Below, in pieces: positions 1 through 64,000 of a DNA stretch of 64,000 nt. The stretch is taken from contig NZ_JAUSRE010000004.1 in assembly GCF_030811655.1 (NCBI RefSeq), positions 186,001-250,000 on the forward strand, given 5' to 3'. The notes beneath the pieces are model-generated. The model was not told the DNA's origin. It saw only the letters and a list, made by a program, of their open reading frames with translations, and did not search any database. The translations under genes were made by a program, and so were the position numbers. The stretch comes from Pseudarthrobacter enclensis (GTDB taxonomy: Bacteria; Actinomycetota; Actinomycetes; Actinomycetales; Micrococcaceae). The first letter of the stretch is position 1, and every line of letters starts with the position of its first letter.

Positions 1-206
1 CCGGTCAGCGGAACCTCCGCGAGGCCGCCATCCGCCAGGCTGAGCCGCCACAGCTTGCCGCCGCCGTTCAGAATCAGTGCGTGCCCGTCAAGGGTCCAGT
101 TGGGCGCTTCAAAGAGCATATTCCTTGAAGCGTATACAAGATTCCGCTGGCCGTTGGTCGAAGCGATCCACACCTCGCATTGCTGGCCCGGGCGGAGGCT
201 GCGCAT
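1..206 (-). CDS. TolB-like beta-propeller protein, N-terminal part only
   Basis: Only the first 68 codons lie in the window; the gene runs off the left edge. The reading starts at an ATG (complement of 204-206), 10 bases after the stop of the upstream isomerase, so it is probably the last seen gene of the sugar operon. The visible protein begins MRSLRPGQQCEVWIAS and then shows one PD40/WD40-like blade, including APNWTLDGHALILN and LWRLSLADG. This blade pattern is typical of TolB-family proteins, which in actinobacterial sugar clusters are often annotated as biopolymer transporter TolB although their real role is unknown. The family call rests on one blade and is moderately sure. No other function can be inferred. 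Confidence 0.7.
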   Translation of the reverse strand, partial: MRSLRPGQQCEVWIASTNGQRNLVYASRNMLFEAPNWTLDGHALILNGGGKLWRLSLADGGLAEVPLT

Positions 207-216
207 GGCGGGGAGC

Positions 217-1218
217 TCAGTCGTTGCTGCTGAAGGCGGCGTCGAAGCTGGTTTGGGAGGCGGGGAAGTCGTACTTCTTCAGGGCTGCGAGGGCTTCGGG
301 GGCGCCGTGGAGGCGGTCCATGCCGGCGTCTTCCCATTCGATGCTGATGGGGCCGTTGTAGCCGATCGCGGTGAGGGCGCGGAAGGAAGCTTCCCAAGGG
401 ACGTCGCCGCGCCCTGCGGAGACGAAGTCCCAGCCGCGGCGGGGGTCACCCCAGGCCAGGTGCGAGCCCAGGACGGTGTTGCGTCCGGTCTGGCGGATCT
501 TGGTGTCCTTGCAGTCCACGTGATAGATCCGGTCCTTGAAGTCCCAGATGAAGGACACTGGGTCGATGCCCTGCCACATCATGTGGGAGGGGTCCCAGTT
601 CAGCCCGAATGCTTCGCGGTGCCCGATGGCTTCGAGGGTGCGGACCGTGGTCCAGTAGTCGTAGGCGATTTCGGAGGGGTGGACTTCGTGGGCGAAGCGG
701 ACGCCTTGTTCGTCGAAGACGTCCAGGATGGGGTTCCAGCGGTCGGCGAAGTCCTGGTAGCCGGCGTCGATGACTTTGTCCGGGACGGGCGGGAACATGG
801 CGACGTATTGCCAGATGGAGGATCCGGTGAACCCGACGACGGTGTCGACGCCGAGTGCTTTGGCGAGCCGGGCGGTGTGTTTCATTTCCTCGGCGGCGCG
901 TTGGCGGACGCCTTCGGGGTCGCCGTCGCCCCAGACTTTGGATCCGACGATGGCCTGGTGCCGGAAGTCGATGGGGTCATCGCAGACGGCCTGGCCTTTG
1001 AGGTGGTTGGAGATGGCCCAGACCTTGAGGTTGTATTTGTCCAGGATCTCCAGTTTGGAGTCGACGTAGCCGGGTTCGTCCCAGCGCCAGGCGTCCAGGT
1101 GGTCGCCGGAGACGGCGATTTCCAGGCCGTCGTAGCCCCAGCCGGAGGCCAGGCGTGCGACTTCTTCGAAGGGCAGGTCGGCCCACTGGCCGGTGAACAG
1201 GGTGAACGGGCGGGGCAT
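217..1218 (-). CDS. Sugar phosphate isomerase/epimerase-like TIM-barrel protein (LgdB-type candidate)
   Basis: A 333-aa protein of the xylose-isomerase-like/AP-endonuclease-2 TIM-barrel family (PF01261). Putative metal ligands sit where the family expects them: Glu178 in HEVHP, Asp209 in NWDPSH, His233 in IYHVDCKD and Glu294 in ISIEWED; the GLEIAV strand lies near residues 31-36. Such proteins bind a divalent metal and isomerise, epimerise, eliminate or hydrate keto-sugars. It follows the Gfo/Idh/MocA dehydrogenase at 1268-2446 by 49 bases and is followed closely by the TolB-like gene. Together with the shorter paralogous barrel at 3617-4369 it resembles the LgdB1/LgdB2 pair that processes 3-keto-levoglucosan (inference). 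The exact substrate cannot be read from sequence. Confidence 0.93.
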   Translation of the reverse strand: MPRPFTLFTGQWADLPFEEVARLASGWGYDGLEIAVSGDHLDAWRWDEPGYVDSKLEILDKYNLKVWAISNHLKGQAVCDDPIDFRHQAIVGSKVWGDGDPEGVRQRAAEEMKHTARLAKALGVDTVVGFTGSSIWQYVAMFPPVPDKVIDAGYQDFADRWNPILDVFDEQGVRFAHEVHPSEIAYDYWTTVRTLEAIGHREAFGLNWDPSHMMWQGIDPVSFIWDFKDRIYHVDCKDTKIRQTGRNTVLGSHLAWGDPRRGWDFVSAGRGDVPWEASFRALTAIGYNGPISIEWEDAGMDRLHGAPEALAALKKYDFPASQTSFDAAFSSND

Positions 1219-1267
1219 GCGGGGGCTCCTTGGATTGGTGCTGGCGGCGGCTGGTACTGGCTGGCGT

Positions 1268-2446
1268 TTAGTGGCGGACGATGGTGAGGGTGCTTTTGTT
1301 GGCTGCGGATTCCTCGACGGCGTTCAGGACGTATTGGACGTTCAGTCCCTCTTCGAACGACGGTGTGGGTTGGGTTCCATCGTTGATGGCGGTGAGGAAG
1401 TCGCGGATTTGGTGGGTGAAGGTGTGTTCCCAGCCGATGATGTGGCCCTGCGGCCACCAGGCTGCGAGGTAGGGGTGCTCGGGTTCGTTGACCAGGATAC
1501 GGCGGAAGCCCTGCTCGCGGACGGGAAGGGTGGCGTCGAGGAAGCCGAGTTCGTTGAGGTTTTCCAGGTCGAACAGCAGGCTGCCCTTCTCGCCGTAGAC
1601 CTCGATCTGGAGGCTGTTCTTCCGGCCCGTGGCCACGCGGGAGACCTCGACGGAGGCGATGGCCCCGGAGGTGAGGGACAGGGTGGCCCAGGCGGCGTCG
1701 TCGACCGTGACGTCCTCGGTTCCCTCAGAGCCGGGGCGCTGGGTGACGAACGTGTTGAGCCGGCCGGAGACTTCGGTGACCTGGTCGCCCAGCAGGAACA
1801 GGACCTGGTCGATGGCGTGCGAGGCGATGTCCCCCAGGGCGCCGGACCCGGCGGTTTCTTTCCGCAGCCGCCAGGTCATGGGGGCCTGGGCGTCGGCGAG
1901 CCAGTCCTGCAGGTACGCCGCGCGCACATGCCGCACGGTGCCCAGCCGTCCTTCGGCGATGAGTTCCCGGGCGAGGGCCAGGGCGGGGACGCGGCGGTAG
2001 TTGAAACCGATCATCGACTGCACGCCCCGGGCCCTGGCTTTGGCGGCCGCGGCGGTCATGAGTTCTGCCTCGGCCAGGGTGTTGGCCAGCGGCTTTTCCA
2101 CCAGCACGTGCTTGCCCGCCTCGAGCGCCGCGATGGCGATCTCGGCGTGCATCCAGCCCGGGGCGCAGATGTCCACGATGTCGATGTCGTCCCGGGTGAT
2201 TACGGTGCGCCAGTCCGTGGCCGATTCGGCCCAGCCGTACTTGGCCGCGGCCTCTGCCACAGCGGTGGCGTCCCGGCCCACGAGGACTTTTTGTTCGAAG
2301 GCCGGGACGTCGAAGAAGCTGGCCACGTTCCGCCACGCGTTGGAATGGGCCTTGCCCATGAAGGCGTAACCAATGGCGGCCACGCCCAACGGGCGTGTAG
2401 CCGGTCGGGAGGCCCGGGGCTCGGACTGGTGTGCGGGGGTGGTCAT
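1268..2446 (-). CDS. Gfo/Idh/MocA family dehydrogenase, levoglucosan-dehydrogenase-like
   Basis: A 392-aa NAD(P)-dependent oxidoreductase. The Rossmann domain starts near residue 20 (GVAAIGYAFMGKAHS), the EKP signature is at 117-119, and the C-terminal substrate domain carries AYLQDW, WRLRKETAGSG and ALGDIASHAID. The FMGKAHS, YLQDW and AGSGALGDI-x2-H-x-ID motifs are those I associate with levoglucosan dehydrogenase (LgdA), which oxidises the sugar at C3; this comparison is from memory and needs an alignment. The first 19 residues are a disordered, Pro/Arg-rich extension. The ATG is the complement of 2444-2446. It lies 46 bases downstream of the second dehydrogenase gene in the same operon. 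Other 3-dehydrogenases of glycosides or inositols are the main alternative. Confidence 0.93.
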   Translation of the reverse strand: MTTPAHQSEPRASRPATRPLGVAAIGYAFMGKAHSNAWRNVASFFDVPAFEQKVLVGRDATAVAEAAAKYGWAESATDWRTVITRDDIDIVDICAPGWMHAEIAIAALEAGKHVLVEKPLANTLAEAELMTAAAAKARARGVQSMIGFNYRRVPALALARELIAEGRLGTVRHVRAAYLQDWLADAQAPMTWRLRKETAGSGALGDIASHAIDQVLFLLGDQVTEVSGRLNTFVTQRPGSEGTEDVTVDDAAWATLSLTSGAIASVEVSRVATGRKNSLQIEVYGEKGSLLFDLENLNELGFLDATLPVREQGFRRILVNEPEHPYLAAWWPQGHIIGWEHTFTHQIRDFLTAINDGTQPTPSFEEGLNVQYVLNAVEESAANKSTLTIVRH

Positions 2447-2492
2447 GATGCGTTCCTGCGTGCTTCCTGCTGGCTGGGCTGGGTGTGCCGGG

Positions 2493-3620
2493 TTAGAGGG
2501 TGGCCGTTTCCGGTGCCCAGTCCTCGGGGAGGGCGGGGGATGCCGGGGCGCTGCTTTCGACGTTCACGAACGTGCCGGCGTCGATTGATTCGCTGATGGA
2601 GACCATCGTGTCCAACACGTGGTACGCCAGCTCGCCCGGTGCGCGGTGCGGAACGCCGGCCCGGAGGGAGCGTGCCATGTCCAGGACGCCCATGCCGCGG
2701 CCGTTGGCGGGCCCGGTGGCGGGAACGGTGGTCCAGTCCTCGTCGCCGGCGCGCCAGAGCTTGATGTCGCCCGTGAAGTAGTTGGGGTCCGGCAGCGAGA
2801 TGGTGGCCTCGGTGCCGGTGATCTCCACGAATCCCATCCGCGTCCGGGGGGACTCGAAGGAGAAGACGCTGTGCGAGGACGCGCCCGACTCGAACTGGGC
2901 CATGGCGGAAACGTGCGTGGGCACCTCAACCGTGAACACCTCGCCGGCCTTGGGGCCGGAGCCGATGACGCGCACGTCCTTGGCCTTGGACCCGACGGCG
3001 GCCACCTTGCGGATGGAGCCGAAGGCCTGGACCAGGGTGGTGAGGTAGTACGGGCCCATGTCGAACAGCGGGCCCGCGCCGTGCTGGAAGAGGAACGCCG
3101 GGTTGGGGTGCCAGGACTCCGGGCCGGGGGTCTGGAACGTGGTCATGGCGGTCAGGGGAGTGCCGATGTCGCCCCGGCGGATCAGCCGGAGCGCGGTTTG
3201 GATGCCCGCGCCCAGGAACGTGTCCGGGGCGCAGCCCAGGCGGATTCCTGCAGCGTCCGCGGTCTTGAGCAGGCCAAGCCCGGACTCGCGGTCCAGGGAG
3301 AACGGCTTCTCGGTCCAGACGTGCTTGCCGGCGTGGACTGCTGCGGTGGCCACTTCCACGTGCGCGGCGGGGATGGTGAGGTTGACGATGATTTCGACGT
3401 CGGGGTGGTTCAGGGCCTTGTCAACGCCGCCCCATTCCGGGATGCCGTACTCTTTGGCCCGTGCCTCGGCGGCGTCCTCGAAGAGATCGGCGATGACGTG
3501 GACTTTGAGGTCCGGGAACGCCGTGAGGTTGTCGAGGTACTGCTTGCTGATCACGCCGGCGCCGATGACACCGACGCCTACCGGGCCGCTGCGGGCCGGG
3601 TTGGCTGCGGGGGTGCTCAC
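2493..3620 (-). CDS. Gfo/Idh/MocA family oxidoreductase (LgdC-type candidate)
   Basis: A 375-aa oxidoreductase with an N-terminal dinucleotide-binding motif GVGVIGAGVIS (residues 15-25), the EKPF signature at 104-107 and a C-terminal domain with GPLFDMGPYYLTTLVQAFG. It starts at GTG, and that start overlaps the stop of the upstream isomerase by four bases (GTGA), so the two are translationally coupled. It is clearly a different subfamily from the dehydrogenase at 1268-2446. In an lgd-type pathway such a partner would reduce the 3-keto product to the free sugar (inference). Cofactor preference and substrate are not visible. Confidence 0.93.
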   Translation of the reverse strand: MSTPAANPARSGPVGVGVIGAGVISKQYLDNLTAFPDLKVHVIADLFEDAAEARAKEYGIPEWGGVDKALNHPDVEIIVNLTIPAAHVEVATAAVHAGKHVWTEKPFSLDRESGLGLLKTADAAGIRLGCAPDTFLGAGIQTALRLIRRGDIGTPLTAMTTFQTPGPESWHPNPAFLFQHGAGPLFDMGPYYLTTLVQAFGSIRKVAAVGSKAKDVRVIGSGPKAGEVFTVEVPTHVSAMAQFESGASSHSVFSFESPRTRMGFVEITGTEATISLPDPNYFTGDIKLWRAGDEDWTTVPATGPANGRGMGVLDMARSLRAGVPHRAPGELAYHVLDTMVSISESIDAGTFVNVESSAPASPALPEDWAPETATL

Positions 3621-4369
3621 GCGTTGGCTCCTTCAGTTGCAGTGTTGCTGGTCAGGAAGGCGAGGCTCTGGGCGATGCCCTCGAAGATGTCGCCGCTGTA
3701 GTCATCGAACTCCACCACGCCCACTTCCAGGGATTTGGCGGCGGCGATGACGTCCAGGACGGGAACCTTGCCCTGGCCGGCGGGCTGCTGGGCCTTGTTG
3801 TCCTTGTTCAGGGGGCCGTCCTTGATGTGGATGAACTTCACCCGGTCCCCCAGCCTGCCCAGGAGCTCCACGGGGTCCTGGCCACCCACGGCCGCCCAGT
3901 AGGTGTCCACTTCCAGGACCAGCTCCGGGTCCAGCAGGCTTTCAAAGTATTCCAGGGCGGTCCGGCCCTCGATAGTGGACTCCAGCTCCCACGCGTGGTT
4001 GTGGTATCCCACCCGGATGCCGTATTCCGCGCCCTTCTTCGCGGCTGCGTTCAGCTTGGCTGCGGTGGCCTGGATGTCTTCGGCTTTCTGCCAGTGCTCC
4101 GCGGGAAGGAACGGGTCGATGACCGTGGTGATTCCCAGTTCCTTCGCAGCGGCGAAAATCCCGTCCTGGTCCTGGCTCATCAGGGGCGCATGGCCCGAGG
4201 GCGCGGTCAGGCCGTTCTCTTTCAGGGCCGCACCCAGTTCCTTGGCAGTGGCCACGAAGTTGTACGGCTCAACCTGGGTATAGCCGATCTCCGCCACCTT
4301 CCTGATGGTGCCGGGAAGGTCCTCGGAGAGGGCATTGCGGAGGGTGTAGAGCTGCAGTGAGTAGGACAT
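3617..4369 (-). CDS. Sugar phosphate isomerase/epimerase-like TIM-barrel protein (short form)
   Basis: A 250-aa PF01261 TIM-barrel protein. Putative metal and catalytic residues are His123/His125 in GYHNH, Asp155 in LEVDTYW, His181 in FIHIKDG and Glu220 in VVEFDDYSGD. It is about 80 residues shorter than the paralogue at 217-1218. Its stop overlaps the GTG of the next dehydrogenase gene by four bases. It is preceded by the inner-membrane permease gene with a 64-base gap. The barrel probably acts on a keto-sugar intermediate in the cytoplasm. Hydroxypyruvate-isomerase-like or inosose-dehydratase-like activity is possible, but the context favours the sugar keto-intermediate route. Confidence 0.93.
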   Translation of the reverse strand: MSYSLQLYTLRNALSEDLPGTIRKVAEIGYTQVEPYNFVATAKELGAALKENGLTAPSGHAPLMSQDQDGIFAAAKELGITTVIDPFLPAEHWQKAEDIQATAAKLNAAAKKGAEYGIRVGYHNHAWELESTIEGRTALEYFESLLDPELVLEVDTYWAAVGGQDPVELLGRLGDRVKFIHIKDGPLNKDNKAQQPAGQGKVPVLDVIAAAKSLEVGVVEFDDYSGDIFEGIAQSLAFLTSNTATEGANA

Positions 4370-4433
4370 GTATTTCCTTTTGCGGTTTGTGGTTGGTCGT
4401 TGGGGTGGGCGGGCGGTCTTCAGCGGACCGTGG

Positions 4434-5324
4434 TCAGCGTCCTGCCAGCGATCCGCCGATGCCGCCGACGCTGAAGTACTTGTTCAAGGTGGCGAAGACA
4501 ATGACGGGCGGGAGCATCATCACCACGGCCAGGGCCATGACGGATGTCCAGTCAGTTGCATTCTGCTGGAAGAAGGACTGCACGCCCATGGGGAGGGTGA
4601 AGATTTCGTTCGAGCGCAGGAAAACGATGGCCACCAAGTAGTCGTTCCACGCCAGCAGGAAGGCGAAGATCGCTGTGGAGAGGACGCCCGGGAGTGAATT
4701 CCGGAGCACCACTTTGGTAAACGATCCGAAGACCGAGCATCCGTCGATCCAGGATGCCTCCTCGAGGCTGGCCGGGATGGAGTCGAAGTAGGCCGCCATC
4801 ATCCAGGTGGCCACTGTCATGGTGGAGCCCACGTAGATGATGGTCAGGCCCAGGAGGTTGTCCACCAGGCCCATGCCGGCGAACAGGATGAAAAGCGGCA
4901 CCACGGAGGTGATGATCGGCAGCGACTGCATCACGAACAGCAGCAGCGAGTAGCCGGACACCGCCTTGCTGCGGCCTCGGGAGAGGACGTATCCGGCGGG
5001 TGCTGCAACGGCCACGGACACTACTACGGTGGAGAGGGTGGTGACCAGGCTGTTCTTGAGCCATGTCGCGGCCAGGGTCTTGGAGAAGACGTTGGCGAGG
5101 TTTTCGAACGTGAGCCCGGTCGCGGTGCTGTTGGGTCCGGGCGTGAAGGCCAGCAGCACGGTGACCATGATGGGCACCAGCACGATTCCAGTGATGATGA
5201 GGATCGCGGCGAAGCGCCACCAGCGGCCCCGCTGGCCGGCTTCGGAGAGGACTTTGCGGCGCTTGCCGACGTCAACGCCCAGGCTCGGGCCGGACTCGGG
5301 ATGGGCGTGAAGGACTGCGCTCAT
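4434..5324 (-). CDS. Carbohydrate ABC transporter permease (MalG type)
   Basis: A 296-aa inner-membrane permease with about six hydrophobic spans and the EAA loop motif EEASWIDGCSVFGSF, which contacts the ATPase. The reading frame is open far upstream, but the start chosen is the ATG that overlaps the stop of the partner permease by one base (TAATG at 5322-5326), giving a normal N-terminus beginning MSAVLHAHPES and a first span near residue 40. It forms the membrane channel with the product of 5324-6286 and takes substrate from the binding lipoprotein encoded at 6299-7624. No ATPase gene is present in the cluster. Confidence 0.93.
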   Translation of the reverse strand: MSAVLHAHPESGPSLGVDVGKRRKVLSEAGQRGRWWRFAAILIITGIVLVPIMVTVLLAFTPGPNSTATGLTFENLANVFSKTLAATWLKNSLVTTLSTVVVSVAVAAPAGYVLSRGRSKAVSGYSLLLFVMQSLPIITSVVPLFILFAGMGLVDNLLGLTIIYVGSTMTVATWMMAAYFDSIPASLEEASWIDGCSVFGSFTKVVLRNSLPGVLSTAIFAFLLAWNDYLVAIVFLRSNEIFTLPMGVQSFFQQNATDWTSVMALAVVMMLPPVIVFATLNKYFSVGGIGGSLAGR

Positions 5325-6286
5325 TATTCGACGCTCGACTTTCGGATCTGGCGGTACAGGATGACCGAGATGACCACCAGGGTCATGGTCATGAGGAAGG
5401 CGATGGCCACGCCGGGCCCGGTGGCGAAGTCCTGGAACACGGTCCGGTAGGCAAGGACCACCAGGGACGTGGTGGCATTGACGGGGCCGCCGCCGGTGAG
5501 CAGATAGATCGTGGGAAAGTCGTTGACACAGAAGATGGTCATCAGGATCCAGCTGATGTAGGTGGAGCGTGCGATCAACGGCAGGGTGATCTGGGTGAAC
5601 TGCTGCCAGCGGCTGGCGCCGTCCATGCTGGCTGCCTCGTACACGGTGGTGTCCACGGAGGCCAGGGCGGCCGAGATCATCATCATCATGAAGGGGAAGC
5701 TGACCCACACCTTGAACACCATCACGGTGACGGCGGCCAGGGTGGGATCGGCCAGGAAGAGCGGGGTGCCCATGCCCAGGTTCCGGAACAGCGAAGGAAT
5801 CAGGCTGTCCGGGGTGGCCACCAGCCAGTTCCAGGCGGTGGAAGACACCACGATGGGCACCACCCAGGGCAGGAGCAGCAGGACCTTGAAGGTGCCGCCG
5901 CCCGGGATCTTGGTGCGCAGGAGCAGGGCCAGGCCCAGGCCCACCAGCCAGGATCCGAAGACCCCCACGATGGTGAACCACAGCGTGAACTGCGCTGCCT
6001 TCCAGAACGCCGGCGAGGTCAGGACGGTGGCGAAATTCTGGCCGCCCACGAAGTTGCCGGTCTGCAGCAGGTCCCCGTCGTGCGTCGCCTGCACGGCGGC
6101 ATAGACCAGAGGGTAGCCGTGGATCAGGACAAGGAGGACCACGGAGGGGAGCAGGAGCCAGAAGAACGTCCTGGTGGCCTGCGCGGACAGCTTGCTCTTG
6201 CGTTTCCCGGGGACCGTCCCGGTCCCGCCAGGTGCAACCCCGCGGCGGGCCCGGGCCAGGCCGGACTGGGTGGTGGTGCTGGACAT
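5324..6286 (-). CDS. Carbohydrate ABC transporter permease (MalF type)
   Basis: A 320-aa permease beginning MSSTTTQSGLARARRG, with a first span near residues 35-60 (FFWLLLPSVVLLVLIHGYPL) and a series of further spans. The EAA loop reads YEAASMDGASRWQQF. It lies 12 bases downstream of the solute-binding protein gene and overlaps the second permease gene by one base, so the three make a standard sugar ABC import module. Length and order are typical of the MalF/UgpA class. Confidence 0.95.
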   Translation of the reverse strand: MSSTTTQSGLARARRGVAPGGTGTVPGKRKSKLSAQATRTFFWLLLPSVVLLVLIHGYPLVYAAVQATHDGDLLQTGNFVGGQNFATVLTSPAFWKAAQFTLWFTIVGVFGSWLVGLGLALLLRTKIPGGGTFKVLLLLPWVVPIVVSSTAWNWLVATPDSLIPSLFRNLGMGTPLFLADPTLAAVTVMVFKVWVSFPFMMMMISAALASVDTTVYEAASMDGASRWQQFTQITLPLIARSTYISWILMTIFCVNDFPTIYLLTGGGPVNATTSLVVLAYRTVFQDFATGPGVAIAFLMTMTLVVISVILYRQIRKSSVE

Positions 6287-6298
6287 GGGCGGTCCGTC

Positions 6299-7624
6299 CT
6301 ACTTCTTCAAGACGGATTCTAGGCCCGACTGGAAGGTTTGCAGGGCAGTCTTGGCATCTGCCTTGCCGGTGATGATGGTCTGGCTGAACTGGTTGAGTGC
6401 CTGGCCGCCGTCGAGCGCAGCCAGGTTGGCGTTGAGTGTGCTGCCCTGGGCAGCAAAAGTCTTGGCGATGGGCTGCCATTCCTTGACGATCTTCACGTTG
6501 TTGGGGTCGTTTGCGAACTCGGGCATCTCGGTGATGGACTTGAAGACCGGCAGGGCGGACATCAGCTTCTTCTGCCACAGCTGCTTCAGCTGGCCCAGGT
6601 AGTACACCAGGAATTCCTCTGAGGCGTCCTGCGACGGGGTGTTGGTGTACATCATGATGTTGTTCGGGAACACGATGGTGGCTTTGTCGCCGTGCGGCCC
6701 GGTGATGGGATCGGCCACCATGAGGTCTCCCGACGTGTCGCCGACGCGCTGCGGCACGTTGACCTGGAACAGGCCGTAGCCTGCCTTTCCGTCCTTCCAC
6801 TGCGCTGACATGTTGTCCGTGGTGTAGCTGACGGCAGCGGGGTCGATGATGCCGTTGGACACGAGTTCCAGGACGAACTCCATGGCCTCGACGTTCCGGT
6901 CATTCATCAGGTCCAGCTCGCCGTCCTTGTTCCAGACACCGCCGCCGTTGTTGACCATCATCATGATCATGGAGTGGTTGGCGTAGTTGTTGCCTGCTCC
7001 TGCGCCGGTGGTGAAGCCAAACGCGCCGACCTTCTTCAGTGCCTTGCCCGCCTCCAGCAGGGACGGCCAGTCAGTGGGGAGTGCAACGTTTGCCTTGTCG
7101 AACAGGGACTTGCGGTACCAGAAGACGCGCATGTCCAGCTGCCACGGGACGGCCACGTAGCCCTTGGCCGACTTGAAGGGGTCCAGCACGCCGGGCAGGA
7201 AGTCGTCGAACTGGCCGTTGGCCTTCAGCTTGTCGATGACCTTGTCCGCGTAGGCGATCTGGCCCTGCTGTTCGAACTGGAAGGCCTGGAAGCCGCCGCC
7301 GGTGGAGACGGCCGGGCCTGTCTTCGAGGCGATCGCTGAGGAGAAGGTCTGGTAGAAGTTGTTCCACTGGATGATCTGGTAGCTCGCCTTGGCCCCGTTG
7401 GCGCCGGAGAAACCTTCCGCGATGCCCTTGGCGGCGTCATTGTAGGCCGGCGTTGCCCAGGGCATGTCCCAGAACTTGATGGTGCCGCCCGCTCCGCCTC
7501 CGCCGCCCTGCGATGCCGAGCCGCCCCCGCATGCAGCGAGGAGGGGTGCTGCGGCAGCGGCAGCCGTCAGGCCCAGGAAGCCGCGCCGGGAGAAGGAACG
7601 GCGCTGTTCGGAAGTTGCGTTCAT
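6299..7624 (-). CDS. Extracellular sugar-binding lipoprotein of ABC transporter
   Basis: A 441-aa family-1 extracellular solute-binding protein. The N-terminus has a Tat-like signal (SRRGFLGLTA) followed by a lipobox LLAAC at about residues 28-32, then a Gly/Ser linker, so it should be exported folded and lipid-anchored. The start at the ATG (complement 7622-7624) is preferred over an upstream in-frame codon because GAAAGGA lies at proper distance and the signal begins directly after it. Internal segments such as IKFWDMPW and FWYRKSLFDKA are typical of MalE-like sugar binders. It sits 125 bases downstream of the 276-aa gene, so a separate promoter is possible. Confidence 0.95.
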   Translation of the reverse strand: MNATSEQRRSFSRRGFLGLTAAAAAAPLLAACGGGSASQGGGGGAGGTIKFWDMPWATPAYNDAAKGIAEGFSGANGAKASYQIIQWNNFYQTFSSAIASKTGPAVSTGGGFQAFQFEQQGQIAYADKVIDKLKANGQFDDFLPGVLDPFKSAKGYVAVPWQLDMRVFWYRKSLFDKANVALPTDWPSLLEAGKALKKVGAFGFTTGAGAGNNYANHSMIMMMVNNGGGVWNKDGELDLMNDRNVEAMEFVLELVSNGIIDPAAVSYTTDNMSAQWKDGKAGYGLFQVNVPQRVGDTSGDLMVADPITGPHGDKATIVFPNNIMMYTNTPSQDASEEFLVYYLGQLKQLWQKKLMSALPVFKSITEMPEFANDPNNVKIVKEWQPIAKTFAAQGSTLNANLAALDGGQALNQFSQTIITGKADAKTALQTFQSGLESVLKK

Positions 7625-7748
7625 GATGTGTCCTTTCGGGACCGTCCTGGCCTGCGCCGGTGGTGCGGTCCTGCTCATCGTCGAGAGTGGAGGTGGGACT
7701 GGACTGTGCTGCGGGGGTGCTTGTTCGGTTGCGTATCGGAGGGGCTGG

Positions 7749-8579
7749 TTACGGGGCGGCGAGGGTTGCGTAGAGGTCGGTCAGCCGGGCGAACCCGGCC
7801 AGATCGTCTGGACGGGTGCCGGCGTGAAGATGTTCCTTCAGGCGCCGCCACGCATACCGGTGGGCGGATTCGTAGAGGGTGGGGAGCAGGAGTTCGCCGT
7901 GCGCCCCCGTAACCCGGACTTCGGCGGGCCACGCTGCGTCCGGGTCGGGAACCTGGACAGCTACCCCGCCGTCGGCAGTGTAGAGGCGGATATCGACGCC
8001 GGCCGGGCGGGCAGCGGTGAGCACGCCCTGGGCGGTGAAGGGGGCGCCGTTGCCAAGTCGGCCGCCCACGGTGTATCCGGCGGCATTGCCGTTGAGCCGT
8101 GCCACGCCGTCGAAGGGGCCGCACACGGCCAGCAGCGCGGCCAGGTGCTCGCCCAGGATCCGCTGGGGGTCGCTGCCTGGAGCCGCCGTCGCAACGCTGT
8201 CCAGCAGGGACGCAGTGCCAAGTGCGCTGCGCACCGCGTCCCGGGCGTCCGGGTCCGCGGCTTCGCCCACCAGTGCGGGATTGGAAGCCCAGCGAAGGTC
8301 AAGGACGACGGCGGTACCTGCGGCACCTGCCGCGGCTGCCAGTTCCGAGGTGTCCTCGGGAACCGGGTTGGCCACCACAATGCCCCGGGCGCCGGAGCCG
8401 GTCGCGGCAGTGGCTTCGGCGGTCCAGCCGAATCCGCCGGCGATGACCACGACGTCGGCACTGCCTGCCCGCTCCTCCGGGGCTGGTCCGAACGTTGCGG
8501 GCAGGGATGCCATGGTCTGGGTGACGGCTCCGCCTGCCACGGCCCCGGGGTTTGCCCAGACGGTGTAGTGGCCGTTCAT
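7749..8579 (-). CDS. Hypothetical protein, coupled to a Gfo/Idh/MocA dehydrogenase
   Basis: A 276-aa protein I do not recognise. Its ATG overlaps the stop of the upstream dehydrogenase by four bases (ATGA at 8576-8579), which points to a joint role. The N-terminal half has alternating hydrophobic strands (VVVIAGGF, GIVVANPVP, TAVVLDLRW) reminiscent of a Rossmann-like fold, but no GxGxxG nucleotide motif and no EKP signature are seen. The C-terminal part (LYTADGGVAVQVPDP, EVRVTGAHGELLLP) looks like a small beta-rich domain ending in a helix (YAWRRLKEHLHAG). It may be a non-catalytic partner or a very divergent member of the oxidoreductase family (inference). There is no signal peptide or membrane segment. 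Confidence 0.85.
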   Translation of the reverse strand: MNGHYTVWANPGAVAGGAVTQTMASLPATFGPAPEERAGSADVVVIAGGFGWTAEATAATGSGARGIVVANPVPEDTSELAAAAGAAGTAVVLDLRWASNPALVGEAADPDARDAVRSALGTASLLDSVATAAPGSDPQRILGEHLAALLAVCGPFDGVARLNGNAAGYTVGGRLGNGAPFTAQGVLTAARPAGVDIRLYTADGGVAVQVPDPDAAWPAEVRVTGAHGELLLPTLYESAHRYAWRRLKEHLHAGTRPDDLAGFARLTDLYATLAAP

Positions 8580-9678
8580 GCCGAAGCTCCTGCTTTGTTT
8601 GCGGCATCTGCGTGCAGTGCCGCCGCACCTGCCACCGTGGCATCCGCGATGGCGAGGGCGAATGTAAGGTCGTCAATCAGCGCCTGCGCGGAGGGAACTG
8701 GCCGGGTTCCCCTGGCCAGTTCAGCCAATTCGCGCCACTCGCCCTCGTAGCCGTTGTGGCCGTAGGGACCGAAGACCTTCTTTCGGTGCCGCTGCCACGC
8801 GAGAAGGCAGCGACGGCGGAGCCCGCCTGGACGTAGGACGGCGTGAAGTCGATATGCAGTGCCGTGTCGTCCGCGATTGCTTCGAACGACCATTCCGGCT
8901 TCCAGGTGCTGTTCATGACGGCCCGCAGTTCAATCGTGCGGCTTGGCGTGCGGAGCGAAATGGTGTAGCCGAACGGGCGGACGTGAAATACGTGGAGGAG
9001 CTCGACCTGCTCGAAGTCCGGCGTGAATCGGCGCACCAGGGGCAGGTCGTGGATTGCCAGGCCCATGACGCCGCCCTGCAGCGCGGTTTTGATGACCTCG
9101 ATGTCCGAGTAGTCGGGCTGGGCGGCGGTGGGGCGGGTGATGATTTCAGTTGCGAAGTCTTCGAAGCGGGCATTGGGCGGCAGGACGATGGAGGACCGGA
9201 TGGTGTGCACCTGCTCCGGAAGGTCGCCCCAGTTCTCTTCTGCCGCGAGCCAGCCGGGATCGAAAGTGTGCATGGCCCCGACGATGATGGGTACGCCGGT
9301 TTCAGCGCTGACTGCGGAGATGCGGGCAGCTTCCTCCCCGCTCATGGCGAAGGGTTTCTCGCAAAGAACTGCCTTCTTGCCTGCCCGGCAGGCGGCGATG
9401 ACCTGGTCTGCATGGAATTGATGGGGGCTGCAGATGGCCACGATGTCCACAGCCGGGTCACCAAGAAGGGTATCCATCCCGGTGCTGGATGTTGCGCCGA
9501 CGCGGGCTGCAACGGAGGAGGCCACCGCCGGGTCCACATCCATGATGTGCCGCACCTCGAGGATGTCCTGAAGCCGGGCCAGGGCCGGGAGATGGATGGC
9601 CTGCGTGACCGGGCCGGCGCCGAGAATGCCGACGCCGAGGAGCCGGTCTGCTGGCGCTGCGTGGTGTGACAAGTTCAA
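8576..9678 (-). pseudogene. Gfo/Idh/MocA family oxidoreductase with an internal frameshift
   Basis: The first about 300 residues read as a normal family member: VGILGAGPVTQAIH near residues 15-28, EKPF near 111-114, and a beta domain ending FTPSYVQAGSAVAAFSRGSG. Near 8775-8785 the conserved reading shifts by one base: the original frame turns into Arg/Ser/Thr-rich nonsense, while the other frame continues as KVFGPYGHNGYEGEWREL and ends at a TGA overlapping the next gene's ATG. Restoring one base, or removing two, would give a gene of about 365 codons. The start is TTG at 9676-9678 or a second TTG six bases on, after AGAGG. This may be a real inactivating mutation or an assembly error; I see no standard slippery site. 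Confidence 0.85.
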
Positions 9679-9763
9679 TTACCTCTTTGTAAGCGGACTC
9701 TGTTGTGGCGGGATCAGTTCCGTGAATGCCTGCTAGCGGAATGACGAATGTGCCGTGAATCAC

Positions 9764-9792
9764 AACGTAGAGGCACTTTTGACGCGCGTCAA
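9764..9792 (-). promoter_or_regulatory. Predicted operon promoter with overlapping palindromic operator
   Basis: On the minus strand TTGACG (9792-9787), a 17-base spacer and TACGTT (9769-9764) form a plausible sigma-70-type promoter for the sugar operon. The -35 box is embedded in a perfect 14-bp palindrome, TTGACGCGCGTCAA (9779-9792), with further matching arms ACTTTTG and CAAAAGT at 9775-9781 and 9794-9800. A repressor bound there would block the promoter. The divergent ROK gene is the obvious candidate regulator (inference). Confidence 0.55.
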
Positions 9793-9829
9793 GCAAAAGT
9801 TGTTTGTTGCGCATCGTTCTTCTGCCGTG

Positions 9830-9858
9830 ATGACAGCACCAAGTAAGAGTGTTATGAC
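9830..9858 (+). promoter_or_regulatory. Predicted leaderless promoter of the ROK regulator
   Basis: ATGACA (9830-9835), 17 bases, then TATGAC (9853-9858). Transcription would begin about at 9865, the A of the ROK start codon, and no Shine-Dalgarno sequence precedes that codon. A leaderless mRNA, common in actinobacteria, would explain both facts. Confidence 0.45.
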
Positions 9859-9864
9859 TTAGAC

Positions 9865-11082
9865 ATGACTCAAGCCACGGGGAAACAGGCCCTAAAAGAC
9901 GCCGACGTCGGCAGCCTGTCCCGCGCCGGCGATCTTTTCCAACTGCTGCGCGACGGCAGGGCGCGCACCCGGGCCGAACTCGCGTTGACCACGGGACTGG
10001 CCCGCTCAACCGTCGCTTCCCGGATTGATGCGCTGATGCTCTCCGGCCTGGTGGGTCCCGCAGGCGAGGCGCTGTCCAGCGGCGGCAGGCCGCCGTCGCG
10101 CTTTGCCTTCAACCCCTCCGCCCGGCTGGTGCTTGCCGTGGACGTGGGCGCCACCCACGTGATCGTGGCGGTCACTGATTTGGGCGGGAAGATCCTCGCA
10201 GAGCACCGGCTTGAACAGCAGGTGGCCGATGGGCCCGAGGCAGTGCTGGACCAGGTGGTGGCGCAGGGCAAGGAACTGCTTGGCTCCGTGGGACGGGGGG
10301 TTGGCGAACTCGCTGGGATCGGCATCGGACTCCCCGGACCCGTGGAACATGACACCGGCAAGCCCGTAAAACCACCCATCATGCCGGGCTGGGACGGGTT
10401 CGATGTGGTCAGCTACGTCCAGCGGTCCCTCCCCGTCCACGTGCTGGTGGACAACGACGTGAACATCATGGCCCTGGGGGAGCAGTCCGCCCACTGGCCG
10501 GAGCACAACAACTTTTTCTTCGTCAAGGTGGCCACGGGCATCGGCTCCGGCATCATCAGCAACGGCGAACTGCAACGCGGTGCCAACGGTACGGCGGGCG
10601 ACCTGGGACACGTCCAGGTGGCCCGGGGCGCGGATATCCTCTGCGCCTGTGGAAACTATGGGTGCCTGGAGGCACTCGCGTCAGGTCCCGCCGTCGCGCG
10701 TTCCCTGCGGGAGCACGGACTGGACGTGGCAAGGGGCGCCGACGTGATCCGGCTCGCCGCAGACGGCAACCTGCAGGCCATCCAGGCCCTGCGCCAGGCA
10801 GGCCGGGACATCGGCGAGGTGCTGGCTTCCGTGGTCAACCTGCTCAATCCGTCAGTCATTGTGGTGGGCGGCAGCTTTGGGGAGACGGGGGAGCACGTCG
10901 TGGCCGGCATCCGCGAAGTGGTGTACCGGCGCTCGCCGCCGCTGGCCACCTCGCACCTGCGCATCAGCGTCTCCCGCGCCGGAAGCCAGGCTGCCGTACT
11001 GGGGGCAAGCCAGCTGGTCACCCAGTACATCCTGTCGCCAGCCGTCATCGAAGCGACCCTGGCCGGGGCCGCCGCCGGGTGA
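9865..11082 (+). CDS. ROK family transcriptional regulator
   Basis: A 405-aa regulator. Residues about 17-75 form a winged helix-turn-helix (RTRAELALTTGLARSTVASRI), and the rest is a ROK sugar-kinase-like fold with the phosphate-binding AVDVGATH near residue 92 and the Cys-rich ROK motif CACGNYGCLEA near residue 260. Proteins with this layout (NagC/Mlc/XylR type) bind DNA and respond to a sugar or sugar phosphate. It is divergent from the sugar operon, with 186 bases between, so it probably regulates it through the palindrome at 9779-9792 (inference). The gene converges on the GH13 gene with a 30-base gap. Confidence 0.95.
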   Translation: MTQATGKQALKDADVGSLSRAGDLFQLLRDGRARTRAELALTTGLARSTVASRIDALMLSGLVGPAGEALSSGGRPPSRFAFNPSARLVLAVDVGATHVIVAVTDLGGKILAEHRLEQQVADGPEAVLDQVVAQGKELLGSVGRGVGELAGIGIGLPGPVEHDTGKPVKPPIMPGWDGFDVVSYVQRSLPVHVLVDNDVNIMALGEQSAHWPEHNNFFFVKVATGIGSGIISNGELQRGANGTAGDLGHVQVARGADILCACGNYGCLEALASGPAVARSLREHGLDVARGADVIRLAADGNLQAIQALRQAGRDIGEVLASVVNLLNPSVIVVGGSFGETGEHVVAGIREVVYRRSPPLATSHLRISVSRAGSQAAVLGASQLVTQYILSPAVIEATLAGAAAG

Positions 11083-11112
11083 CGCAGGGGATTCCGGCGC
11101 CACCCGGGGAAC

Positions 11113-13488
11113 CTAGGCTTCCGCGTCGGGCTCCGGCGCCTCGGTCAGGATCAGTGCCGTTCCGCCGTAGGCCGGCAGTTCCAGGAAGAAGCTGTGCAGG
11201 TCGTCCACCTGCCCCACGGTCTCGCCGCTGAACAGGTCCTGGACGTTGGCGCCTGACGGCAGTTCGTTGGACTGGATGCTGCCGGCGATGTCCTGGCCGG
11301 AGAAGTTCAGTGCCGTGACCTGAAGGGCTCCGTCCTTGAGCCGGTTGACCAGCACCAGTGCGCCCCGGTTTGAGACGTCCGGAACGTCGAGCAGGGTGCC
11401 GGTGGCAATCCCGTTGTCTTCACGAACGGCAAGGATCCGCTGCAGCCGCCTGGCGAACGAGTCCGGGTCCTTCAGCTGTTCCGGCAGCGGCCCGTAGAGG
11501 CTGCGTGCCCGGGGCATCCCTGCCGAGGAGGTGGTGGCGTCCGGGCTGGTTCCCATGAGGTCGTGGGCGCCGCGGTTGATCCAGCGCGTATCACCCTGGG
11601 AGGTGAGTTCGCGGACGCTGCTCCGGTCCAGGGCCAGGATGCCTGTGAGGTCCCAGCCGGAGAGGGCGAAGACGCCGGGCTGCAGGGCGTTGTACATGGC
11701 CAGGAGCAGGTGGACGTCCCTGATCTGCGTTTCCTGCTCCGGGGTGATGTCCGCCGGGTCCTTGATTCCCAGCGCGGCCATGATGAAGCTGACCGTGGTG
11801 CAGGCAATGCCGTTGGTGGTGAAGACGGCGTTGTAGGGCCCGTTCTCGCCGGTCAGCCGGTCCCGGAGGGTCTGCTGGATCTGCTCTGCAAGCTGGGCTC
11901 CGGTGAGTTCCTCGCCGTTAAGCTCGAACATTTCGTCCCGGTGCCCGGCGGCGAAGTGCAGGAGTTCGTAGGTGAGCTCGTCATGGTTCTGCAGGGCATG
12001 CACCAGCGAGGCCTGGTCGACGCCGATTTCCAGGGACAGCCGCAGGGTCAGCCGCAGGAATTCGGTATCCGCGGTGACCAGCGAGTAGTGGTACGCCGGG
12101 CGGGTGATGAAGTCGTAGGAGAGGTCCGGCCCGGAATCCGAGGTTGCCTTGATGTCGTCAATGGTCAGGTTCAGCTCCTGGAAGGAGAATCCGCCCACCT
12201 TGCGGATCATGGAACCGATGAGCTGGTTGGCGGCCTCGGAGAGCGGGTGCCCTTCGGACCAGCCGGGCTGCTCCTCGGCGCTCTTTTCCACCCCCAGGAA
12301 GCCGTTGGCGTCCAGGCGCAGCGCCCCGGTGCCCAGGTCCACCAGCGAGTGCAGGGCATCGCCCACCACCAGGCGCATTCCTGCGAAGGTGGGGTCCAGC
12401 CAGTTGATGGAGGGCTGGCCGGCCTTGAAGTAGTGCAGGTAGACCCAGCGGCGGGTCTTGCCGGTGGTGTCCACGATGGGGCGGGTGACGCTCCAGTTGG
12501 TTTCCTTGACCCCGGGTTCGTAGAAGATGACGCGCTGCAGCCGCCCGATGATGTAGCCGGCCTTCTGCAGCGCCTGCTCCGAGTCCGGGCTGAGGTTGAC
12601 TGAATCGGCACCCTCGGGAACATCCGGCAAAAGGTGCCAGTCCTCTTCCGGAATATCCACCATGTGGTAGATCCCGGGGTAGTCCCGGAAGTTCATTTCG
12701 GCCAGGCGGAAGTCCGCGCCCTTGCCGGTGTGGCCGGGGACAATGTCATCGATAACGGTGCCGTCATGCTCGGCGGCAACCTCGCACATGCGGCGGAACT
12801 CGTCTTCCGTGCCGAAGACCGGGTCGATCGCCATGCTGATGCGGTCGAAGTGCCCGTCCACGCTGGGCGTGTGCGACCAGCCGCTGATGCCGCCGGCAAG
12901 CTTCACGGGGCCGGTGTGGATTCCGCGGATGCCGATTTCACGGAAGGCCTTCCACATTTCGGGGTCGCCCAGGGCGGAGAGGAATGACTGGCCGGTCGGC
13001 GTGATGAAGGACAGGGGATAGGCGGTGAACCAGACGGAAGCGCGTTCGACGGCGGCACGCGGGTTGGGGTGCGCGTACGAGTTCTGCCACATGCTGGCCT
13101 GTCCGGACAGCTGCCGCGCCAGCGTGTTCGCGTCCCCCAGCATGGCCTGGTTGCGGAGCCACTCCACGTACGCGGCGTTCCGCCCGTCGAATTCGAAGGA
13201 CGGCTTGCTGCCTACGAACTGGCGCCGCCGTGCGATGGGCCGCAGTGCTTTGGGCCGGGCCGCGAAGAATTGCTCGTCGAAATTGACGTCCAGTTCCGTG
13301 GCCTGCTCCGCAGCACCCGCGTCCAGTTCCGTGGCCTGCTCCGCAGCACCCGCGTCCAGTTCCGTGGCCTGCTCCGCAGCACCCGCGTCCAGTTCCGTGG
13401 CTTGCTCCGCAGCACCCGCGTCCACTTCCCCATTTACTGCGTCTGCATCCGCTTCCGAAGTGTGTTCGCTGGTGCCCGGCTCCCGCAT
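11113..13488 (-). CDS. GH13 (alpha-amylase superfamily) protein, trehalose-synthase-like
   Basis: A 791-aa protein. After an acidic N-terminus with four 11-residue repeats (residues 23-66) comes a GH13 barrel: region I reads [12 protein letters not shown], the nucleophile region [12 protein letters not shown], the acid/base FQELNL and the final region [12 protein letters not shown], so the catalytic Asp, Glu and Asp are all present. A beta domain follows ([21 protein letters not shown]). Close relatives are annotated as maltose alpha-D-glucosyltransferase (TreS-like); the His-Thr-Gly version of region I differs from classical amylases. The start is the ATG after AGAGGAG; an upstream in-frame ATG lacks a good site. 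No signal peptide, so cytoplasmic. Trehalose metabolism is likely but not proven. Confidence 0.9.
13288..13419 (-). repeat. Four tandem copies of a 33-bp coding repeat
   Basis: Copies lie at 13288-13320, 13321-13353, 13354-13386 and 13387-13419. The first three are identical; the fourth has one synonymous change (CAG to CAA). Each encodes the 11-residue unit [11 protein letters not shown] in the N-terminus of the GH13 protein. The unit is acidic and should form a flexible or helical extension. Confidence 0.97.
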
Positions 13489-13765
13489 TAGCTCCTCTTT
13501 CCGTTGCTCGTTTCCGTGCTGGCATGGATGCTTCAAGACCCCCTTGCCCAGGGACAGGTACCCAGGCGGGCAGGGAGTATTCGGCGTTCCCTCTCCCGAT
13601 GCTACTGCGCAGCGATGCCGGTGGAAGGGACACCGGCGCGCCGCTCCTCCCTAAGCTGCCAAAACCCCCTTGTTTTCCCGGTGTCCACCTTCAAGCCGCC
13701 CACCGGCCGTATGCTTGGAGCAAAGGTTTTGCAGTGGGCCGGAGCTCTGATAGCAAGGCTGGAAC

Positions 13766-14650
13766 ATGGCCGCTGATCCCACCGGGCAGGTTGGCTGGGG
13801 ACCGCTTCCAGTTACCCCGGAGCCGGTTTTCGACAGTAAAGACGTTGAAACCTACCTCGGGGAAGTCACCCATGACCTGATGGTGGACATTGGGGGCCAG
13901 CGGCGTGGCATCGGCTGGGCTGCCACCCTCTTCCGGTTGGGTAAAGGACACGCGCTGGCGGCCAGCACCGAGCAGGCGCGCGAGGCGGACCGGGAGCAGT
14001 GCTCGTTTTCCGATGGACCGGTCATGGAGGCGGTTCGCAGCGGAGAGTTCGTCCTGGTGTCCGACCTGGGCCTGGACCGCCGCTGGCCCGGATATTCCAG
14101 CATCGCCGCCGGCCACGGCGTTCAATCCCTGCTCGCCGTTCCCATCCTCTCCGAGGGCGGCACCAGCGCGGCCATCAGCCTGTATGCGCCTGCCCCGCAC
14201 ATGTTCACCAGCGACGACCTGGTCAGCAGCCGGCGTTACGCACGCCAGGTTGCCCGGGCGCTGCGTGTTGTGCTCCACGTGGCGGAGCGCGCGGAAGCGA
14301 CGGCGGGTCTGGCTGTCGTGCAAAGTTCCCTGGTGCTGGTGGACCTCGCGGTGCGCAGCCTCATGAACGAATACGGACTCACGCGCGAGGGCGCGCTGCG
14401 CTTCCTGCAGACACAGGCACTGCACCACGAAGTGGACCTGCGGGACGCGGCATTGAGCGTCGTTGCGCCCAGTGGAATGGACCGCGGGCCCGCGCAGCCT
14501 GCGGGACTGCGGCAGGAACCGTACGACGGCGTGGCGGAGCTGCCGCGGCCGTCGGCGGCGGGGCGGGACTTTCCAACCGGAACGTCACCCCGCAGGGACG
14601 CCGGGGCGGGGAGGGAACCCCCGCCAGCGGCAAAAGGGAGGACGGCATGA
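13766..14650 (+). CDS. GAF and ANTAR domain protein
   Basis: A 294-aa protein. A GAF sensor domain spans roughly residues 25-165 (SFSDGPVMEAVRSGE, GVQSLLAVPI, AAISLYAPAPH). It is followed by a three-helix ANTAR-type RNA-binding domain at about 175-232 (AVRSLMNEYGLTREGALRFL). The last about 60 residues are Pro/Arg/Gly-rich and probably disordered. ANTAR proteins bind paired hairpins in nascent RNA and prevent termination; the GAF ligand is unknown. Its stop overlaps the ATG of the SGNH hydrolase by four bases. I see no obvious double-hairpin target nearby. Confidence 0.9.
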   Translation: MAADPTGQVGWGPLPVTPEPVFDSKDVETYLGEVTHDLMVDIGGQRRGIGWAATLFRLGKGHALAASTEQAREADREQCSFSDGPVMEAVRSGEFVLVSDLGLDRRWPGYSSIAAGHGVQSLLAVPILSEGGTSAAISLYAPAPHMFTSDDLVSSRRYARQVARALRVVLHVAERAEATAGLAVVQSSLVLVDLAVRSLMNEYGLTREGALRFLQTQALHHEVDLRDAALSVVAPSGMDRGPAQPAGLRQEPYDGVAELPRPSAAGRDFPTGTSPRRDAGAGREPPPAAKGRTA

Positions 14651-15579
14651 CCATCGAGAAGCAGGAACTGCGGCCCGTCGAACAAGGAGTAGCCAGGCAC
14701 CCATGGCACCGGTTCGTTGCCCTGGGCGACTCCTACATGGAAGGAATTGGCGACCCCGAACCGCACAGCCTGGGCGGCCTCCGGGGCTGGGCGGACCGGG
14801 TGGCGGAGGAACTGGCGGACGGCCAGCCGGACTTCGCCTACGCCAACCTGGCCATCCGCGGCATGCTGCTGAAGCAGATCCTCGATGCCCAGCTGGAACC
14901 GGCCCTGGCCCTGAGACCCGACCTGATCGCCATGTCCGGCGGCGGCAACGACATCGTGTTCCGGCATGGCGACCCCGACAAGCTGGCAGAAAAGATTGAC
15001 GAGGCCGTGGGCACCTTGGCCGCGACGGGCGCCACGGTGCTGCTGTACGCCGGCCCCGACTGGGGCAGCACGCCGGTTTTCGGAAAGATCCGGGGCCGCG
15101 TCGCCATCTACAACGAGCACCTGCACAGGATAGGGGCCCGGCACCACGCCATCATGGTTGACCTGTGGTGCCTGCCGGAGCTTCAGCACGAGGCCATGTG
15201 GGACCCCGACCGCCTGCATCTATCCCCGCTGGGGCATCACTCGGTTGCCGTGGCCACCCTCAACGCACTGGGCGTGGCCCACCCGCTCAAGCCGCTCCAG
15301 CCGCGGCCGCTTCCGGCCCACGGGTGGACGCAGGCCCGGGCCGAGGACCTGGTGTGGGCGCGGCAGTACTTCGTGCCATGGGTGCTGAAGCGGCTGCGCC
15401 ACCACCAGGCCGGCGGCCCCTTAATGGCTAAGCGTCCGCAGCCGGAACCGGTGTTCGGCCTTGGCCGTCCCGGTCCCTTCCCGCCCGGCCATCCCGGGGG
15501 CCATGCCTCCGGGCGCGGCGTCCCATCCGCTGTGGACATGGGACTCGACCCGGCGCTGGGATCGGACAGGGTGGCCTGA
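14647..15579 (+). CDS. SGNH/GDSL family hydrolase
   Basis: A 310-aa esterase-like protein. Block I is ALGDSYMEG near residue 27 (nucleophile Ser), block III is SGGGNDI near residue 99, and block V is DRLHLSPLGHHS near residue 195 with the catalytic Asp and His. The ATG overlaps the stop of the GAF-ANTAR gene and is preceded by AAAGGGAGGA, so this start is well supported although the frame is open further upstream. There is no signal peptide, and the C-terminal about 60 residues are Pro/Gly-rich. Substrate unknown; the family includes acyl esterases, lipases and acetylxylan esterases. Confidence 0.93.
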   Translation: MTIEKQELRPVEQGVARHPWHRFVALGDSYMEGIGDPEPHSLGGLRGWADRVAEELADGQPDFAYANLAIRGMLLKQILDAQLEPALALRPDLIAMSGGGNDIVFRHGDPDKLAEKIDEAVGTLAATGATVLLYAGPDWGSTPVFGKIRGRVAIYNEHLHRIGARHHAIMVDLWCLPELQHEAMWDPDRLHLSPLGHHSVAVATLNALGVAHPLKPLQPRPLPAHGWTQARAEDLVWARQYFVPWVLKRLRHHQAGGPLMAKRPQPEPVFGLGRPGPFPPGHPGGHASGRGVPSAVDMGLDPALGSDRVA

Positions 15580-15584
15580 GGCGC

Positions 15585-16937
15585 CTAGCGCTTCCGGGGA
15601 GCGCGCTTGGCGGCAGCCTTCATGGCGGCCTTGGCCGCGGGCGGCAGCGCTCCCGGCTCGGTTTCCGGTTCTGCCACGGTCCCGCGTGCTTCCGCGATGG
15701 CCTTCATGCCGTGGTAGATCACCAGGGCGGCGGCCGAGCCAAGGGCGATGCCGGTGAACTTCAGGTCGCCGATGGTCCAGGTGTAGTCGGCGATACCGAT
15801 GATCAGGGCCACGGCAGCCGTGGTCAGGTTGACCGGGTTGGAGAAGTTCACCTTGTTCTGCACCCAGATCTTCACGCCCAGGATGCCGATCATGCCGTAC
15901 AGCATGGTGGCCGCGCCGCCCAGCACGCCTGCCGGGACGGTAGCGATCAGTTCGCCGAACTTCGGGGAGAAGCTGAGCAGGATGGCGAACATGCCCGCCA
16001 CCCAGTAGGCCGCCGTCGAGTAGACCTTGGTGGCTGCCATCACGCCGATGTTTTCTGCATACGTGGTGGTGCCGGATCCGCCGCCGAAGCCGGCCAGCAC
16101 GGTGGCTGCGCCGTCGGCCAGCAGCGCGCGCCCGGAGACGCCGTCGAGGTTCTGCCCCGTCATGGCGGCCACCGACTTCACGTGGCCAATGTTCTCCGCC
16201 ACCAGCACCAGGACTACGGGGACGAACAGACCCAGGACGCCGATGTGGAACTCCGGGGTCTGGAAGTGCGGCAGGCCCACCCATGCTGCGGCGTCCATCT
16301 TGTCGTACTTCACCTCGCCGCGGAGCATGGCCACCAGGTAGCCCACCACCACGCCCACCAGGATGCTCAATCGGCCCAGGATGCCGCGGAACAGGACGCT
16401 GACCAGGATGATGGTGACCAGCGTGACCAGGGCCGTGACGGGCGCCGCGTCAAAGTTCTGTTTGGCGGCGGGGGCAAGGTTCAGGCCGATCAGGGCCACG
16501 ATGGCGCCGGTGACGATGGGCGGCATCAGCCGGTTGATCCAGCCTGCGCCGAACTTCTGCACCACCGCGCCCACCAGCGCCAGCGTGGTACCGGCGAGGA
16601 CCACGCCGCCCAGTGCGCCGGGGATGCCGAACTGGGCCTGTGACGCGGTGATGGGGGCGATGAACGCAAAGCTGGAGCCCAGGTAGCTGGGCACCCGGCC
16701 CTTGGTGACCACCAGGAAGAGCAGCGTTCCGATCCCTGAGAAAAACAGGGTGGTGGCCGGCGGCATCCCGGTGATGATGGGCACCAGGAAGGTGGCACCG
16801 AACATGGCCACCACGTGCTGCATGCCCACGCCGATCGTCAACGGCCAGGCCAGGCGCTCATCCGGCGCCACCACCTGGCCGGGCTTGATGGATTTGCCGG
16901 TGCCGTGCAGCTTCCATTTGATTCCGAGCATGCTCAT
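15585..16937 (-). CDS. Uracil-xanthine permease family (NCS2) transporter
   Basis: A 450-aa membrane protein with the NCS2/SLC23 pattern: QHVVAMFGATFLVPI near residue 40, SSFAFIAPI, and the motif region GFGGGSGTTTYAENIGVMAATKV near residue 290 that resembles UraA. About 12-14 spans are expected. The C-terminus is Ala/Lys-rich. It imports a nucleobase, most likely uracil, by proton symport. It is divergent from the RutE-like reductase gene. It converges on the SGNH hydrolase gene with only five bases between. The first ATG (16935-16937) is chosen; a second lies two codons downstream. Confidence 0.93.
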   Translation of the reverse strand: MSMLGIKWKLHGTGKSIKPGQVVAPDERLAWPLTIGVGMQHVVAMFGATFLVPIITGMPPATTLFFSGIGTLLFLVVTKGRVPSYLGSSFAFIAPITASQAQFGIPGALGGVVLAGTTLALVGAVVQKFGAGWINRLMPPIVTGAIVALIGLNLAPAAKQNFDAAPVTALVTLVTIILVSVLFRGILGRLSILVGVVVGYLVAMLRGEVKYDKMDAAAWVGLPHFQTPEFHIGVLGLFVPVVLVLVAENIGHVKSVAAMTGQNLDGVSGRALLADGAATVLAGFGGGSGTTTYAENIGVMAATKVYSTAAYWVAGMFAILLSFSPKFGELIATVPAGVLGGAATMLYGMIGILGVKIWVQNKVNFSNPVNLTTAAVALIIGIADYTWTIGDLKFTGIALGSAAALVIYHGMKAIAEARGTVAEPETEPGALPPAAKAAMKAAAKRAPRKR

Positions 16938-17072
16938 GGGAAGGAAAGCCTTTCAGGGGGGATGCCGCGAATGGGCGAAAATCGACTCGCTCCAGAATAC
17001 CGCCAAGTTTTCCAGGACTGCCGCTGTGGCCAACGTCACCTGCCGCCACGGGAAGAGGAGGAAAGCAGTTGA

Positions 17073-17082
17073 AGTTGCAACT
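17073..17082. promoter_or_regulatory. Palindromic candidate operator (MarR-like) in the uracil permease/reductase intergenic region
   Basis: AGTTGCAACT is a perfect 10-bp palindrome, preceded directly by a further half copy (CAGTTGA at 17067-17072). It lies 57 bases upstream of the RutE-like start in the 201-base divergent region. TTGCAA-type symmetric sites are typical of MarR-family repressors; no MarR gene is in the window, so the regulator is unknown. Confidence 0.4.
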
Positions 17083-17138
17083 ATGGAAAGCAACAGAAGC
17101 CACCCCGCAGGCAGGGCGGCGCAGCGAAAGGTAAGCAC

Positions 17139-17744
17139 ATGACCATTGCCCATGATGAGGCGGTTATCGATTCCGCAGCGGTGGACGCCATCTTCGCCCA
17201 GGCCCGCACCGCCAACTCCTTCACCGGAGAGGTGACGGAGGAGCAGGCACAGGCCATCTACGAACTCACCAAGTTCGGCCCCACCGCGTTCAACTCCCAG
17301 CCGATGCGCGTGACCTACGTCCGCTCGGCCGAGGCCCGCGCCACCCTTGTGGACGCCTTGTCCCGCGGCAACCAGGCAAAGACGGCTTCCGCTCCCCTCG
17401 TGGCCATCCTCAGCTACGACACCGACTGGGCCGGCAAGTGGGACGACTTCCTCCCCGGCTACAACGCCCCCAAGGCCATGTACGACGCCGACCCGGCCCT
17501 GGCCGCAGCCACGGGCAATAACAATGCCCACCTGCAGGCCGGCTACTTCATCCTGGCCGTCCGCTCGCTCGGTTTCGCCGCGGGCCCCATGACGGGCGCC
17601 GACTTCGCCGCGATCGACGCAGCCTTCTTCCCCGCCGGGGACCAGAAGAGCTTCCTGGTGGTCAACATCGGCCAGCCCGGAGAGGAAGCCTGGGGCGCGG
17701 CCAAGCCCAAGTTCTCTTACGACGAGGCCGTCCGCACCGTCTAA
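17139..17744 (+). CDS. Malonic semialdehyde reductase / nitroreductase family protein (RutE-like)
   Basis: A 201-aa FMN-dependent nitroreductase-fold protein. Typical features are FGPTAFNSQPMRVTYVRS near residues 47-64, the central NNNAHLQAGYFILAVRSLGF near 127-146 and GPMTGADF. RutE-type members reduce malonic semialdehyde to 3-hydroxypropionate in the Rut pyrimidine-degradation pathway, and the divergent uracil-type permease agrees with that. No other rut genes are in the window, so a more general aldehyde or quinone reductase role remains possible. The start ATG follows CGAAAGG. Confidence 0.9.
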   Translation: MTIAHDEAVIDSAAVDAIFAQARTANSFTGEVTEEQAQAIYELTKFGPTAFNSQPMRVTYVRSAEARATLVDALSRGNQAKTASAPLVAILSYDTDWAGKWDDFLPGYNAPKAMYDADPALAAATGNNNAHLQAGYFILAVRSLGFAAGPMTGADFAAIDAAFFPAGDQKSFLVVNIGQPGEEAWGAAKPKFSYDEAVRTV

Positions 17745-17780
17745 CAGTTCCCGACGCGCCATCACCTACTGCCCCCTTTT

Positions 17781-17822
17781 CCCCAACGCCCCATCACCTC
17801 CTGATGGGGCGTTGGGGTTTTA
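17781..17822 (+). terminator. Rho-independent terminator after the RutE-like gene
   Basis: A perfect 16-bp stem (CCCCAACGCCCCATCA, 17781-17796, with its complement at 17802-17817), a five-base loop and then TTTT. It is 36 bases beyond the stop codon of the reductase gene. Confidence 0.9.
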
Positions 17823-17872
17823 AGGGCGGGACGTGATGGGGCGTCTGACGGGGGGAGTGGGAGACTGGGGCC

Positions 17873-18402
17873 ATGCCGATCCGGAACCTGATTTTCGTGG
17901 CCTTCGTCGAACCGGTGGCCGAGGGCCAGGTCTTCCCGCGGACTGACTGGCCGCTGCACATCACGCTCGTGCGGTTTGACGTGAGGTTCGACGCCGGCAC
18001 TCCAGCAGGTGCCGAACCCGCCGAACGCATCGCCGGGCTGGCGGACGGGACGGCCACCGCAGCACTTGGTGCCCCGCTGACCGTAGCGGAGGACGCGGGG
18101 TTTGGACGGAACGCGTCCGTCCCCGTCAACCTGGTGGAACCGCACCCCGCCCTGCAGGAACTGCATGAAAAGCTCGTGCAGGCCGTGGCGGATGTTGGCG
18201 GAAGGATCCTCACGCCGCACCACACCCTCACGGGTTACCGGCCGCACGTCTCCCACCAGGTGGGCACCGGCCCAACCGCCACCAAGCGCCTCCACCCGGG
18301 CGACGCCGTCGTACTTGACCGCGTCGCCCTGGTGGACATGGCTCCCGGCGGCGACCACACCATTAGGCGCGTCCTCCGGCTCTGGAGCCGCGAAGGTGAA
18401 AG

Positions 18403-18406
<4 letters not shown>
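17873..18406 (+). CDS. 2'-5' RNA ligase / 2H phosphoesterase family protein
   Basis: A 177-aa protein with the two 2H motifs expected for the fold: [10 protein letters not shown] near residue 27 and RPHVSHQ near residue 124 (His-x-Ser/Thr). 2H proteins cleave or join 2'-5' or cyclic phosphodiester bonds in RNA or nucleotides; the native substrate here is unknown. It follows the strong terminator and stands alone. Its TAG stop shares the palindrome CTAG (18403-18406) with the stop of the convergent pgm gene. Confidence 0.88.
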
Positions 18407-20067
<1,661 letters not shown>

Positions 20068-20305
20068 GGCTCCAGCATGCCAGAACCTGGCAGGAGTCAA
20101 AACGACCCGCCCAAAATCCGGCCCCTGTGACACGCAATGACGCCGCCAAACAAGTAGTCCACCTGAGTACCTGGCCCGGAAAGTACCTATATACCTGCCC
20201 TCCGGCACCCTGCTAATTTCAAGAAAATTCCACGATGCAACGAAAGGAACGGACGACGGCGGGCCGTCGCCGTCGTCATTTCCGCCAAGGAAACGGGGAC
20301 GTCCA

Positions 20306-21271
20306 ATGGGGGCAGGAGACGGGGCAGCGGAGCAGTCCAGGCTCGCCGCCGAGCGGGTTGCGAGGCTGAAACGCCGGCTGGACCAGACGGAGCGCTCCAC
20401 AAAGTCGTGGGACGCCGGCGCCGTGGGGGAGCAAGTGGTGGCGGAAAAGCTCAGCGAGCTGGTGCCGCGCGGCTGGTACGTGCTCCACGATGTCCACTGG
20501 CCGGGCCGTCCCAAGGCGAACCTGGACCACGTCCTGGTAGGACCGGGCGGTGTGGTGGTGGTTGATTCCAAGAACTGGACGGGTGAGGTCCGGGTGGCAT
20601 CCGGCGTGCTGTGGCAGGGCCGTTTTGCGCGGACCCAGGCCGTGGAAGGTGCCCTTGCCCAGTGCGCTGCCGTGGCCTCGGTGCTGACTCCACCGCATCG
20701 CAGGCTGGTGCGGCCGCTCATCTGCATGGCCGCGCAGCCGGACCTGTTCGGCGTGACGAACTCGGACGTTGCCATTGCGGGCTCCCAACGGGTGGTGGCC
20801 GCTATCGAGGCGCTGCCGCCAGTGCTGGACCAGCAGGAGGTGGTGGGGCTGTATGCGCAGCTGGGCCAGCAGCTTACGCATGAGCAGGAGCCGGGCATTA
20901 CCGCGTTGCGGAACGTGCGTCCGGGTACCGTGGTGCGCCCGCCGGACGCTTTACCGCCCGGAGGCTCCACTGCAGTTCCCCGCATGAAGCCCGGGCCCCG
21001 GAAGGCGGCAGGTCCGGACGGAACAGGACGAAGCCAAAGCGCGGCCCGGCACCCTGCGGGCAAGGCCCTGCCCCCCAGGGCGGCGAACGGCGGGCGGCAG
21101 GCGTCAGAGCGGGCCGGGACGCCGCCAGGATCACGGGCCGGCGCCGCTGCCGGCGCCCACGGCCGGAACGGCAGTGCCCATCAGCGCGGCACCACGAGCG
21201 GAGGAAAGCTGGCGCTGCTCGCCGCCTTCGTCATTTTCGCCGTCTATATCCTGCCCTACTTGGGCCGCTAG
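20306..21271 (+). CDS. NERD (nuclease-related) domain membrane protein
   Basis: A 321-aa protein. A short N-terminal coiled segment ([18 protein letters not shown]) is followed by a NERD domain at about residues 35-150: [32 protein letters not shown]. The Asp and Asp-x-Lys residues match the PD-(D/E)xK-like core. A low-complexity Gly/Ala/Arg linker leads to one C-terminal membrane span ([18 protein letters not shown]), so it is likely tail-anchored. NERD proteins are predicted nucleases of unknown role. The last 41 bases overlap, on the opposite strand, the end of the LysR-type gene. Confidence 0.88.
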
Positions 21272-22157
21272 CCTCCGGGGCACCTCCGGCCCGCAGCCGG
21301 TCTGCCGCAGCGCTGCGGACGGCGGCAGTAACCCGGTTGAGCCGCTCCGAATCGAGGGTCCAGGCCTGCCAGTAGAGGGCCACGTCCTGGTGGTCGGCTT
21401 TCTCCAGCCGGACCAGCGCGCCGGACTCCAGCTCGTCGGTGAGCTGCAGCTCCGGGATCATCCCCCAGCCCAGGCCGGCGGTCACCGCGGTGAGGAATCC
21501 CTGCGAGGACGGGACGGTATGCGTGGGAGGTTGTTCGCCCACGCCCTTCGCCGCAAGGAGCTGCTGCTGCAGGTTATCTTTTGTGTTGAATCTGAGGACC
21601 GGCATGGCCGCCCAGTCGATGCCCCTTGAGGTGGAAAAACGGCGGTGCAGTGCGGGGGCAGCCACCGGGATGTACCGCATGGAACCCAGGAGTTCCACCC
21701 GGCAGCCACTGACCGGGACGGGGTCCGAAGTGACGGCGCCCGTGACCTCGCCCTCGCGCAGGAGCTGGCTGCTGTAGCCCTGGTCCTCCACGTGGAGGTC
21801 GAGGGCTGAGTCGTCCCATCCGGCGGCCTGCTGCAGCACGGGGACAAACCAGGTAGCCAGCGAATCGGCATTGACAGCCACCGGGAGATGGGCCCGGGAG
21901 GACGCTCCGGAGCCAAGAGCAGCGGCCGTTTCCGCCTCCAATACCTGCACCTGGCGGGCCATCCGCAGCAGCAGGGCGCCGGCGTCGGTGGCGGTGCAGG
22001 GCAGCCGGCGGCGCACCAGGACCTGCCCCACCGAGGCTTCCAGCGCCTTGATCCGCTGGCTGACGGCGGACGGCGTGATCCGGAGGAAATCCGCCGCTGC
22101 CTCGAACGTACCTTCGTCCACCACAGCGACGAGGGCCTTCAAGTGTTCCAGGTTCAT
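21231..22157 (-). CDS. argP: LysR family transcriptional regulator, ArgP/LysG type
   Basis: A 308-aa LysR regulator. The N-terminal winged helix covers residues 1-60 (LKALVAVVDEGTFEAAADFL, ITPSAVSQRIKALE), and an effector-binding domain follows (TVPSSQGFLTAVTAGLGWGMIPE). The ArgP/LysG subfamily senses lysine, arginine or histidine and activates a LysE exporter, and a LysE gene is divergent here with only 44 bases between start codons. This is the lysG-lysE layout known from Corynebacterium glutamicum. The 3' end overlaps the convergent NERD gene. Confidence 0.93.
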   Translation of the reverse strand: MNLEHLKALVAVVDEGTFEAAADFLRITPSAVSQRIKALEASVGQVLVRRRLPCTATDAGALLLRMARQVQVLEAETAAALGSGASSRAHLPVAVNADSLATWFVPVLQQAAGWDDSALDLHVEDQGYSSQLLREGEVTGAVTSDPVPVSGCRVELLGSMRYIPVAAPALHRRFSTSRGIDWAAMPVLRFNTKDNLQQQLLAAKGVGEQPPTHTVPSSQGFLTAVTAGLGWGMIPELQLTDELESGALVRLEKADHQDVALYWQAWTLDSERLNRVTAAVRSAAADRLRAGGAPEASGPSRAGYRRRK

Positions 22158-22163
22158 GAAGAT

Positions 22164-22184
22164 ATTCTAAGGAAAGAGAAGAAT
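22164..22184. promoter_or_regulatory. Candidate LysG/ArgP binding site
   Basis: ATTC (22164-22167) and GAAT (22181-22184) are separated by 13 bases; one base further the arms read ATATTC and GAATGT, matching at five of six positions. The site lies in the short gap between the divergent regulator and exporter genes, where LysR-type regulators bind. It is an A/T-rich patch in otherwise GC-rich DNA. Confidence 0.35.
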
Positions 22185-22201
22185 GTTTTATTTGCCTGCA
22201 T

Positions 22202-22825
22202 ATGGCGCAGGATCCTACCGTCGTTGATATGTGGACCGCAGGGATTACCGGAATGCTGACAGGGCTCGCGCTCATAGTGGCGATTGGGGCGCAGAACGCG
22301 TTCGTGTTGCGGCAGGGGATCAGGCGGGAGCACATTGGGGCCGTGGTAGCCGTCTGCATGGCCGGTGACGCCCTGCTGATAGTGGGCGGGACAGCCGGCA
22401 TCGGAGCGCTGGTGGCGCGGTTCCCCGGAGTGCTGGAGGTCCTGCGCTGGGCCGGCGCGGCCTACCTGCTTTGGTTCGGGGTGCGGTCCTTCACAGCGGC
22501 GGCGAAACCCTCTGCGCTTTCGGAGCAGGCGCCCAGGTCAAAGAACTCCGTGGTTGCCACCACTGCAGCACTGACTTTCCTCAACCCGCATGTCTACCTG
22601 GACACCGTGGTGTTGTTGGGCAGCGTGGCCAACCAGCAGGGCGCCGACCTGCGCTGGGTCTTCGCCGGCGGCGCAGTCGCCGGCAGCGTGCTGTGGTTCT
22701 CGGCCCTGGGGTACGGGGCGCGGGCGCTGGCAGGTGTCCTCCACAGGCCGCAGACCTGGCGCTGGATCGACGCCGGGATCGGGGTCCTGATGGTCTTCCT
22801 GGCCATCCGCCTGGTACTGCACTGA
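22202..22825 (+). CDS. lysE: LysE family amino acid exporter
   Basis: A 207-aa membrane protein with about six hydrophobic segments. Conserved LysE features are ALIVAIGAQNAFVLRQGI near residue 22, FLNPHVYLDT near residue 127 and LGYGARALAG near residue 168. It exports lysine or arginine when internal pools are high. No Shine-Dalgarno sequence precedes the ATG at 22202, nor a second ATG at 22229 (ATGTGGACC), so a leaderless message or the downstream start is possible. It is divergent from the ArgP/LysG-type regulator. Confidence 0.93.
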   Translation: MAQDPTVVDMWTAGITGMLTGLALIVAIGAQNAFVLRQGIRREHIGAVVAVCMAGDALLIVGGTAGIGALVARFPGVLEVLRWAGAAYLLWFGVRSFTAAAKPSALSEQAPRSKNSVVATTAALTFLNPHVYLDTVVLLGSVANQQGADLRWVFAGGAVAGSVLWFSALGYGARALAGVLHRPQTWRWIDAGIGVLMVFLAIRLVLH

Positions 22826-22859
22826 AGTAGGCTGTAGGCAGATTCGCAGGGGAGAAACC

Positions 22860-23366
22860 ATGACCAACCAGCCATCCCAGGGACCTGACTACCAAGGCAA
22901 TGGCTCGCCCTGGCCCGGCCACCAGCAGCCGGCAGGGAACAACCAGGGACAGTACGGGCCGCCCGACTATGGCCGCGGATCCTATGGCCAGGGACGGTTC
23001 GGGACCCCGCAGTACGGCCAGCCGCAGTACAACCAGGCCCCCTACAACCAGGCCCAGTACGATCAGGCCCAGTACTTTGGCCAGCAGGCGTACTACGGCA
23101 GGCCGGAGCCGAAGACCCTGAGCATTGCCAGCATGGTCTGCGGCATCGCCTCGGTCATCATGGGCTGGCTGGTGCTTCCGCAGGTCGCCGCAATCATCAC
23201 CGGCCATCTTGCCCTCCGCCGGGAACCTTCGGGCAGGGGCATGTCCATCAGCGGCCTGGTCCTGGGCTACCTGTGCCTGCTGGGCTACGGTGCACTGTGG
23301 CTGCTGCTCATCATTGGCCTGGCCGTCGCCAGCACGTCCGGTTCGAATAGCGGCGGCACGTTCTAG
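22860..23366 (+). CDS. DUF4190 domain membrane protein with Gln/Tyr-rich N-terminus
   Basis: A 168-aa protein. Residues 1-82 are low-complexity, rich in Gln, Tyr, Gly and Pro, with repeats such as QYNQAPYNQAQYDQAQY. Then come two membrane spans (SMVCGIASVIMGWLVLPQVAAII and LVLGYLCLLGYGALWLLLIIGL) around the DUF4190 signature ITGHLALRRE. Function unknown; such proteins are common single genes in actinobacteria. GGGGAGAAACC gives a good ribosome-binding site. Confidence 0.92.
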   Translation: MTNQPSQGPDYQGNGSPWPGHQQPAGNNQGQYGPPDYGRGSYGQGRFGTPQYGQPQYNQAPYNQAQYDQAQYFGQQAYYGRPEPKTLSIASMVCGIASVIMGWLVLPQVAAIITGHLALRREPSGRGMSISGLVLGYLCLLGYGALWLLLIIGLAVASTSGSNSGGTF

Positions 23367-23425
23367 TCCCGGCCGGCCAAGGATGCGGCGACGGCACGGG
23401 CGCTTCAGCCGGGGCGCCGTCGGTC

Positions 23426-24124
23426 CTAGCGGAGCAGCTCCACGTCAGAGACAAGGTCGATGTGGGCCAGCATGGCGTCCGCGGCTGAGGCGCCATCCTG
23501 GGCGCGGATGGCCTCGGCGATCTTCCGGTGCGAGGCCAATGACTGCTCGGGGCGCCCGGGCTGGCCCAGCGATTCCATCCGGGTCTCCAGGATCATTTCC
23601 GCGATGAACGCCATCAGCTGCGCCAACACCGACGAGTGCGCAGCGGCCGTGATGGCCTGATGGAACAGCTCATCGCCGTGGGTGCCGCGGTCGCCGTCGT
23701 GGATTTCCTTTTCCATGACGTCCAGGGCGGTGTCGATGGCCGCCAGGTCCTGGTCAGTCCGTCGTTCAGCGGCAAGGGCGGCAAGCTTCACTTCAAGCGT
23801 GCTGCGGGCTTCCACGATTTCCGGGAGGCGGCTCTGGTGGGCGCGCAGACCTTTGATGACGGAGGCCACGCTGGGCCGCCTGGCCAGGACTGCCCCGGTG
23901 CCGTGCTGCACGTCGATAACGCCAAGTACTTCAAGGGCCACCAGGGCCTGGGCCAGGGTGGCGCGGGAAACGCCGAGCCGCTCCGCGAGGTCGCGTTCTG
24001 CGGGCAGGAGGTCGCCGGGCTTCAACTGCGCGGACTCGATGTAGGCGAGGATCTGCTCCACCAGTTGCTCGTAGAGCCGCGGACGTGAGACCCGCTCCAG
24101 ACCCAGTCGTGCTGCCTTCTCCAC
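23426..24124 (-). CDS. FadR/GntR family transcriptional regulator
   Basis: A 232-aa regulator: winged helix at residues 10-75 (LYEQLVEQILAYIESAQLKPGD, LGVSRATLAQALVALEVLGV) and an FCD-type effector domain (EARSTLEVKLAALAA, DELFHQAITAAAHSSVLAQL, SHRKIAEAIRAQD). The start is GTG after GGAGGG. It is divergent from the MatC-like carrier operon; in Rhizobium the malonate regulator MatR is also of the GntR family. It probably represses the operon at the inverted repeats in the 145-base gap (inference). Confidence 0.94.
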   Translation of the reverse strand: MEKAARLGLERVSRPRLYEQLVEQILAYIESAQLKPGDLLPAERDLAERLGVSRATLAQALVALEVLGVIDVQHGTGAVLARRPSVASVIKGLRAHQSRLPEIVEARSTLEVKLAALAAERRTDQDLAAIDTALDVMEKEIHDGDRGTHGDELFHQAITAAAHSSVLAQLMAFIAEMILETRMESLGQPGRPEQSLASHRKIAEAIRAQDGASAADAMLAHIDLVSDVELLR

Positions 24125-24170
24125 AAAGCCCTCCCTCGGACGTACCGGATCAGGATACCTCCTTCATCTA

Positions 24171-24193
24171 TTGACAGATAGACTCACTGTCTA
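24171..24193. promoter_or_regulatory. Candidate FadR-type operator over a -35 box
   Basis: Two overlapping perfect inverted repeats: GACAG-N9-CTGTC (24173-24191) and TAGAC-N5-GTCTA (24179-24193). They start inside a consensus TTGACA (24171-24176). No strong -10 element follows at ideal spacing on the plus strand. The site is in the middle of the regulator/carrier divergent region, 77 bases before the carrier start. Confidence 0.5.
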
Positions 24194-24269
24194 AGAGGCT
24201 AGTCCAGTGAGCCAGTAACTCACGTCACACACTCGCTCCCCCTAGCTTCCCCAAAATGGAGGACCAACG

Positions 24270-25640
24270 ATGTCCGCTCCTGTGTTATCGATCATCATCC
24301 TGGCGGTGATGTTCCTGCTCGCGACCGTCCTGCCCCTGAACATGGGTGCGCTCGCGTTCGTGGGCGCCTTCCTGCTGGGCGCCGTAGTCCTTGGCATGTC
24401 CACCAACGAAATCCTGGCCAACTTCCCCGGCGGCCTCTTCCTGACCATCGTCGGCGTCACCTACCTGTTCGCCATCGCCCAGAACAACGGCACCATCGAC
24501 CTGCTGGTCCGGGGTGCCGTCAAACTCGTGGGCAGCCGCGTTGCCCTCATTCCCTGGGTCATGTTCGCCATCACCGCCGTCATCACGGCTGTAGGCGCCC
24601 TGTCTCCCGCGGCCGTTGCCATCATCGCCCCGATCGCCTTGAGCTTCGCCGGCAAGTACAGGATCAGCCCGCTCCTGATGGGCATGATGGTCATCCACGG
24701 TGCCCAGGCTGGCGGCTTCTCGCCCATTGCCGTCTATGGCGTCACCGTCAACGGCATCCTTGCCAAGACGGACCTGGCCTTCAGTCCCACGGCACTCTTC
24801 CTCTCCAGCTTCATCTTCAACCTGGTCATCGCCCTGGTGCTCTTCATGGTCCTGGGTGGAAGGAACCTCCTGTCCTCCAGGGTGGGGCACTTCGTGGAGC
24901 AGGCAGCCGAAGCCCGCATGGCCGTCAGCGTCGGCGCCAAGGCAGCCGGTGGCGACGTCCCCTTCAAGGGCGTCGGCTCCGGCATGTACGGCCCCCGCGA
25001 CCCCGCAGGCGACGGCGTCGCCGCCACCAAGGAGCGCAAGGAACGGATCCCGCAGTTGGTGACCATTGCCGGCCTGATCGTGCTGGCCGTCGTGGCCCTC
25101 GGCTTCAAGATGGACGTCGGGTTCGTATCCATCACCATCGCCATCGTGCTGGCCCTGGTATCGCCCGCAGCCCAGAAGGGCGCCATCAACAAGATCAGCT
25201 GGTCCACCGTGCTGCTGATCTGCGGCATGCTGACCTTCGTCGGCGTACTGGAGGAAGCCGGCACCATCGAATTCGTTTCCAGCGGCGTTGCCGGAATGGG
25301 AATGCCGCTCCTTGCGGCCCTCATCATCTGCTTCATCGGCGCCGTGGTGTCCGCCTTTGCCTCCTCCACCGCCATCCTGGCGGCACTCATCCCGCTGGCC
25401 GTGCCGTTCCTCTCCACTGGCGAGATCGGTGCCGTCGGCGTCATCTGCGCCCTGGCGGTCTCCGCCACCATCGTGGACGTCTCACCGTTCTCCACCAACG
25501 GCGCCCTGGTGCTGGCCAACGCGCCCGAGGGTGTGGACAAGGACCAGTTCTACAAGCGGATCCTCGGCTACAGCGGAATCGTTATCGTGGCCGGTCCCGT
25601 CCTGGCCTGGCTGGCACTGGTGGTTCCCGGCTGGCTCTAG
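24270..25640 (+). CDS. MatC-like dicarboxylate (malonate) carrier, SLC13/ArsB-type
   Basis: A 456-aa membrane protein with about 11-12 spans. The N-terminal half carries the pattern of the MatC N-terminal domain: TVLPLNMGALAFVGAFLLG near residue 19, FAIAQNNGTIDLLV near residue 67, and SPAAVAIIAPIALSF and GAQAGGFSPIAVYGV. A cytoplasmic loop (about 205-260) and a second half with VSAFASSTAILAALIPLA follow. MatC of Rhizobium takes up malonate. The ATG is preceded by GGAGG. First gene of a three-gene operon with a CoA-transferase and a carboxyltransferase. Other dicarboxylates are possible substrates. Confidence 0.92.
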   Translation: MSAPVLSIIILAVMFLLATVLPLNMGALAFVGAFLLGAVVLGMSTNEILANFPGGLFLTIVGVTYLFAIAQNNGTIDLLVRGAVKLVGSRVALIPWVMFAITAVITAVGALSPAAVAIIAPIALSFAGKYRISPLLMGMMVIHGAQAGGFSPIAVYGVTVNGILAKTDLAFSPTALFLSSFIFNLVIALVLFMVLGGRNLLSSRVGHFVEQAAEARMAVSVGAKAAGGDVPFKGVGSGMYGPRDPAGDGVAATKERKERIPQLVTIAGLIVLAVVALGFKMDVGFVSITIAIVLALVSPAAQKGAINKISWSTVLLICGMLTFVGVLEEAGTIEFVSSGVAGMGMPLLAALIICFIGAVVSAFASSTAILAALIPLAVPFLSTGEIGAVGVICALAVSATIVDVSPFSTNGALVLANAPEGVDKDQFYKRILGYSGIVIVAGPVLAWLALVVPGWL

Positions 25641-25674
25641 CCACCTACGCCGCACTTTAGAAAGGAAACCCAGC

Positions 25675-26886
25675 ATGTCTACAACCGAATCTTCCCAAGG
25701 ACCCCTGGCCGGGCACCTCGTCGTCGACCTCAGCCGCGCACTGGCAGGTCCGCACGCCGGGATGATGCTGGCCGATCTCGGCGCCCGCGTCATCAAGGTG
25801 GAGAGTCCCGGGACCGGAGACGACACCCGGGGCTGGGGGCCGCCCTTCGTGGGGCCGGAGGACGACCTCCAGTCCACCTACTTCATGTCCTGCAACCGCA
25901 ACAAGGAGTCCATCACCCTGGACCTGAAGAGCGGCGACGGGCAGGCGGTACTGCGCGGGCTGCTGGAGCGCGCGGACGTGGTAATCGAGAACTTCCGGCC
26001 CGGCGTCATGGACCGGCTGGGCTTCTCCACCGCCGCCATGCACCAGCTCAACCCGCGGCTGGTCATCCTGTCCATCACCGGCTTTGGCCACGACGGGCCC
26101 GAATCCCAGCGCAGCGGCTACGACCAGATCCTCCAGGGGGAAGCAGGCCTCATGTCCCTCACGGGCTCGGGGCCGGACGATCCCCAGCGCGTGGGCGTCC
26201 CCATCGCGGACCTGCTTTCCGGGATGAACGGCGCTTTTGGTGTCCTCGCCGCTTTGGTGGAGCGGAACAGGACCGGGCAGGGCCAAGTGGTGCGGACCTC
26301 GCTGCTGGCATCGCTGATCGGGGTCCACGCCTTCCAGGGCACCAGGACCACCATCGCAGGTGAAGTCCCGCAGGCCCAGGGCAACCACCACCCGTCCATC
26401 GCCCCCTACGGCCTGTTCAACTGCAAGGACGGGAGCGTGCAGATCAGCGTCGGCAGCGAGAAGCTCTGGCAGTCCTTCGCCGCGGCCTTTGGCCTGGAAC
26501 CGGCTGCCCCGGGCTTTGCCAGCAACGCGGAAAGGGTGCGGAACCGCGATGAGGTGATTGCCGCCGTCGAACGCGCGTTCGCGGACTATGGCGCTGTTGA
26601 GTTGCTGGAAAAACTGAACGACGCCGGGATCCCGGCAGGGAAGGTCCGCTCGCTGGACGAGGTGTACGCGTGGGAGCAGGTGGCCTCGCAGGGCCTGGTG
26701 GTTGACGTGCAGCATCCGCTGCTTGGAAAGATCAGCCTGCCGGGCCCGCCCCTGCGGTTCTTCGCACCCGGGGACGCGGCCGAAACCACCCGGACCGGCC
26801 ACGACGCGCCACCGCTGCTCAACGAGGACGGCGCCGCAATCCGCGAATGGCTGGGCCTGGGTGCCACGCCTGGCGGCTCCAAATAG
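25675..26886 (+). CDS. CaiB/BaiF family (class III) CoA-transferase
   Basis: A 403-aa protein. The start region reads GHLVVDLSRALAGPHAGMMLADLGARVIKVE, with family signatures NRNKESITLDLK near residue 77, VVIENFRPGVMDRLGF near 104 and SGYDQILQGEAGLMSLTG near 150. The expected catalytic Asp lies in VGVPIADLLSGM near residue 177. Class III enzymes move CoA between carboxylates through an aspartyl-CoA anhydride. Between a malonate-type carrier and a malonyl-CoA-handling protein, malonate is a reasonable acceptor (inference). The ATG follows AAAGGAAACC, 34 bases after the carrier stop. Confidence 0.94.
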   Translation: MSTTESSQGPLAGHLVVDLSRALAGPHAGMMLADLGARVIKVESPGTGDDTRGWGPPFVGPEDDLQSTYFMSCNRNKESITLDLKSGDGQAVLRGLLERADVVIENFRPGVMDRLGFSTAAMHQLNPRLVILSITGFGHDGPESQRSGYDQILQGEAGLMSLTGSGPDDPQRVGVPIADLLSGMNGAFGVLAALVERNRTGQGQVVRTSLLASLIGVHAFQGTRTTIAGEVPQAQGNHHPSIAPYGLFNCKDGSVQISVGSEKLWQSFAAAFGLEPAAPGFASNAERVRNRDEVIAAVERAFADYGAVELLEKLNDAGIPAGKVRSLDEVYAWEQVASQGLVVDVQHPLLGKISLPGPPLRFFAPGDAAETTRTGHDAPPLLNEDGAAIREWLGLGATPGGSK

Positions 26887-26887
26887 C

Positions 26888-28402
26888 ATGGCGACGGCAG
26901 AGAATGTACGGCACATGAAGGCAACCGAACTGCTGGACGCGGTGGTGGACCCGGGGTCGTTTGTCTCCTGGGATAGCGAACCGGAGCAGCCCGCGCTGTC
27001 GGAGGAGTACGCCCGCGACCTGGCCAAAGCAAGGGAGCGCAGTGGCGCCGACGAATCGGTAATCACCGGCGCCGGCCTCATCCGCGGGCGCCCGGTGGCA
27101 CTGATCGTCAGCGAATTCTCTTTCCTGGCCGGCTCCATTGGGCATGCTGCGGCGCAACGGATCGTTGCCGCCGTCGAACGCGCCACCGCGGAGGGCCTGC
27201 CGCTGCTGGCCGGCCCTGCCTCCGGCGGAACCCGCATGCAGGAAGGCACGCTCGCGTTCCTGTCGATGGTGAAGATTACCGGCGCTGTCCGGGCACACCG
27301 CCAGGCCGGGCTGCCCTATCTGGTCTACCTGCGGCACCCCACCACCGGCGGCGTCATGGCGTCGTGGGGATCGCTGGGACACATCAACGTTGCCGAGCCG
27401 GGTGCCCTGCTGGGCTTCCTGGGGCCGCGGGTGTACCAGGCCCTGTACGGCGAAGCGTTCCCGGAGAACGTGCAGGTCGCCGAGAACCTTTTCCACAAGG
27501 GGCTGATCGACGGTGTGGTGGAGCCCGGCGACCTGGCCGACTTGGTGGCCCGGGCCCTGGACCTCCTCTCTCCCGGACATCCGGCGGCTGCGCCGCCTGC
27601 TCCGCCCGAAACCCTGAACATCCGGCCAGCGGCCGTTGACGCCTGGACCTCCATCGAGCTCTCCCGGCGGCCCCGCCGCCCTGACCTGCGCCAGCTGCTG
27701 AAGTTCGGCGCCACGGACGCCCTCCCCCTTAACGGGGCGGGACAGGGCGAGAAGGACCCGGGCCTGCTGCTGGCGCTGGCGCGCTTCGGCACCCAGTCCT
27801 GCATCGTGCTGGGACACGCGCGCCCGCTGCGCAAGGATGGTGCCGGGATGGGGCCAGGCTCGCTGCGGGAGGCCCGCCGCGGGATGAAACTGGCAGAGGA
27901 GCTCAGGCTTCCCCTGCTCACTGTCATTGATACTGCCGGTGCGGCGCTGTCCCGGGAGGCGGAGGAGGGTGGTCTGGCCGCGGAGATTGCCCGCTCGCTG
28001 CACGAACTGATCGGGCTTGGTTCGCCGTCGGTCTCGGTGCTGCTGGGCCAAGGCGCCGGGGGAGGGGCCCTGGCGCTGCTGCCCGCGGACAGGACCATCG
28101 CTGCCCAGCACAGCTGGCTGTCGCCGCTGCCTCCGGAGGGTGCCAGCGCCATCGTCCACCGGACCACCGCGTTCGCGCCCGCCATGGCCCAGGCGCAGGG
28201 GGTGAACGTCGCCGCGCTGCACGCCAACGGCCTGGTGGACCACATTGTTGATGAGCGTGCTGATGCCTCACTGGAGCCGCGGGAGTTCTGCACCCGGATG
28301 GCCCGTGCCATTGAATATGAATTGGGCAGGGTGGCCGCTGTTCCGGTGCCTGAACTCGTGGCCGCACGGGCCCGGAAGTTCGCCTCCCTGGGACGGCGCT
28401 GA
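26888..28402 (+). CDS. Fused acyl-CoA carboxyltransferase beta/alpha protein
   Basis: A 504-aa protein with both crotonase-fold halves. The beta half (about 30-230) has GPASGGTRMQEGTLAFLSMVK-type AccD signatures, HPTTGGVMASWGSLG and EPGALLGFLGPRVYQ, but no four-Cys zinc finger. The alpha half (about 260-490) has TVIDTAGAALSREAEEGG, LGQGAGGGALALLPADR and GLVDHIVDE, as in AccA. Biotin carboxylase and biotin carrier genes are absent. The MdcD/MdcE subunits of malonate decarboxylase share this fold, so a malonyl-CoA decarboxylase role is attractive (inference). The start is the ATG one base after the transferase stop; a second in-frame ATG is nine codons on. Neither has a clear binding site. Confidence 0.9.
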   Translation: MATAENVRHMKATELLDAVVDPGSFVSWDSEPEQPALSEEYARDLAKARERSGADESVITGAGLIRGRPVALIVSEFSFLAGSIGHAAAQRIVAAVERATAEGLPLLAGPASGGTRMQEGTLAFLSMVKITGAVRAHRQAGLPYLVYLRHPTTGGVMASWGSLGHINVAEPGALLGFLGPRVYQALYGEAFPENVQVAENLFHKGLIDGVVEPGDLADLVARALDLLSPGHPAAAPPAPPETLNIRPAAVDAWTSIELSRRPRRPDLRQLLKFGATDALPLNGAGQGEKDPGLLLALARFGTQSCIVLGHARPLRKDGAGMGPGSLREARRGMKLAEELRLPLLTVIDTAGAALSREAEEGGLAAEIARSLHELIGLGSPSVSVLLGQGAGGGALALLPADRTIAAQHSWLSPLPPEGASAIVHRTTAFAPAMAQAQGVNVAALHANGLVDHIVDERADASLEPREFCTRMARAIEYELGRVAAVPVPELVAARARKFASLGRR

Positions 28403-28409
28403 CGCTGTG

Positions 28410-28444
28410 CCGGGGGCTGGAATGGGGTCGGCTCCCGGTTTTTA
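28410..28444 (+). terminator. Rho-independent terminator of the malonate-type operon
   Basis: CCGGGGGC (28410-28417) pairs with GGCTCCCGG (28430-28438) with one mismatch, followed by TTTTT (28439-28443). It is seven bases after the carboxyltransferase stop. Confidence 0.65.
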
Positions 28445-28488
28445 CCCCCGGTCCGGCACGCGCAAAGCCATGAGTACGCCTGGGGCGC

Positions 28489-28950
28489 TTACCTCCGCTG
28501 TCGCGCCCGGTCCCGGTGGACATTCATGCGCAGCTGCAGGATGCGGGCACCGCCTGCCACTGCCACCAGCACCCCTCCGGTCACCGCGGCGATGAAGAGC
28601 GCCATGCCCAGCGGGACAGAACCTTCAAATCCCAGGAAACGGACCAGGGCCTGGTCCTGGTTCTGGAGGATGAAGATGATCAGCAGGATCAACAGCACAA
28701 GCGCGGCAACCACGGCGGCCCAGATGACACCTGCGCGGGTGACTTTGCGGTCCGGGGCGGCGCCTGCCCTGGGGGCCGCGGCCGTGGGCGCCGCCGTGTC
28801 CGGTGTGTCTGCCCGGTAAGAGGGTGCGTTGCCGCGCCCCGCGGCGGGGGCCGCCGGTGCTGCCGGTGCTGCCGTGGAGTCGGGCTGCGTGGTGCCGGGT
28901 TCAGTTTCCGGCCGGCGGTCCGGTCCCGGCGTGTACTGTCCTGCGCTCAT
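28489..28950 (-). CDS. LapA-domain membrane protein
   Basis: A 153-aa protein. The first about 75 residues are Pro/Ala/Thr-rich and disordered. Two spans follow ([21 protein letters not shown] and MALFIAAVTGGVLVAVAGGARI) with the LapA-domain signature QNQDQALVRFLGFEGSVPLG between them. Function in actinobacteria is unknown. The ATG at 28948-28950 is preceded by AGAGGG; an earlier in-frame ATG ten codons upstream is less likely. A perfect palindrome lies 24 bases upstream. Confidence 0.9.
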   Translation of the reverse strand: MSAGQYTPGPDRRPETEPGTTQPDSTAAPAAPAAPAAGRGNAPSYRADTPDTAAPTAAAPRAGAAPDRKVTRAGVIWAAVVAALVLLILLIIFILQNQDQALVRFLGFEGSVPLGMALFIAAVTGGVLVAVAGGARILQLRMNVHRDRARQRR

Positions 28951-28973
28951 TGTCGTCCCTCTTCCCAGGATGG

Positions 28974-28987
28974 TAAGCATGCTTATT
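28974..28987. promoter_or_regulatory. TAAGCATGCTTA palindrome upstream of the LapA gene
   Basis: TAAGCATGCTTA (28974-28985) is a perfect 12-bp palindrome, continued as TAAGCATGCTTATT. A 12-of-14 match, TCAGCTTGCTTATT, occurs at 61804-61817 upstream of the DJ-1/PfpI gene. A shared transcription-factor site is the simplest reading; the factor is unknown. Confidence 0.45.
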
Positions 28988-29152
28988 GTTCAACCATAGA
29001 CGTCAGGATCCCCGCAGCACAACGACTGGAACGACGGCGTGCGGCGCATCAGGGACAGGCCTGGCATGGAGCTGTCATGGAGCCGCAATGGCGGAGGGGG
29101 CCCCGGGCGGGGACCCCTCCGTGACTCCTGTCCGGGTCGGTCGCCCCGGTCG

Positions 29153-29356
29153 TCACACCCTCTCCTTGCTCCGCTCGGCCGAGGGGGTGCGTGGCGCAGG
29201 CGTCCGGCGCCACTTGGGGAAGGCCCAGAACGTGAATTCCTGTGCCTTGTCCGGCTCCTCCGGGGTCTTCTCGGGAGCCTCCGGTTCCGCTTCAGGCTGA
29301 CGCTTGGTTTCTTTCCTTGCGCCCCACCCGAAGTCCTTGCTCGATGCGTAGCACAT
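29153..29356 (-). CDS. Small hypothetical protein (67 aa)
   Basis: Begins MCYASSKDFGWGARKETKRQ, followed by an acidic Glu/Pro stretch and an aromatic segment FTFWAFPKWRR. The ATG (29354-29356) has a perfect ribosome-binding site, AAGGAGGT (29362-29369), five bases upstream, which is strong support for translation; a GTG one codon earlier is too close to it. Small actinobacterial proteins starting Met-Cys-Tyr/Ser-x-Ser-x-Asp are known without function. The single N-terminal Cys and the aromatic patch are the only distinctive features. Confidence 0.75.
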   Translation of the reverse strand: MCYASSKDFGWGARKETKRQPEAEPEAPEKTPEEPDKAQEFTFWAFPKWRRTPAPRTPSAERSKERV

Positions 29357-29513
29357 CACAGACCTCCTTATGGTGACTGCCCTTTAATCGTCCTCCGGTT
29401 TGGTGCGGGAGTCGATAGACCGGCGAAGGGGCAGGGGGCCGCGGAGGCAAGGCCCGCGATGGGCCGGGACATCAGGACCAGGAGGCTTCCAGCCGCTTCC
29501 AGCCGGGCGCCGC

Positions 29514-29738
29514 TCAGCTGCCAGGCACCATGTCCTGCGCCTCCTGCGGGCGGTGGAACTCGCAGGGCCCCTGGTGGCGGAGGGGGAGGAGGCAGGTCCG
29601 GCCCGTGGGAAGGTGGACCAGGGCGCACCGGCCCGTCATGGCCAGGTCCTCGCGGACGTTGGAGTTGCTCAGGTCCGGCCGTTCGTCGTCGGCCATCCCG
29701 GTGGTTCCGGCGTTGGCAGCAGGGTTCTCTGCGTTCAT
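29514..29738 (-). CDS. Small hypothetical protein with Cys/His motif (74 aa)
   Basis: Starts MNAENPAANAG; the C-terminal half reads CALVHLPTGRTCLLP and RHQGPCEFH, giving three Cys and three His residues in a spacing that could bind a metal. The start ATG is preceded at ten bases by GAGGAG. It lies between the 67-aa gene and the amidase gene on the same strand, about 140 bases from the latter. Family not recognised; the pattern suggests a conserved small zinc-binding-like protein (inference). Confidence 0.65.
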   Translation of the reverse strand: MNAENPAANAGTTGMADDERPDLSNSNVREDLAMTGRCALVHLPTGRTCLLPLRHQGPCEFHRPQEAQDMVPGS

Positions 29739-29877
29739 GGTGGGGCAACTCCTCATCGGGCGGAGGGCGAATGGAGGGTGCTGAATGGTGCTTCTTCCAG
29801 TCTGTGCCGTGAGGATTACGGGCGGGTTAAGCGGCCGTTAGGTTCAGGTCAACAACGGCCAACAGCAGTGGCTGGCG

Positions 29878-31284
29878 TCAGTACCCTATCTGGTGCGCCA
29901 CCTGAAGGAGGAGTACCTCCGAGCCCATGGGGCCCACCAGTTGTATGCCCATGGGCAACCCGCTGCCGGGGGTCCCGCCGGTCCAGTACACGGGAATGGT
30001 GATGGCCGGCAGGCCGCACACGTTGACCATGGAGGACCAGGGCGCGAATTCGCACTGCTTGCGGTAGTCGCCGTCTGCATCGCCCGGCCATTGGGCCGCG
30101 GGCCAGCGCTCACTGCCATGTCCGGTGCCGGTGAACCATCCCACCGGCCGCGGGGTCTGCGCCAGCGCCGGCATCAGCATGAGGTCCCACTGCCCGTACT
30201 GGGCCACGGTGTCGTGCTGGAACTGCCGGAGGAAGGCCAGCGCCTCTGCGAGCTTCGCGGGGCTGCGCTGCTGGGCGCGCCGCCGGAAAGTCCGGGTCAG
30301 GGGTGCCAGCAAGGCTTCGCGCGTGGGGCTGATCCTCGCCGTGCCCACCCCGGCGGTCCAGGCCGTGGTGAAGGCATCAGGGTAGCGGTTGTCATAACGG
30401 ATGGCAGCGTCGGCAAGGACATGGCCCGCGTGTTCCAGGAGGGCCTTGCCGGCGCGGAGGGCGTCAAGTGCCTCGGCGTCGGGCGTGAAGGGAAAGGTGC
30501 CCGACCATGGGCTGTCCAGCGTGACGCCGATGCGGAGCCGGGAAGGCTCCTGGCGCAGTGCCTGGAGGTATCCGTTCCCCGGTGCCAGCGCATCCATCAT
30601 CAGTGCTGCATCCTCCGCGCTGCGCGCAAGGGGCCCGGGCGCCACCAGGCGGGCCGGATCTCCCGCGCTTTCCCCGGCCAGCACCAGGCCCCGGCCCGGT
30701 TTCAGCCCCACCAATCCGCACGCCGCGGCCGGAATCCTGACCGATCCGCCGCCGTCGGTCCCCGGCGCGAACGGCAGCAGCCCTGCCGCCACCGCCGCGG
30801 CGCTGCCGCCGGACGAACCTCCCGAACTCCTGCTGGGGGCATGGGGATTGCGCGACGGCGGTGCGATGCGGTTTTCGCTGTAGGCCGTCAGTCCGAATTC
30901 GGGCACCTGCGTCTTGCCCAGCGGAATCACGCCGGCGTCCTTGAAGAGGGACACCAGGGGAGCGTCCGACGGCGCAGGCTTGTGCTCCAGTGCAGCACTG
31001 CCGTGCGTGGTCACCACCCCGGCCACGTCGGTGAGGTCCTTGAAGGCCAGAGGCATGCCGTGCAGCAGGGGAAGGTCGCTGTCCAGGGCGCGGGAGTAAC
31101 GGGCATCAGCTGCCCGTGCCTGTTCCATGGCCTGGTCCCCGGTGACGGTGATGAAGGCCCCCAGGCGGGGGTTCTGCTGCCCGATCCGCGCGAGGAAATG
31201 GGCGGCGGCATCTGCGGCGGAGACCGTTCCACTGCGCAGGAGATTCCGCAGCTGCATTGCCGAAAGGTCGTGGAGTTCAGCCAC
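29878..31284 (-). CDS. Amidase (amidase signature family)
   Basis: A 468-aa amidase-signature enzyme. The Ser-cisSer-Lys triad is visible: Lys in LAFKDLTDVAG near residue 80, the Gly/Ser-rich SSGGSSGGSAAAVA near residue 155 and the nucleophile in GTDGGGSVRIPAAACG near residue 177. It hydrolyses an amide of unknown identity. The frame is open to 31428, but the stretch above 31284 is Arg/Pro-rich and unlike the family; the chosen GTG follows GGAAGG and begins MAELHDLSAMQLRNLL. Divergent from the rhodanese-pheA pair. Confidence 0.9.
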   Translation of the reverse strand: MAELHDLSAMQLRNLLRSGTVSAADAAAHFLARIGQQNPRLGAFITVTGDQAMEQARAADARYSRALDSDLPLLHGMPLAFKDLTDVAGVVTTHGSAALEHKPAPSDAPLVSLFKDAGVIPLGKTQVPEFGLTAYSENRIAPPSRNPHAPSRSSGGSSGGSAAAVAAGLLPFAPGTDGGGSVRIPAAACGLVGLKPGRGLVLAGESAGDPARLVAPGPLARSAEDAALMMDALAPGNGYLQALRQEPSRLRIGVTLDSPWSGTFPFTPDAEALDALRAGKALLEHAGHVLADAAIRYDNRYPDAFTTAWTAGVGTARISPTREALLAPLTRTFRRRAQQRSPAKLAEALAFLRQFQHDTVAQYGQWDLMLMPALAQTPRPVGWFTGTGHGSERWPAAQWPGDADGDYRKQCEFAPWSSMVNVCGLPAITIPVYWTGGTPGSGLPMGIQLVGPMGSEVLLLQVAHQIGY

Positions 31285-31519
31285 GAAGACGTGCCTTCCG
31301 CTGCGGCCCCAGGGTGTTCCGCTCCGCCCGTGCGCGCGGACGCGGCGCTGGCGCGGTGGTGGCCACGGGCTTTCGGGACATGGAAACCTCCTTGTGCTCC
31401 ACCAGCCTAACCCGCTGCTTTCCGGCATCTGTTTCGAGCGTGCCGGCTCCGGTCGGGGCGGAAGCAGGTGGAAGGGATAGGCTTAAAAGTGACTCTGATC
31501 CGCCAAGACAGGACTTCCG

Positions 31520-31846
31520 ATGAGTGATTTCGATACCGTCCCCGTCCATGACGTCCCTACCGACGCGGTAATCCTGGACGTCCGCGAGGACTACGAGTGG
31601 GTTGCCGGACATGCTGACGGCGCACTCCACATCCCCATGGACCAGGTCCCGGCCCGGCTGGGCGAGCTCGATCCCGATGAGGACGTCTACGTCATCTGCC
31701 GCACCGGCGGCCGGTCCTTCCGCGTTGCCCAGTGGCTCACGGGCCAGGGGTATACCGCCATCAACGTCGCCGGAGGAATGGACCAGTGGCTCGAATCCGG
31801 CAAGCCCCTGGTCTCGGACAACGGACTCAAGCCCTTGGTGCTTTAG
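31520..31846 (+). CDS. Rhodanese-like domain protein
   Basis: A 108-aa single rhodanese domain: AVILDVREDYEWVAGH near residue 16, active-site loop VICRTGGRSFRVA with Cys60, and a C-terminal NVAGGMDQWLESGKP. It transfers sulfur from a thiosulfate- or persulfide-type donor; the acceptor is unknown. Its TAG stop overlaps the GTG of pheA by one base (TAGTG), so the two are co-transcribed and coupled. Confidence 0.95.
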   Translation: MSDFDTVPVHDVPTDAVILDVREDYEWVAGHADGALHIPMDQVPARLGELDPDEDVYVICRTGGRSFRVAQWLTGQGYTAINVAGGMDQWLESGKPLVSDNGLKPLVL

Positions 31847-32826
31847 TGCCCGCTGCTTCCCATACCTACGCCTTCCTGGGGCCGGAAGGTACCTTCACCG
31901 AGGCTGCGCTCCTGCAGGTTCCGGACGCGCTCCAGGCGGTCCGCGTTCCCGCGTCCAACGTCAACGCTGCCCTGGACCTGGTGCGCGACGGGGCGGCGGA
32001 TGCTGCGATGGTCCCGATCGAGAACTCGGTTGAGGGTGGAGTCACCGCCACCCTGGATGCAATCTCGGGCGGCCCGGAACTCCGCATCGTTCGTGAGGTC
32101 CTGGTTCCCATCACCTTCGTCCTCGTGGCCGGCCCTGGCGTGCGGCTGGAGGACGTGCGGAGAATCTCCACCCACGGACACGCCTGGGCCCAGTGCCGGC
32201 TGTGGATGGACAAGAACATACCCGAAGCGGAATTTGTCCCGGGGTCCTCCACTGCGGCCGCCGCCGTGGGCCTGCTGGACAAAGACTGCCACTACGACGC
32301 GGCCATTTGTGCTCCCCTCGTGGCACGGGAACATGCTGGACTGTCGGTCCTTGCGGAAAACATTGGTGACAATCACGGCGCCGTGACCCGCTTCATCCTG
32401 GTCAGCCGCCCGGAAGTGCTTCCGGCCCCCACCGGCGCGGACAAAACCACGGTGGCTGTCCCGCTGCCGGAGGACCGCCCGGGTGCACTCATGGAGATCC
32501 TGGACCAGTTCGCCAGCCGCGGCGTCAATCTCAGCCGGATCGAATCCCGCCCCACGGGACAGTACCTGGGCCACTACTTCTTCAGTATTGACGCTGACGG
32601 CCACGTGGGCGACGCCCGGGTGGCTGATGCGCTGGCGGGGCTTCACCGCATCAGCCCGGCGACGCGTTTTTTGGGCTCCTACCCCAGGGCGGACGGCCAG
32701 GCCTCCCAGGTGGCGCCACACACCTCCGATGAAGCGTTCTCGGCCGCCCGATCCTGGGTTGAATCCATCCTGTCGGGGGAACGCCCCGCAGGTGAAAACG
32801 GTTTTGCGGCTTCGCCAACAGCGTAG
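31846..32826 (+). CDS. pheA: Prephenate dehydratase
   Basis: A 326-aa enzyme that converts prephenate to phenylpyruvate in phenylalanine synthesis. The catalytic domain (about 5-185) shows YAFLGPEGTFTEAAL, MVPIENSVEGGV near residue 51 and a typical THGHAWAQC region. An ACT regulatory domain (about 205-285) follows with DRPGALMEILDQFASRGVNLSRIESRP, the site of phenylalanine feedback. The C-terminal about 30 residues are extra. The start is GTG overlapping the rhodanese stop by one base; the frame is open upstream inside that gene. This monofunctional form is usual in actinobacteria. Confidence 0.97.
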   Translation: MPAASHTYAFLGPEGTFTEAALLQVPDALQAVRVPASNVNAALDLVRDGAADAAMVPIENSVEGGVTATLDAISGGPELRIVREVLVPITFVLVAGPGVRLEDVRRISTHGHAWAQCRLWMDKNIPEAEFVPGSSTAAAAVGLLDKDCHYDAAICAPLVAREHAGLSVLAENIGDNHGAVTRFILVSRPEVLPAPTGADKTTVAVPLPEDRPGALMEILDQFASRGVNLSRIESRPTGQYLGHYFFSIDADGHVGDARVADALAGLHRISPATRFLGSYPRADGQASQVAPHTSDEAFSAARSWVESILSGERPAGENGFAASPTA

Positions 32827-32920
32827 GCAAAAGCGCTCCGAAGTACTTCCCCGGGCTGTGGACAATGCGTATGCTTACCTGATCCACACGGGGTATGGCC
32901 CCTGACGAAGGGAGAGGGTC

Positions 32921-33136
32921 ATGACCAGCAGCACCGAAAACGACGGCCAGGGGATGATCGTCAACCCCAAGCCGTCGGGAGACAACCAGGACTGGGACGG
33001 GGACGACGCGGACCGGGCTGACCGCCTGCGCTTCGAAGAGGAGCAGGCCATGATCCGCGAGCAGTCCGAAGCCCATGCGGCCGCCAAGCACGGCACGCAC
33101 GTGGAGAAGGAACCAGAAGAGGAAGCCGGCTCCTGA
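32921..33136 (+). CDS. Small acidic hypothetical protein (71 aa)
   Basis: A very hydrophilic protein, rich in Asp, Glu and Gln, with no Cys and no hydrophobic segment: MTSSTENDGQGMIVNPKPSG, then DADRADRLRFEEEQAMIREQ, probably one helix. GAAGGGAGAGGGTC gives a strong ribosome-binding site. It is in the gap between pheA and the convergent diacylglycerol kinase gene. Function unknown. Confidence 0.75.
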   Translation: MTSSTENDGQGMIVNPKPSGDNQDWDGDDADRADRLRFEEEQAMIREQSEAHAAAKHGTHVEKEPEEEAGS

Positions 33137-33197
33137 CCAGGCCGTCATCCGGACGCCGGCCCTCCCGTAAGCGGGCGCCAACGTGGCCCCGGAGTCT

Positions 33198-34268
33198 TTA
33201 TCCCATCGCTGCCTGGACCTGCCCTTTCACCCTGACCAGGAGCGACCGGGGCTCCACCCGGACCGTAAGCTGCGTCGCCTCACCGGACGTGTCGCCGTCG
33301 AGCTGCGTGGGCATGGGCTCGGGACACTTGATGACCACCTTGGTGGAGCGGTACACGGTCATGATGGGCAGCTTTCCGCTGTGCTTGAACATGATCTTCA
33401 TGTACATCAGCAGCCAGCCAAGGGCGCTCCGGGGACTCATCACCACCACGTCCAGCATGCCGTCGTCGATCATGGCCTGCGGAATGAAATCGATGCCGCC
33501 CGGTACCAGGCCGCAGTTGGCGAACAGCACGCTGCGGATATTCCGGATCTGCTCCGGGCTGCCGTCCAGGGCGATGGATACCTTTTTGCGCCGGCCGGGA
33601 AGGTGGCGGACGCCGGCCTCCGTGTAGGCAAGCCAGCCCACGGCCTTCTTCAGCCCCGCGTTGGTGTCGGCCAGCACCTCCGCGTCCATCCCGATGCCCG
33701 CGATCACCAGGAAGAGGTGTTCCGAGTAATGGCCGGTACGGGAGTTCTCGATGGCCATCCGGGCGGTGTCGATGTAGCGCTGGCGGCCGAAGAGTGCGGT
33801 CTGGATGTTGCCATGCAGATCGTTGACGTCCAGGTCTACGTTGCGTGCCAGCAGGTTTCCCGTGCCCAGGGGGATCAGGCCCATTGCCACGTTCGTGTTG
33901 GCCAGGGCCTCAGCCACCACGCGTACAGTGCCGTCGCCGCCGCCCACCAGGACGACGTCGGGCTTGCCCGCAAGGGCGGCCTGCATCTGGGAGAAGCCGG
34001 GGTCCTCCGCCGTGGTTTCGAAAAAGACCGGCTCTTCCCATCCGGCTGCCAGGCAGGCCCGCTGGATCGTTGCCCGCGCCTCGGCTGCCCGCGCCTTGAT
34101 GGGATTCAGGACCACGGCCACCCGCTGCTGCCCCAGCCCGGATTCGTAGGCTTCCCCGGCCACGGCGCTGCGGACGTGCAGGGCTTTGAGGCGCCGCACC
34201 CCCCACCAGCTGGACGTGGCGAAGGCAAGCGCCACCGCAATCAGCAGGTAGAGAATCCAGTCGCTCAT
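33198..34268 (-). CDS. Diacylglycerol/lipid kinase family protein
   Basis: A 356-aa protein. An N-terminal membrane span (WILYLLIAVALAFATSSW) anchors a DAGK catalytic domain: VVLNPIKARA near residue 53, the nucleotide-binding GGGDGTVRVVAEAL near residue 109, LGTGNLLARN near 134, and IAGIGMDAEVLADTN near 190. Such enzymes phosphorylate diacylglycerol, sphingoid or related lipids at the inner face of the membrane. Divergent from serS with 88 bases between starts. Confidence 0.93.
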   Translation of the reverse strand: MSDWILYLLIAVALAFATSSWWGVRRLKALHVRSAVAGEAYESGLGQQRVAVVLNPIKARAAEARATIQRACLAAGWEEPVFFETTAEDPGFSQMQAALAGKPDVVLVGGGDGTVRVVAEALANTNVAMGLIPLGTGNLLARNVDLDVNDLHGNIQTALFGRQRYIDTARMAIENSRTGHYSEHLFLVIAGIGMDAEVLADTNAGLKKAVGWLAYTEAGVRHLPGRRKKVSIALDGSPEQIRNIRSVLFANCGLVPGGIDFIPQAMIDDGMLDVVVMSPRSALGWLLMYMKIMFKHSGKLPIMTVYRSTKVVIKCPEPMPTQLDGDTSGEATQLTVRVEPRSLLVRVKGQVQAAMG

Positions 34269-34356
34269 GGTGGTTCAACAGTAGCCCGGCGCGCGGCAGG
34301 CGGGGGCACGGAGGCCGCCGCCCGCCGTCGTGCACCGAATTGGATACCCTTGTCTG

Positions 34357-35637
34357 GTGATCGACGTAAAAGACCTCAGCGAAAACCCGGACAAGTACCG
34401 TGCCAGCCAGCGTGCCCGCGGCGCGGACGAATCAGTGGTGGACGCGATCATCTCCGCGGACTCCACCCGCCGTGCCGCCCTGCTCCGCTTCGAAAACCTC
34501 CGCGCGGAACAGAACGTGTTCGGCAAGAAGGTGGCCAAAGCCAAGGGCGAGGAGAAGCAGGCCCTGCTGTCCGAGGTCAAGGAGCTGGCCAATTCCGTCA
34601 AGGCAGCCTCCGCGGAGGCCGATGCCGCCCAGCTCAAGCAGGAAGAACTGCTGCGCACCATCCCCAACCTGGTGGAGGACGGCGTTACCGAAGGCGGCGA
34701 GGACGACTACGTGGTGGTTAAGACCGTTGGCACGCCCCGCGAATTCCCCGACTTCGAGCCGCGTGACCACCTGGAGATCGGTGAGCTGATCGGCGCCATC
34801 GACATGGAGCGCGGGGCCAAGGTCTCCGGCGCCCGCTTCTACTTCCTCAAAGGCGTTGGAGCCCGGCTGGAAATGGCCCTGCTGCAGATGGCCATGGACC
34901 AGGCCATCGAAGCGGGCTTCGTTCCCATGATCACCCCCACGCTGGTGCGCCCGGAGACCATGCAGGGTACGGGCTTCGATGTTAAGCACGACGCCGAGAT
35001 CTACCGTCTCGCCGAAGACGACCTTTACCTGGTGGGCACCTCCGAGGTGGCGCTGGCCGGGTACCACGCCGACGAGATCCTGGACTTCTCCGCCGGCCCC
35101 ATCCGCTACGCCGGCCAGAGCTCCTGCTACCGCCGCGAGGCCGGTTCGCACGGCAAGGACACCCGCGGCATCATCCGCGTGCACCAGTTCAACAAGGTGG
35201 AGATGTTCATCTACACCACGGTTGAGGAGGCCGCCGCCGAGCACCAGCGGCTGCTGGCCTGGGAAGAGGAGATGCTGGCCAAGTGCGAGCTGCCCTACCG
35301 GGTGATTGACACCGCGGCGGGCGACCTGGGCACTTCCGCCGCACGCAAGTACGACTGCGAGGCCTGGGTTCCCACGCAGGGCGCCTACCGCGAGCTGACG
35401 TCCACCTCCAACTGCACCACCTTCCAGGCCCGCCGCCTGAACATCCGTGAACGGGTGGTCAACGCTGAAGGGGTCTCCAAGGGCACCCGTGCCGTGGCCA
35501 CCCTGAACGGCACCCTGGCCACCACCCGCTGGATCGTGGCGCTGCTGGAGCACCACCAGAACCCGGACGGCTCGGTCAACGTGCCCAAGGCGCTGCAGAA
35601 GTACATCGGCGGCCTTGAGGTTTTGCCGGTCCTGTAG
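34357..35637 (+). CDS. serS: Serine--tRNA ligase
   Basis: A 426-aa class II synthetase, the usual length. An N-terminal helical arm (about 1-105) contacts tRNA(Ser). The catalytic core has motif 2 [24 protein letters not shown] near residue 255 and motif 3 [23 protein letters not shown] near residue 380. The start is GTG (VIDVKDL); the frame is open for nine more codons upstream, but those are not part of the family. GGATAC at 34342-34347 could be a -10 box placing the transcript start almost at the GTG, so the mRNA may be leaderless (inference). Confidence 0.97.
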
Positions 35638-35689
35638 GTTTCTTTTTGCTGGTGCACCCGGACCTGGACACGTGCCAGATAGTCTGCTC

Positions 35690-36563
35690 CGGGCGACCGG
35701 CAGGCCTGCCTGCCGGAGGCATGCCGCGAAGCGGGCGGGGTCGGACGCTGTTGCCCAGTCCCATCGAACAACCGGGAAGCCGGCCGCCCGCAGCCTGTCC
35801 TCGCGTTTCTTCTCCGCCAGTACGGCCTGCCGTGCCGTCCGGGTGCCCAGGTAGTGGTCACTGAGATACTTCGCGTCGCCGTCGAACTCCCCGATAAGCC
35901 GGTACTTAGGCCAGAAGAAGTCAGTCCGGGCGAGGAGGAACCCGCCTGCCGGAACTTTGAACTTTGCCTGGAGCATAGGAGCCGGGGAGCCGGGCAGCCG
36001 TGCCCAGCAGTTCATCCTTGCTGAGCGCAGGTCCCGAAGTGCGGCGGCTGCTAATTGCGTGGTCCGTCAGCACTACTCCTGCCGCGAAGCTTTCCGTCGC
36101 GATGACTCCTACTACGGTCTCGGGCAGGGGGGTTACCTGAAGCCCTGCGTGCTCCACTGCGGCAGGGTGGCCACGATGCCTGTGAACGCCGTAAGCGCTG
36201 ATGTGTTCGATGCCTGTGTGACCGGACCTGTTGCACGCCGCGGAAGTGGTGGGTTGCTTCCGGCCGGTGCCCCCTCGATGCCCCGGACAGATGGACGCAT
36301 CCAGGAACTGCAAGCAGGTCCAAGTTCCAAACAGCAATCGCTGAGTTCAGGCAGAATGCGGATCCCGGGAGTTCCAGGTCCACGGCGCGGACTGTCTGGA
36401 GGTATCTTTCCCACGGAGCCAGGGATACCCACTCTTCCTTCCGGGCGTAAACACCTTTGCGGACGCGGACAAGTTCACCCTGGGCATAGCGCCTGCTGAG
36501 TGAGCGGGCATCCCCCGTGGTGAGGCGGAGATCTTGAGCCGAGTTCAGGTGCATGCCGCTCAT
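35690..36563 (-). pseudogene. Degraded AbiEi/DUF559-type protein gene
   Basis: Three consecutive minus-strand frames carry pieces of one protein. The N-terminal part (36563 to about 36220) reads LSRRYAQGELVRVRKGVYAR and LNSAIAVWNLDLLAVPG, the winged-helix start of AbiEi-like proteins. A middle part in a second frame (about 36220-35995) has ESFAAGVVLTDHAIS. The C-terminal part in a third frame reads DFFWPKYRLIGEFDGDAKY, EKKREDRLRAAGFPVVRWDW, the DUF559 nuclease-like fold. Two frameshifts near 36220 and 35990, a shortened middle and no clear stop before serS show that it is decayed. Intact relatives are common in Arthrobacter as solitary genes of unknown role. Confidence 0.8.
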
Positions 36564-36811
36564 CGTCACAGGATGATGCACCGTCGTTGAAGCGGGCAGC
36601 AGGTGCATGTGGACAACCAGGGATCTCCTAACCGCACCTGCCAATGGACATGGCACCGGCGCGTGCGGGGGTGCGGTGTCCGTCGGCGGGTGCATAACGA
36701 AGGAGACGCCGGCACAGCAGCCATGTGGAAATCCGCCGTGTTAACCAACAGTTCAGTAAACGTGTGGTCCCCGTCCTAGCGCGTGTCAGTTACGTCTGGT
36801 TCACTATGTGG

Positions 36812-37699
36812 ATGACAACGCTGACTGAAACCTCAGTCGCCGGCAACGATGACCGGCGAGAGAATGACCAGAACAACAACCTGAACAACATTGAGTTCAC
36901 CCCTATTGACCGGAAATTCATGGTCGCACTGGATGTGGACGGCACCCTGGTCAACCATGACGGCCACATGTCCCCCGGGGTGCGGGATGCCGCGCAGGCC
37001 GTAGTGGCCGCCGGACACGAGGTGATGATTGCCACCGGCCGGTCGCTGAATGCCACGCTTCCCATCATCGAGAAGATCGGCATCGAGCGCGGGTATGCGG
37101 TCTGCTGCAACGGCGGCGTGACCCTGCGGCTCCACCCGGAGCTGGAAAACGGTTACGAGGTGATCCACAAAGCCACGTTCGATCCCGCGCCGGCCCTGCG
37201 CGCCCTCCGCGAACGCCTCCCGTCCGCCAAGTATGCGCTGGAGGACGCCGACGGTAATTTCCTGTCCACGGAGCGGTTCCAGGATGCCAGCTTTGGGGTC
37301 GAGGCGGTGGGCGTGGACTTCCACACCATGCTGGAGGCAACCGCCGTCCGCGTGGTGGTGTTCAGCACCGAAAACACCCCCGAGGAGTTCAACGAGGCCA
37401 TCAACCACGTGGGCCTGGCCGGAGTGACTTACTCCGTGGGCTGGACCGCGTGGCTGGACATCGCCGCCGCCGGCGTCACCAAGGCCAGCGCCCTGGAAAA
37501 CCTGCGCGTCCGGCTCGGCTTCGAGGAGCACCTCACGGTGGCTGTGGGTGACGGCAGGAATGACATCGAAATGCTCGCCTGGGCAGGCCGCGGCGTGGCC
37601 ATGGGGCAGGCTCCGGCAGAGGTGGTGGCCGCTGCCGATGAGGTCACCCACTCGGTGCACGACGACGGCGCGGCCCACGTGCTCCGCAGCCTGCTGTAA
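36812..37699 (+). CDS. HAD superfamily hydrolase, Cof type
   Basis: A Cof/SupH-like phosphatase of about 295 aa. Motif I is ALDVDGTLVNHDG (nucleophile Asp), motif II lies in MIATGRSL, motif III Lys is near VTKASALENL, and motif IV is VAVGDGRNDIEMLAWAG. It has a C2B cap and probably dephosphorylates a sugar or nucleotide phosphate. The first about 35 residues (Asn/Asp-rich) precede the domain. The start is uncertain: ATG at 36806 and 36812 are in frame and none has a ribosome-binding site; I use 36812. It forms a same-strand series with serS and the histidine phosphatase, an order also seen in other actinobacteria. Confidence 0.9.
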   Translation: MTTLTETSVAGNDDRRENDQNNNLNNIEFTPIDRKFMVALDVDGTLVNHDGHMSPGVRDAAQAVVAAGHEVMIATGRSLNATLPIIEKIGIERGYAVCCNGGVTLRLHPELENGYEVIHKATFDPAPALRALRERLPSAKYALEDADGNFLSTERFQDASFGVEAVGVDFHTMLEATAVRVVVFSTENTPEEFNEAINHVGLAGVTYSVGWTAWLDIAAAGVTKASALENLRVRLGFEEHLTVAVGDGRNDIEMLAWAGRGVAMGQAPAEVVAAADEVTHSVHDDGAAHVLRSLL

Positions 37700-37766
37700 G
37701 GCGCTGCAAGACACTTTCCGCTGCCGCGATTCCGGTCCCGGTCCGCGGCCAAGGCAGAATAGGGGC

Positions 37767-38351
37767 ATGACCCTTACGACGTTCGCCCTCGTCCGCCATG
37801 GCCAGACCGACTGGAATGCCGAGCGCCGGCTGCAGGGATCAACCGATATCCCTCTGAACGACGTCGGACGCGGCCAGGCGCGTGACGCGGTCGCCGTCCT
37901 CGCCCCTTACGAGTGGGACGCCATCGTTTCCTCGCCCCTGAGCCGCGCCGCGGAAACGGCTGACCTGATCGCCGAAGGGCTCGGGCTGACGGTATCCCGG
38001 CGCGTCCCGGAGCTCACCGAGCGCAGCTTCGGTCCTGCCGAAGGGATGCAGGCGGGCCCGGAGCTGGAGGCGCTCCGGGTTCCCGGCGGCTTCAAGGGTG
38101 CGGAAAGCGAAGACGAGGCCGCAGACCGGGGCCTCGCCGCCCTGGAAGCCCTGGCAGAGGAGTTCCGCGGCCAGCGGCTCCTGGTGGTCACACATGGCAC
38201 GCTGCTGCGCGTCAGCCTCAGCCGCGCCATCGGCCAGACCCTCGCCAGCGTGGACAACGCCGCCCTGAACCTGGCACATCACCACGCGATGGACGGCTGG
38301 AAGCTGGAGTACTTCAACGGCGAACCGGTAATGGCAGCCGCCGGCAGCTAA
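37767..38351 (+). CDS. Histidine phosphatase family protein
   Basis: A 194-aa phosphoglycerate-mutase-like phosphatase. The catalytic motif [18 protein letters not shown] is near residue 7 (phospho-acceptor His11), [11 protein letters not shown] is near residue 54, and the second His is in [13 protein letters not shown] near residue 142. The start ATG follows AGGGGC; the frame is open further upstream but only this start gives the family N-terminus. It follows the HAD phosphatase by 67 bases. Substrate not known; members act on sugar phosphates or cofactors. Confidence 0.95.
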
Positions 38352-38421
38352 AGCCGGGCGCGCACGTCCAGGCAGGAATGACGACGGCGGACCACGCCTA
38401 AGCGGGTTACCCCGCCCCGGG

Positions 38422-39021
38422 TTACGTGGCTGCGAGGATCAGCGCCAGCAGTCTTGCGGCAGCGGGCCGGGCGGCATGTTCCTCGTTCCACTGCGACCGT
38501 GCCACCGCTTTGCTGACAGCCTGGGTGGTGATGCCCAGTTCCTGCGCCACCGCCTTCTGCTGCCCGCGGACGCCAGGTGTCAGCAGGTCCAGCACCCGCC
38601 ACTCTGCGCCCGAACGGTCCCGCACGATGTGGCCCAGGAGGCGAAGGACGGCCTCGGCGTCGTGGGCTGCATCAGCCAGGGGCCCCTCTACGGCCACCGG
38701 GATGCGTTCCTTGCTGTTGCGAAGCCTGTCCACGGCGCGCCGCGCGTACACCAGGCCGTGGCCCGACGCGTCCTTGACTTGGTTGGGCAGCGGTTCATTC
38801 ACCGGTCCTACGCCGATTCCCACGTACCAGTACCCGCTGCGGAGCGCGATCAGGGCGGTGTCCACGGCCTGGTGCGGACACTCGACGATCCCTTGGACTT
38901 CGTCCTCCACGGACCGGTCGAAATCCAGGCGCGCGGGAATGTGCCGCAGTGCCTTGAGCAGCTGCGGAACCTGGTCGCCGTCGCGCCGGCTGTCCGTCTG
39001 GTTGATGGTCAGGGTGAACAT
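38422..39021 (-). CDS. SatD-like protein with C-terminal helix-turn-helix
   Basis: A 199-aa protein I place only loosely. The N-terminal half ([43 protein letters not shown]) resembles the SatD/nucleotidyl-cyclase-like fold: a strand ending in Asp-Ser-Arg, a DEVQG turn and a strand with GIGVG. The C-terminal part ([36 protein letters not shown]) is a clear helix-turn-helix. It may therefore be a DNA-binding sensor. It is divergent from phosphoketolase with 258 bases between starts and could control it (inference). Confidence 0.8.
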
Positions 39022-39279
39022 TCTGGGTCCACACTACCCGGAAGTAGGAACGGCGGAACCGGCATGTTACGAGTGGTCAGCGCCCCTGGATCCCCGCCGG
39101 AATGTGGGCCCGTGGGTCAGTCTTACTGTTCCGCGGCCGCGCCGTCTGCCGGGAACCTGTGCCATGCGCTGTGCGGCAAGGGCGGAAAAGCCCGACGGCG
39201 GGGGTTGCCTGCCTGCCCCTTCATCTGTTGCGATGGGGGAACGGCCGCCTGCAGCGGCACACCCGACGTAAGGATGGTC

Positions 39280-41706
39280 ATGGCCGGCAGCGCAGGGCAG
39301 GACGGGCAGCAGCAGGACCGGATGCAGCAGGACGCATTTCCGCAGGAAGAACTCGAGCTCGTTGATAAGTGGTGGCGGGCCGCGAACTATCTTTCCGTGG
39401 GGCAGATCTACCTGCGGTCCAACCCGCTCCTGCGGGAACCGCTGCAGGCGGAGGACACCAAGTCCCGCCTGTTGGGCCACTGGGGGACCACCCCTGGGCT
39501 CAACTTCATCTACGCGCACCTTAACCGCGTGATCCGCCGTGACTCACTGGAGATGCTCTTTGTGGCCGGTCCCGGCCATGGCGGCCCCGCCGTCGTCGCC
39601 AATGCATGGCTGGAGGGAACCTACTCTGAAATCTATGGCCATGTGGGCAACGATGAGGCCGGCCTGGCGGAACTGTTCCGGCAGTTCTCCTACCCCGGCG
39701 GCATCCCCAGCCACGCCGCCCCGGAAACTCCCGGCTCCATCAGCGAAGGCGGGGAACTCGGGTACTCCCTGGCGCACGCTTACGGGTCGGTCTTCGATAA
39801 CCCCCAGCTGGTGACCGCCGTCGTGATTGGCGACGGCGAGGCGGAAACCGGGCCACTGGCCGCCAGCTGGCACTCCCACAACTTCCTGGATCCCGCGGCG
39901 GACGGCGCGGTGCTGCCCATCCTGCACCTGAACGGCTACAAGATCGCCAACCCCACCATCCTCGCCCGGATGCCTGAGCAGCAGTTGGAGCAGCTGCTGC
40001 GCGGCTACGGGCACGAGCCGTACTTCGTCACCGTGGCGGACCCGGACAGCACGGAACAGGCACACCAGGATTTCGCCGCTGTCCTGGACCGTTGCCTGGC
40101 GGACATCAAAGCCATCCAGGACACCCACCGGCAAGACCTCTCCGGTGAGGATGCGGGGGAGGGTGGACACCGCTGGCCACTGATCGTCCTGCGCTCGCCG
40201 AAGGGCTGGACCGGCCCCCGCATGGTGGACGGGCTGCAGGTGGAAGGCACGTGGCGGGCGCACCAGGTGCCGCTGTCGGAGGTCCGCACCAACGGGGAGC
40301 ACCTGAAGCAGCTGGAGGAGTGGATGCTGTCCTACCGGCCCAACGAACTGTTCGACGGCGACGGCAGGCTCAGGCCCGACATCGCAGAGGGTGCGCCCAC
40401 GGGAGATTTCCGCATGAGCGCTACGCCGCACGCCAACGGCGGGCTGCTCCGGCGCGCGCTGAAATTGCCCGCGTACCGGGACCACGCCGTGGAGGTGCCC
40501 ACTCCCGGCATCGAGCGGGTCAGCCCCATGGTCACGCTTGGCTCCTGGATGCGGGACGTTATTGCGCAGAACATGGAGAACTTCCGGCTGTTCGGCCCGG
40601 ATGAGACGGCGTCCAACCGGCTGCAGAACGTCTACGAGGTCACCGACAAGGTGTGGCAGTACCGGATTGACGACGTCGATGAGCACCTGGCGCGGTCCGG
40701 CCGGGTGATGGAGGTGCTGAGCGAGCACCTGTGCCAAGGCTGGCTGGAAGGCTACCTGCTCACCGGCCGGCATGGGGTCTTCAACTGCTACGAGGCCTTC
40801 GTCCACATTGTCGACTCCATGTTCAACCAGCACGCCAAGTGGCTGAAGGTGTCCCGCAAACTGCACTGGCGCCAGCCGGTGCCCTCGCTGAACTACCTCC
40901 TGTCCTCGCATGTGTGGCAGCAGGACCACAACGGGTTCTCGCACCAGGACCCGGGCTTCATCGACCATGCAGTCAACAAGAAGGCCGAGGTCATCCGGGT
41001 GTACCTGCCGCCGGACGCCAACACTCTCTTGTCCGTCATGGAGCACTGCCTCGCTTCCACGGACTACGTGAACATTGTGGTCAGCGGCAAGCAGCCCTCG
41101 CCCACCTGGCTTGGCCCGGGGGACGCCGCCAACCACTGCCGCCGTGGCTTGGGGATTTGGACGTTTGCGGGGTCCGAAGTGCCCGGCGAGGAGCCCGACG
41201 TCGTCCTTGCCTGCGCCGGTGACGTACCCACGGTGGAGACCGTGGCGGCGGCCGAGCTGCTCCGCGAGGGCGCACCCGGACTCAAGGTCCGCGTGGTCAA
41301 CGTGGTGGACCTGATGCGGCTGCAGGACGAAAGCGAGCATCCGCACGGCCTCCCGGCCCACGACTTCGATGGGATCTTTACCCCGGACAAGCCTGTTATT
41401 TTCGCCTACCACGGGTATCCCGCGCTGATCCACCGGCTGGCGTACCGGCGCACCAACCAGCAGGGCCTGCACGTGCACGGCTACAAGGAAGAGGGGACCA
41501 CCACCACGCCGTTCGACATGGCCATGCTCAACGGCATCGACCGCTTCACCCTCGCCATCGATGCGATCGACCGCGTGCCGGGCATGGCGGAGAAGCACTC
41601 GCTCCTGCGCCAGGACCTGCAGGACCGGCGCAGCCGCGCCCGCGCGCACACCCGCACGCACGGCGAGGACCCGGAGGAGATCCGGAACTGGAAGCTGGGC
41701 GGCTGA
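39280..41706 (+). CDS. xfp: Phosphoketolase (xylulose 5-phosphate / fructose 6-phosphate)
   Basis: An 808-aa thiamine-diphosphate enzyme that cleaves xylulose 5-phosphate (and often fructose 6-phosphate) with phosphate to acetyl phosphate plus glyceraldehyde 3-phosphate (or erythrose 4-phosphate). Signatures: [18 protein letters not shown] near residue 67, [20 protein letters not shown] near 94, [15 protein letters not shown] near 150, the ThDP/Mg motif [17 protein letters not shown] near 183 and [13 protein letters not shown] near 215. The frame is open from 38476; the ATG at 39280 is preceded by AAGGA at good distance and gives the family start. The N-terminal about 20 residues are Gln-rich. 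Confidence 0.97.
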
Positions 41707-41707
41707 C

Positions 41708-42463
41708 TTACTGCCCCGGGAGTTCGTCCAGCGTGCAGCTGGGCAGGTGGATCCAGCCTTCGCTGCGGGCGGCCTGGGCGTGGGCACCATCGGGCAGGAG
41801 CGTACGACGACGGGCCACGGCACGGGCGGTCAGTGAGGCTATGACGGCGTCGAACAGGTCGTCCGAACTGGTCAGTCTGTCCCGGTAACCGCCCAGGTCC
41901 AGCCACGGTGCCTGTTCCTCCAGGGCAGCCAGCAGGAGGCTGAGGCGTTCGGCTTCCGGGACACCCCGGCCCTTGTAGCCGCGCCCGTTGAGGCCCCAGA
42001 TCTTCAGCGATGCCGCCGGATACACCTCGGCGAGGCGTCCGGCCCCGTCGCGCCGTTGCGGACCGTGCAGCGCGGCGATCTTTGCCTGGATCACAGCGCA
42101 GCGCATGGCAGGATGGGCCAGCCGGTCCGCGGAGACGCTCAGCGGGATCAGGCCGGTCTGGGCGGTGCAGAACCGGTCCGTGTCCCGGTAGGCAAGCAAC
42201 CTGCGGCCTGCGATGCCGTCGTGTTCGAGGACCGGGGCCGCAATGTTGTTCAGGTGGCCGGTGAGGAACGGGATGAGCGCGTCGGGCCAGCCCACGGGGC
42301 AGTCGACGCCGGTCATGTCGCAGGTGCCGAACAGCTCCACGATCTCCTGGTCACCCACGTCCAGGGCCAGGTGGGTAAGGCGGGCCCGGTCACCGCCCCA
42401 ATCGATGACCGCAACCGCCGTCTTCTTGGTGGCTGCCGCCAGGTCCACGCCGAGGGTCTTCAT
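41708..42463 (-). CDS. DUF429 domain protein
   Basis: A 251-aa protein with the DUF429 pattern, a predicted RNase H-like fold: GVDLAAATKKTAVAVIDW at the N-terminus, VGVDCPVGWP-like VDCPVGWPD near residue 55, YRDTDRFC near residue 92, VYPAASLKIWG near 150 and SSDDLFDAVIASLTARA near 205. The conserved acidic residues in strand 1 and SDDLFDA suggest nuclease-like metal binding, but no activity is established. It follows the carboxylesterase gene by seven bases. It converges on phosphoketolase with one base between stops. Confidence 0.9.
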   Translation of the reverse strand: MKTLGVDLAAATKKTAVAVIDWGGDRARLTHLALDVGDQEIVELFGTCDMTGVDCPVGWPDALIPFLTGHLNNIAAPVLEHDGIAGRRLLAYRDTDRFCTAQTGLIPLSVSADRLAHPAMRCAVIQAKIAALHGPQRRDGAGRLAEVYPAASLKIWGLNGRGYKGRGVPEAERLSLLLAALEEQAPWLDLGGYRDRLTSSDDLFDAVIASLTARAVARRRTLLPDGAHAQAARSEGWIHLPSCTLDELPGQ

Positions 42464-42470
42464 GCCGGGC

Positions 42471-43814
42471 TCAGACGGCTCGGTAGCGCAGGACACCCGG
42501 GATGCCGCCGGATTTCCCGAGGTCCCCGCCCCCCGCAAAGCCGGCCCACAGCGCGCGCATCTCCCGGCCCGCGGCCTCAACATCCTCCCAGCGGGCGCCC
42601 TCGATCAGGCCCGCGCCCTCCCAGGTCTTCCGGGTGCCCAGCAGCAGGGGCAGGTCCACAGTGTGGGCGGCGCCGAAGATGTTCCCGGGGGCGTGCCAAT
42701 CCAAAACGTAGCGGTGGGCACGGCCTCCCGCTTTGGCGTGCCGGCGGGCGAACCGCCTGGTGGCCCGGCCGTATACGGTTTCGGTGACCACCCAGTCGAT
42801 GGCGCGGACGGCGGCGGCCCCCACCAGCGGAACGGCGGCCAGCCGCATGAGCCGCGGGTTGCGGGGCAGGAACAGGCGGGCCTCCTCAGAGGTGTGGCCA
42901 ATCAGTACCTCGATTGCGGGCGCGCTCCGGTTCCAGGCTGCCTCGATGCCGGACTCCTCCGGGAGCGGGTCGTGGCCGTACTGGGTTCCAAACGGCATGG
43001 CGGCAAGCATGCCAAACTTCCTGGCCACTTGGGTAACTTCTGCTTCACGGGCCACCACGTCCAGGGCGGGCGTCTCCTCCGTTACGGAATCCGCGGCGAT
43101 GCCCATGGCGTGATTCATCTTTGCCCGGCCGCGGGTGATGCCCAGCGGCGCGCTTTGGATGATGGCGCGCTGGAAGAGGGATGGCGCCTCGGGCGTGGCT
43201 ATCAGGTGGGCAATCGCGTCGCCGCCCGCGGACTGGCCGAACGCGGTGACCTGGCCCGGATCGCCGCCGAAGCCGGCGATGTTCCGCTGCACCCAGCGGA
43301 AGGCCTCAAGCTGGTCGAGCAGGCCCAGGTTGCCGGGCCGGCCCGTGGGAGTGGCCAGGAACCCGAACAGGCCCAGCCGGTACGTCACGGACACCACGAT
43401 GACGCGGTTTTCGGCGACCAGCCGGGCGGGGTCGAAGATGGCCAGGTCCCCGGAACCGGTGGTGTAGGAGCCGCCATGGATCCACACCATGACCGGCAGT
43501 TTCTCACCCGGCATCAGGTCACCGGGCATCGTGACGGACAGGTTCTGGCAGTCCTCGCTGCCAGGGAGCTCGCCGTACCTGGTGCCCAGGACGTCATCGA
43601 GGAACGGCACGGGTGCCTGCGGGCACGCAGGGGAGAGGGAGGTGGCGGCAAATTCCGCAGTCCAGTCCGGGGCCGGGGCCGGCGGCTGGAACCGTTGCGC
43701 CCTGGCGTACGGGATGCCGGTGGCGCGGATGACCCCGCCGTCACGCCAACCGGAGACGGGCCCGCAGGGAGGCTGGAACAAGAGCTGGGACGTTACGGCG
43801 GGCTCGGAACTCAC
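42471..43814 (-). CDS. Carboxylesterase, type B family
   Basis: A 447-aa alpha/beta-hydrolase. Seen are the oxyanion region VMVWIHGGSYTTGSG near residue 95, the nucleophile motif FGQSAGGDAIAHLI near residue 165 (Gln replaces the more usual Glu of GESAG) and a His in HTVDLPLLLG near residue 390. It hydrolyses carboxylic esters; no signal peptide. The frame is open to 44153, but that part is Arg-rich; the GTG at 43814 (VSSEPAVTSQLLF) is the best start, with weak GGTGAA upstream. Co-directional with and close to DUF429. Confidence 0.88.
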   Translation of the reverse strand: MSSEPAVTSQLLFQPPCGPVSGWRDGGVIRATGIPYARAQRFQPPAPAPDWTAEFAATSLSPACPQAPVPFLDDVLGTRYGELPGSEDCQNLSVTMPGDLMPGEKLPVMVWIHGGSYTTGSGDLAIFDPARLVAENRVIVVSVTYRLGLFGFLATPTGRPGNLGLLDQLEAFRWVQRNIAGFGGDPGQVTAFGQSAGGDAIAHLIATPEAPSLFQRAIIQSAPLGITRGRAKMNHAMGIAADSVTEETPALDVVAREAEVTQVARKFGMLAAMPFGTQYGHDPLPEESGIEAAWNRSAPAIEVLIGHTSEEARLFLPRNPRLMRLAAVPLVGAAAVRAIDWVVTETVYGRATRRFARRHAKAGGRAHRYVLDWHAPGNIFGAAHTVDLPLLLGTRKTWEGAGLIEGARWEDVEAAGREMRALWAGFAGGGDLGKSGGIPGVLRYRAV

Positions 43815-43845
43815 AGCTTCACCATGCCACAACTTCCTGGAACAA

Positions 43846-43889
43846 CGACGGCGGGTGCCCGGCTTCGAAAAGCCGGGCACCCGCCGTCG
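43846..43889 (-). terminator. Strong hairpin between the pyrophosphatase and carboxylesterase genes
   Basis: A perfect 20-bp stem (43846-43865 with 43870-43889) and a CGAA loop, 57 bases past the ppa stop. On the minus strand it is followed by TTGTT, not a full T-run, so termination is likely but not certain. Confidence 0.6.
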
Positions 43890-43945
43890 GACTGGTCGTT
43901 GGAGTGGGCCGTCAACAAGGAGGTGGGCCCACGCCGTCAGGGGGA

Positions 43946-44434
43946 CTAGTGTCCGGTGGGCACGTAGCGCTTGATGGAGGCCTCCAGTTCGGCTTCGGCG
44001 GCGGCGCGGTCGCCCCAGCCTTCGGCCTTGACCCACTTGCCCGGCTCCAGGTCCTTGTAGCGGGTGAAGAAGTGCTCGATTTCCTTGATCAGGAACTCGT
44101 TGACGTCGCTGACTTCCTGGATGTGGTCGAACCGGGGGTCCACGGGCACGCACAGGATCTTGGCATCCCCGCCGCCGTCGTCGGTCATGTTGAAGACGCC
44201 GATGGGGCGGGACTCGACAATGACACCCGGGTGCAGGTCGAAGTCCTGCAGGAGCACCAGTGCGTCCAGCGGGTCGCCGTCCTCGCCGAGGGTGTTTTCG
44301 AAGTACCCGTAGTGCGTGGGGTACTGCATGGAGGTGAAGAGGACGCGGTCCAGGCGGACGCGGCCGGTCTCGTGGTCAACTTCGTACTTGACGCGCGATC
44401 CCTTGGGGATCTCGATGGTCACGTCGTGCTTCAT
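43946..44434 (-). CDS. ppa: Inorganic pyrophosphatase
   Basis: A 162-aa family I pyrophosphatase, the usual bacterial length, hydrolysing pyrophosphate to phosphate. Visible are [43 protein letters not shown] with the Asp cluster, and [15 protein letters not shown]. The start ATG (44432-44434) follows GAGGAG at seven bases; the open frame extends upstream but without family similarity. Divergent from dacB, as in mycobacteria. Confidence 0.97.
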
Positions 44435-44589
44435 GGAATGCTCCTCGGCAATTGCAGGGGGGTGCGCGGCACACTTGACGGGCCCGTAAATGAGAGTGTC
44501 GGTGCCGCCGACTAGTATTGAGGATATAGCGAGAGGCCCTGGAATCAGGAACTTGTGGGGAATTTCAGGACTTGAGGACCAGCACCAGC

Positions 44590-46095
44590 ATGACCAAAAC
44601 AACCAGCCGGGAACCCACGCGTGACCGTTTGTCCCGCCGCCCGGGAAACGGTGGCGGGCGGCCTCGAAAGCCCTGGCACTTGGCGCTGGCGGCATTGGTC
44701 CTGCTCATCCTCGCCGTCCCGGGCGCCCTGCTGGTGGCTCCCGGATTCCTCGGCCCCGGATTGTTCGGCTCCAGCGCCCCCGCGTCCACTCCCGCCACTC
44801 CTGCCTGGCAGCAGGCTCCGGCAACCCTTTCGGCACCGCAGGTGCTCGCCCCGCTTCAGCCGTCCGCGCCAGTGCCGGTCCGGCCAGCGGTAACAGCCCA
44901 GGTGGAGCCGGTGTTGATGACCGACGGCGGCGGTACTTTCACCGGCACGGTGCAGGATGCGCTCACGGGCCAGGTGCTCTTTGACAGGGGCGGCGCGGAC
45001 GGCCGGGTTCCGGCGTCGAACCTCAAGCTGCTGACGGCGGTGGCCGCACTGCGCACGCTGGGACCGGAGCACCGCTTCACCACCAAGGTGGTGCCAGGCC
45101 CCGCGCCGGGACAGGTGGTGCTGGTGGGCGGTGGCGACGTTCTCCTCGGGGCAGGGGAATCACAGCCGAACCAGGTGATGGGCCACGCAGGCCTTGGCAC
45201 CCTTGCCGCCCTGACGGTCCGGGCCCTGCAGGCCGCCGGGACCACGGGAACCATCAAGGTCCTGGTGGATGACTCCCTCTTTACCGGGCCGGCACTGAAT
45301 CCCAACTGGCAGTCGGGCGACGTTGAAGCCGGCGAAATAGCACCCCTCTCTCCTCTGGCGCTCAACTCGGCGCGGTTCGATCCCGCCGTCACCACAGGTC
45401 CGCGCCCGCAGGACTCCGCGATGGCCGCGGCAGAGGCGTTCGCCGGGCAGCTGCGCGCGGCAGGTGCCGGTGCGGGACTGACGGTGGCGGCCGGCGTCGA
45501 ACGTTCCCCCGCCGCTCCCGGCGCTGCAGCCCTGGCGGGCATTGACTCGGCCACCGTGGGAGAGCAGGTGGACCTGATGCTGCAGGTATCGGACAACTAC
45601 CTGGCCGAAACCATGGGCCGGATGGCCGCGGTGGCCACGGGCAGGCCGGGCAGCAACGATGGCGCTGTGGCCGCCGTGGCTGCCGAACTCGGGGCAGCCG
45701 GGATCGCCGCGGACTCTGTGAAGCTGGCGGACGTGTGCGGGCTGGCCATGGGCAACCAGGTCCCTTCCGGCCTGTTGGCGGAGGTGGTGCGTGCCATGAC
45801 CACCGGTACCGACACCAGGCTGCGCGCCGCCCTGGACGGGTTTCCGGTTGGCGGCCTGTCCGGAACGCTCGACGCCCGCTACGGCGATGCCACAACGTCC
45901 GGCGGCGCGGGGCTGGTGCGGGCCAAGACCGGAACCCTGAACACGGTGCTCGCGCTGAGCGGCTACGTGGTGGACGCTGACGGGCGGCTCCTGGTCTTCT
46001 CGTTCATCGGCAACGGACTGACGCCCGGGGCCGCCGGCAACAAGGAGGCCCTGGACCGGGCCGCCACGGCGCTCGCAGGCTGCGGCTGCCGCTAG
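44590..46095 (+). CDS. dacB: D-alanyl-D-alanine carboxypeptidase / endopeptidase (PBP4 type)
   Basis: A 501-aa S13 peptidase of the cell wall. An N-terminal membrane anchor ([20 protein letters not shown]) is followed by a Pro/Ala-rich linker and the penicillin-binding fold: SxxK as [13 protein letters not shown] near residue 143, SDN in [10 protein letters not shown] near 335 and KTG in VRAKTGTLN near 446. It trims peptidoglycan peptides outside the membrane. The start could be ATG 44590 or a TTG six codons upstream. It heads the conserved block dacB-zincin-tilS-hpt. Confidence 0.94.
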
Positions 46096-46098
46096 GAA

Positions 46099-46209
46099 CT
46101 ACTGCGGCTGCACGCCCAGCAACGCGGCCCTGACGACGGCGGCAAGCACTGACGCCCAGCCCTTGCGCTCGCCTGCGGTCAGGGGAGGAATGGGACGGTA
46201 GGGGATCAT
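46099..46209 (-). CDS. Possible 36-aa protein
   Basis: Reads MIPYRPIPPLTAGERKGWAS followed by a hydrophobic helix (VLAAVVRAALLGVQP). GAGG lies at five to six bases upstream of the ATG. It starts opposite the 258-base gap before the zincin gene and ends three bases from the dacB stop. No family recognised; coding status is uncertain. Confidence 0.35.
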   Translation of the reverse strand: MIPYRPIPPLTAGERKGWASVLAAVVRAALLGVQPQ

Positions 46210-46353
46210 GGCGGCCTCTTTCGGCAGGGACTTTCGGGGTGTTTCCAATCTCCCGCGGCACACTGGGACGCCGCTTTTCCCCTCCTGTGCAGGGGCTGTG
46301 GAAGTTTCGCCGGTCAGCGAACTTAAGGACGGGCCGCGGCCTGCTGTGTTCTG

Positions 46354-47520
46354 ATGGGAACCATGGAGTCCACTGCGCGCGAGTCCGCACCGTCCGTATC
46401 CACAAACGGATCCCCCACGGCCCAATCCAGTCCGGCCCAATCCCTGATTAACTGGGACCTCGCTGCTTCTGCCGCAGCGCGGCTGGCCCCAGCCGGACCG
46501 GTGCTCGACGAAAAGGCCATCGGCGAGGCGGTGGACAGCCTGCGCAGGCTCGCGGACGCATCAGTGCCGCACGTCCACGAGATCACGGGCCTGGAGGCGG
46601 CACGCGATCTTCGGGACTCCTCGGTGCTCGTGGTGGACCGGGCGTCCTGGGCCAAGGCCAATACCCAGAGCTTCGCGGTGATGCTCAAACCCGCCATGCA
46701 GAAGATGCTGGACAGCCGGCGCGGAAACCTCAGCCCCGGGGCTGCCCAGGTCAGCGGCGCCATCACCGGCAGCCAGTTGGGCGCCGTCCTGGCCTTCCTG
46801 TCCAGCAAGGTCCTGGGCCAGTACGACCCCTTCGCCGCGCTGGCGGAAAACTCCTCTGCGCCCGCGGCCGGCAGGCTGCTGCTGGTGGCCCCCAACATCG
46901 TCTCTGTTGAGCGGGAACTCAACGTCGCGCCGGAGGATTTCCGGCTCTGGGTGTGCCTGCACGAGCAAACCCACCGCGTCCAGTTCGCGGCCGCACCCTG
47001 GCTGCGCCACCACATGCTCGAACAGATCGACAACCTCAGCGGCCACTTGCTTGGCAACGTCGATTCGCTGATGGAACGGGCTTCGGCCGCTGCACGGTCG
47101 TTGAAGGACCGGTCGGCGAACGGAGAGGCGCCCCGCCGCGGCGCCATCCTGGACCTGCTGCAGGACCCCGAGGAAAAGGCCGCGATTTCACACCTCACCG
47201 CCGTGATGAGCCTGCTCGAAGGCCACGCAAACGTGGTGATGGACGGCGTGGACGCCAGCATCGTGCCCTCCGTCAAGACCATCCGGCAGCGCTTCAACGA
47301 CCGGGGCAAGGACCGCGGCGTGATCGAGAAGTTCATCCGCAGCCTCCTGGGTCTGGACGCCAAGATGCGCCAATACTCCGATGGGGCGCGCTTTGTCCGC
47401 GCCGTGGTGGACGTGGCCGGGATGGAGGGGTTCAACAGGGTGTGGGAGTCGGCTGAGCACCTGCCTACGGAACCCGAGATCCATGACGCCAAGCTGTGGC
47501 TTGAGCGGATGGGCCTGTAA
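46354..47520 (+). CDS. Zinc-dependent metalloprotease, F420-biosynthesis-associated family
   Basis: A 388-aa zincin. The motif HEQTHRVQFAAAPWL near residue 207 is HExxH, and ESAEHLPTEPEIHDAKLW-type residues lie at the C-terminus. The family is described as coenzyme F420 biosynthesis-associated because of co-occurrence only; the peptide substrate is unknown. It lies between dacB and tilS, the same order as Rv3627c-Rv3626c-Rv3625c of Mycobacterium. No signal peptide. Two in-frame ATGs (46354, 46363) have no clear ribosome-binding site; the first is used. Confidence 0.9.
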   Translation: MGTMESTARESAPSVSTNGSPTAQSSPAQSLINWDLAASAAARLAPAGPVLDEKAIGEAVDSLRRLADASVPHVHEITGLEAARDLRDSSVLVVDRASWAKANTQSFAVMLKPAMQKMLDSRRGNLSPGAAQVSGAITGSQLGAVLAFLSSKVLGQYDPFAALAENSSAPAAGRLLLVAPNIVSVERELNVAPEDFRLWVCLHEQTHRVQFAAAPWLRHHMLEQIDNLSGHLLGNVDSLMERASAAARSLKDRSANGEAPRRGAILDLLQDPEEKAAISHLTAVMSLLEGHANVVMDGVDASIVPSVKTIRQRFNDRGKDRGVIEKFIRSLLGLDAKMRQYSDGARFVRAVVDVAGMEGFNRVWESAEHLPTEPEIHDAKLWLERMGL

Positions 47521-48711
47521 TTGCCCCACGCGCCACTGCCTGACAATCCACCTTCACCTCTGCCGGTACATGCCCCCACGCGCAGTGGGCGACGCCGGCC
47601 CGGCAGGCTCGCGCCCGTCGTCGGCACAGCACGCAAAATGCTGCAGGACGCCCTGTCCGGGGCAGGCTATCCCCGCCACGTTGTTGTTGCGTGCAGCGGC
47701 GGCCCGGACTCCCTGGCGCTCGCCGCCGTCGCCGCCTATTTTGCCCGCCGCGGGCACGTGGACGGCCACCCCCTTACGGTTGGCGCCGTGGTGGTTGACC
47801 ACCAGCTGCAGGAGGGCTCAGCTGATGTGGCCACGCACACGGCCCAGGTGTTGGCGGAGCTGGGCCTGGCACCGGTTGAGATCCGCACTGTCACCGTGGC
47901 CGGCGCCGGCATGGGCCCCGAAGCCGCCGCCCGGGAAGCCAGGCACGCCGCGCTGGAAGCCGCCGCTGTTGAACAAGGCGCGGAGGCAATCCTCCTGGGC
48001 CACACCCTGGACGACCAGGCTGAACAAGTGCTCCTGGGCCTTGCCCGCGGCTCCGGCACCCGTTCGCTTGCCGGCATGCGGCCTGCCCGCGCAGGTGCGG
48101 GGAAGACCCTTCTGCTGCGGCCGTTCCTCGGACTCCGCCGGGCGGACACCGAGGAGATCTGTGCCGTGGAGGACCTGGATCCCTGGCACGATCCCACCAA
48201 CGCCGATCCCGCTTTCGCCCGTTCGCGGACCCGGGTGGAGGTCCTCCCGCACCTTGAGGACAAACTCGGTCCCGGCGTAGCTGAGTCCCTCGCCCGCACC
48301 GCCGCCATCCTGCAGCTGGACGCCGACTACCTGGAGGAAGTGGCGGAAAGCACCTACGCCTCGCTCGTGGAGCGGGAGGGGACCGGACTGAGCCTGCCGG
48401 AGGAGGCGCTGCGGGACCTGGCCCCCGCCATCAGGTTCCGGGTCATCGCCAAGGCGGCGGCCGGCGCCGGCGGCCAGCAGCCCGGTTATCAGCGCCTTTT
48501 GGCGGCGGAAGCGCTGCTGCGGCGGAAGGGTTCGGCAGGTCCGGTCCAGCTGCCCGGCAACGTGAGCGTGTACAGGTTGTCGCTGGCGGAACTTGAGGAA
48601 TCCCGGGGCGTTGCCGTCGCCGCGTCCCCGGAGGACGCCGGTTCCGTTCCCCGCGAACGGGCGCGCTGTGGGAAGCTAGTATTCCGGCCCCAAAAGCCAC
48701 CCGCAAAATAG
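47521..48711 (+). CDS. tilS: tRNA(Ile)-lysidine synthetase
   Basis: A 396-aa N-type ATP pyrophosphatase. The PP-loop is VVACSGGPDSLALAA near residue 55; other conserved parts are VVVDHQLQEGSADVA, ILLGHTLDDQAEQVLLGLARGSG near 155 and RPFLGLRRADTEEIC near 200. It modifies cytidine 34 of tRNA(Ile2) to lysidine, so AUA codons are read correctly; essential. The start is a TTG directly after the zincin TAA, though a start further in is possible because the first about 35 residues are Pro-rich. Confidence 0.95.
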   Translation: MPHAPLPDNPPSPLPVHAPTRSGRRRPGRLAPVVGTARKMLQDALSGAGYPRHVVVACSGGPDSLALAAVAAYFARRGHVDGHPLTVGAVVVDHQLQEGSADVATHTAQVLAELGLAPVEIRTVTVAGAGMGPEAAAREARHAALEAAAVEQGAEAILLGHTLDDQAEQVLLGLARGSGTRSLAGMRPARAGAGKTLLLRPFLGLRRADTEEICAVEDLDPWHDPTNADPAFARSRTRVEVLPHLEDKLGPGVAESLARTAAILQLDADYLEEVAESTYASLVEREGTGLSLPEEALRDLAPAIRFRVIAKAAAGAGGQQPGYQRLLAAEALLRRKGSAGPVQLPGNVSVYRLSLAELEESRGVAVAASPEDAGSVPRERARCGKLVFRPQKPPAK

Positions 48712-48741
48712 TCGCACCCCGCATCTAAACAGGAGCCATTG

Positions 48742-49293
48742 GTGGATTCAAACGACGTCCAGGCAGACCTCAAGCACGTTCTCTACACCAGGGAACAGAT
48801 CCAGCAGCGGATCACCGAACTCGCAGCGCAGATCGACAAGGACTACGAAGGGCGCGAGATCCTCATTGTGGGCGTCCTCAAGGGCGCCGTCATGGTCATG
48901 GCGGACCTGGCCCGGGCACTGCACAGCCACATCTCCATGGACTGGATGGCCGTGTCCTCCTATGGTTCGGGAACCCAGTCCTCCGGCGTGGTGCGCATCC
49001 TCAAGGACCTGGACACGGACCTGATGGGCAAGGACGTGCTGATCGTCGAGGACATCATCGACTCCGGCCTCACCCTGTCCTGGCTCAAGACCAACCTGGA
49101 ATCCCGCGGCACGGCGTCCGTTGAGATTTGCACCGCCTTCCGCAAGCCCACTGCGGCCAAGGTGGAGATCGACGTCAAGTACGTCGGCTACGACATCCCC
49201 AACGAGTTCGTGGTGGGTTACGGCCTGGACTACGCCGAAAAGTACCGCAACCTGGACTTCGTGGGCACCCTGGCCCCGCACGTCTACGAGTAG
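48742..49293 (+). CDS. hpt: Hypoxanthine phosphoribosyltransferase
   Basis: A 183-aa type I PRTase for purine salvage. ILIVGVLKGAVMVMADLAR, the SYGSGTQSSGVVRILKDLD loop and the PRPP motif VLIVEDIIDSGLTLSWL are present. The GTG at 48742 lies six bases after AGGAG (48731-48735); a TTG one codon earlier is too close. tilS-hpt-ftsH is a conserved order in many Gram-positive bacteria. Confidence 0.97.
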   Translation: MDSNDVQADLKHVLYTREQIQQRITELAAQIDKDYEGREILIVGVLKGAVMVMADLARALHSHISMDWMAVSSYGSGTQSSGVVRILKDLDTDLMGKDVLIVEDIIDSGLTLSWLKTNLESRGTASVEICTAFRKPTAAKVEIDVKYVGYDIPNEFVVGYGLDYAEKYRNLDFVGTLAPHVYE

Positions 49294-49521
49294 GCCTCCC
49301 CAGGACTCCCCGCCGGACGACAGTCCCGTCCTTGCCGGTGTTGCGCTGAAGCGGGCGTTCGGCGGTCATCCGCGCAAGCTACGCCGACAGGGAACTTTTG
49401 CTTTCGGCTATGCGTGATCTAGTCCGGACGGTGTATAGCTAGAAGCTGACGCAGCACCATCACGCGCGCAGATTACTCGCCGTGAAGCACTACCGGAAGG
49501 GACGGGGCCAGCCCCGAACAG

Positions 49522-51582
<2,061 letters not shown>

Positions 51583-51591
51583 GCTTTCCCT

Positions 51592-52236
51592 GTGACTTCC
51601 TTCGACGACGACGACGTTCCCGCCTCCGCCGGATACCTGGCGGAGGCCGGTTCCCACCATTCGACGAGCCAAAAGGTGGACCGGCCCCGGATTGAGGCGG
51701 CCGTCCGCGAGATCCTCCTTGCCATCGGCGAGGACCCGGACCGCGGCGGCCTCGTCGACACTCCCAAAAGGGTGGCAAAGGCGTACGCCGAGGTGTTCGC
51801 CGGACTGCACCACGACCCCGCGGACGTCCTGTCCACCACCTTCGACCTGGACCACGAGGAACTGGTCCTGGTCAAGGACATCCCCTTCTACTCCACGTGC
51901 GAGCACCACCTGGTGCCCTTCCACGGGGTGGCCCATGTCGGTTACATCCCGTCGCACGACGGAAAGGTGACGGGTCTGAGCAAGCTGGCGCGGCTGGTGG
52001 ACATCTACGCACGGCGCCCGCAGGTGCAGGAGCGGTTGACCACTGAAATAGTCGAAGCGATGGTGCAGCACCTCAAGCCCCGCGGCGCCATCGTCGTTGT
52101 TGAATGCGAGCACATGTGCATGTCGATGCGCGGCGTCCGCAAGCCCGGAGCGAAGACCGTCACCAGTGCGGTCCGCGGGCAGCTTCATGACCCGGCCACC
52201 CGTGCCGAAGCCATGAGCCTCATCCTCGGAAGGTAA
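51592..52236 (+). CDS. folE: GTP cyclohydrolase I
   Basis: A 214-aa enzyme, first step of folate synthesis, converting GTP to dihydroneopterin triphosphate. Zinc and catalytic residues are in [20 protein letters not shown] and [38 protein letters not shown] is also conserved. The start is GTG nine bases after the ftsH stop. It heads folE-folP-folB-folK. Confidence 0.97.
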
Positions 52237-52245
52237 CCACACACC

Positions 52246-53184
52246 ATGGATTCACTCGCTGCAGCCCCCGGAACGGGGCCCGCAACCTCCCCGTTGCCCA
52301 TCCTGCGCAAGCCGCGCCCGGCTGCGCGGTTTGACGACCTGCCCACTGACAGGACGCTGGTCATGGGCATCCTGAACGTCACCCCGGATTCCTTTAGCGA
52401 CGGCGGCAAGCATGCCACGGCGGATACCGCCATTGCTGCCGGCCTGCGCATGTTCTACGCGGGTGCGGACATCATCGACGTCGGCGGAGAGTCAACCCGG
52501 CCGGGCGCGGATGATGTCAGCCCGGACGAAGAGCAGCGCCGCGTCCTGCCCGTCATCGAGGCGCTGGTGAAGGCTGGTGCCCTGGTGAGCATTGACACCA
52601 CCCACGCCTCCACGGCGGAAGCGGCAGTCAAGGCGGGCGCCGCCATCATCAACGACATTTCAGGCCTGAGTATCGAGCCCGAAATGGCCGAGTTCGTGGC
52701 TGCCGCCAAGGTGCCCTACGTCCTCACCCACCGCCGCGGAGACGCCCGGACCATGAATTCGCTCGCCGAATACACGGACGTGGCCGCCGAAGTGGTGGCG
52801 GAACTGGCGGGAGTGCGGGACAAGCTGTACGCGGCTGGAGTGAGCCAGGAGCAGATCATTATTGACCCGGGCCTGGGGTTTGCGAAGAACGACGCGCAGA
52901 ACTGGGAACTCCTTCAGAACCTGGACCAGCTGGACAGCCTGGGCCACAAGGTCCTGGTAGGTGCCTCCCGCAAACGGTTCCTGGGCACCCTGCTTACCGT
53001 GGCGGGCAAGGCCGCCGCTCCCGAGGAGCGCGACGGTGCCACGGCGGCGATCACCGCCATCAGTGCCTACCGCGGGGCCTGGGCCGTCCGCGTGCATGAC
53101 GTGGGATCAAGCCTGGACGCCGTGAAGGTGGCTGCGCGCATGGCCGCCGTGTCTTCAGCCGCAACCGTACCCAAAACGCAATAG
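52246..53184 (+). CDS. folP: Dihydropteroate synthase
   Basis: A 312-aa TIM-barrel enzyme joining hydroxymethyldihydropterin pyrophosphate and p-aminobenzoate; the sulfonamide target. Signatures are VMGILNVTPDSFSDGGKH near residue 39, DVGGESTRPGADDVS near 80 and INDISGLS, IDPGLGFAKN and LVGASRKRFLG. An N-terminal extension of about 35 residues is low-complexity. Starts nine bases after folE. Confidence 0.97.
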   Translation: MDSLAAAPGTGPATSPLPILRKPRPAARFDDLPTDRTLVMGILNVTPDSFSDGGKHATADTAIAAGLRMFYAGADIIDVGGESTRPGADDVSPDEEQRRVLPVIEALVKAGALVSIDTTHASTAEAAVKAGAAIINDISGLSIEPEMAEFVAAAKVPYVLTHRRGDARTMNSLAEYTDVAAEVVAELAGVRDKLYAAGVSQEQIIIDPGLGFAKNDAQNWELLQNLDQLDSLGHKVLVGASRKRFLGTLLTVAGKAAAPEERDGATAAITAISAYRGAWAVRVHDVGSSLDAVKVAARMAAVSSAATVPKTQ

Positions 53185-53196
53185 GGCCGGGGACCC

Positions 53197-53589
53197 ATGG
53201 ACAGGATTACGCTGACCGGAGTAACCGCAGTCGGCCATCACGGTGTCTTCGATTTCGAACGCCGGGAGGGCCAGCCCTTTGTTGTGGACGCGGTGCTCTA
53301 CCTCGACTTCACCGAGGCGGCGCAGTCCGACGATGTCCGGGACACCGCACACTACGGTGAGGTTGCGCAGCGTATTGTCGACTGGATTTCCGGGGAACCA
53401 CTGAACCTCATCGAGGGGCTGGCTGTGCGCATCGCGGACAGCCTCCTGGCCGAATTCAAGCTCCACGCCGTCGACATCACCGTCCACAAGCCCCAGGCAC
53501 CCATCGAGGTCCCGTTCGGCGACGTCGCTGTGGCTGTCCACAGGGAACGTGCCGCCGCCGGACCCGTCCTTTCCGGAGCGGATGCATGA
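53197..53589 (+). CDS. folB: Dihydroneopterin aldolase
   Basis: A 130-aa enzyme of the T-fold, cleaving dihydroneopterin to hydroxymethyldihydropterin and glycolaldehyde. The start ITLTGVTAVGHHGVFDFERREGQPFVVD-type sequence, DTAHYGEVAQRIV and VHKPQAPIEVPFGDVAV are conserved. It begins 12 bases after folP and its 3' end meets or overlaps folK. Confidence 0.96.
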   Translation: MDRITLTGVTAVGHHGVFDFERREGQPFVVDAVLYLDFTEAAQSDDVRDTAHYGEVAQRIVDWISGEPLNLIEGLAVRIADSLLAEFKLHAVDITVHKPQAPIEVPFGDVAVAVHRERAAAGPVLSGADA

Positions 53590-53617
53590 GCGGCTGCGGC
53601 ATGATCGGGGTGCGCGG

Positions 53618-54163
53618 ATGAACGGGACCTACACCAAGGCCGTGCTGGCCCTCGGCAGCAACCTTGGCGAACGCAATGAGACGCTGACCGAGGCCGTGGC
53701 GGACCTCGTGGATCCGCCGGAAGTGCGCCTCCTTGCCGTCTCGCCCATCGTCCAGACCAAGGCGGTGGGAGGTCCTGCGGGGCAGCCGGACTTCCTGAAC
53801 ATGGTCATCACCGTGGAGACCTGCCTCAGCCCAATGGAACTGCTGGCACACTGCCAGGCCGTGGAGAACAAGCACCTCCGCGTCCGTGAGGTCCACTGGG
53901 GTCCGCGGACGCTCGACGTCGACATCATCACCTACGGCGACCTGCACAGCGACGACCCCCACCTGACCCTTCCGCACCCCCGGGCGGCGTCCCGGGCCTT
54001 CGTCCTCTACCCCTGGTCGCTTATTGAGCCCAGCGCCACACTGGCCGGCGAACGGATCAGCATCCTCGCGGCACAGGCGGACGATTTCGCGGACCTGGCT
54101 CCGTTCGACGGGTTCGGCGACTTCAACGGGCTGCCCACGGCAGGAGCGGTCGAGGAACGATGA
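53618..54163 (+). CDS. folK: 2-amino-4-hydroxy-6-hydroxymethyldihydropteridine diphosphokinase
   Basis: A 181-aa HPPK that adds pyrophosphate to hydroxymethyldihydropterin. AVLALGSNLGERNETLTEAV near the start, KAVGGPAGQPDFLNMV, and the metal-binding WGPRTLDVDIITYGD and LPHPRAASRAFVLYP are typical. Two starts are possible: ATG 53618 (GGGG upstream) giving the family N-terminus, or ATG 53582, which would overlap folB by eight bases and add 12 residues. Its end overlaps the DUF3180 gene by four bases. Confidence 0.95.
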   Translation: MNGTYTKAVLALGSNLGERNETLTEAVADLVDPPEVRLLAVSPIVQTKAVGGPAGQPDFLNMVITVETCLSPMELLAHCQAVENKHLRVREVHWGPRTLDVDIITYGDLHSDDPHLTLPHPRAASRAFVLYPWSLIEPSATLAGERISILAAQADDFADLAPFDGFGDFNGLPTAGAVEER

Positions 54164-54705
54164 AGCCCATCAACCCCCTGCGCCTCCTGCTGATCTGCGT
54201 CATCCTCGCCGTCGCCGGCTGGTCTGCCACTGTTGTCACCAGCCGGTACAGCATGGCTACGCCCGTGCTGCCCCTTACCGCCCTGGCCACCATGGGTGTC
54301 ATCGTGGCCATCACGCTGGTCCTGGGAATCCGGGTCCTGAGATGGCGCAACAGCCACAAGCCCAACAGCACTGCCAAGAAGACCCACCTGGATCCGCTCC
54401 TGGCCGCCCGGACCCTGGTCCTGGCGCAGGCCTGCGCCTATGCCGGGACAGTCTTGCTGGGCTGGCACGTGGGCATCTTCCTCGACCAGCTGCGGGTATG
54501 GAGCCTGCGCAGCGACCAGAGCATCACCTGGCTGGCCCTGGCCATGGCCGGCGGCGGGCTGGTGATGATCGTGGTTGGTCTCGTCGTGGAGCGGTTCTGC
54601 CGGATTCCGCCGGAAGACGGCGACCCCAACCTGGACAGCAAAAAGGGCCGCCCTGCCCGCGGGGAAGCCGCAGGGGAAGGCGAATATGCATACCGAGGCG
54701 ATTGA
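54160..54705 (+). CDS. DUF3180 membrane protein
   Basis: A 181-aa protein with four hydrophobic spans (LRLLLICVILAVAGWSATVV; VLPLTALATMGVIVAITLVLG; LVLAQACAYAGTVLLGWHVG; ITWLALAMAGGGLVMIVVGLVV) and the loop DPLLAARTLVLAQA typical of DUF3180. Function unknown; the gene always follows folK in actinobacteria (Rv3605c). ATGA overlap with folK. The C-terminal tail is hydrophilic. Confidence 0.95.
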   Translation: MKPINPLRLLLICVILAVAGWSATVVTSRYSMATPVLPLTALATMGVIVAITLVLGIRVLRWRNSHKPNSTAKKTHLDPLLAARTLVLAQACAYAGTVLLGWHVGIFLDQLRVWSLRSDQSITWLALAMAGGGLVMIVVGLVVERFCRIPPEDGDPNLDSKKGRPARGEAAGEGEYAYRGD

Positions 54706-55198
54706 CCCGCCCGGTATCGCCTGGCAAAGGGTTTCGCCGCAGTACGTCTCCGTCCGGCTGGTGGAGTGGGCCGTCGCCAACCTCGCCGCAGTCCTCATCC
54801 TGTCCGCTCCGCTGGTGTTTGTCCTCCTGGGATGGTGGCGGTGGCCCCCACTGTGGCTGGCCGTCACCGTTCCCGCCGTCGCGCTGGTGGTTGCCTTGTG
54901 GCGGCTGGCCCTCATTCCGCGGCAGGTCCGGGCCATTGGCTACGCCGAGCGCGGCGACGACCTGCTGATCAGGAGCGGCATCTTCTTCCAGCGCAGCATG
55001 GCCGTGCCTTACGGACGGATGCAGTACGTGGACATCGCCGTCGGCCCGGTGGAACGGGCGCTGGGGCTGTGCACCGTAAAGCTCCACACAGCGTCGCCGG
55101 GCACCAACGCGCGCATCCCCGGCCTCCCGGCAATGGAAGGCGTGCGGCTGCGTGAGCAGCTGGCTGCGCGCGGCGAAGCCAGGCTGGCAGGGCTGTGA
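54686..55198 (+). CDS. PH-domain (DUF304-type) membrane protein, short
   Basis: A 170-aa protein. Two spans (LAAVLILSAPLVFVLLGWW and LWLAVTVPAVALVVALWRLAL) precede a bacterial PH-like domain: DDLLIRSGIFFQRSMAVPYGRMQYVDIAVGP. The start ATG at 54686 lies inside the DUF3180 gene (20-base overlap) after GGGGAAGG. Its stop overlaps the GTG of the next gene by four bases. With the larger neighbour it corresponds to the YdbS/YdbT pair of Bacillus, which is linked to resistance to envelope-acting compounds; role here unknown. Confidence 0.92.
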   Translation: MHTEAIDPPGIAWQRVSPQYVSVRLVEWAVANLAAVLILSAPLVFVLLGWWRWPPLWLAVTVPAVALVVALWRLALIPRQVRAIGYAERGDDLLIRSGIFFQRSMAVPYGRMQYVDIAVGPVERALGLCTVKLHTASPGTNARIPGLPAMEGVRLREQLAARGEARLAGL

Positions 55199-56853
55199 CC
55201 GCGGACGGCCAGCTGCCCGGACCGCCCCTGCTGCCCTCTGCTGCATCCGGTCCGGAAAGCAACGCAACGTCCGACGGCGAATGGCTTCGTGTCCATCCCG
55301 CCTCACCTTTTGTCCGTGGCTGGTTTGCCCTGGCAGCCATCGCCTTCTTCTTTGGCAGGGACCTTTTCGAGCGGGCCCTGCAGGGCCAACCCGTTTTTGA
55401 AGAAGGGTTCGCCAGGCGTGCCCCTTGGCTGCTGGGCGGGGGAGCGCTGGTGCTGGCGGTGGCGGTGCTGGGGTTCGTCCTTACCTGGTACTTCACCAGA
55501 TACCAGGTGTCGGGCGGCTACGTCCGGGTCAACAGCGGACTCCTCTTCAGGCAGCACCGCCAGGCACGCCTGGACCGGGTGCAGGCCATTGACATCGTGC
55601 GGCCCCTGCTGGCCCGGATCTTTGGGCTGGCTGAACTCAAGTTTGAAGTTGCCGACGCCGGCGAGTCCGCGGTCCGCCTTGCCTACCTGAGGATCGATGA
55701 CGCACGACAGCTGCGCGCCACCATCCTGGCGCGCGCTTCCGGGGCATTCCCTGCTGCTGGTCCCGGCACGGCTTCCGCGGCCGGCATGAGTGCCCCGTCC
55801 GTCGCGGGCCGTTGGGACCCGACCGTCGCGGGACTTCCAGCCCGTCCCGCGCCCGAGGCGCCGGAGCTCGCAGTGCTGGCCGTGCCGCCGTCGCGCCTTA
55901 TTGGATCGTTGCTGCTGAGCGAGCAAAGCTTCTTCATTGTGGTGGGCGGCGTGGCTTCCGTGATCCTGTCCGCAGTGACGGACAACCGCGCCTTCTACTT
56001 CTACCTGGTGCCCGCCGCGCTGGGCCTTGCGGCAAGCTACTGGAACTTCTTCAACAAGGGGTACAACTTCACCGCCGCCATTTCCCCTGACGGAATCCGG
56101 CTGCGTTACGGACTCCTGGACACCCAGGCGCAGACGCTTCCGCCCGGGCGGATCCAGGCGGTGAAGATTGCGCAGCCCCCGCTCTGGCGCCCGTTCGGCT
56201 GGTACCGGATGCAGGTCAACGCGGCGGGCTACGGAACGTCGGGCAACGCGGTCGAAGGCAACACCCGGACCATCCTGCTGCCGGTGGGGAAGTTCCCCGA
56301 GGTCCTGGCCATGCTCTCGCTGGTCCTGCCCGACCCCGGAACCGCCCAGCCTGCCATGACGTTCGGCGCCGGGCTCACCGGCAGGGATACCGGCAGCGGG
56401 TTTGTTACCACGCCGCGCCGAGCCTGGCTGCTGGCACCTCTGGCGTGGCGGCGGAACGGTTTTGCGGCCACTGACACGGCCCTGCTGATCCGTTCCGGCC
56501 GCTGGTGGCGCGAGCTTGTGCTGGTGCCGCATCAACGGACGCAGTCAATGGCGCTGCAGCAGGGGCCCCTGGCGCGCTGGTTCCGAGTGGCAGACCTGGT
56601 CCTGCACACCACGGCGGGGCCGGTTGCCCCGCGGCTCAGGCACGCGGGGCTGGACGAGGCGAGGCGGCTCTTCGACGAGCAGTCGGCGCGCGCCCGGTTG
56701 GCCCGGAAGCGGCAGACGACGGAACAATGGCTGCGGCAGGTTGTTCCGGCGCCGGAGCCCAATCCGGTGGGTGGGGGCGAAGCGGTGGTTGAGCCCGTCG
56801 AAACTATGGATTCCCGAATGCATAACCAACAGGAAGGCCAGCAAAATGGCTAA
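55195..56853 (+). CDS. PH-domain (DUF304-type) membrane protein, long
   Basis: A 552-aa protein with several PH-like segments, each preceded by a hydrophobic pair. Repeated domain signatures are YVRVNSGLLFRQHRQARLDRVQAIDIVRP, IRLRYGLLDTQAQTLPPGRIQAVKI-type sequence and LLIRSGRWWRELVLVPHQRTQSMALQQ. A low-complexity Ala/Pro/Gly insertion lies near residues 180-225. The start is GTG overlapping the short partner. YdbT-like; probably works with it in the membrane. The frame overlaps the next gene start by eight bases. Confidence 0.92.
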   Translation: MTADGQLPGPPLLPSAASGPESNATSDGEWLRVHPASPFVRGWFALAAIAFFFGRDLFERALQGQPVFEEGFARRAPWLLGGGALVLAVAVLGFVLTWYFTRYQVSGGYVRVNSGLLFRQHRQARLDRVQAIDIVRPLLARIFGLAELKFEVADAGESAVRLAYLRIDDARQLRATILARASGAFPAAGPGTASAAGMSAPSVAGRWDPTVAGLPARPAPEAPELAVLAVPPSRLIGSLLLSEQSFFIVVGGVASVILSAVTDNRAFYFYLVPAALGLAASYWNFFNKGYNFTAAISPDGIRLRYGLLDTQAQTLPPGRIQAVKIAQPPLWRPFGWYRMQVNAAGYGTSGNAVEGNTRTILLPVGKFPEVLAMLSLVLPDPGTAQPAMTFGAGLTGRDTGSGFVTTPRRAWLLAPLAWRRNGFAATDTALLIRSGRWWRELVLVPHQRTQSMALQQGPLARWFRVADLVLHTTAGPVAPRLRHAGLDEARRLFDEQSARARLARKRQTTEQWLRQVVPAPEPNPVGGGEAVVEPVETMDSRMHNQQEGQQNG

Positions 56854-57739
56854 GCCCGGACGCCTCGGCGTCGGAATCATCGGCGCCGGCAAGGTGGGGG
56901 CCGTTCTTGGCGCCGCCCTGCGGGCCGCCGAGCACGCCGTCATTGGAGTGTCGGCGGTTTCCGATGCGAGCCGGGAGCGGGCTGAGTCTTTGCTCCCCGG
57001 CGTGCCCATCCTGGAAGTGCAGGAGATCGTTGAGCGAGCCGAGCTGGTGCTGCTGGCGGTACCGGACGATGCACTGCCGGATTTGGTGGAGGGGCTGGCG
57101 AAGCTCGGCGCCTGGCAGCCCGGGCAGCTCGTGGCGCACACCTCCGGCCGGTTCGGCGTAGGTGTGCTGCATCCTGTGCGTGCCGCGGGCGCCATTCCCC
57201 TGGCACTTCACCCGGCCATGACTTTCACCGGCATGAGCCTGGACCTCACCCGGCTGCTTGACTGTACCTTCGGGGTGACGGCCGACGCCGCCATGCTCCC
57301 CATCGCCCAGGCGCTGGTGGTGGAGATGGGGGCGGAGCCGGTCGCCATCGCCGAAGCGGACCGGACTCTCTACCACGCCGCCCTGGCCCACGGCTCGAAC
57401 CATCTCGTCACGTTGGTGGCGCAGGCATCGCAACTGCTGCGCGAGGTGGGCGTCGAAGCCCCGGAGCGCATGCTCGGTCCGCTGCTCCGGGCAACCCTGG
57501 AGAACGCGCTGGCCTCCGGGGAGTCCGCGCTGACTGGCCCCGTGGCGCGGGGCGACGTGGGAACGGTCCGTGCCCATGCGGAAGCGCTGCGTGAGTTCGA
57601 CGACGGTGGGCATGGGGATGTGCTTGAGGCGTACCTGGCAATGGCACACGCCACTGCCCGCCGTGCTGAAGGTCGCGGCCTGCTGAAACCTGACCAGCTG
57701 AAGGGGCTCCGCGACGCCCTGGATCCGAAGGAGGACTGA
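56846..57739 (+). CDS. Rossmann-like / DUF2520 domain protein
   Basis: A 297-aa protein: NAD(P)-binding start [22 protein letters not shown] near residue 10, a second Rossmann part ([41 protein letters not shown]) and a helical C-terminal DUF2520 domain ([38 protein letters not shown]). It looks like a ketopantoate-reductase/6PGDH-type dehydrogenase fold. The stop overlaps the panC ATG by one base, and the same pair occurs in mycobacteria (Rv3603c-panC). A reductase role in pantothenate synthesis is plausible but unproven. Confidence 0.93.
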
Positions 57740-58665
57740 TGTCCATTCAACTCGTGACCACTGTGGCCGGGCTGAAGGCCGAAAGCGTCCGGCTCCTGAA
57801 CGCCAAGCAGGGCACTTCACAGGCGCTGGTGCCCACCATGGGCGCACTCCACGAAGGCCATGCAACATTGGCGCGCACCGCCGTCGAAAACAATGACGTG
57901 GTGGTTGCAAGCATCTTCGTCAATCCCTTGCAGTTCGGTGACGCCGTGGACCTGGACCGCTATCCGCGAACCCTTGACGCAGACCTTGCCTTGCTGGAGG
58001 AGCAGGGCGTGCACCTCGCGTTCGCGCCCTCCGTGGAGGAGGTCTACCCCGGCGGGGAGCCGTTGGTGCGGGTTACCTCGGGCCGGTTGGGGGAGAAATG
58101 GGAGGGCGCTTCGCGACCCGGGCATTTTGACGGCGCCCTCACTGTTGTGGCCAAACTGCTGCATTATGGGATGCCGGCGGCGGGGCTTACGGCTGGTTCC
58201 GCAGCAGGTGCCGCTGCGGGTGGACTGCCTGCCTACCGTGCCTACTTCGGCCAGAAGGACGCCCAGCAGCTGGCCCTGGTCAGGCAGATGGTTGCCGACC
58301 TGAACTTCCCCGTGGAAATTGTGGGCGTGCCGACGGTCCGCGCGGAGGACGGCCTGGCGCTGTCCAGCCGGAACCGCTTCCTGTCCGACGAAGAGCGGGA
58401 CGCCGCCCTGGTTCTGTCCAGGGCCCTGCGGCTGCTGGAAGAGCGGGCCAACGCCCACGAGCCCCTGGACCTTGACTCCGCGCTGGCGCTGGTGGAATCC
58501 CAGCCGCTGGTTTCCCTCGACTACTTCGACGTGGTGGATCCGCGCACGCTTGAACCGTTGGCCGAAAACTGCCGGGAGACGCCGTTCCGCGGAGAAGGCC
58601 TGGCCCTCATCGCTGCCAAGGTGGGCCCGGTGCGGCTCATCGACAACATGCCGCTCAACTCCTGA
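57739..58665 (+). CDS. panC: Pantothenate synthetase
   Basis: A 308-aa enzyme condensing pantoate and beta-alanine with ATP. The HIGH-like [16 protein letters not shown] is near residue 32, [13 protein letters not shown] near 55, and [18 protein letters not shown] near 168; the KMSKS-like loop is [10 protein letters not shown]. Between KLLHYG and YFGQKD lies an Ala/Gly-rich stretch about 18-20 residues longer than usual. TGATG junction with the DUF2520 gene. panD is not in the window. Confidence 0.96.
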
Positions 58666-58726
58666 TGCACCAGCCGGGCCGCGCCAGGTTCCTGCAGCTT
58701 TCGAGCGTGCGCGTTGAAGGAGCGGC

Positions 58727-58993
58727 CTAGAGGTGAAGGCCGTCCTCGCTGGCCATCAGCTGCTCCAGTAGCGCCCTTTCCGGGCGCCCGGGATTTTGGG
58801 CCACGTACCGTCGCAGACGGGCCTTGGCCAGTTCATCTGCAGGGTCTGTGCTGGAGAGCAGTTCGTCGATGATTTCCTGCGCCTGCCAGCGGAGGGATTC
58901 GATAGCGAATTGCCGGACTTCGGCCGGAGTGTCACTGGACATCCAAGGCTCCGGGTCCGACGGAACGCTTTCGAACAACCGCTCTGCTGCCAT
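58727..58993 (-). CDS. Small hypothetical protein (88 aa)
   Basis: Begins MAAERLFESVPSDPEPWMSS and is otherwise acidic and helical (RQFAIESLRWQAQEIIDELL, ELAKARLRRYVAQN). AAGGAGG lies at ideal spacing before the ATG (58991-58993), which strongly supports translation; the upstream open frame is not needed. No recognised domain, membrane span or Cys. Divergent from the TetR regulator with 130 bases between starts. Confidence 0.8.
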   Translation of the reverse strand: MAAERLFESVPSDPEPWMSSDTPAEVRQFAIESLRWQAQEIIDELLSSTDPADELAKARLRRYVAQNPGRPERALLEQLMASEDGLHL

Positions 58994-59084
58994 AGGGGCC
59001 TCCTTGCACCGTTCCGAAGGGGCCGTTCGTCTGGCCTCCGCGGCTGTTGAGAGCACTGCGCGTAGGAAGAACTTTACAGCCGGA

Positions 59085-59100
59085 AAGACTGGTCTGTCTT
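59085..59100. promoter_or_regulatory. Candidate TetR operator
   Basis: AAGAC (59085-59089) and GTCTT (59096-59100) form a perfect 5-bp inverted repeat around six bases, 24 bases before the TetR start codon. TAGGCT at 59109-59114 could be the -10 box, giving a nearly leaderless message. Autoregulation would fit. Confidence 0.3.
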
Positions 59101-59123
59101 CCCTGGAGTAGGCTATTGACACG

Positions 59124-59744
59124 ATGAATCCTGAGGCAAACGGTCAACCGCCTTCCGCGCACGCTGCGGGCGAGGCGACGCTTGGCGGTGCCGGTATCCA
59201 GGAGCGCATCCTGTTGGTCGCGTACGACTTGTTCTCGCGGCGGGGCATCCGGGATGTTGGCGTCAATGAACTCATCGAACGATCCGGAGTGGCCAAGGCC
59301 ACCTTCTACCGGCACTTCCCGTCCAAGGACTCCCTGGTGCTTGCGTTCCTTGAGCGGCGGGACAAATTGTGGACTGTTGATGCCATCGTCTCCGAAGCGC
59401 AGCGGAGGGCAAACACTGCCGCGGAACAGTTGCTGGCCATCTTCGATGTCTTCAGTGACTGGTTCCTGCGCGAAGATTTCGAAGCCTGCTCCTTCGTCAA
59501 TGTCCTCCTGGAGATGGGCCCAGCGCATCCTCTTGGCCAGGCAAGCATCGACTACCTGGCGAAGATCCGCGGCCACGTGCAAGCCCTGGCGGAAACAGCT
59601 GGACTCCAACAGCCCGAGGAGTTCGCCCGGTCCATGCACATTCTGATGAAGGGGTCCATCATCTCTGCCGCCGAGGGCGACATGGACGCCGCTAAACGTG
59701 CCCAGCAGATGGCCGGTTGGCTGATTGAGCACCACAGGGCTTAG
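59124..59744 (+). CDS. TetR/AcrR family transcriptional regulator
   Basis: A 206-aa regulator. After a disordered start, the DNA-binding domain at about 25-70 reads IQERILLVAYDLFSRRGIRDVGVNELIERSGVAKATFYRHFPSKD-like TetR sequence, followed by an all-helical ligand domain (FSDWFLREDFEACSFVNVLLEM). The ACSFVN segment resembles LmrA/YxaF-type repressors of stress or drug responses. No target enzyme is adjacent except the 88-aa gene, so the regulon is unknown. Confidence 0.95.
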   Translation: MNPEANGQPPSAHAAGEATLGGAGIQERILLVAYDLFSRRGIRDVGVNELIERSGVAKATFYRHFPSKDSLVLAFLERRDKLWTVDAIVSEAQRRANTAAEQLLAIFDVFSDWFLREDFEACSFVNVLLEMGPAHPLGQASIDYLAKIRGHVQALAETAGLQQPEEFARSMHILMKGSIISAAEGDMDAAKRAQQMAGWLIEHHRA

Positions 59745-59892
59745 CAGCCTCTGAAGGTCCAGGCGGAGCCGCGGTCAACCCGCAGCCGCCGCCGACCCGC
59801 AGGCGCCCCCGACCTGATCAGCTGCAGACAAACCAGGCCTTTCAGTTTTCAACTGATGGACGCAGTCACGGGCGGGCGCCGAGCGCCAAGGC

Positions 59893-61512
59893 CTAGCACT
59901 CTGCTCCGATCCAGCCGGGGGTGAGGGCAAGCGATCCTGCAAAGAACTCCTCCCAGAGGGGGTCGTCGGGTGGGATGTCGTCGAGGTCGAGGTATCTGTC
60001 ATTGTCTGGTTCCCAGGGCGGGAGGTCTGCCAGGCCGCCCTCGGGACAGCGGATATTGAGGCAGTGCACGTCACTGCACGTGGCATCCGGAACTCCGGCA
60101 TCGAGGCCCTTGGCCTCCGGAGACTGCAGTCCAGCAGGCAGGAGCCATTGCGGCCAGTGCGGTTGTTCTCGGTCCGGGTGTTCGGGTTTGTAGTGGCGGC
60201 CGCTGGGTGAGGTCCAGCCGGGTGGCTCTTTCGTGGTGGTTGGATCTGGTGCCCAAGTGCTGTGGTGTTTGAGTCGGTGGTGTTTCGGGCAAAGTTGTCC
60301 GAGATTGCTGATCCCGGTGCTTCCACCGTGTTCCCAAGCTGTGCCATGGTCGATTTCGTTGTCGGGGGTGCGGTTGGTGCAGCCGGGGAACGTGCATTTG
60401 GCGTCGCGCATCCTGATCCATTGTTTGATGGTCTCTGGGAGTCGGTAGCGGGTGCGTCCGATTTCCAGTGGTGCCCCGTCCCGGGGGTCGACCAGGACCC
60501 GGTAGAACGAATGCGCCCCGTCAGCGACGAGTTTGCGGGCCATCGACTCCGGGATTGGGCCGAAGCCGTCGAGCGTGGCGGGTTCGTCGGTGAGGCCGAG
60601 GAGGGAGAACACCGGCACGGTGACCAGGACGTCGGTCTTGGGGGTGGGAGTCTTGATGGGCCCGGCAGGGTTTCCGGCACCGAGCAGCAGGGATGCTGCG
60701 ATGTCGGGGCGGAGTTGGGTGAGGGTGCGGGCCTCGTCCGGGCTTTGGAGGCCGCGGGCGGTGGCGGTGGTGCGGTTCCAGATGGCGCACGCGGTGTCCC
60801 CGGGGAGGTAGAGCGAGAGCCAGGCCATGCCGTCCCGGTCGGGGCTGTATTCCATCCGCCGGTCCGCCTCACCTTTGGCGTGGCGTTTCCCGATGGATTC
60901 CGGGTGGTGCCGTTCCCGCCACCCACGGACCTTCGCCCGGAACCGGGACGGGACAAGCTCACCGGGGGCTGCGCCGCGTGCGGGGTTGGGGGCGTCGAGG
61001 TCGAAGAAATGCGCCACCAACTCCATGGCGCCTTCGGGGGTGAGTTCTTCGGTCTCGTCGGCAATGATGCGGGCGTGCTGCCAGGACACGGCACCGGCGG
61101 ACAGCGCCTCGAGCACCGGTGGCAGGGAACAGACCCGCCGTGACTGGTCCACCAACGCGCCCGCGGCCGCGGAGCTGATGGTCAGGACCCCTGCGATCTC
61201 CTCCACGACAGACATTTCGGCGTAGGTGCGGTCCTGCAGGGAGGCATCCGGGCCGGTCATGGCCTGCTGCAACCCAATGCACTCCGCCACGTCCCGCGCC
61301 TTCACCGCCGCAAGCTGCGCCTCCAACCGGGCAACAACCTCCAACCGCTCCAGGCACAACTCGTACCGCCGCTGCAACACGTCCACACCGGCACCATCAG
61401 CACCCACTGCAGGGATCTCAAGGTCCAGGTCTGCCAAAGCCAGCGCATCAAGGGCAGCGACAGAGGCACGAACACCCTCCAACACCGCCCCCAAACCACC
61501 GCTGATTCCCAT
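59893..61512 (-). CDS. DUF222 and HNH endonuclease domain protein
   Basis: A 539-aa protein. The DUF222 helical domain spans about residues 30-330 (ECIGLQQAMTGPDASLQDRTYAE, SWQHARIIADETEELTPEG). An HNH nuclease follows at about 370-420: RDAKCTFPGCTNRTPDNEIDH with two metal-binding Cys, then GQLCPKHHRLKHH. The tail is Pro/Asp-rich. Such proteins occur in many copies in actinobacteria, often as 13E12-type repeats; role unknown, possibly mobile. The start is uncertain: ATG 61512 is used, and the frame is open to 61791 without family similarity. Confidence 0.88.
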   Translation of the reverse strand: MGISGGLGAVLEGVRASVAALDALALADLDLEIPAVGADGAGVDVLQRRYELCLERLEVVARLEAQLAAVKARDVAECIGLQQAMTGPDASLQDRTYAEMSVVEEIAGVLTISSAAAGALVDQSRRVCSLPPVLEALSAGAVSWQHARIIADETEELTPEGAMELVAHFFDLDAPNPARGAAPGELVPSRFRAKVRGWRERHHPESIGKRHAKGEADRRMEYSPDRDGMAWLSLYLPGDTACAIWNRTTATARGLQSPDEARTLTQLRPDIAASLLLGAGNPAGPIKTPTPKTDVLVTVPVFSLLGLTDEPATLDGFGPIPESMARKLVADGAHSFYRVLVDPRDGAPLEIGRTRYRLPETIKQWIRMRDAKCTFPGCTNRTPDNEIDHGTAWEHGGSTGISNLGQLCPKHHRLKHHSTWAPDPTTTKEPPGWTSPSGRHYKPEHPDREQPHWPQWLLPAGLQSPEAKGLDAGVPDATCSDVHCLNIRCPEGGLADLPPWEPDNDRYLDLDDIPPDDPLWEEFFAGSLALTPGWIGAEC

Positions 61513-61916
61513 ACCCACATCATCCAACCACCCACCGACATTCAGACCGGGCAGACGAGGGGATCGTGGCTGGGGGATCGTTGGGCGCCCGGCCCGCGCA
61601 GCCCATGGCGCCGCTCCCCAAAAGCCGCGCGCCGCCGTCGTACGCCTTGCCGCTGCGCAGGTTCGTTTCCGCAGCCCAAGCACCCGGCGCGACGAGTAAT
61701 TTGCGCCGCGGAAATGCGTAGCGCGCAGCAGGAGGAACCTACGCGTCGAACGCGGCACATTTGCCGCGGAAGTCCGCAGGGGCAGCACCATCGGGAAAGA
61801 TAGTCAGCTTGCTTATTACTTTTTACTTTCCTAGGCTGGAAAGCGTCAGGCAATCAACTCTCGGGCGGCATGCCGTGTGCCTAAAGGCCGCGGGCCGCCT
61901 CAGGCGAGGAGGAACA
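61513..61916. other. Intergenic region between the divergent HNH and DJ-1/PfpI genes
   Basis: About 400 bases without a gene I can support. The left 250 bases should hold the promoter of the HNH gene, but I see no clear box. The right part holds a rare A/T-rich patch with the TCAGCTTGCTTATT motif (61804-61817), a promoter candidate and the ribosome-binding site GAGGAGG. Confidence 0.7.
61809..61837 (+). promoter_or_regulatory. Predicted promoter of the DJ-1/PfpI gene
   Basis: TTGCTT (61809-61814), a 17-base spacer and TAGGCT (61832-61837), leaving a leader of about 75 bases. The -35 box overlaps the TCAGCTTGCTTATT motif, so a regulator bound there would affect initiation. Confidence 0.45.
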
Positions 61917-62483
61917 ATGTCAGAGCACAGCATCGCAGGCAAGAAGGTCGCATTCCTGCTCACTGATGGAGTGGAGCAGGTAGAGCTCACCAGCCCCTGG
62001 CAGGCTGTTAAGGACGCCGGCGGCGAGCCCACCCTGGTTGCGCCAAAGAGCGGCAAGCTGCAGGGCTACAACGGCACGGAGGAGGGCGATACCTTCGACG
62101 TCGACATGACGGTCGCCGACGCCGACGCCTCCGACTTTGACGCGCTGGTCCTTCCCGGCGGTGTCGTCAACGCAGACCACCTGCGCGTCGACAAGGACGC
62201 CCAAAACTTCACCCGCAGCTTCTTTGAGCAGCACAAGCCGGTGGCATCGATCTGCCACGGTCCGTGGCTGCTGATCGAGGCTGGCGTGATCAAGGGCCGC
62301 AACGTCACGTCCTACTTCACCCTGGAAACGGATCTCAAGAACGCGGGCGCCAACTGGACCGACCAGGAAGTGGTGGTGGACCAGGGTCTGGTGACCAGCC
62401 GGAACCCGGACGACCTCCCCGCGTTCAACAACAAGCTGGTGGAAGAAATCTCCGAAGGCGAGCACGCGGGCCAGACGGCCTAA
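61917..62483 (+). CDS. DJ-1/PfpI family (type 1 glutamine amidotransferase-like) protein
   Basis: A 188-aa protein with the flavodoxin-like DJ-1/PfpI fold: KKVAFLLTDGVEQVELTSPW near residue 9, FDALVLPGGVVNADHLR near 78 and the nucleophile elbow PVASICHGPWLLIEAGVIKG with the reactive Cys near residue 115. Members are called general stress protein, protease I or protein/nucleotide deglycase; activity is debated. GAGGAGG precedes the ATG at five bases. It lies 130 bases before the MFS gene and may be read through into it. Confidence 0.95.
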   Translation: MSEHSIAGKKVAFLLTDGVEQVELTSPWQAVKDAGGEPTLVAPKSGKLQGYNGTEEGDTFDVDMTVADADASDFDALVLPGGVVNADHLRVDKDAQNFTRSFFEQHKPVASICHGPWLLIEAGVIKGRNVTSYFTLETDLKNAGANWTDQEVVVDQGLVTSRNPDDLPAFNNKLVEEISEGEHAGQTA

Positions 62484-62496
62484 CGCAAATCCCTAA

Positions 62497-62610
62497 TGTT
62501 CCCTCAGGGGTAAAAAGAACCCATGCGGAGGAATTACTCCAGCGGGTAGAGTGTTGGAATCTGCAGCGGCGCCGGCCGCGCACCACTCTTAAAACACCCC
62601 TGAGGGAACA
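62497..62610 (+). promoter_or_regulatory. Putative structured leader/operator pair of the MFS exporter gene
   Basis: TGTTCCCTCAGGGGT (62497-62511) is the exact reverse complement of ACCCCTGAGGGAACA (62596-62610). The second arm contains the ribosome-binding site GAGGG of the MFS gene, whose ATG is at 62614. Between them are nested inverted repeats: GGAG/CTCC (62527-62540), AGAGTG/CACTCT (62548-62553 and 62584-62589) and GCGGC/GCCGC (62566-62579). In RNA this would be a closed, branched structure hiding the start site. In DNA each arm is itself a near-palindrome (CCCTCAGGG), so a pair of repressor sites is the alternative. Confidence 0.5.
62530..62555 (+). promoter_or_regulatory. SigH/SigR-like promoter candidate
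   Basis: GGAAT (62530-62534), 18 bases, GTT (62553-62555): an exact fit to the GGAAT-N18-GTT consensus of actinobacterial thiol-oxidative-stress sigma factors. A transcript from here would begin near 62562 and lack the first arm of the 15-bp inverted repeat. Confidence 0.4.
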
Positions 62611-62613
62611 CCC

Positions 62614-64000
62614 ATGTCTACCGAGACCTCTCCCAACGCCAGCGGCCAGTCCGTCAAAAACCAAGGATCGCGGCCTGCTGCCCCGGAGAAGATGTCCCGG
62701 GAGTCTGTGACCATCATCAGTACGCTGCTGGTGGCGACGTTCGTGGTGATCCTCAACGAGACCATCATGAACGTGGCCCTGCAGCGGCTTATGGTGGACC
62801 TCCGCGTGGATGCGCCCACCGTCCAATGGCTGTCCACGGGGTTCATGCTCACCATGGCCGTGGTCATCCCCACCACCGGATTCATCCTCCAGCGCCTCTC
62901 CACGCGGGCGGTCTTCATGCTTGCCATGGGCCTGTTCGCGGGCGGGACAGCGCTTGCGGCCATGGCGCCCGGGTTCGAAGTCCTGTTGCTGGCACGCATC
63001 GTCCAGGCCGGCGGCACCGCCATCATGCTGCCGCTGCTGATGACAACCATCCTCACCCTGGTTCCGTTGTCCAAACGCGGCGCGGTGATGGGGAACGTCA
63101 GTATCGCCATCTCAGTGGCGCCCGCTATGGGGCCCACCGTTTCGGGCCTGATCCTGGAGCACTTCACGTGGCGGTTCATGTTCGTCTTCGTCCTGCCCGT
63201 GGCCCTTGCCGCGCTGGCCATTGGGGCGAAATACCTCACCAACGTGGGCGAGGCGGAAAAGGGGAAGCTGGATGTCCTGTCGGTTATCCTCACCGTCCCG
63301 GCCTTTGGCGGCCTGGTCTACGGCCTCAGCCAGATCGGTGGCGGCCACGGCGGCCAGGCGGGTCCAGGCGCAGGTGCCATCGCGGCCCTGGTCGTCGGCG
63401 TCGCTGCGCTGGCGGTATTCGTCCTGCGCCAGGTCCGCCTGCAGAAGGCCGCCGCGCCGCTGCTGGACCTGCGGGCCTTCAACTTCCGGATGTTCACCGT
63501 CTCGGTCCTGCTGATGGTGGTGGCCATGATGGCCCTGTTCGGCGGCGTGATCCTGCTGCCGCTCTACCTGCAGCAGGTGCGCGGCCTCGGTTCGCTCGAA
63601 ACCGGACTGGCGCTGCTTCCCGGCGGCCTTGCCATGGGCCTGCTTGGCCCGGTCATTGGCCGCGCGTTCGACAAGGTGGGCCCGCTGCCGCTGACCGTCA
63701 CCGGGTCCCTGCTGATGGTGGCCACACTTTGGCAGTTTTCAATGCTCGACGCCGGCACGGCAGTCTGGTGGATCATCACCCTTCACGTGGGGTTGAGTTT
63801 CGGCCTCGCGCTGCTGTTCACCCCCGCCTTCACCACTGGACTCAACCCGCTGCCCCCGCACCTCTACTCCCATGGTTCGGCGATCATGAGCACCACGCAG
63901 CAGGTGGCCGGCGCCGCGGGCACCGCGCTGCTGGTGTCTATCTTCGCGGTGGTGAGTGCCGCGTCCGGCCTGGTCGCCGGAATGAGCGCCGCCTTCATGA
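62614..64000 (+). CDS. DHA2-type MFS multidrug transporter, 3' end outside the window
   Basis: The first 462 codons are seen. A short polar N-terminus is followed by many membrane spans: ISTLLVATFVVILNETIMNVAL with motif D1-like N-E-T-I-M-N, QWLSTGFMLTMAVVIPTTGF, ARIVQAGGTAIMLPLLM, and motif C-like AISVAPAMGPTVSGLILE. The family (EmrB/QacA, 14 spans) exports hydrophobic drugs by proton antiport. The ATG follows GAGGGAACACCC, which is inside the long inverted repeat. The gene runs past the right edge. Confidence 0.95.
   Translation, partial: MSTETSPNASGQSVKNQGSRPAAPEKMSRESVTIISTLLVATFVVILNETIMNVALQRLMVDLRVDAPTVQWLSTGFMLTMAVVIPTTGFILQRLSTRAVFMLAMGLFAGGTALAAMAPGFEVLLLARIVQAGGTAIMLPLLMTTILTLVPLSKRGAVMGNVSIAISVAPAMGPTVSGLILEHFTWRFMFVFVLPVALAALAIGAKYLTNVGEAEKGKLDVLSVILTVPAFGGLVYGLSQIGGGHGGQAGPGAGAIAALVVGVAALAVFVLRQVRLQKAAAPLLDLRAFNFRMFTVSVLLMVVAMMALFGGVILLPLYLQQVRGLGSLETGLALLPGGLAMGLLGPVIGRAFDKVGPLPLTVTGSLLMVATLWQFSMLDAGTAVWWIITLHVGLSFGLALLFTPAFTTGLNPLPPHLYSHGSAIMSTTQQVAGAAGTALLVSIFAVVSAASGLVAGMSAAFM

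Follow-up and report, generated by a model that had tools for sequence, protein, structure and literature searches.

Gene content and organization of the locus

The window, meaning the whole stretch of 64,000 nucleotides that was analysed, contains an operon in which the genes of a carrier, a class III CoA-transferase (CoAT) and a fused carboxyltransferase (CT) share one direction, while a regulator gene is divergent from all three. The features are as follows:

23426..24124, minus strand: GntR-family regulator carrying an FCD effector domain and probably repressing the operon (PF07729, 3.6e-27; PF00392, 3.3e-16)
24171..24213, plus strand: conserved block resembling a promoter/operator, between the regulator and carrier genes (phylogenetic footprint; putative function)
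24270..25640, plus strand: MatC-like dicarboxylate carrier, probable malonate importer (PF07158 MatC_N, 1.2e-59; PF03600 CitMHS, 4.7e-29)
25675..26886, plus strand: class III CoA-transferase of 403 aa, probable malonate CoA-transferase (PF02515, 3.2e-119)
26888..28402, plus strand: fused AccD+AccA-like carboxyltransferase of 504 aa, probable biotin-independent malonyl-CoA decarboxylase (PF01039, 9.2e-47; ACCA, 5.8e-45)

A single base separates the CoAT stop codon from the CT start, and no biotin carboxylase or BCCP is encoded within the operon. The domain matches confirm the positions and identities of the gene set named in the preliminary description (GntR, MatC-like, class III CoAT and fused CT), and the likeness of carrier and regulator to those of the Rhizobium mat system was borne out by PF07158, PF00392 and PF07729; the regulator lies just beyond the range covered by that description. 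The intergenic block, which includes TTGACA at 24171-24176 and GAGGCTAGnCCAGTGA beginning at 24195, was defined by a footprint of 52 regulator-carrier gaps (the window and 51 loci, some from near-identical genomes).

Conservation of the CoAT-CT pair

The CoAT gene lies immediately 5' of the CT gene in 26 of 27 family-level loci, with a CoAT identity of at least 68%, an arrangement that, given this frequency, is not due to chance. Two genomes (G075 and G095) contribute two of these loci each, and only L058, a canonical AccDA, lacks the arrangement. In 18 of the 27, the GntR/FCD and MatC genes run divergently. A CoAT gene is found near CT in 52 of 80 named loci. Of 132 CT loci, among which some genomes are represented twice, 90 have one within 2.5 kb and on the CT strand, as do 83 of the 125 that were used for the tree after identical CT sequences had been dropped. 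The canonical AccDA entries (L058 and L029) were left out of the member counts. Among the most distant loci, whose CTs are 44-50% identical, just half (6 of 12) have CoAT next to CT. Forty of the 132 CT loci, canonical L058 among them, have none of the partner genes sought, and the annotated neighbours of the lone CTs of Rhodococcus and Nocardioides suggest no pathway; the same holds for the distant lone CTs.

Relation to known malonate systems

The rhizobial matABC system consists of the regulator MatR, the malonyl-CoA decarboxylase MatA, the malonyl-CoA synthetase MatB and the carrier MatC. The operon resembles it in having a GntR/FCD regulator and a MatC-type carrier beside what would be CoA-level malonate activation and decarboxylation, but a class III CoAT stands in place of MatB and an AccDA-like CT in place of MatA (PF05292). 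That both enzymes are replaced, as previously proposed, agrees with our searches, since neither classic gene was found in the organism's own genome. PF05292 had no match there, in a search that can detect the gene because 9 of 120 family genomes match, and the best MatB candidate reached 347 bits against the NF005702 cut-off of 558, which 12 of the 120 family genomes pass. With a second MatB model, NF005858, no match was obtained in the own genome at 1e-130 (3 of 21 first-look candidates scored) or in the 120 family genomes, controls included; 39 of 396 genomes match it. In the survey for CT genomes without matAB, suggested earlier, 13 of 120 family genomes had a classic matA or matB gene, but none of the 25 that carry CT (26 matches minus G006) did, a weak exclusion (P = 0.04).

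One CT elsewhere does have a MatB partner. At L220, MatB is divergent from a CoAT-less CT and scores 651 bits to the S. coelicolor malonyl-CoA ligase 3nyq, the next solved protein reaching 240. MatB occurs in 13 of 19 CT genomes without an adjacent CoAT versus 1 of 12 with one, an association that is mostly kinship, because MatB is present in each of the 27 genomes sampled from the class's other orders, whether they carry CT or not.

Association with barbiturase

At L138 (Nocardioides flavescens), the genes follow one another in the order CoAT-barbiturase-CT, and the amidohydrolase scores 634.6 bits against solved barbiturase, compared with 319.9 for the best-scoring cyanuric acid hydrolase. 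The amidohydrolases of L138 and L213 pass the NCBIfam cyanuric acid model (475 and 453 bits, respectively, cut-off 360), which made cyanuric acid degradation a candidate, but it was rejected, both proteins being nearer to barbiturase among solved structures. About 26 kb of genome G236 hold CT, CoAT, hydantoinase A/B, an amidase, a Mo-hydroxylase, a base permease, a partial dihydropyrimidinase-like gene and barbiturase. Overall, PF09663 genes are present in 9 of 31 CT genomes versus 26 of 396 genomes in total (P = 4e-5, kinship ignored). In PMC7662398, the oxidative pyrimidine pathway is described as leading from uracil to malonic acid and from thymine to methylmalonic acid.

Genome G071 also has a PF09663 gene on the contig that carries its CT; with just 41% identity to the barbiturase of L138, it was left out of the linkage evidence.

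Proposed pathway

We infer substrate, reaction direction, decarboxylation, biotin independence, CoA donor and regulation from sequence and its context, and, on that basis, the operon is likely to be a malonate catabolic unit that combines import, activation by CoAT and biotin-free decarboxylation by CT. The MatC-like carrier would import malonate, and the GntR/FCD protein would probably repress the operon as long as neither malonate nor its CoA ester is present. CoAT would then transfer CoA to malonate from acetyl-CoA or succinyl-CoA, and CT would bind malonyl-CoA and convert it, without biotin, to acetyl-CoA and CO2. If acetyl-CoA were the donor, the pair would be catalytic in CoA and malonate would be converted to acetate and CO2, while succinyl-CoA would give acetyl-CoA, succinate and CO2 as net products. 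The donor is not necessarily acetyl-CoA, because close CoAT relatives work between succinate and glutarate and the CaiB of Agrobacterium is reported to accept either succinyl-CoA or acetyl-CoA. The two-enzyme cycle put forward in the preliminary description is thus retained for substrate, activation and probable decarboxylation, which the barbiturase, MatB and biotin-carboxylase-free contexts support, and relaxed for acetyl-CoA as the donor, which is not required.

The gene identities, the conserved linkage, the alternative partners (barbiturase and MatB) and the lack of relatives of two biotin-carboxylase chains near CT are observed. Malonate is the probable substrate from genomic context because of the CoAT-CT linkage, the CoAT-barbiturase-CT order, the MatB gene beside a CoAT-less CT and the lack of relatives of these two chains near the CTs; the distribution of MatB points the same way, heavily confounded as it is. 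The kinship behind the MatB association and the number of biotinyl/lipoyl matches in the genome, at least 4 of which have no assigned identity, slightly reduce our confidence in the whole pathway and in the wider decarboxylase branch discussed below.

The same chemistry could instead act on a substituted malonate (methylmalonate, yielding propionyl-CoA, tartronate or ethylmalonate), with malonate a minor or unused substrate. Barbiturase linkage fits malonate and methylmalonate alike, because oxidative thymine degradation yields methylmalonic acid. A substituted substrate is also favoured by the scores of CoAT, which fall below the cut-off of every one of the 7 NCBIfam models matched, and by the varied contexts of CT, which include amidase/M20 genes and, on a plasmid of Rhodococcus, an operon for aromatic ring cleavage. 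However, the MatC carrier and the MatB partner indicate malonate itself, and we regard a substituted malonate as unlikely. The MatB partner is not decisive here, because S. coelicolor MatB tolerates methylmalonate.

Origin of the carboxyltransferase and the possible role of biotin

By both sequence and fold, CT is nearest to biotin-dependent carboxyltransferases, and its match to AccD/AccA (1.6e-55) is far stronger than that to MdcD (1.5e-6). In its AlphaFold2 model (pLDDT 91.1, pTM 0.90), the C half aligns with E. coli AccA (2f9y_A; Z 35.6, rmsd 1.9 over 257). CT has the fold and subunit order of AccD-AccA and fused AccDA, its nearest relatives by sequence, but it lacks the N-terminal segments of AccD (the match begins at profile position 56) and of AccA, its loops differ on the AccA half, and no biotin-carboxylase relative is found nearby. 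The NCBIfam equivalog cut-offs are missed for AccD (181 vs 317 bits), AccA (151 vs 357), MdcD (42.6 of 278) and MdcE (26.3 of 237). An ordinary ACC subunit was rejected on the missed cut-offs and the absence of a nearby biotin-carboxylase relative, and direct descent from MdcDE because AccD/AccA are far nearer.

The fold that the preliminary description considered common to CT and MdcD/MdcE holds as homology, but not as a narrow relationship. MdcD/MdcE are not among the matches listed in two structure searches (best 50 each), an absence that carries no weight, and such searches do not separate carboxylase from decarboxylase. In a hand alignment with an MdcE fragment, Gln100, Tyr102 and Ser142 of MdcE correspond to Ala352, Leu354 and Gly391 of CT. 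PMC5534430 describes MdcD-MdcE as decarboxylating malonyl-CoA in vitro, an activity called weak by its authors (kcat 14-fold below that of human MCD), with Gln100 and Ser142 of MdcE involved in catalysis. Mdc, a biotin-independent malonate decarboxylase, combines a transferase with a carboxyltransferase-fold decarboxylase in a cycle like the one proposed for the operon, but the transferase here is of another class (class III), Gln100 and Ser142 are not kept, CT is under the MdcD/MdcE cut-offs, and MdcA has no match in the own genome (nor any above cut-off in the 120 family genomes, without any control genome matching). Judged by its sequence, CT is derived from the carboxyltransferase of acetyl-CoA carboxylase and not from MdcDE, and the catalytic residues of MdcE are absent.

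That ancestry raises a second alternative, in which CT is a biotin-dependent carboxyltransferase that works with a BCCP in trans to make malonyl-CoA or another carboxylated CoA ester, and CoAT then releases or loads dicarboxylates. It is favoured by AccD and AccA being the closest characterised relatives, by the biotinylated alpha chains of the genome, and by the Glu of the AccA GEG motif, which about 30% of CoAT-linked CTs and 53% of lone CTs retain. A BCCP may act in trans; of the 12 biotinyl/lipoyl matches in the genome, at most 8 are identified. However, relatives of the two biotin-carboxylase/BCCP-type chains were found near 0 of 131 CTs (E 1e-6, two queries), while the same search finds one near the canonical AccDA used as a positive control (L058, 1 of 1), and both chains are on contig C1 together with the genome's other two PF01039 proteins. 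These results agree with the earlier view that CT has no biotin partners at the locus. Many catabolic contexts (barbiturase, amidases, carriers) also argue against a carboxylase, as does the AYPG loop, replaced in all 124 CT members, mostly by AALS, AELS or ADLS; its loss is no proof of a lost carboxylase role, because Chloroflexus AccA also lacks AYPG. We consider biotin dependence improbable, marginally more so than a substituted malonate.

The CoA-transferase

CoAT shares its family (class III) and the position of a conserved Asp with the SUGCT/CaiB glutarate and oxalate CoA-transferases, but it is linked to CT and misses both cut-offs (320 bits against 750 for the SUGCT-type model and 253 against 522 for the oxalate model). 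Its nearest solved structures are 4ed9, SUGCT 9br7 and 10uh, and the Asp of its GVPIAD motif, which we take to be the catalytic residue of class III CoA-transferases, is common to the solved relatives aligned. An oxalate pathway for the operon was rejected, CoAT being under the oxalate cut-off. More generally, an operon for a dicarboxylate that CT does not decarboxylate (e.g., glutarate, succinate or oxalate), with a separate role for CT, would suit the succinate-glutarate and oxalate relatives of CoAT and the weak DASS similarity of the carrier (36 bits, cut-off 199), but it is very improbable given the barbiturase and MatB contexts and a CoAT-CT linkage, at family-level and distant loci, that favours one pathway.

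A candidate decarboxylase branch in Actinomycetota

Extending the malonate reading beyond the operon, we lean towards a branch of acetyl-CoA-carboxylase carboxyltransferases that may serve across Actinomycetota as dedicated biotin-independent malonyl-CoA decarboxylases, fed by a class III malonate CoAT or by MatB, both in a stand-alone malonate pathway and at the end of oxidative pyrimidine (barbiturate) breakdown. The route of the operon differs from textbook malonate pathways, and no paper in the open-access literature was recognisable as treating the CoAT-CT pair as a malonate pathway. If correct, this would be a malonate route without an ATP-driven ligase, a special ACP or biotin, and it would show a way for oxidative pyrimidine catabolism into central metabolism. 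It would also give a function to a large actinobacterial protein group that the records examined call simply "carboxyl transferase domain-containing protein"; in our scan of species genomes, at least 560 stretches encode CT relatives.

Operon and proposed pathway

The gene set named in the preliminary description was confirmed, with the regulator divergent from three co-oriented genes.

Genes of the operon and its regulator
24124-23426, minus strand: GntR/FCD regulator, divergent
24270-25640, plus strand: MatC_N/CitMHS carrier
25675-26886, plus strand: class III CoA-transferase (CoAT)
26888-28402, plus strand: fused AccD+AccA-like carboxyltransferase (CT), starting one base past the CoAT stop

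In 52 aligned gaps between regulator and carrier, we found a conserved TTGACA and a GAGGCTAGnCCAGTGA block. CoAT scores below the cut-off of all seven matched NCBIfam models, the top one being succinate-glutarate (320 vs 750 bits). Elsewhere in the window (21231-22825), an ArgP/LysG-type regulator and a LysE-type exporter, transcribed divergently, form an ordinary lysine/arginine export pair.

The genomic context makes it fairly likely that this operon breaks down malonate through CoAT and CT, which would be a novel pairing of enzymes for an already known task. Malonate would enter via MatC, CoAT would convert it to malonyl-CoA with CoA from acetyl-CoA or succinyl-CoA, and CT would convert malonyl-CoA to acetyl-CoA and CO2. 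The Agrobacterium glutarate enzyme CaiB accepts both donors (PMC7645780). With acetyl-CoA, the two-enzyme cycle first proposed would result; with succinyl-CoA, the step would be tied to the TCA cycle. The barbiturase, MatB and biotin-carboxylase contexts described below strengthen the earlier malonate-decarboxylation reading, whose argument is still one of context.

Linkage and distribution of CoAT and CT

CoAT lies directly upstream of CT in 26 of 27 family-level neighbourhoods, the odd one being a canonical AccDA, and the complete GntR-MatC-CoAT-CT set occurs in 18 of the 27. It is close to CT in 52 of 80 named loci; with wide flanks, 90 of 132 CT loci (some genomes counted twice) have a same-strand CoAT within 2.5 kb, 51 of these also with GntR and MatC. 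Where the CTs are most distant (12 loci, 44-50% identity), CoAT is paired with CT at six (L212, L214, L223, L225, L229 and L235), lies two genes away at L228 (45% identical) and is missing at the other five. The transporter beside CT varies (MatC, a DUF5058 protein as a putative transporter, a sodium:solute symporter, an opposite-strand GntP permease or a branched-chain-type ABC binding protein), and amidases and M20 hydrolases are repeated neighbours.

By the nearest CT relatives listed, the genome resembles Arthrobacter and Pseudarthrobacter. CT matches at 1e-40 occur in 26 of 120 family genomes, or 25 after removing G006, whose match is a canonical AccDA (33-35% identity); CT is present in three of six genomes of the genus and, at 1e-90, in 31 of 396 of the phylum. 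A scan of species genomes gave at least 560 relatives, of which the best 80 all bear actinobacterial titles; two Rhodococcus rows labelled "Cyanobacteriota" in the CT tree look like a name-lookup error.

Two plasmids carry the pair. On that of Rhodococcus sp. USK13 (L240:1747-13449) it closes a run with a ring-hydroxylating dioxygenase, a dehydrogenase, a VOC protein and hydrolases; on Paenarthrobacter pYJN5-2, typed as conjugative (L239:7873-13626), an amidase and an M20 hydrolase stand beside CoAT and CT, the CoAT being encoded in the DNA (10825-11940) but missing from the gene table.

Fold, active site and probable biotin independence of CT

The CT alignment begins at position 56 of the AccD profile and about position 51 of AccA, so the N-terminal segments of both, a zinc ribbon in AccD, are missing. 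CT is below the curated cut-offs for AccD (181 vs 317 bits), AccA (151 vs 357), MdcD (43 vs 278) and MdcE (26 vs 237). The AlphaFold2 model of the single chain is confident (mean pLDDT 91.1, pTM 0.90); over its full length, Foldseek ranks beta chains of acyl-CoA carboxylases and transcarboxylase 12S highest, and for the C half AccA chains rank first in VIA-align (Z 35.7 to 34.6), including E. coli AccA 2f9y_A (Z 35.6, rmsd 1.9 over 257). Such matches of a predicted model settle the fold of CT, not the direction of its reaction.

Across 124 CT members, the AYPG loop of canonical AccDA is changed, mostly to AALS, AELS or ADLS, and GEGGSGGA is mostly GxGxGGGA; this signature and Trp410 are common to CoAT-linked and lone CTs. 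Since Chloroflexus AccA likewise has no AYPG, its loss is not diagnostic for biotin independence. MdcE Gln100 and Ser142 matter for decarboxylation (PMC5534430) and pair with CT Ala352 and Gly391 in an alignment by hand, so decarboxylation by CT, if real, would use other side chains beside the AccD-type half that CT keeps (S112GGTR..QEG and P151TTGG). Many CTs of Nocardioides and Rhodococcus (L095-L137) stand alone while sharing this active-site signature, and a search for partner genes beside them found none.

The 4.74-Mb host genome has 12 biotinyl/lipoyl matches, part of which were identified, and three carboxyltransferase-domain proteins; the two besides the operon CT sit on contig C1, which also holds two biotin-carboxylase/BCCP-type chains with the AMKM motif. 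Used as queries against the sequence flanking each CT, these two chains matched near one of the 132 loci, the canonical AccDA L058, and near none of the other 131. CT therefore probably works without biotin. The canonical fused AccDA (L029/L058, G006:C19), from the same family as the operon host, adjoins a biotin carboxylase and served as the control. A third query, a lipoyl-E2-like chain, matches Nocardioides loci; such a gene flanks 15 CT loci, mostly of that genus.

Relation to MatA, MatB and Mdc

In the host genome, no MatA domain, no MatB above cut-off and no MdcA match were found; the MdcA search was above cut-off in none of the 120 family genomes, controls included. Of these 120 genomes, 13 carry a classic matA or matB, and none of the 13 also has CT (2.7 expected, P = 0.04). 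In seven of the genomes sampled, from two genera (G012:C6:103393-105819, G107, G089, G042, G066, G048 and G072), the MCD (MatA) and MatB matches share a strand and an open-frame length (919-1026 aa), which suggests that malonyl-CoA decarboxylase and synthetase are fused there.

At one of the 132 loci (L220, on a 4.6-kb contig), a CoAT-less CT is divergent with a MatB-type ligase whose best solved match is the malonyl-CoA ligase 3nyq of Streptomyces coelicolor (651 bits, against 240 for the next). This places a second malonyl-CoA-making enzyme where CoAT usually stands. The 3nyq-type MatB is present in 13 of 19 CT genomes without adjacent CoAT vs one of 12 with it (Fisher P 0.002), a split that is mostly kinship with few independent events, because all 27 sampled genomes from other orders of the class have MatB; 11 of the 13 belong to one family. 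The single genome with both (G192) has the GntR-MatC-CoAT-CT operon plus a lone CT, and G164 was scored as CoAT-bearing from an 81-residue match, the gene at its locus L228 being a full class III CoA-transferase. Neither adjacent CoAT nor 3nyq-type MatB was found in six of the 31 CT genomes.

Barbiturase contexts

Barbiturase belongs to oxidative pyrimidine degradation, in which uracil yields malonic acid and thymine methylmalonic acid (PMC7662398). In Nocardioides flavescens (L138), CoAT, a ring-opening amidohydrolase and CT follow one another on one strand; solved barbiturase matches this amidohydrolase at 634.6 bits, the top cyanuric acid hydrolase at 319.9. A second genome (G236) has a barbiturase (541.6 vs 311.4 bits) within about 26 kb of CT and CoAT, with genes for hydantoinase A/B, amidase, Mo-hydroxylase, AllG-like and carbamate-kinase-like proteins and a xanthine/uracil permease, and a partial dihydropyrimidinase-like gene, between or beside them. 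Of the 31 CT genomes, nine, spanning five families, carry a PF09663 gene where 2.0 would be expected (P = 4e-5 ignoring kinship); among all 396 genomes, 26 do. These genes are candidate barbiturases, the identity having been checked for part of the nine. Two amidohydrolases (L138:1407-2591 and L213:13923-15104) are above the NCBIfam cyanuric acid amidohydrolase equivalog cut-off, yet their nearest solved protein is barbiturase, and proteins like these risk being misnamed as cyanuric acid amidohydrolase.
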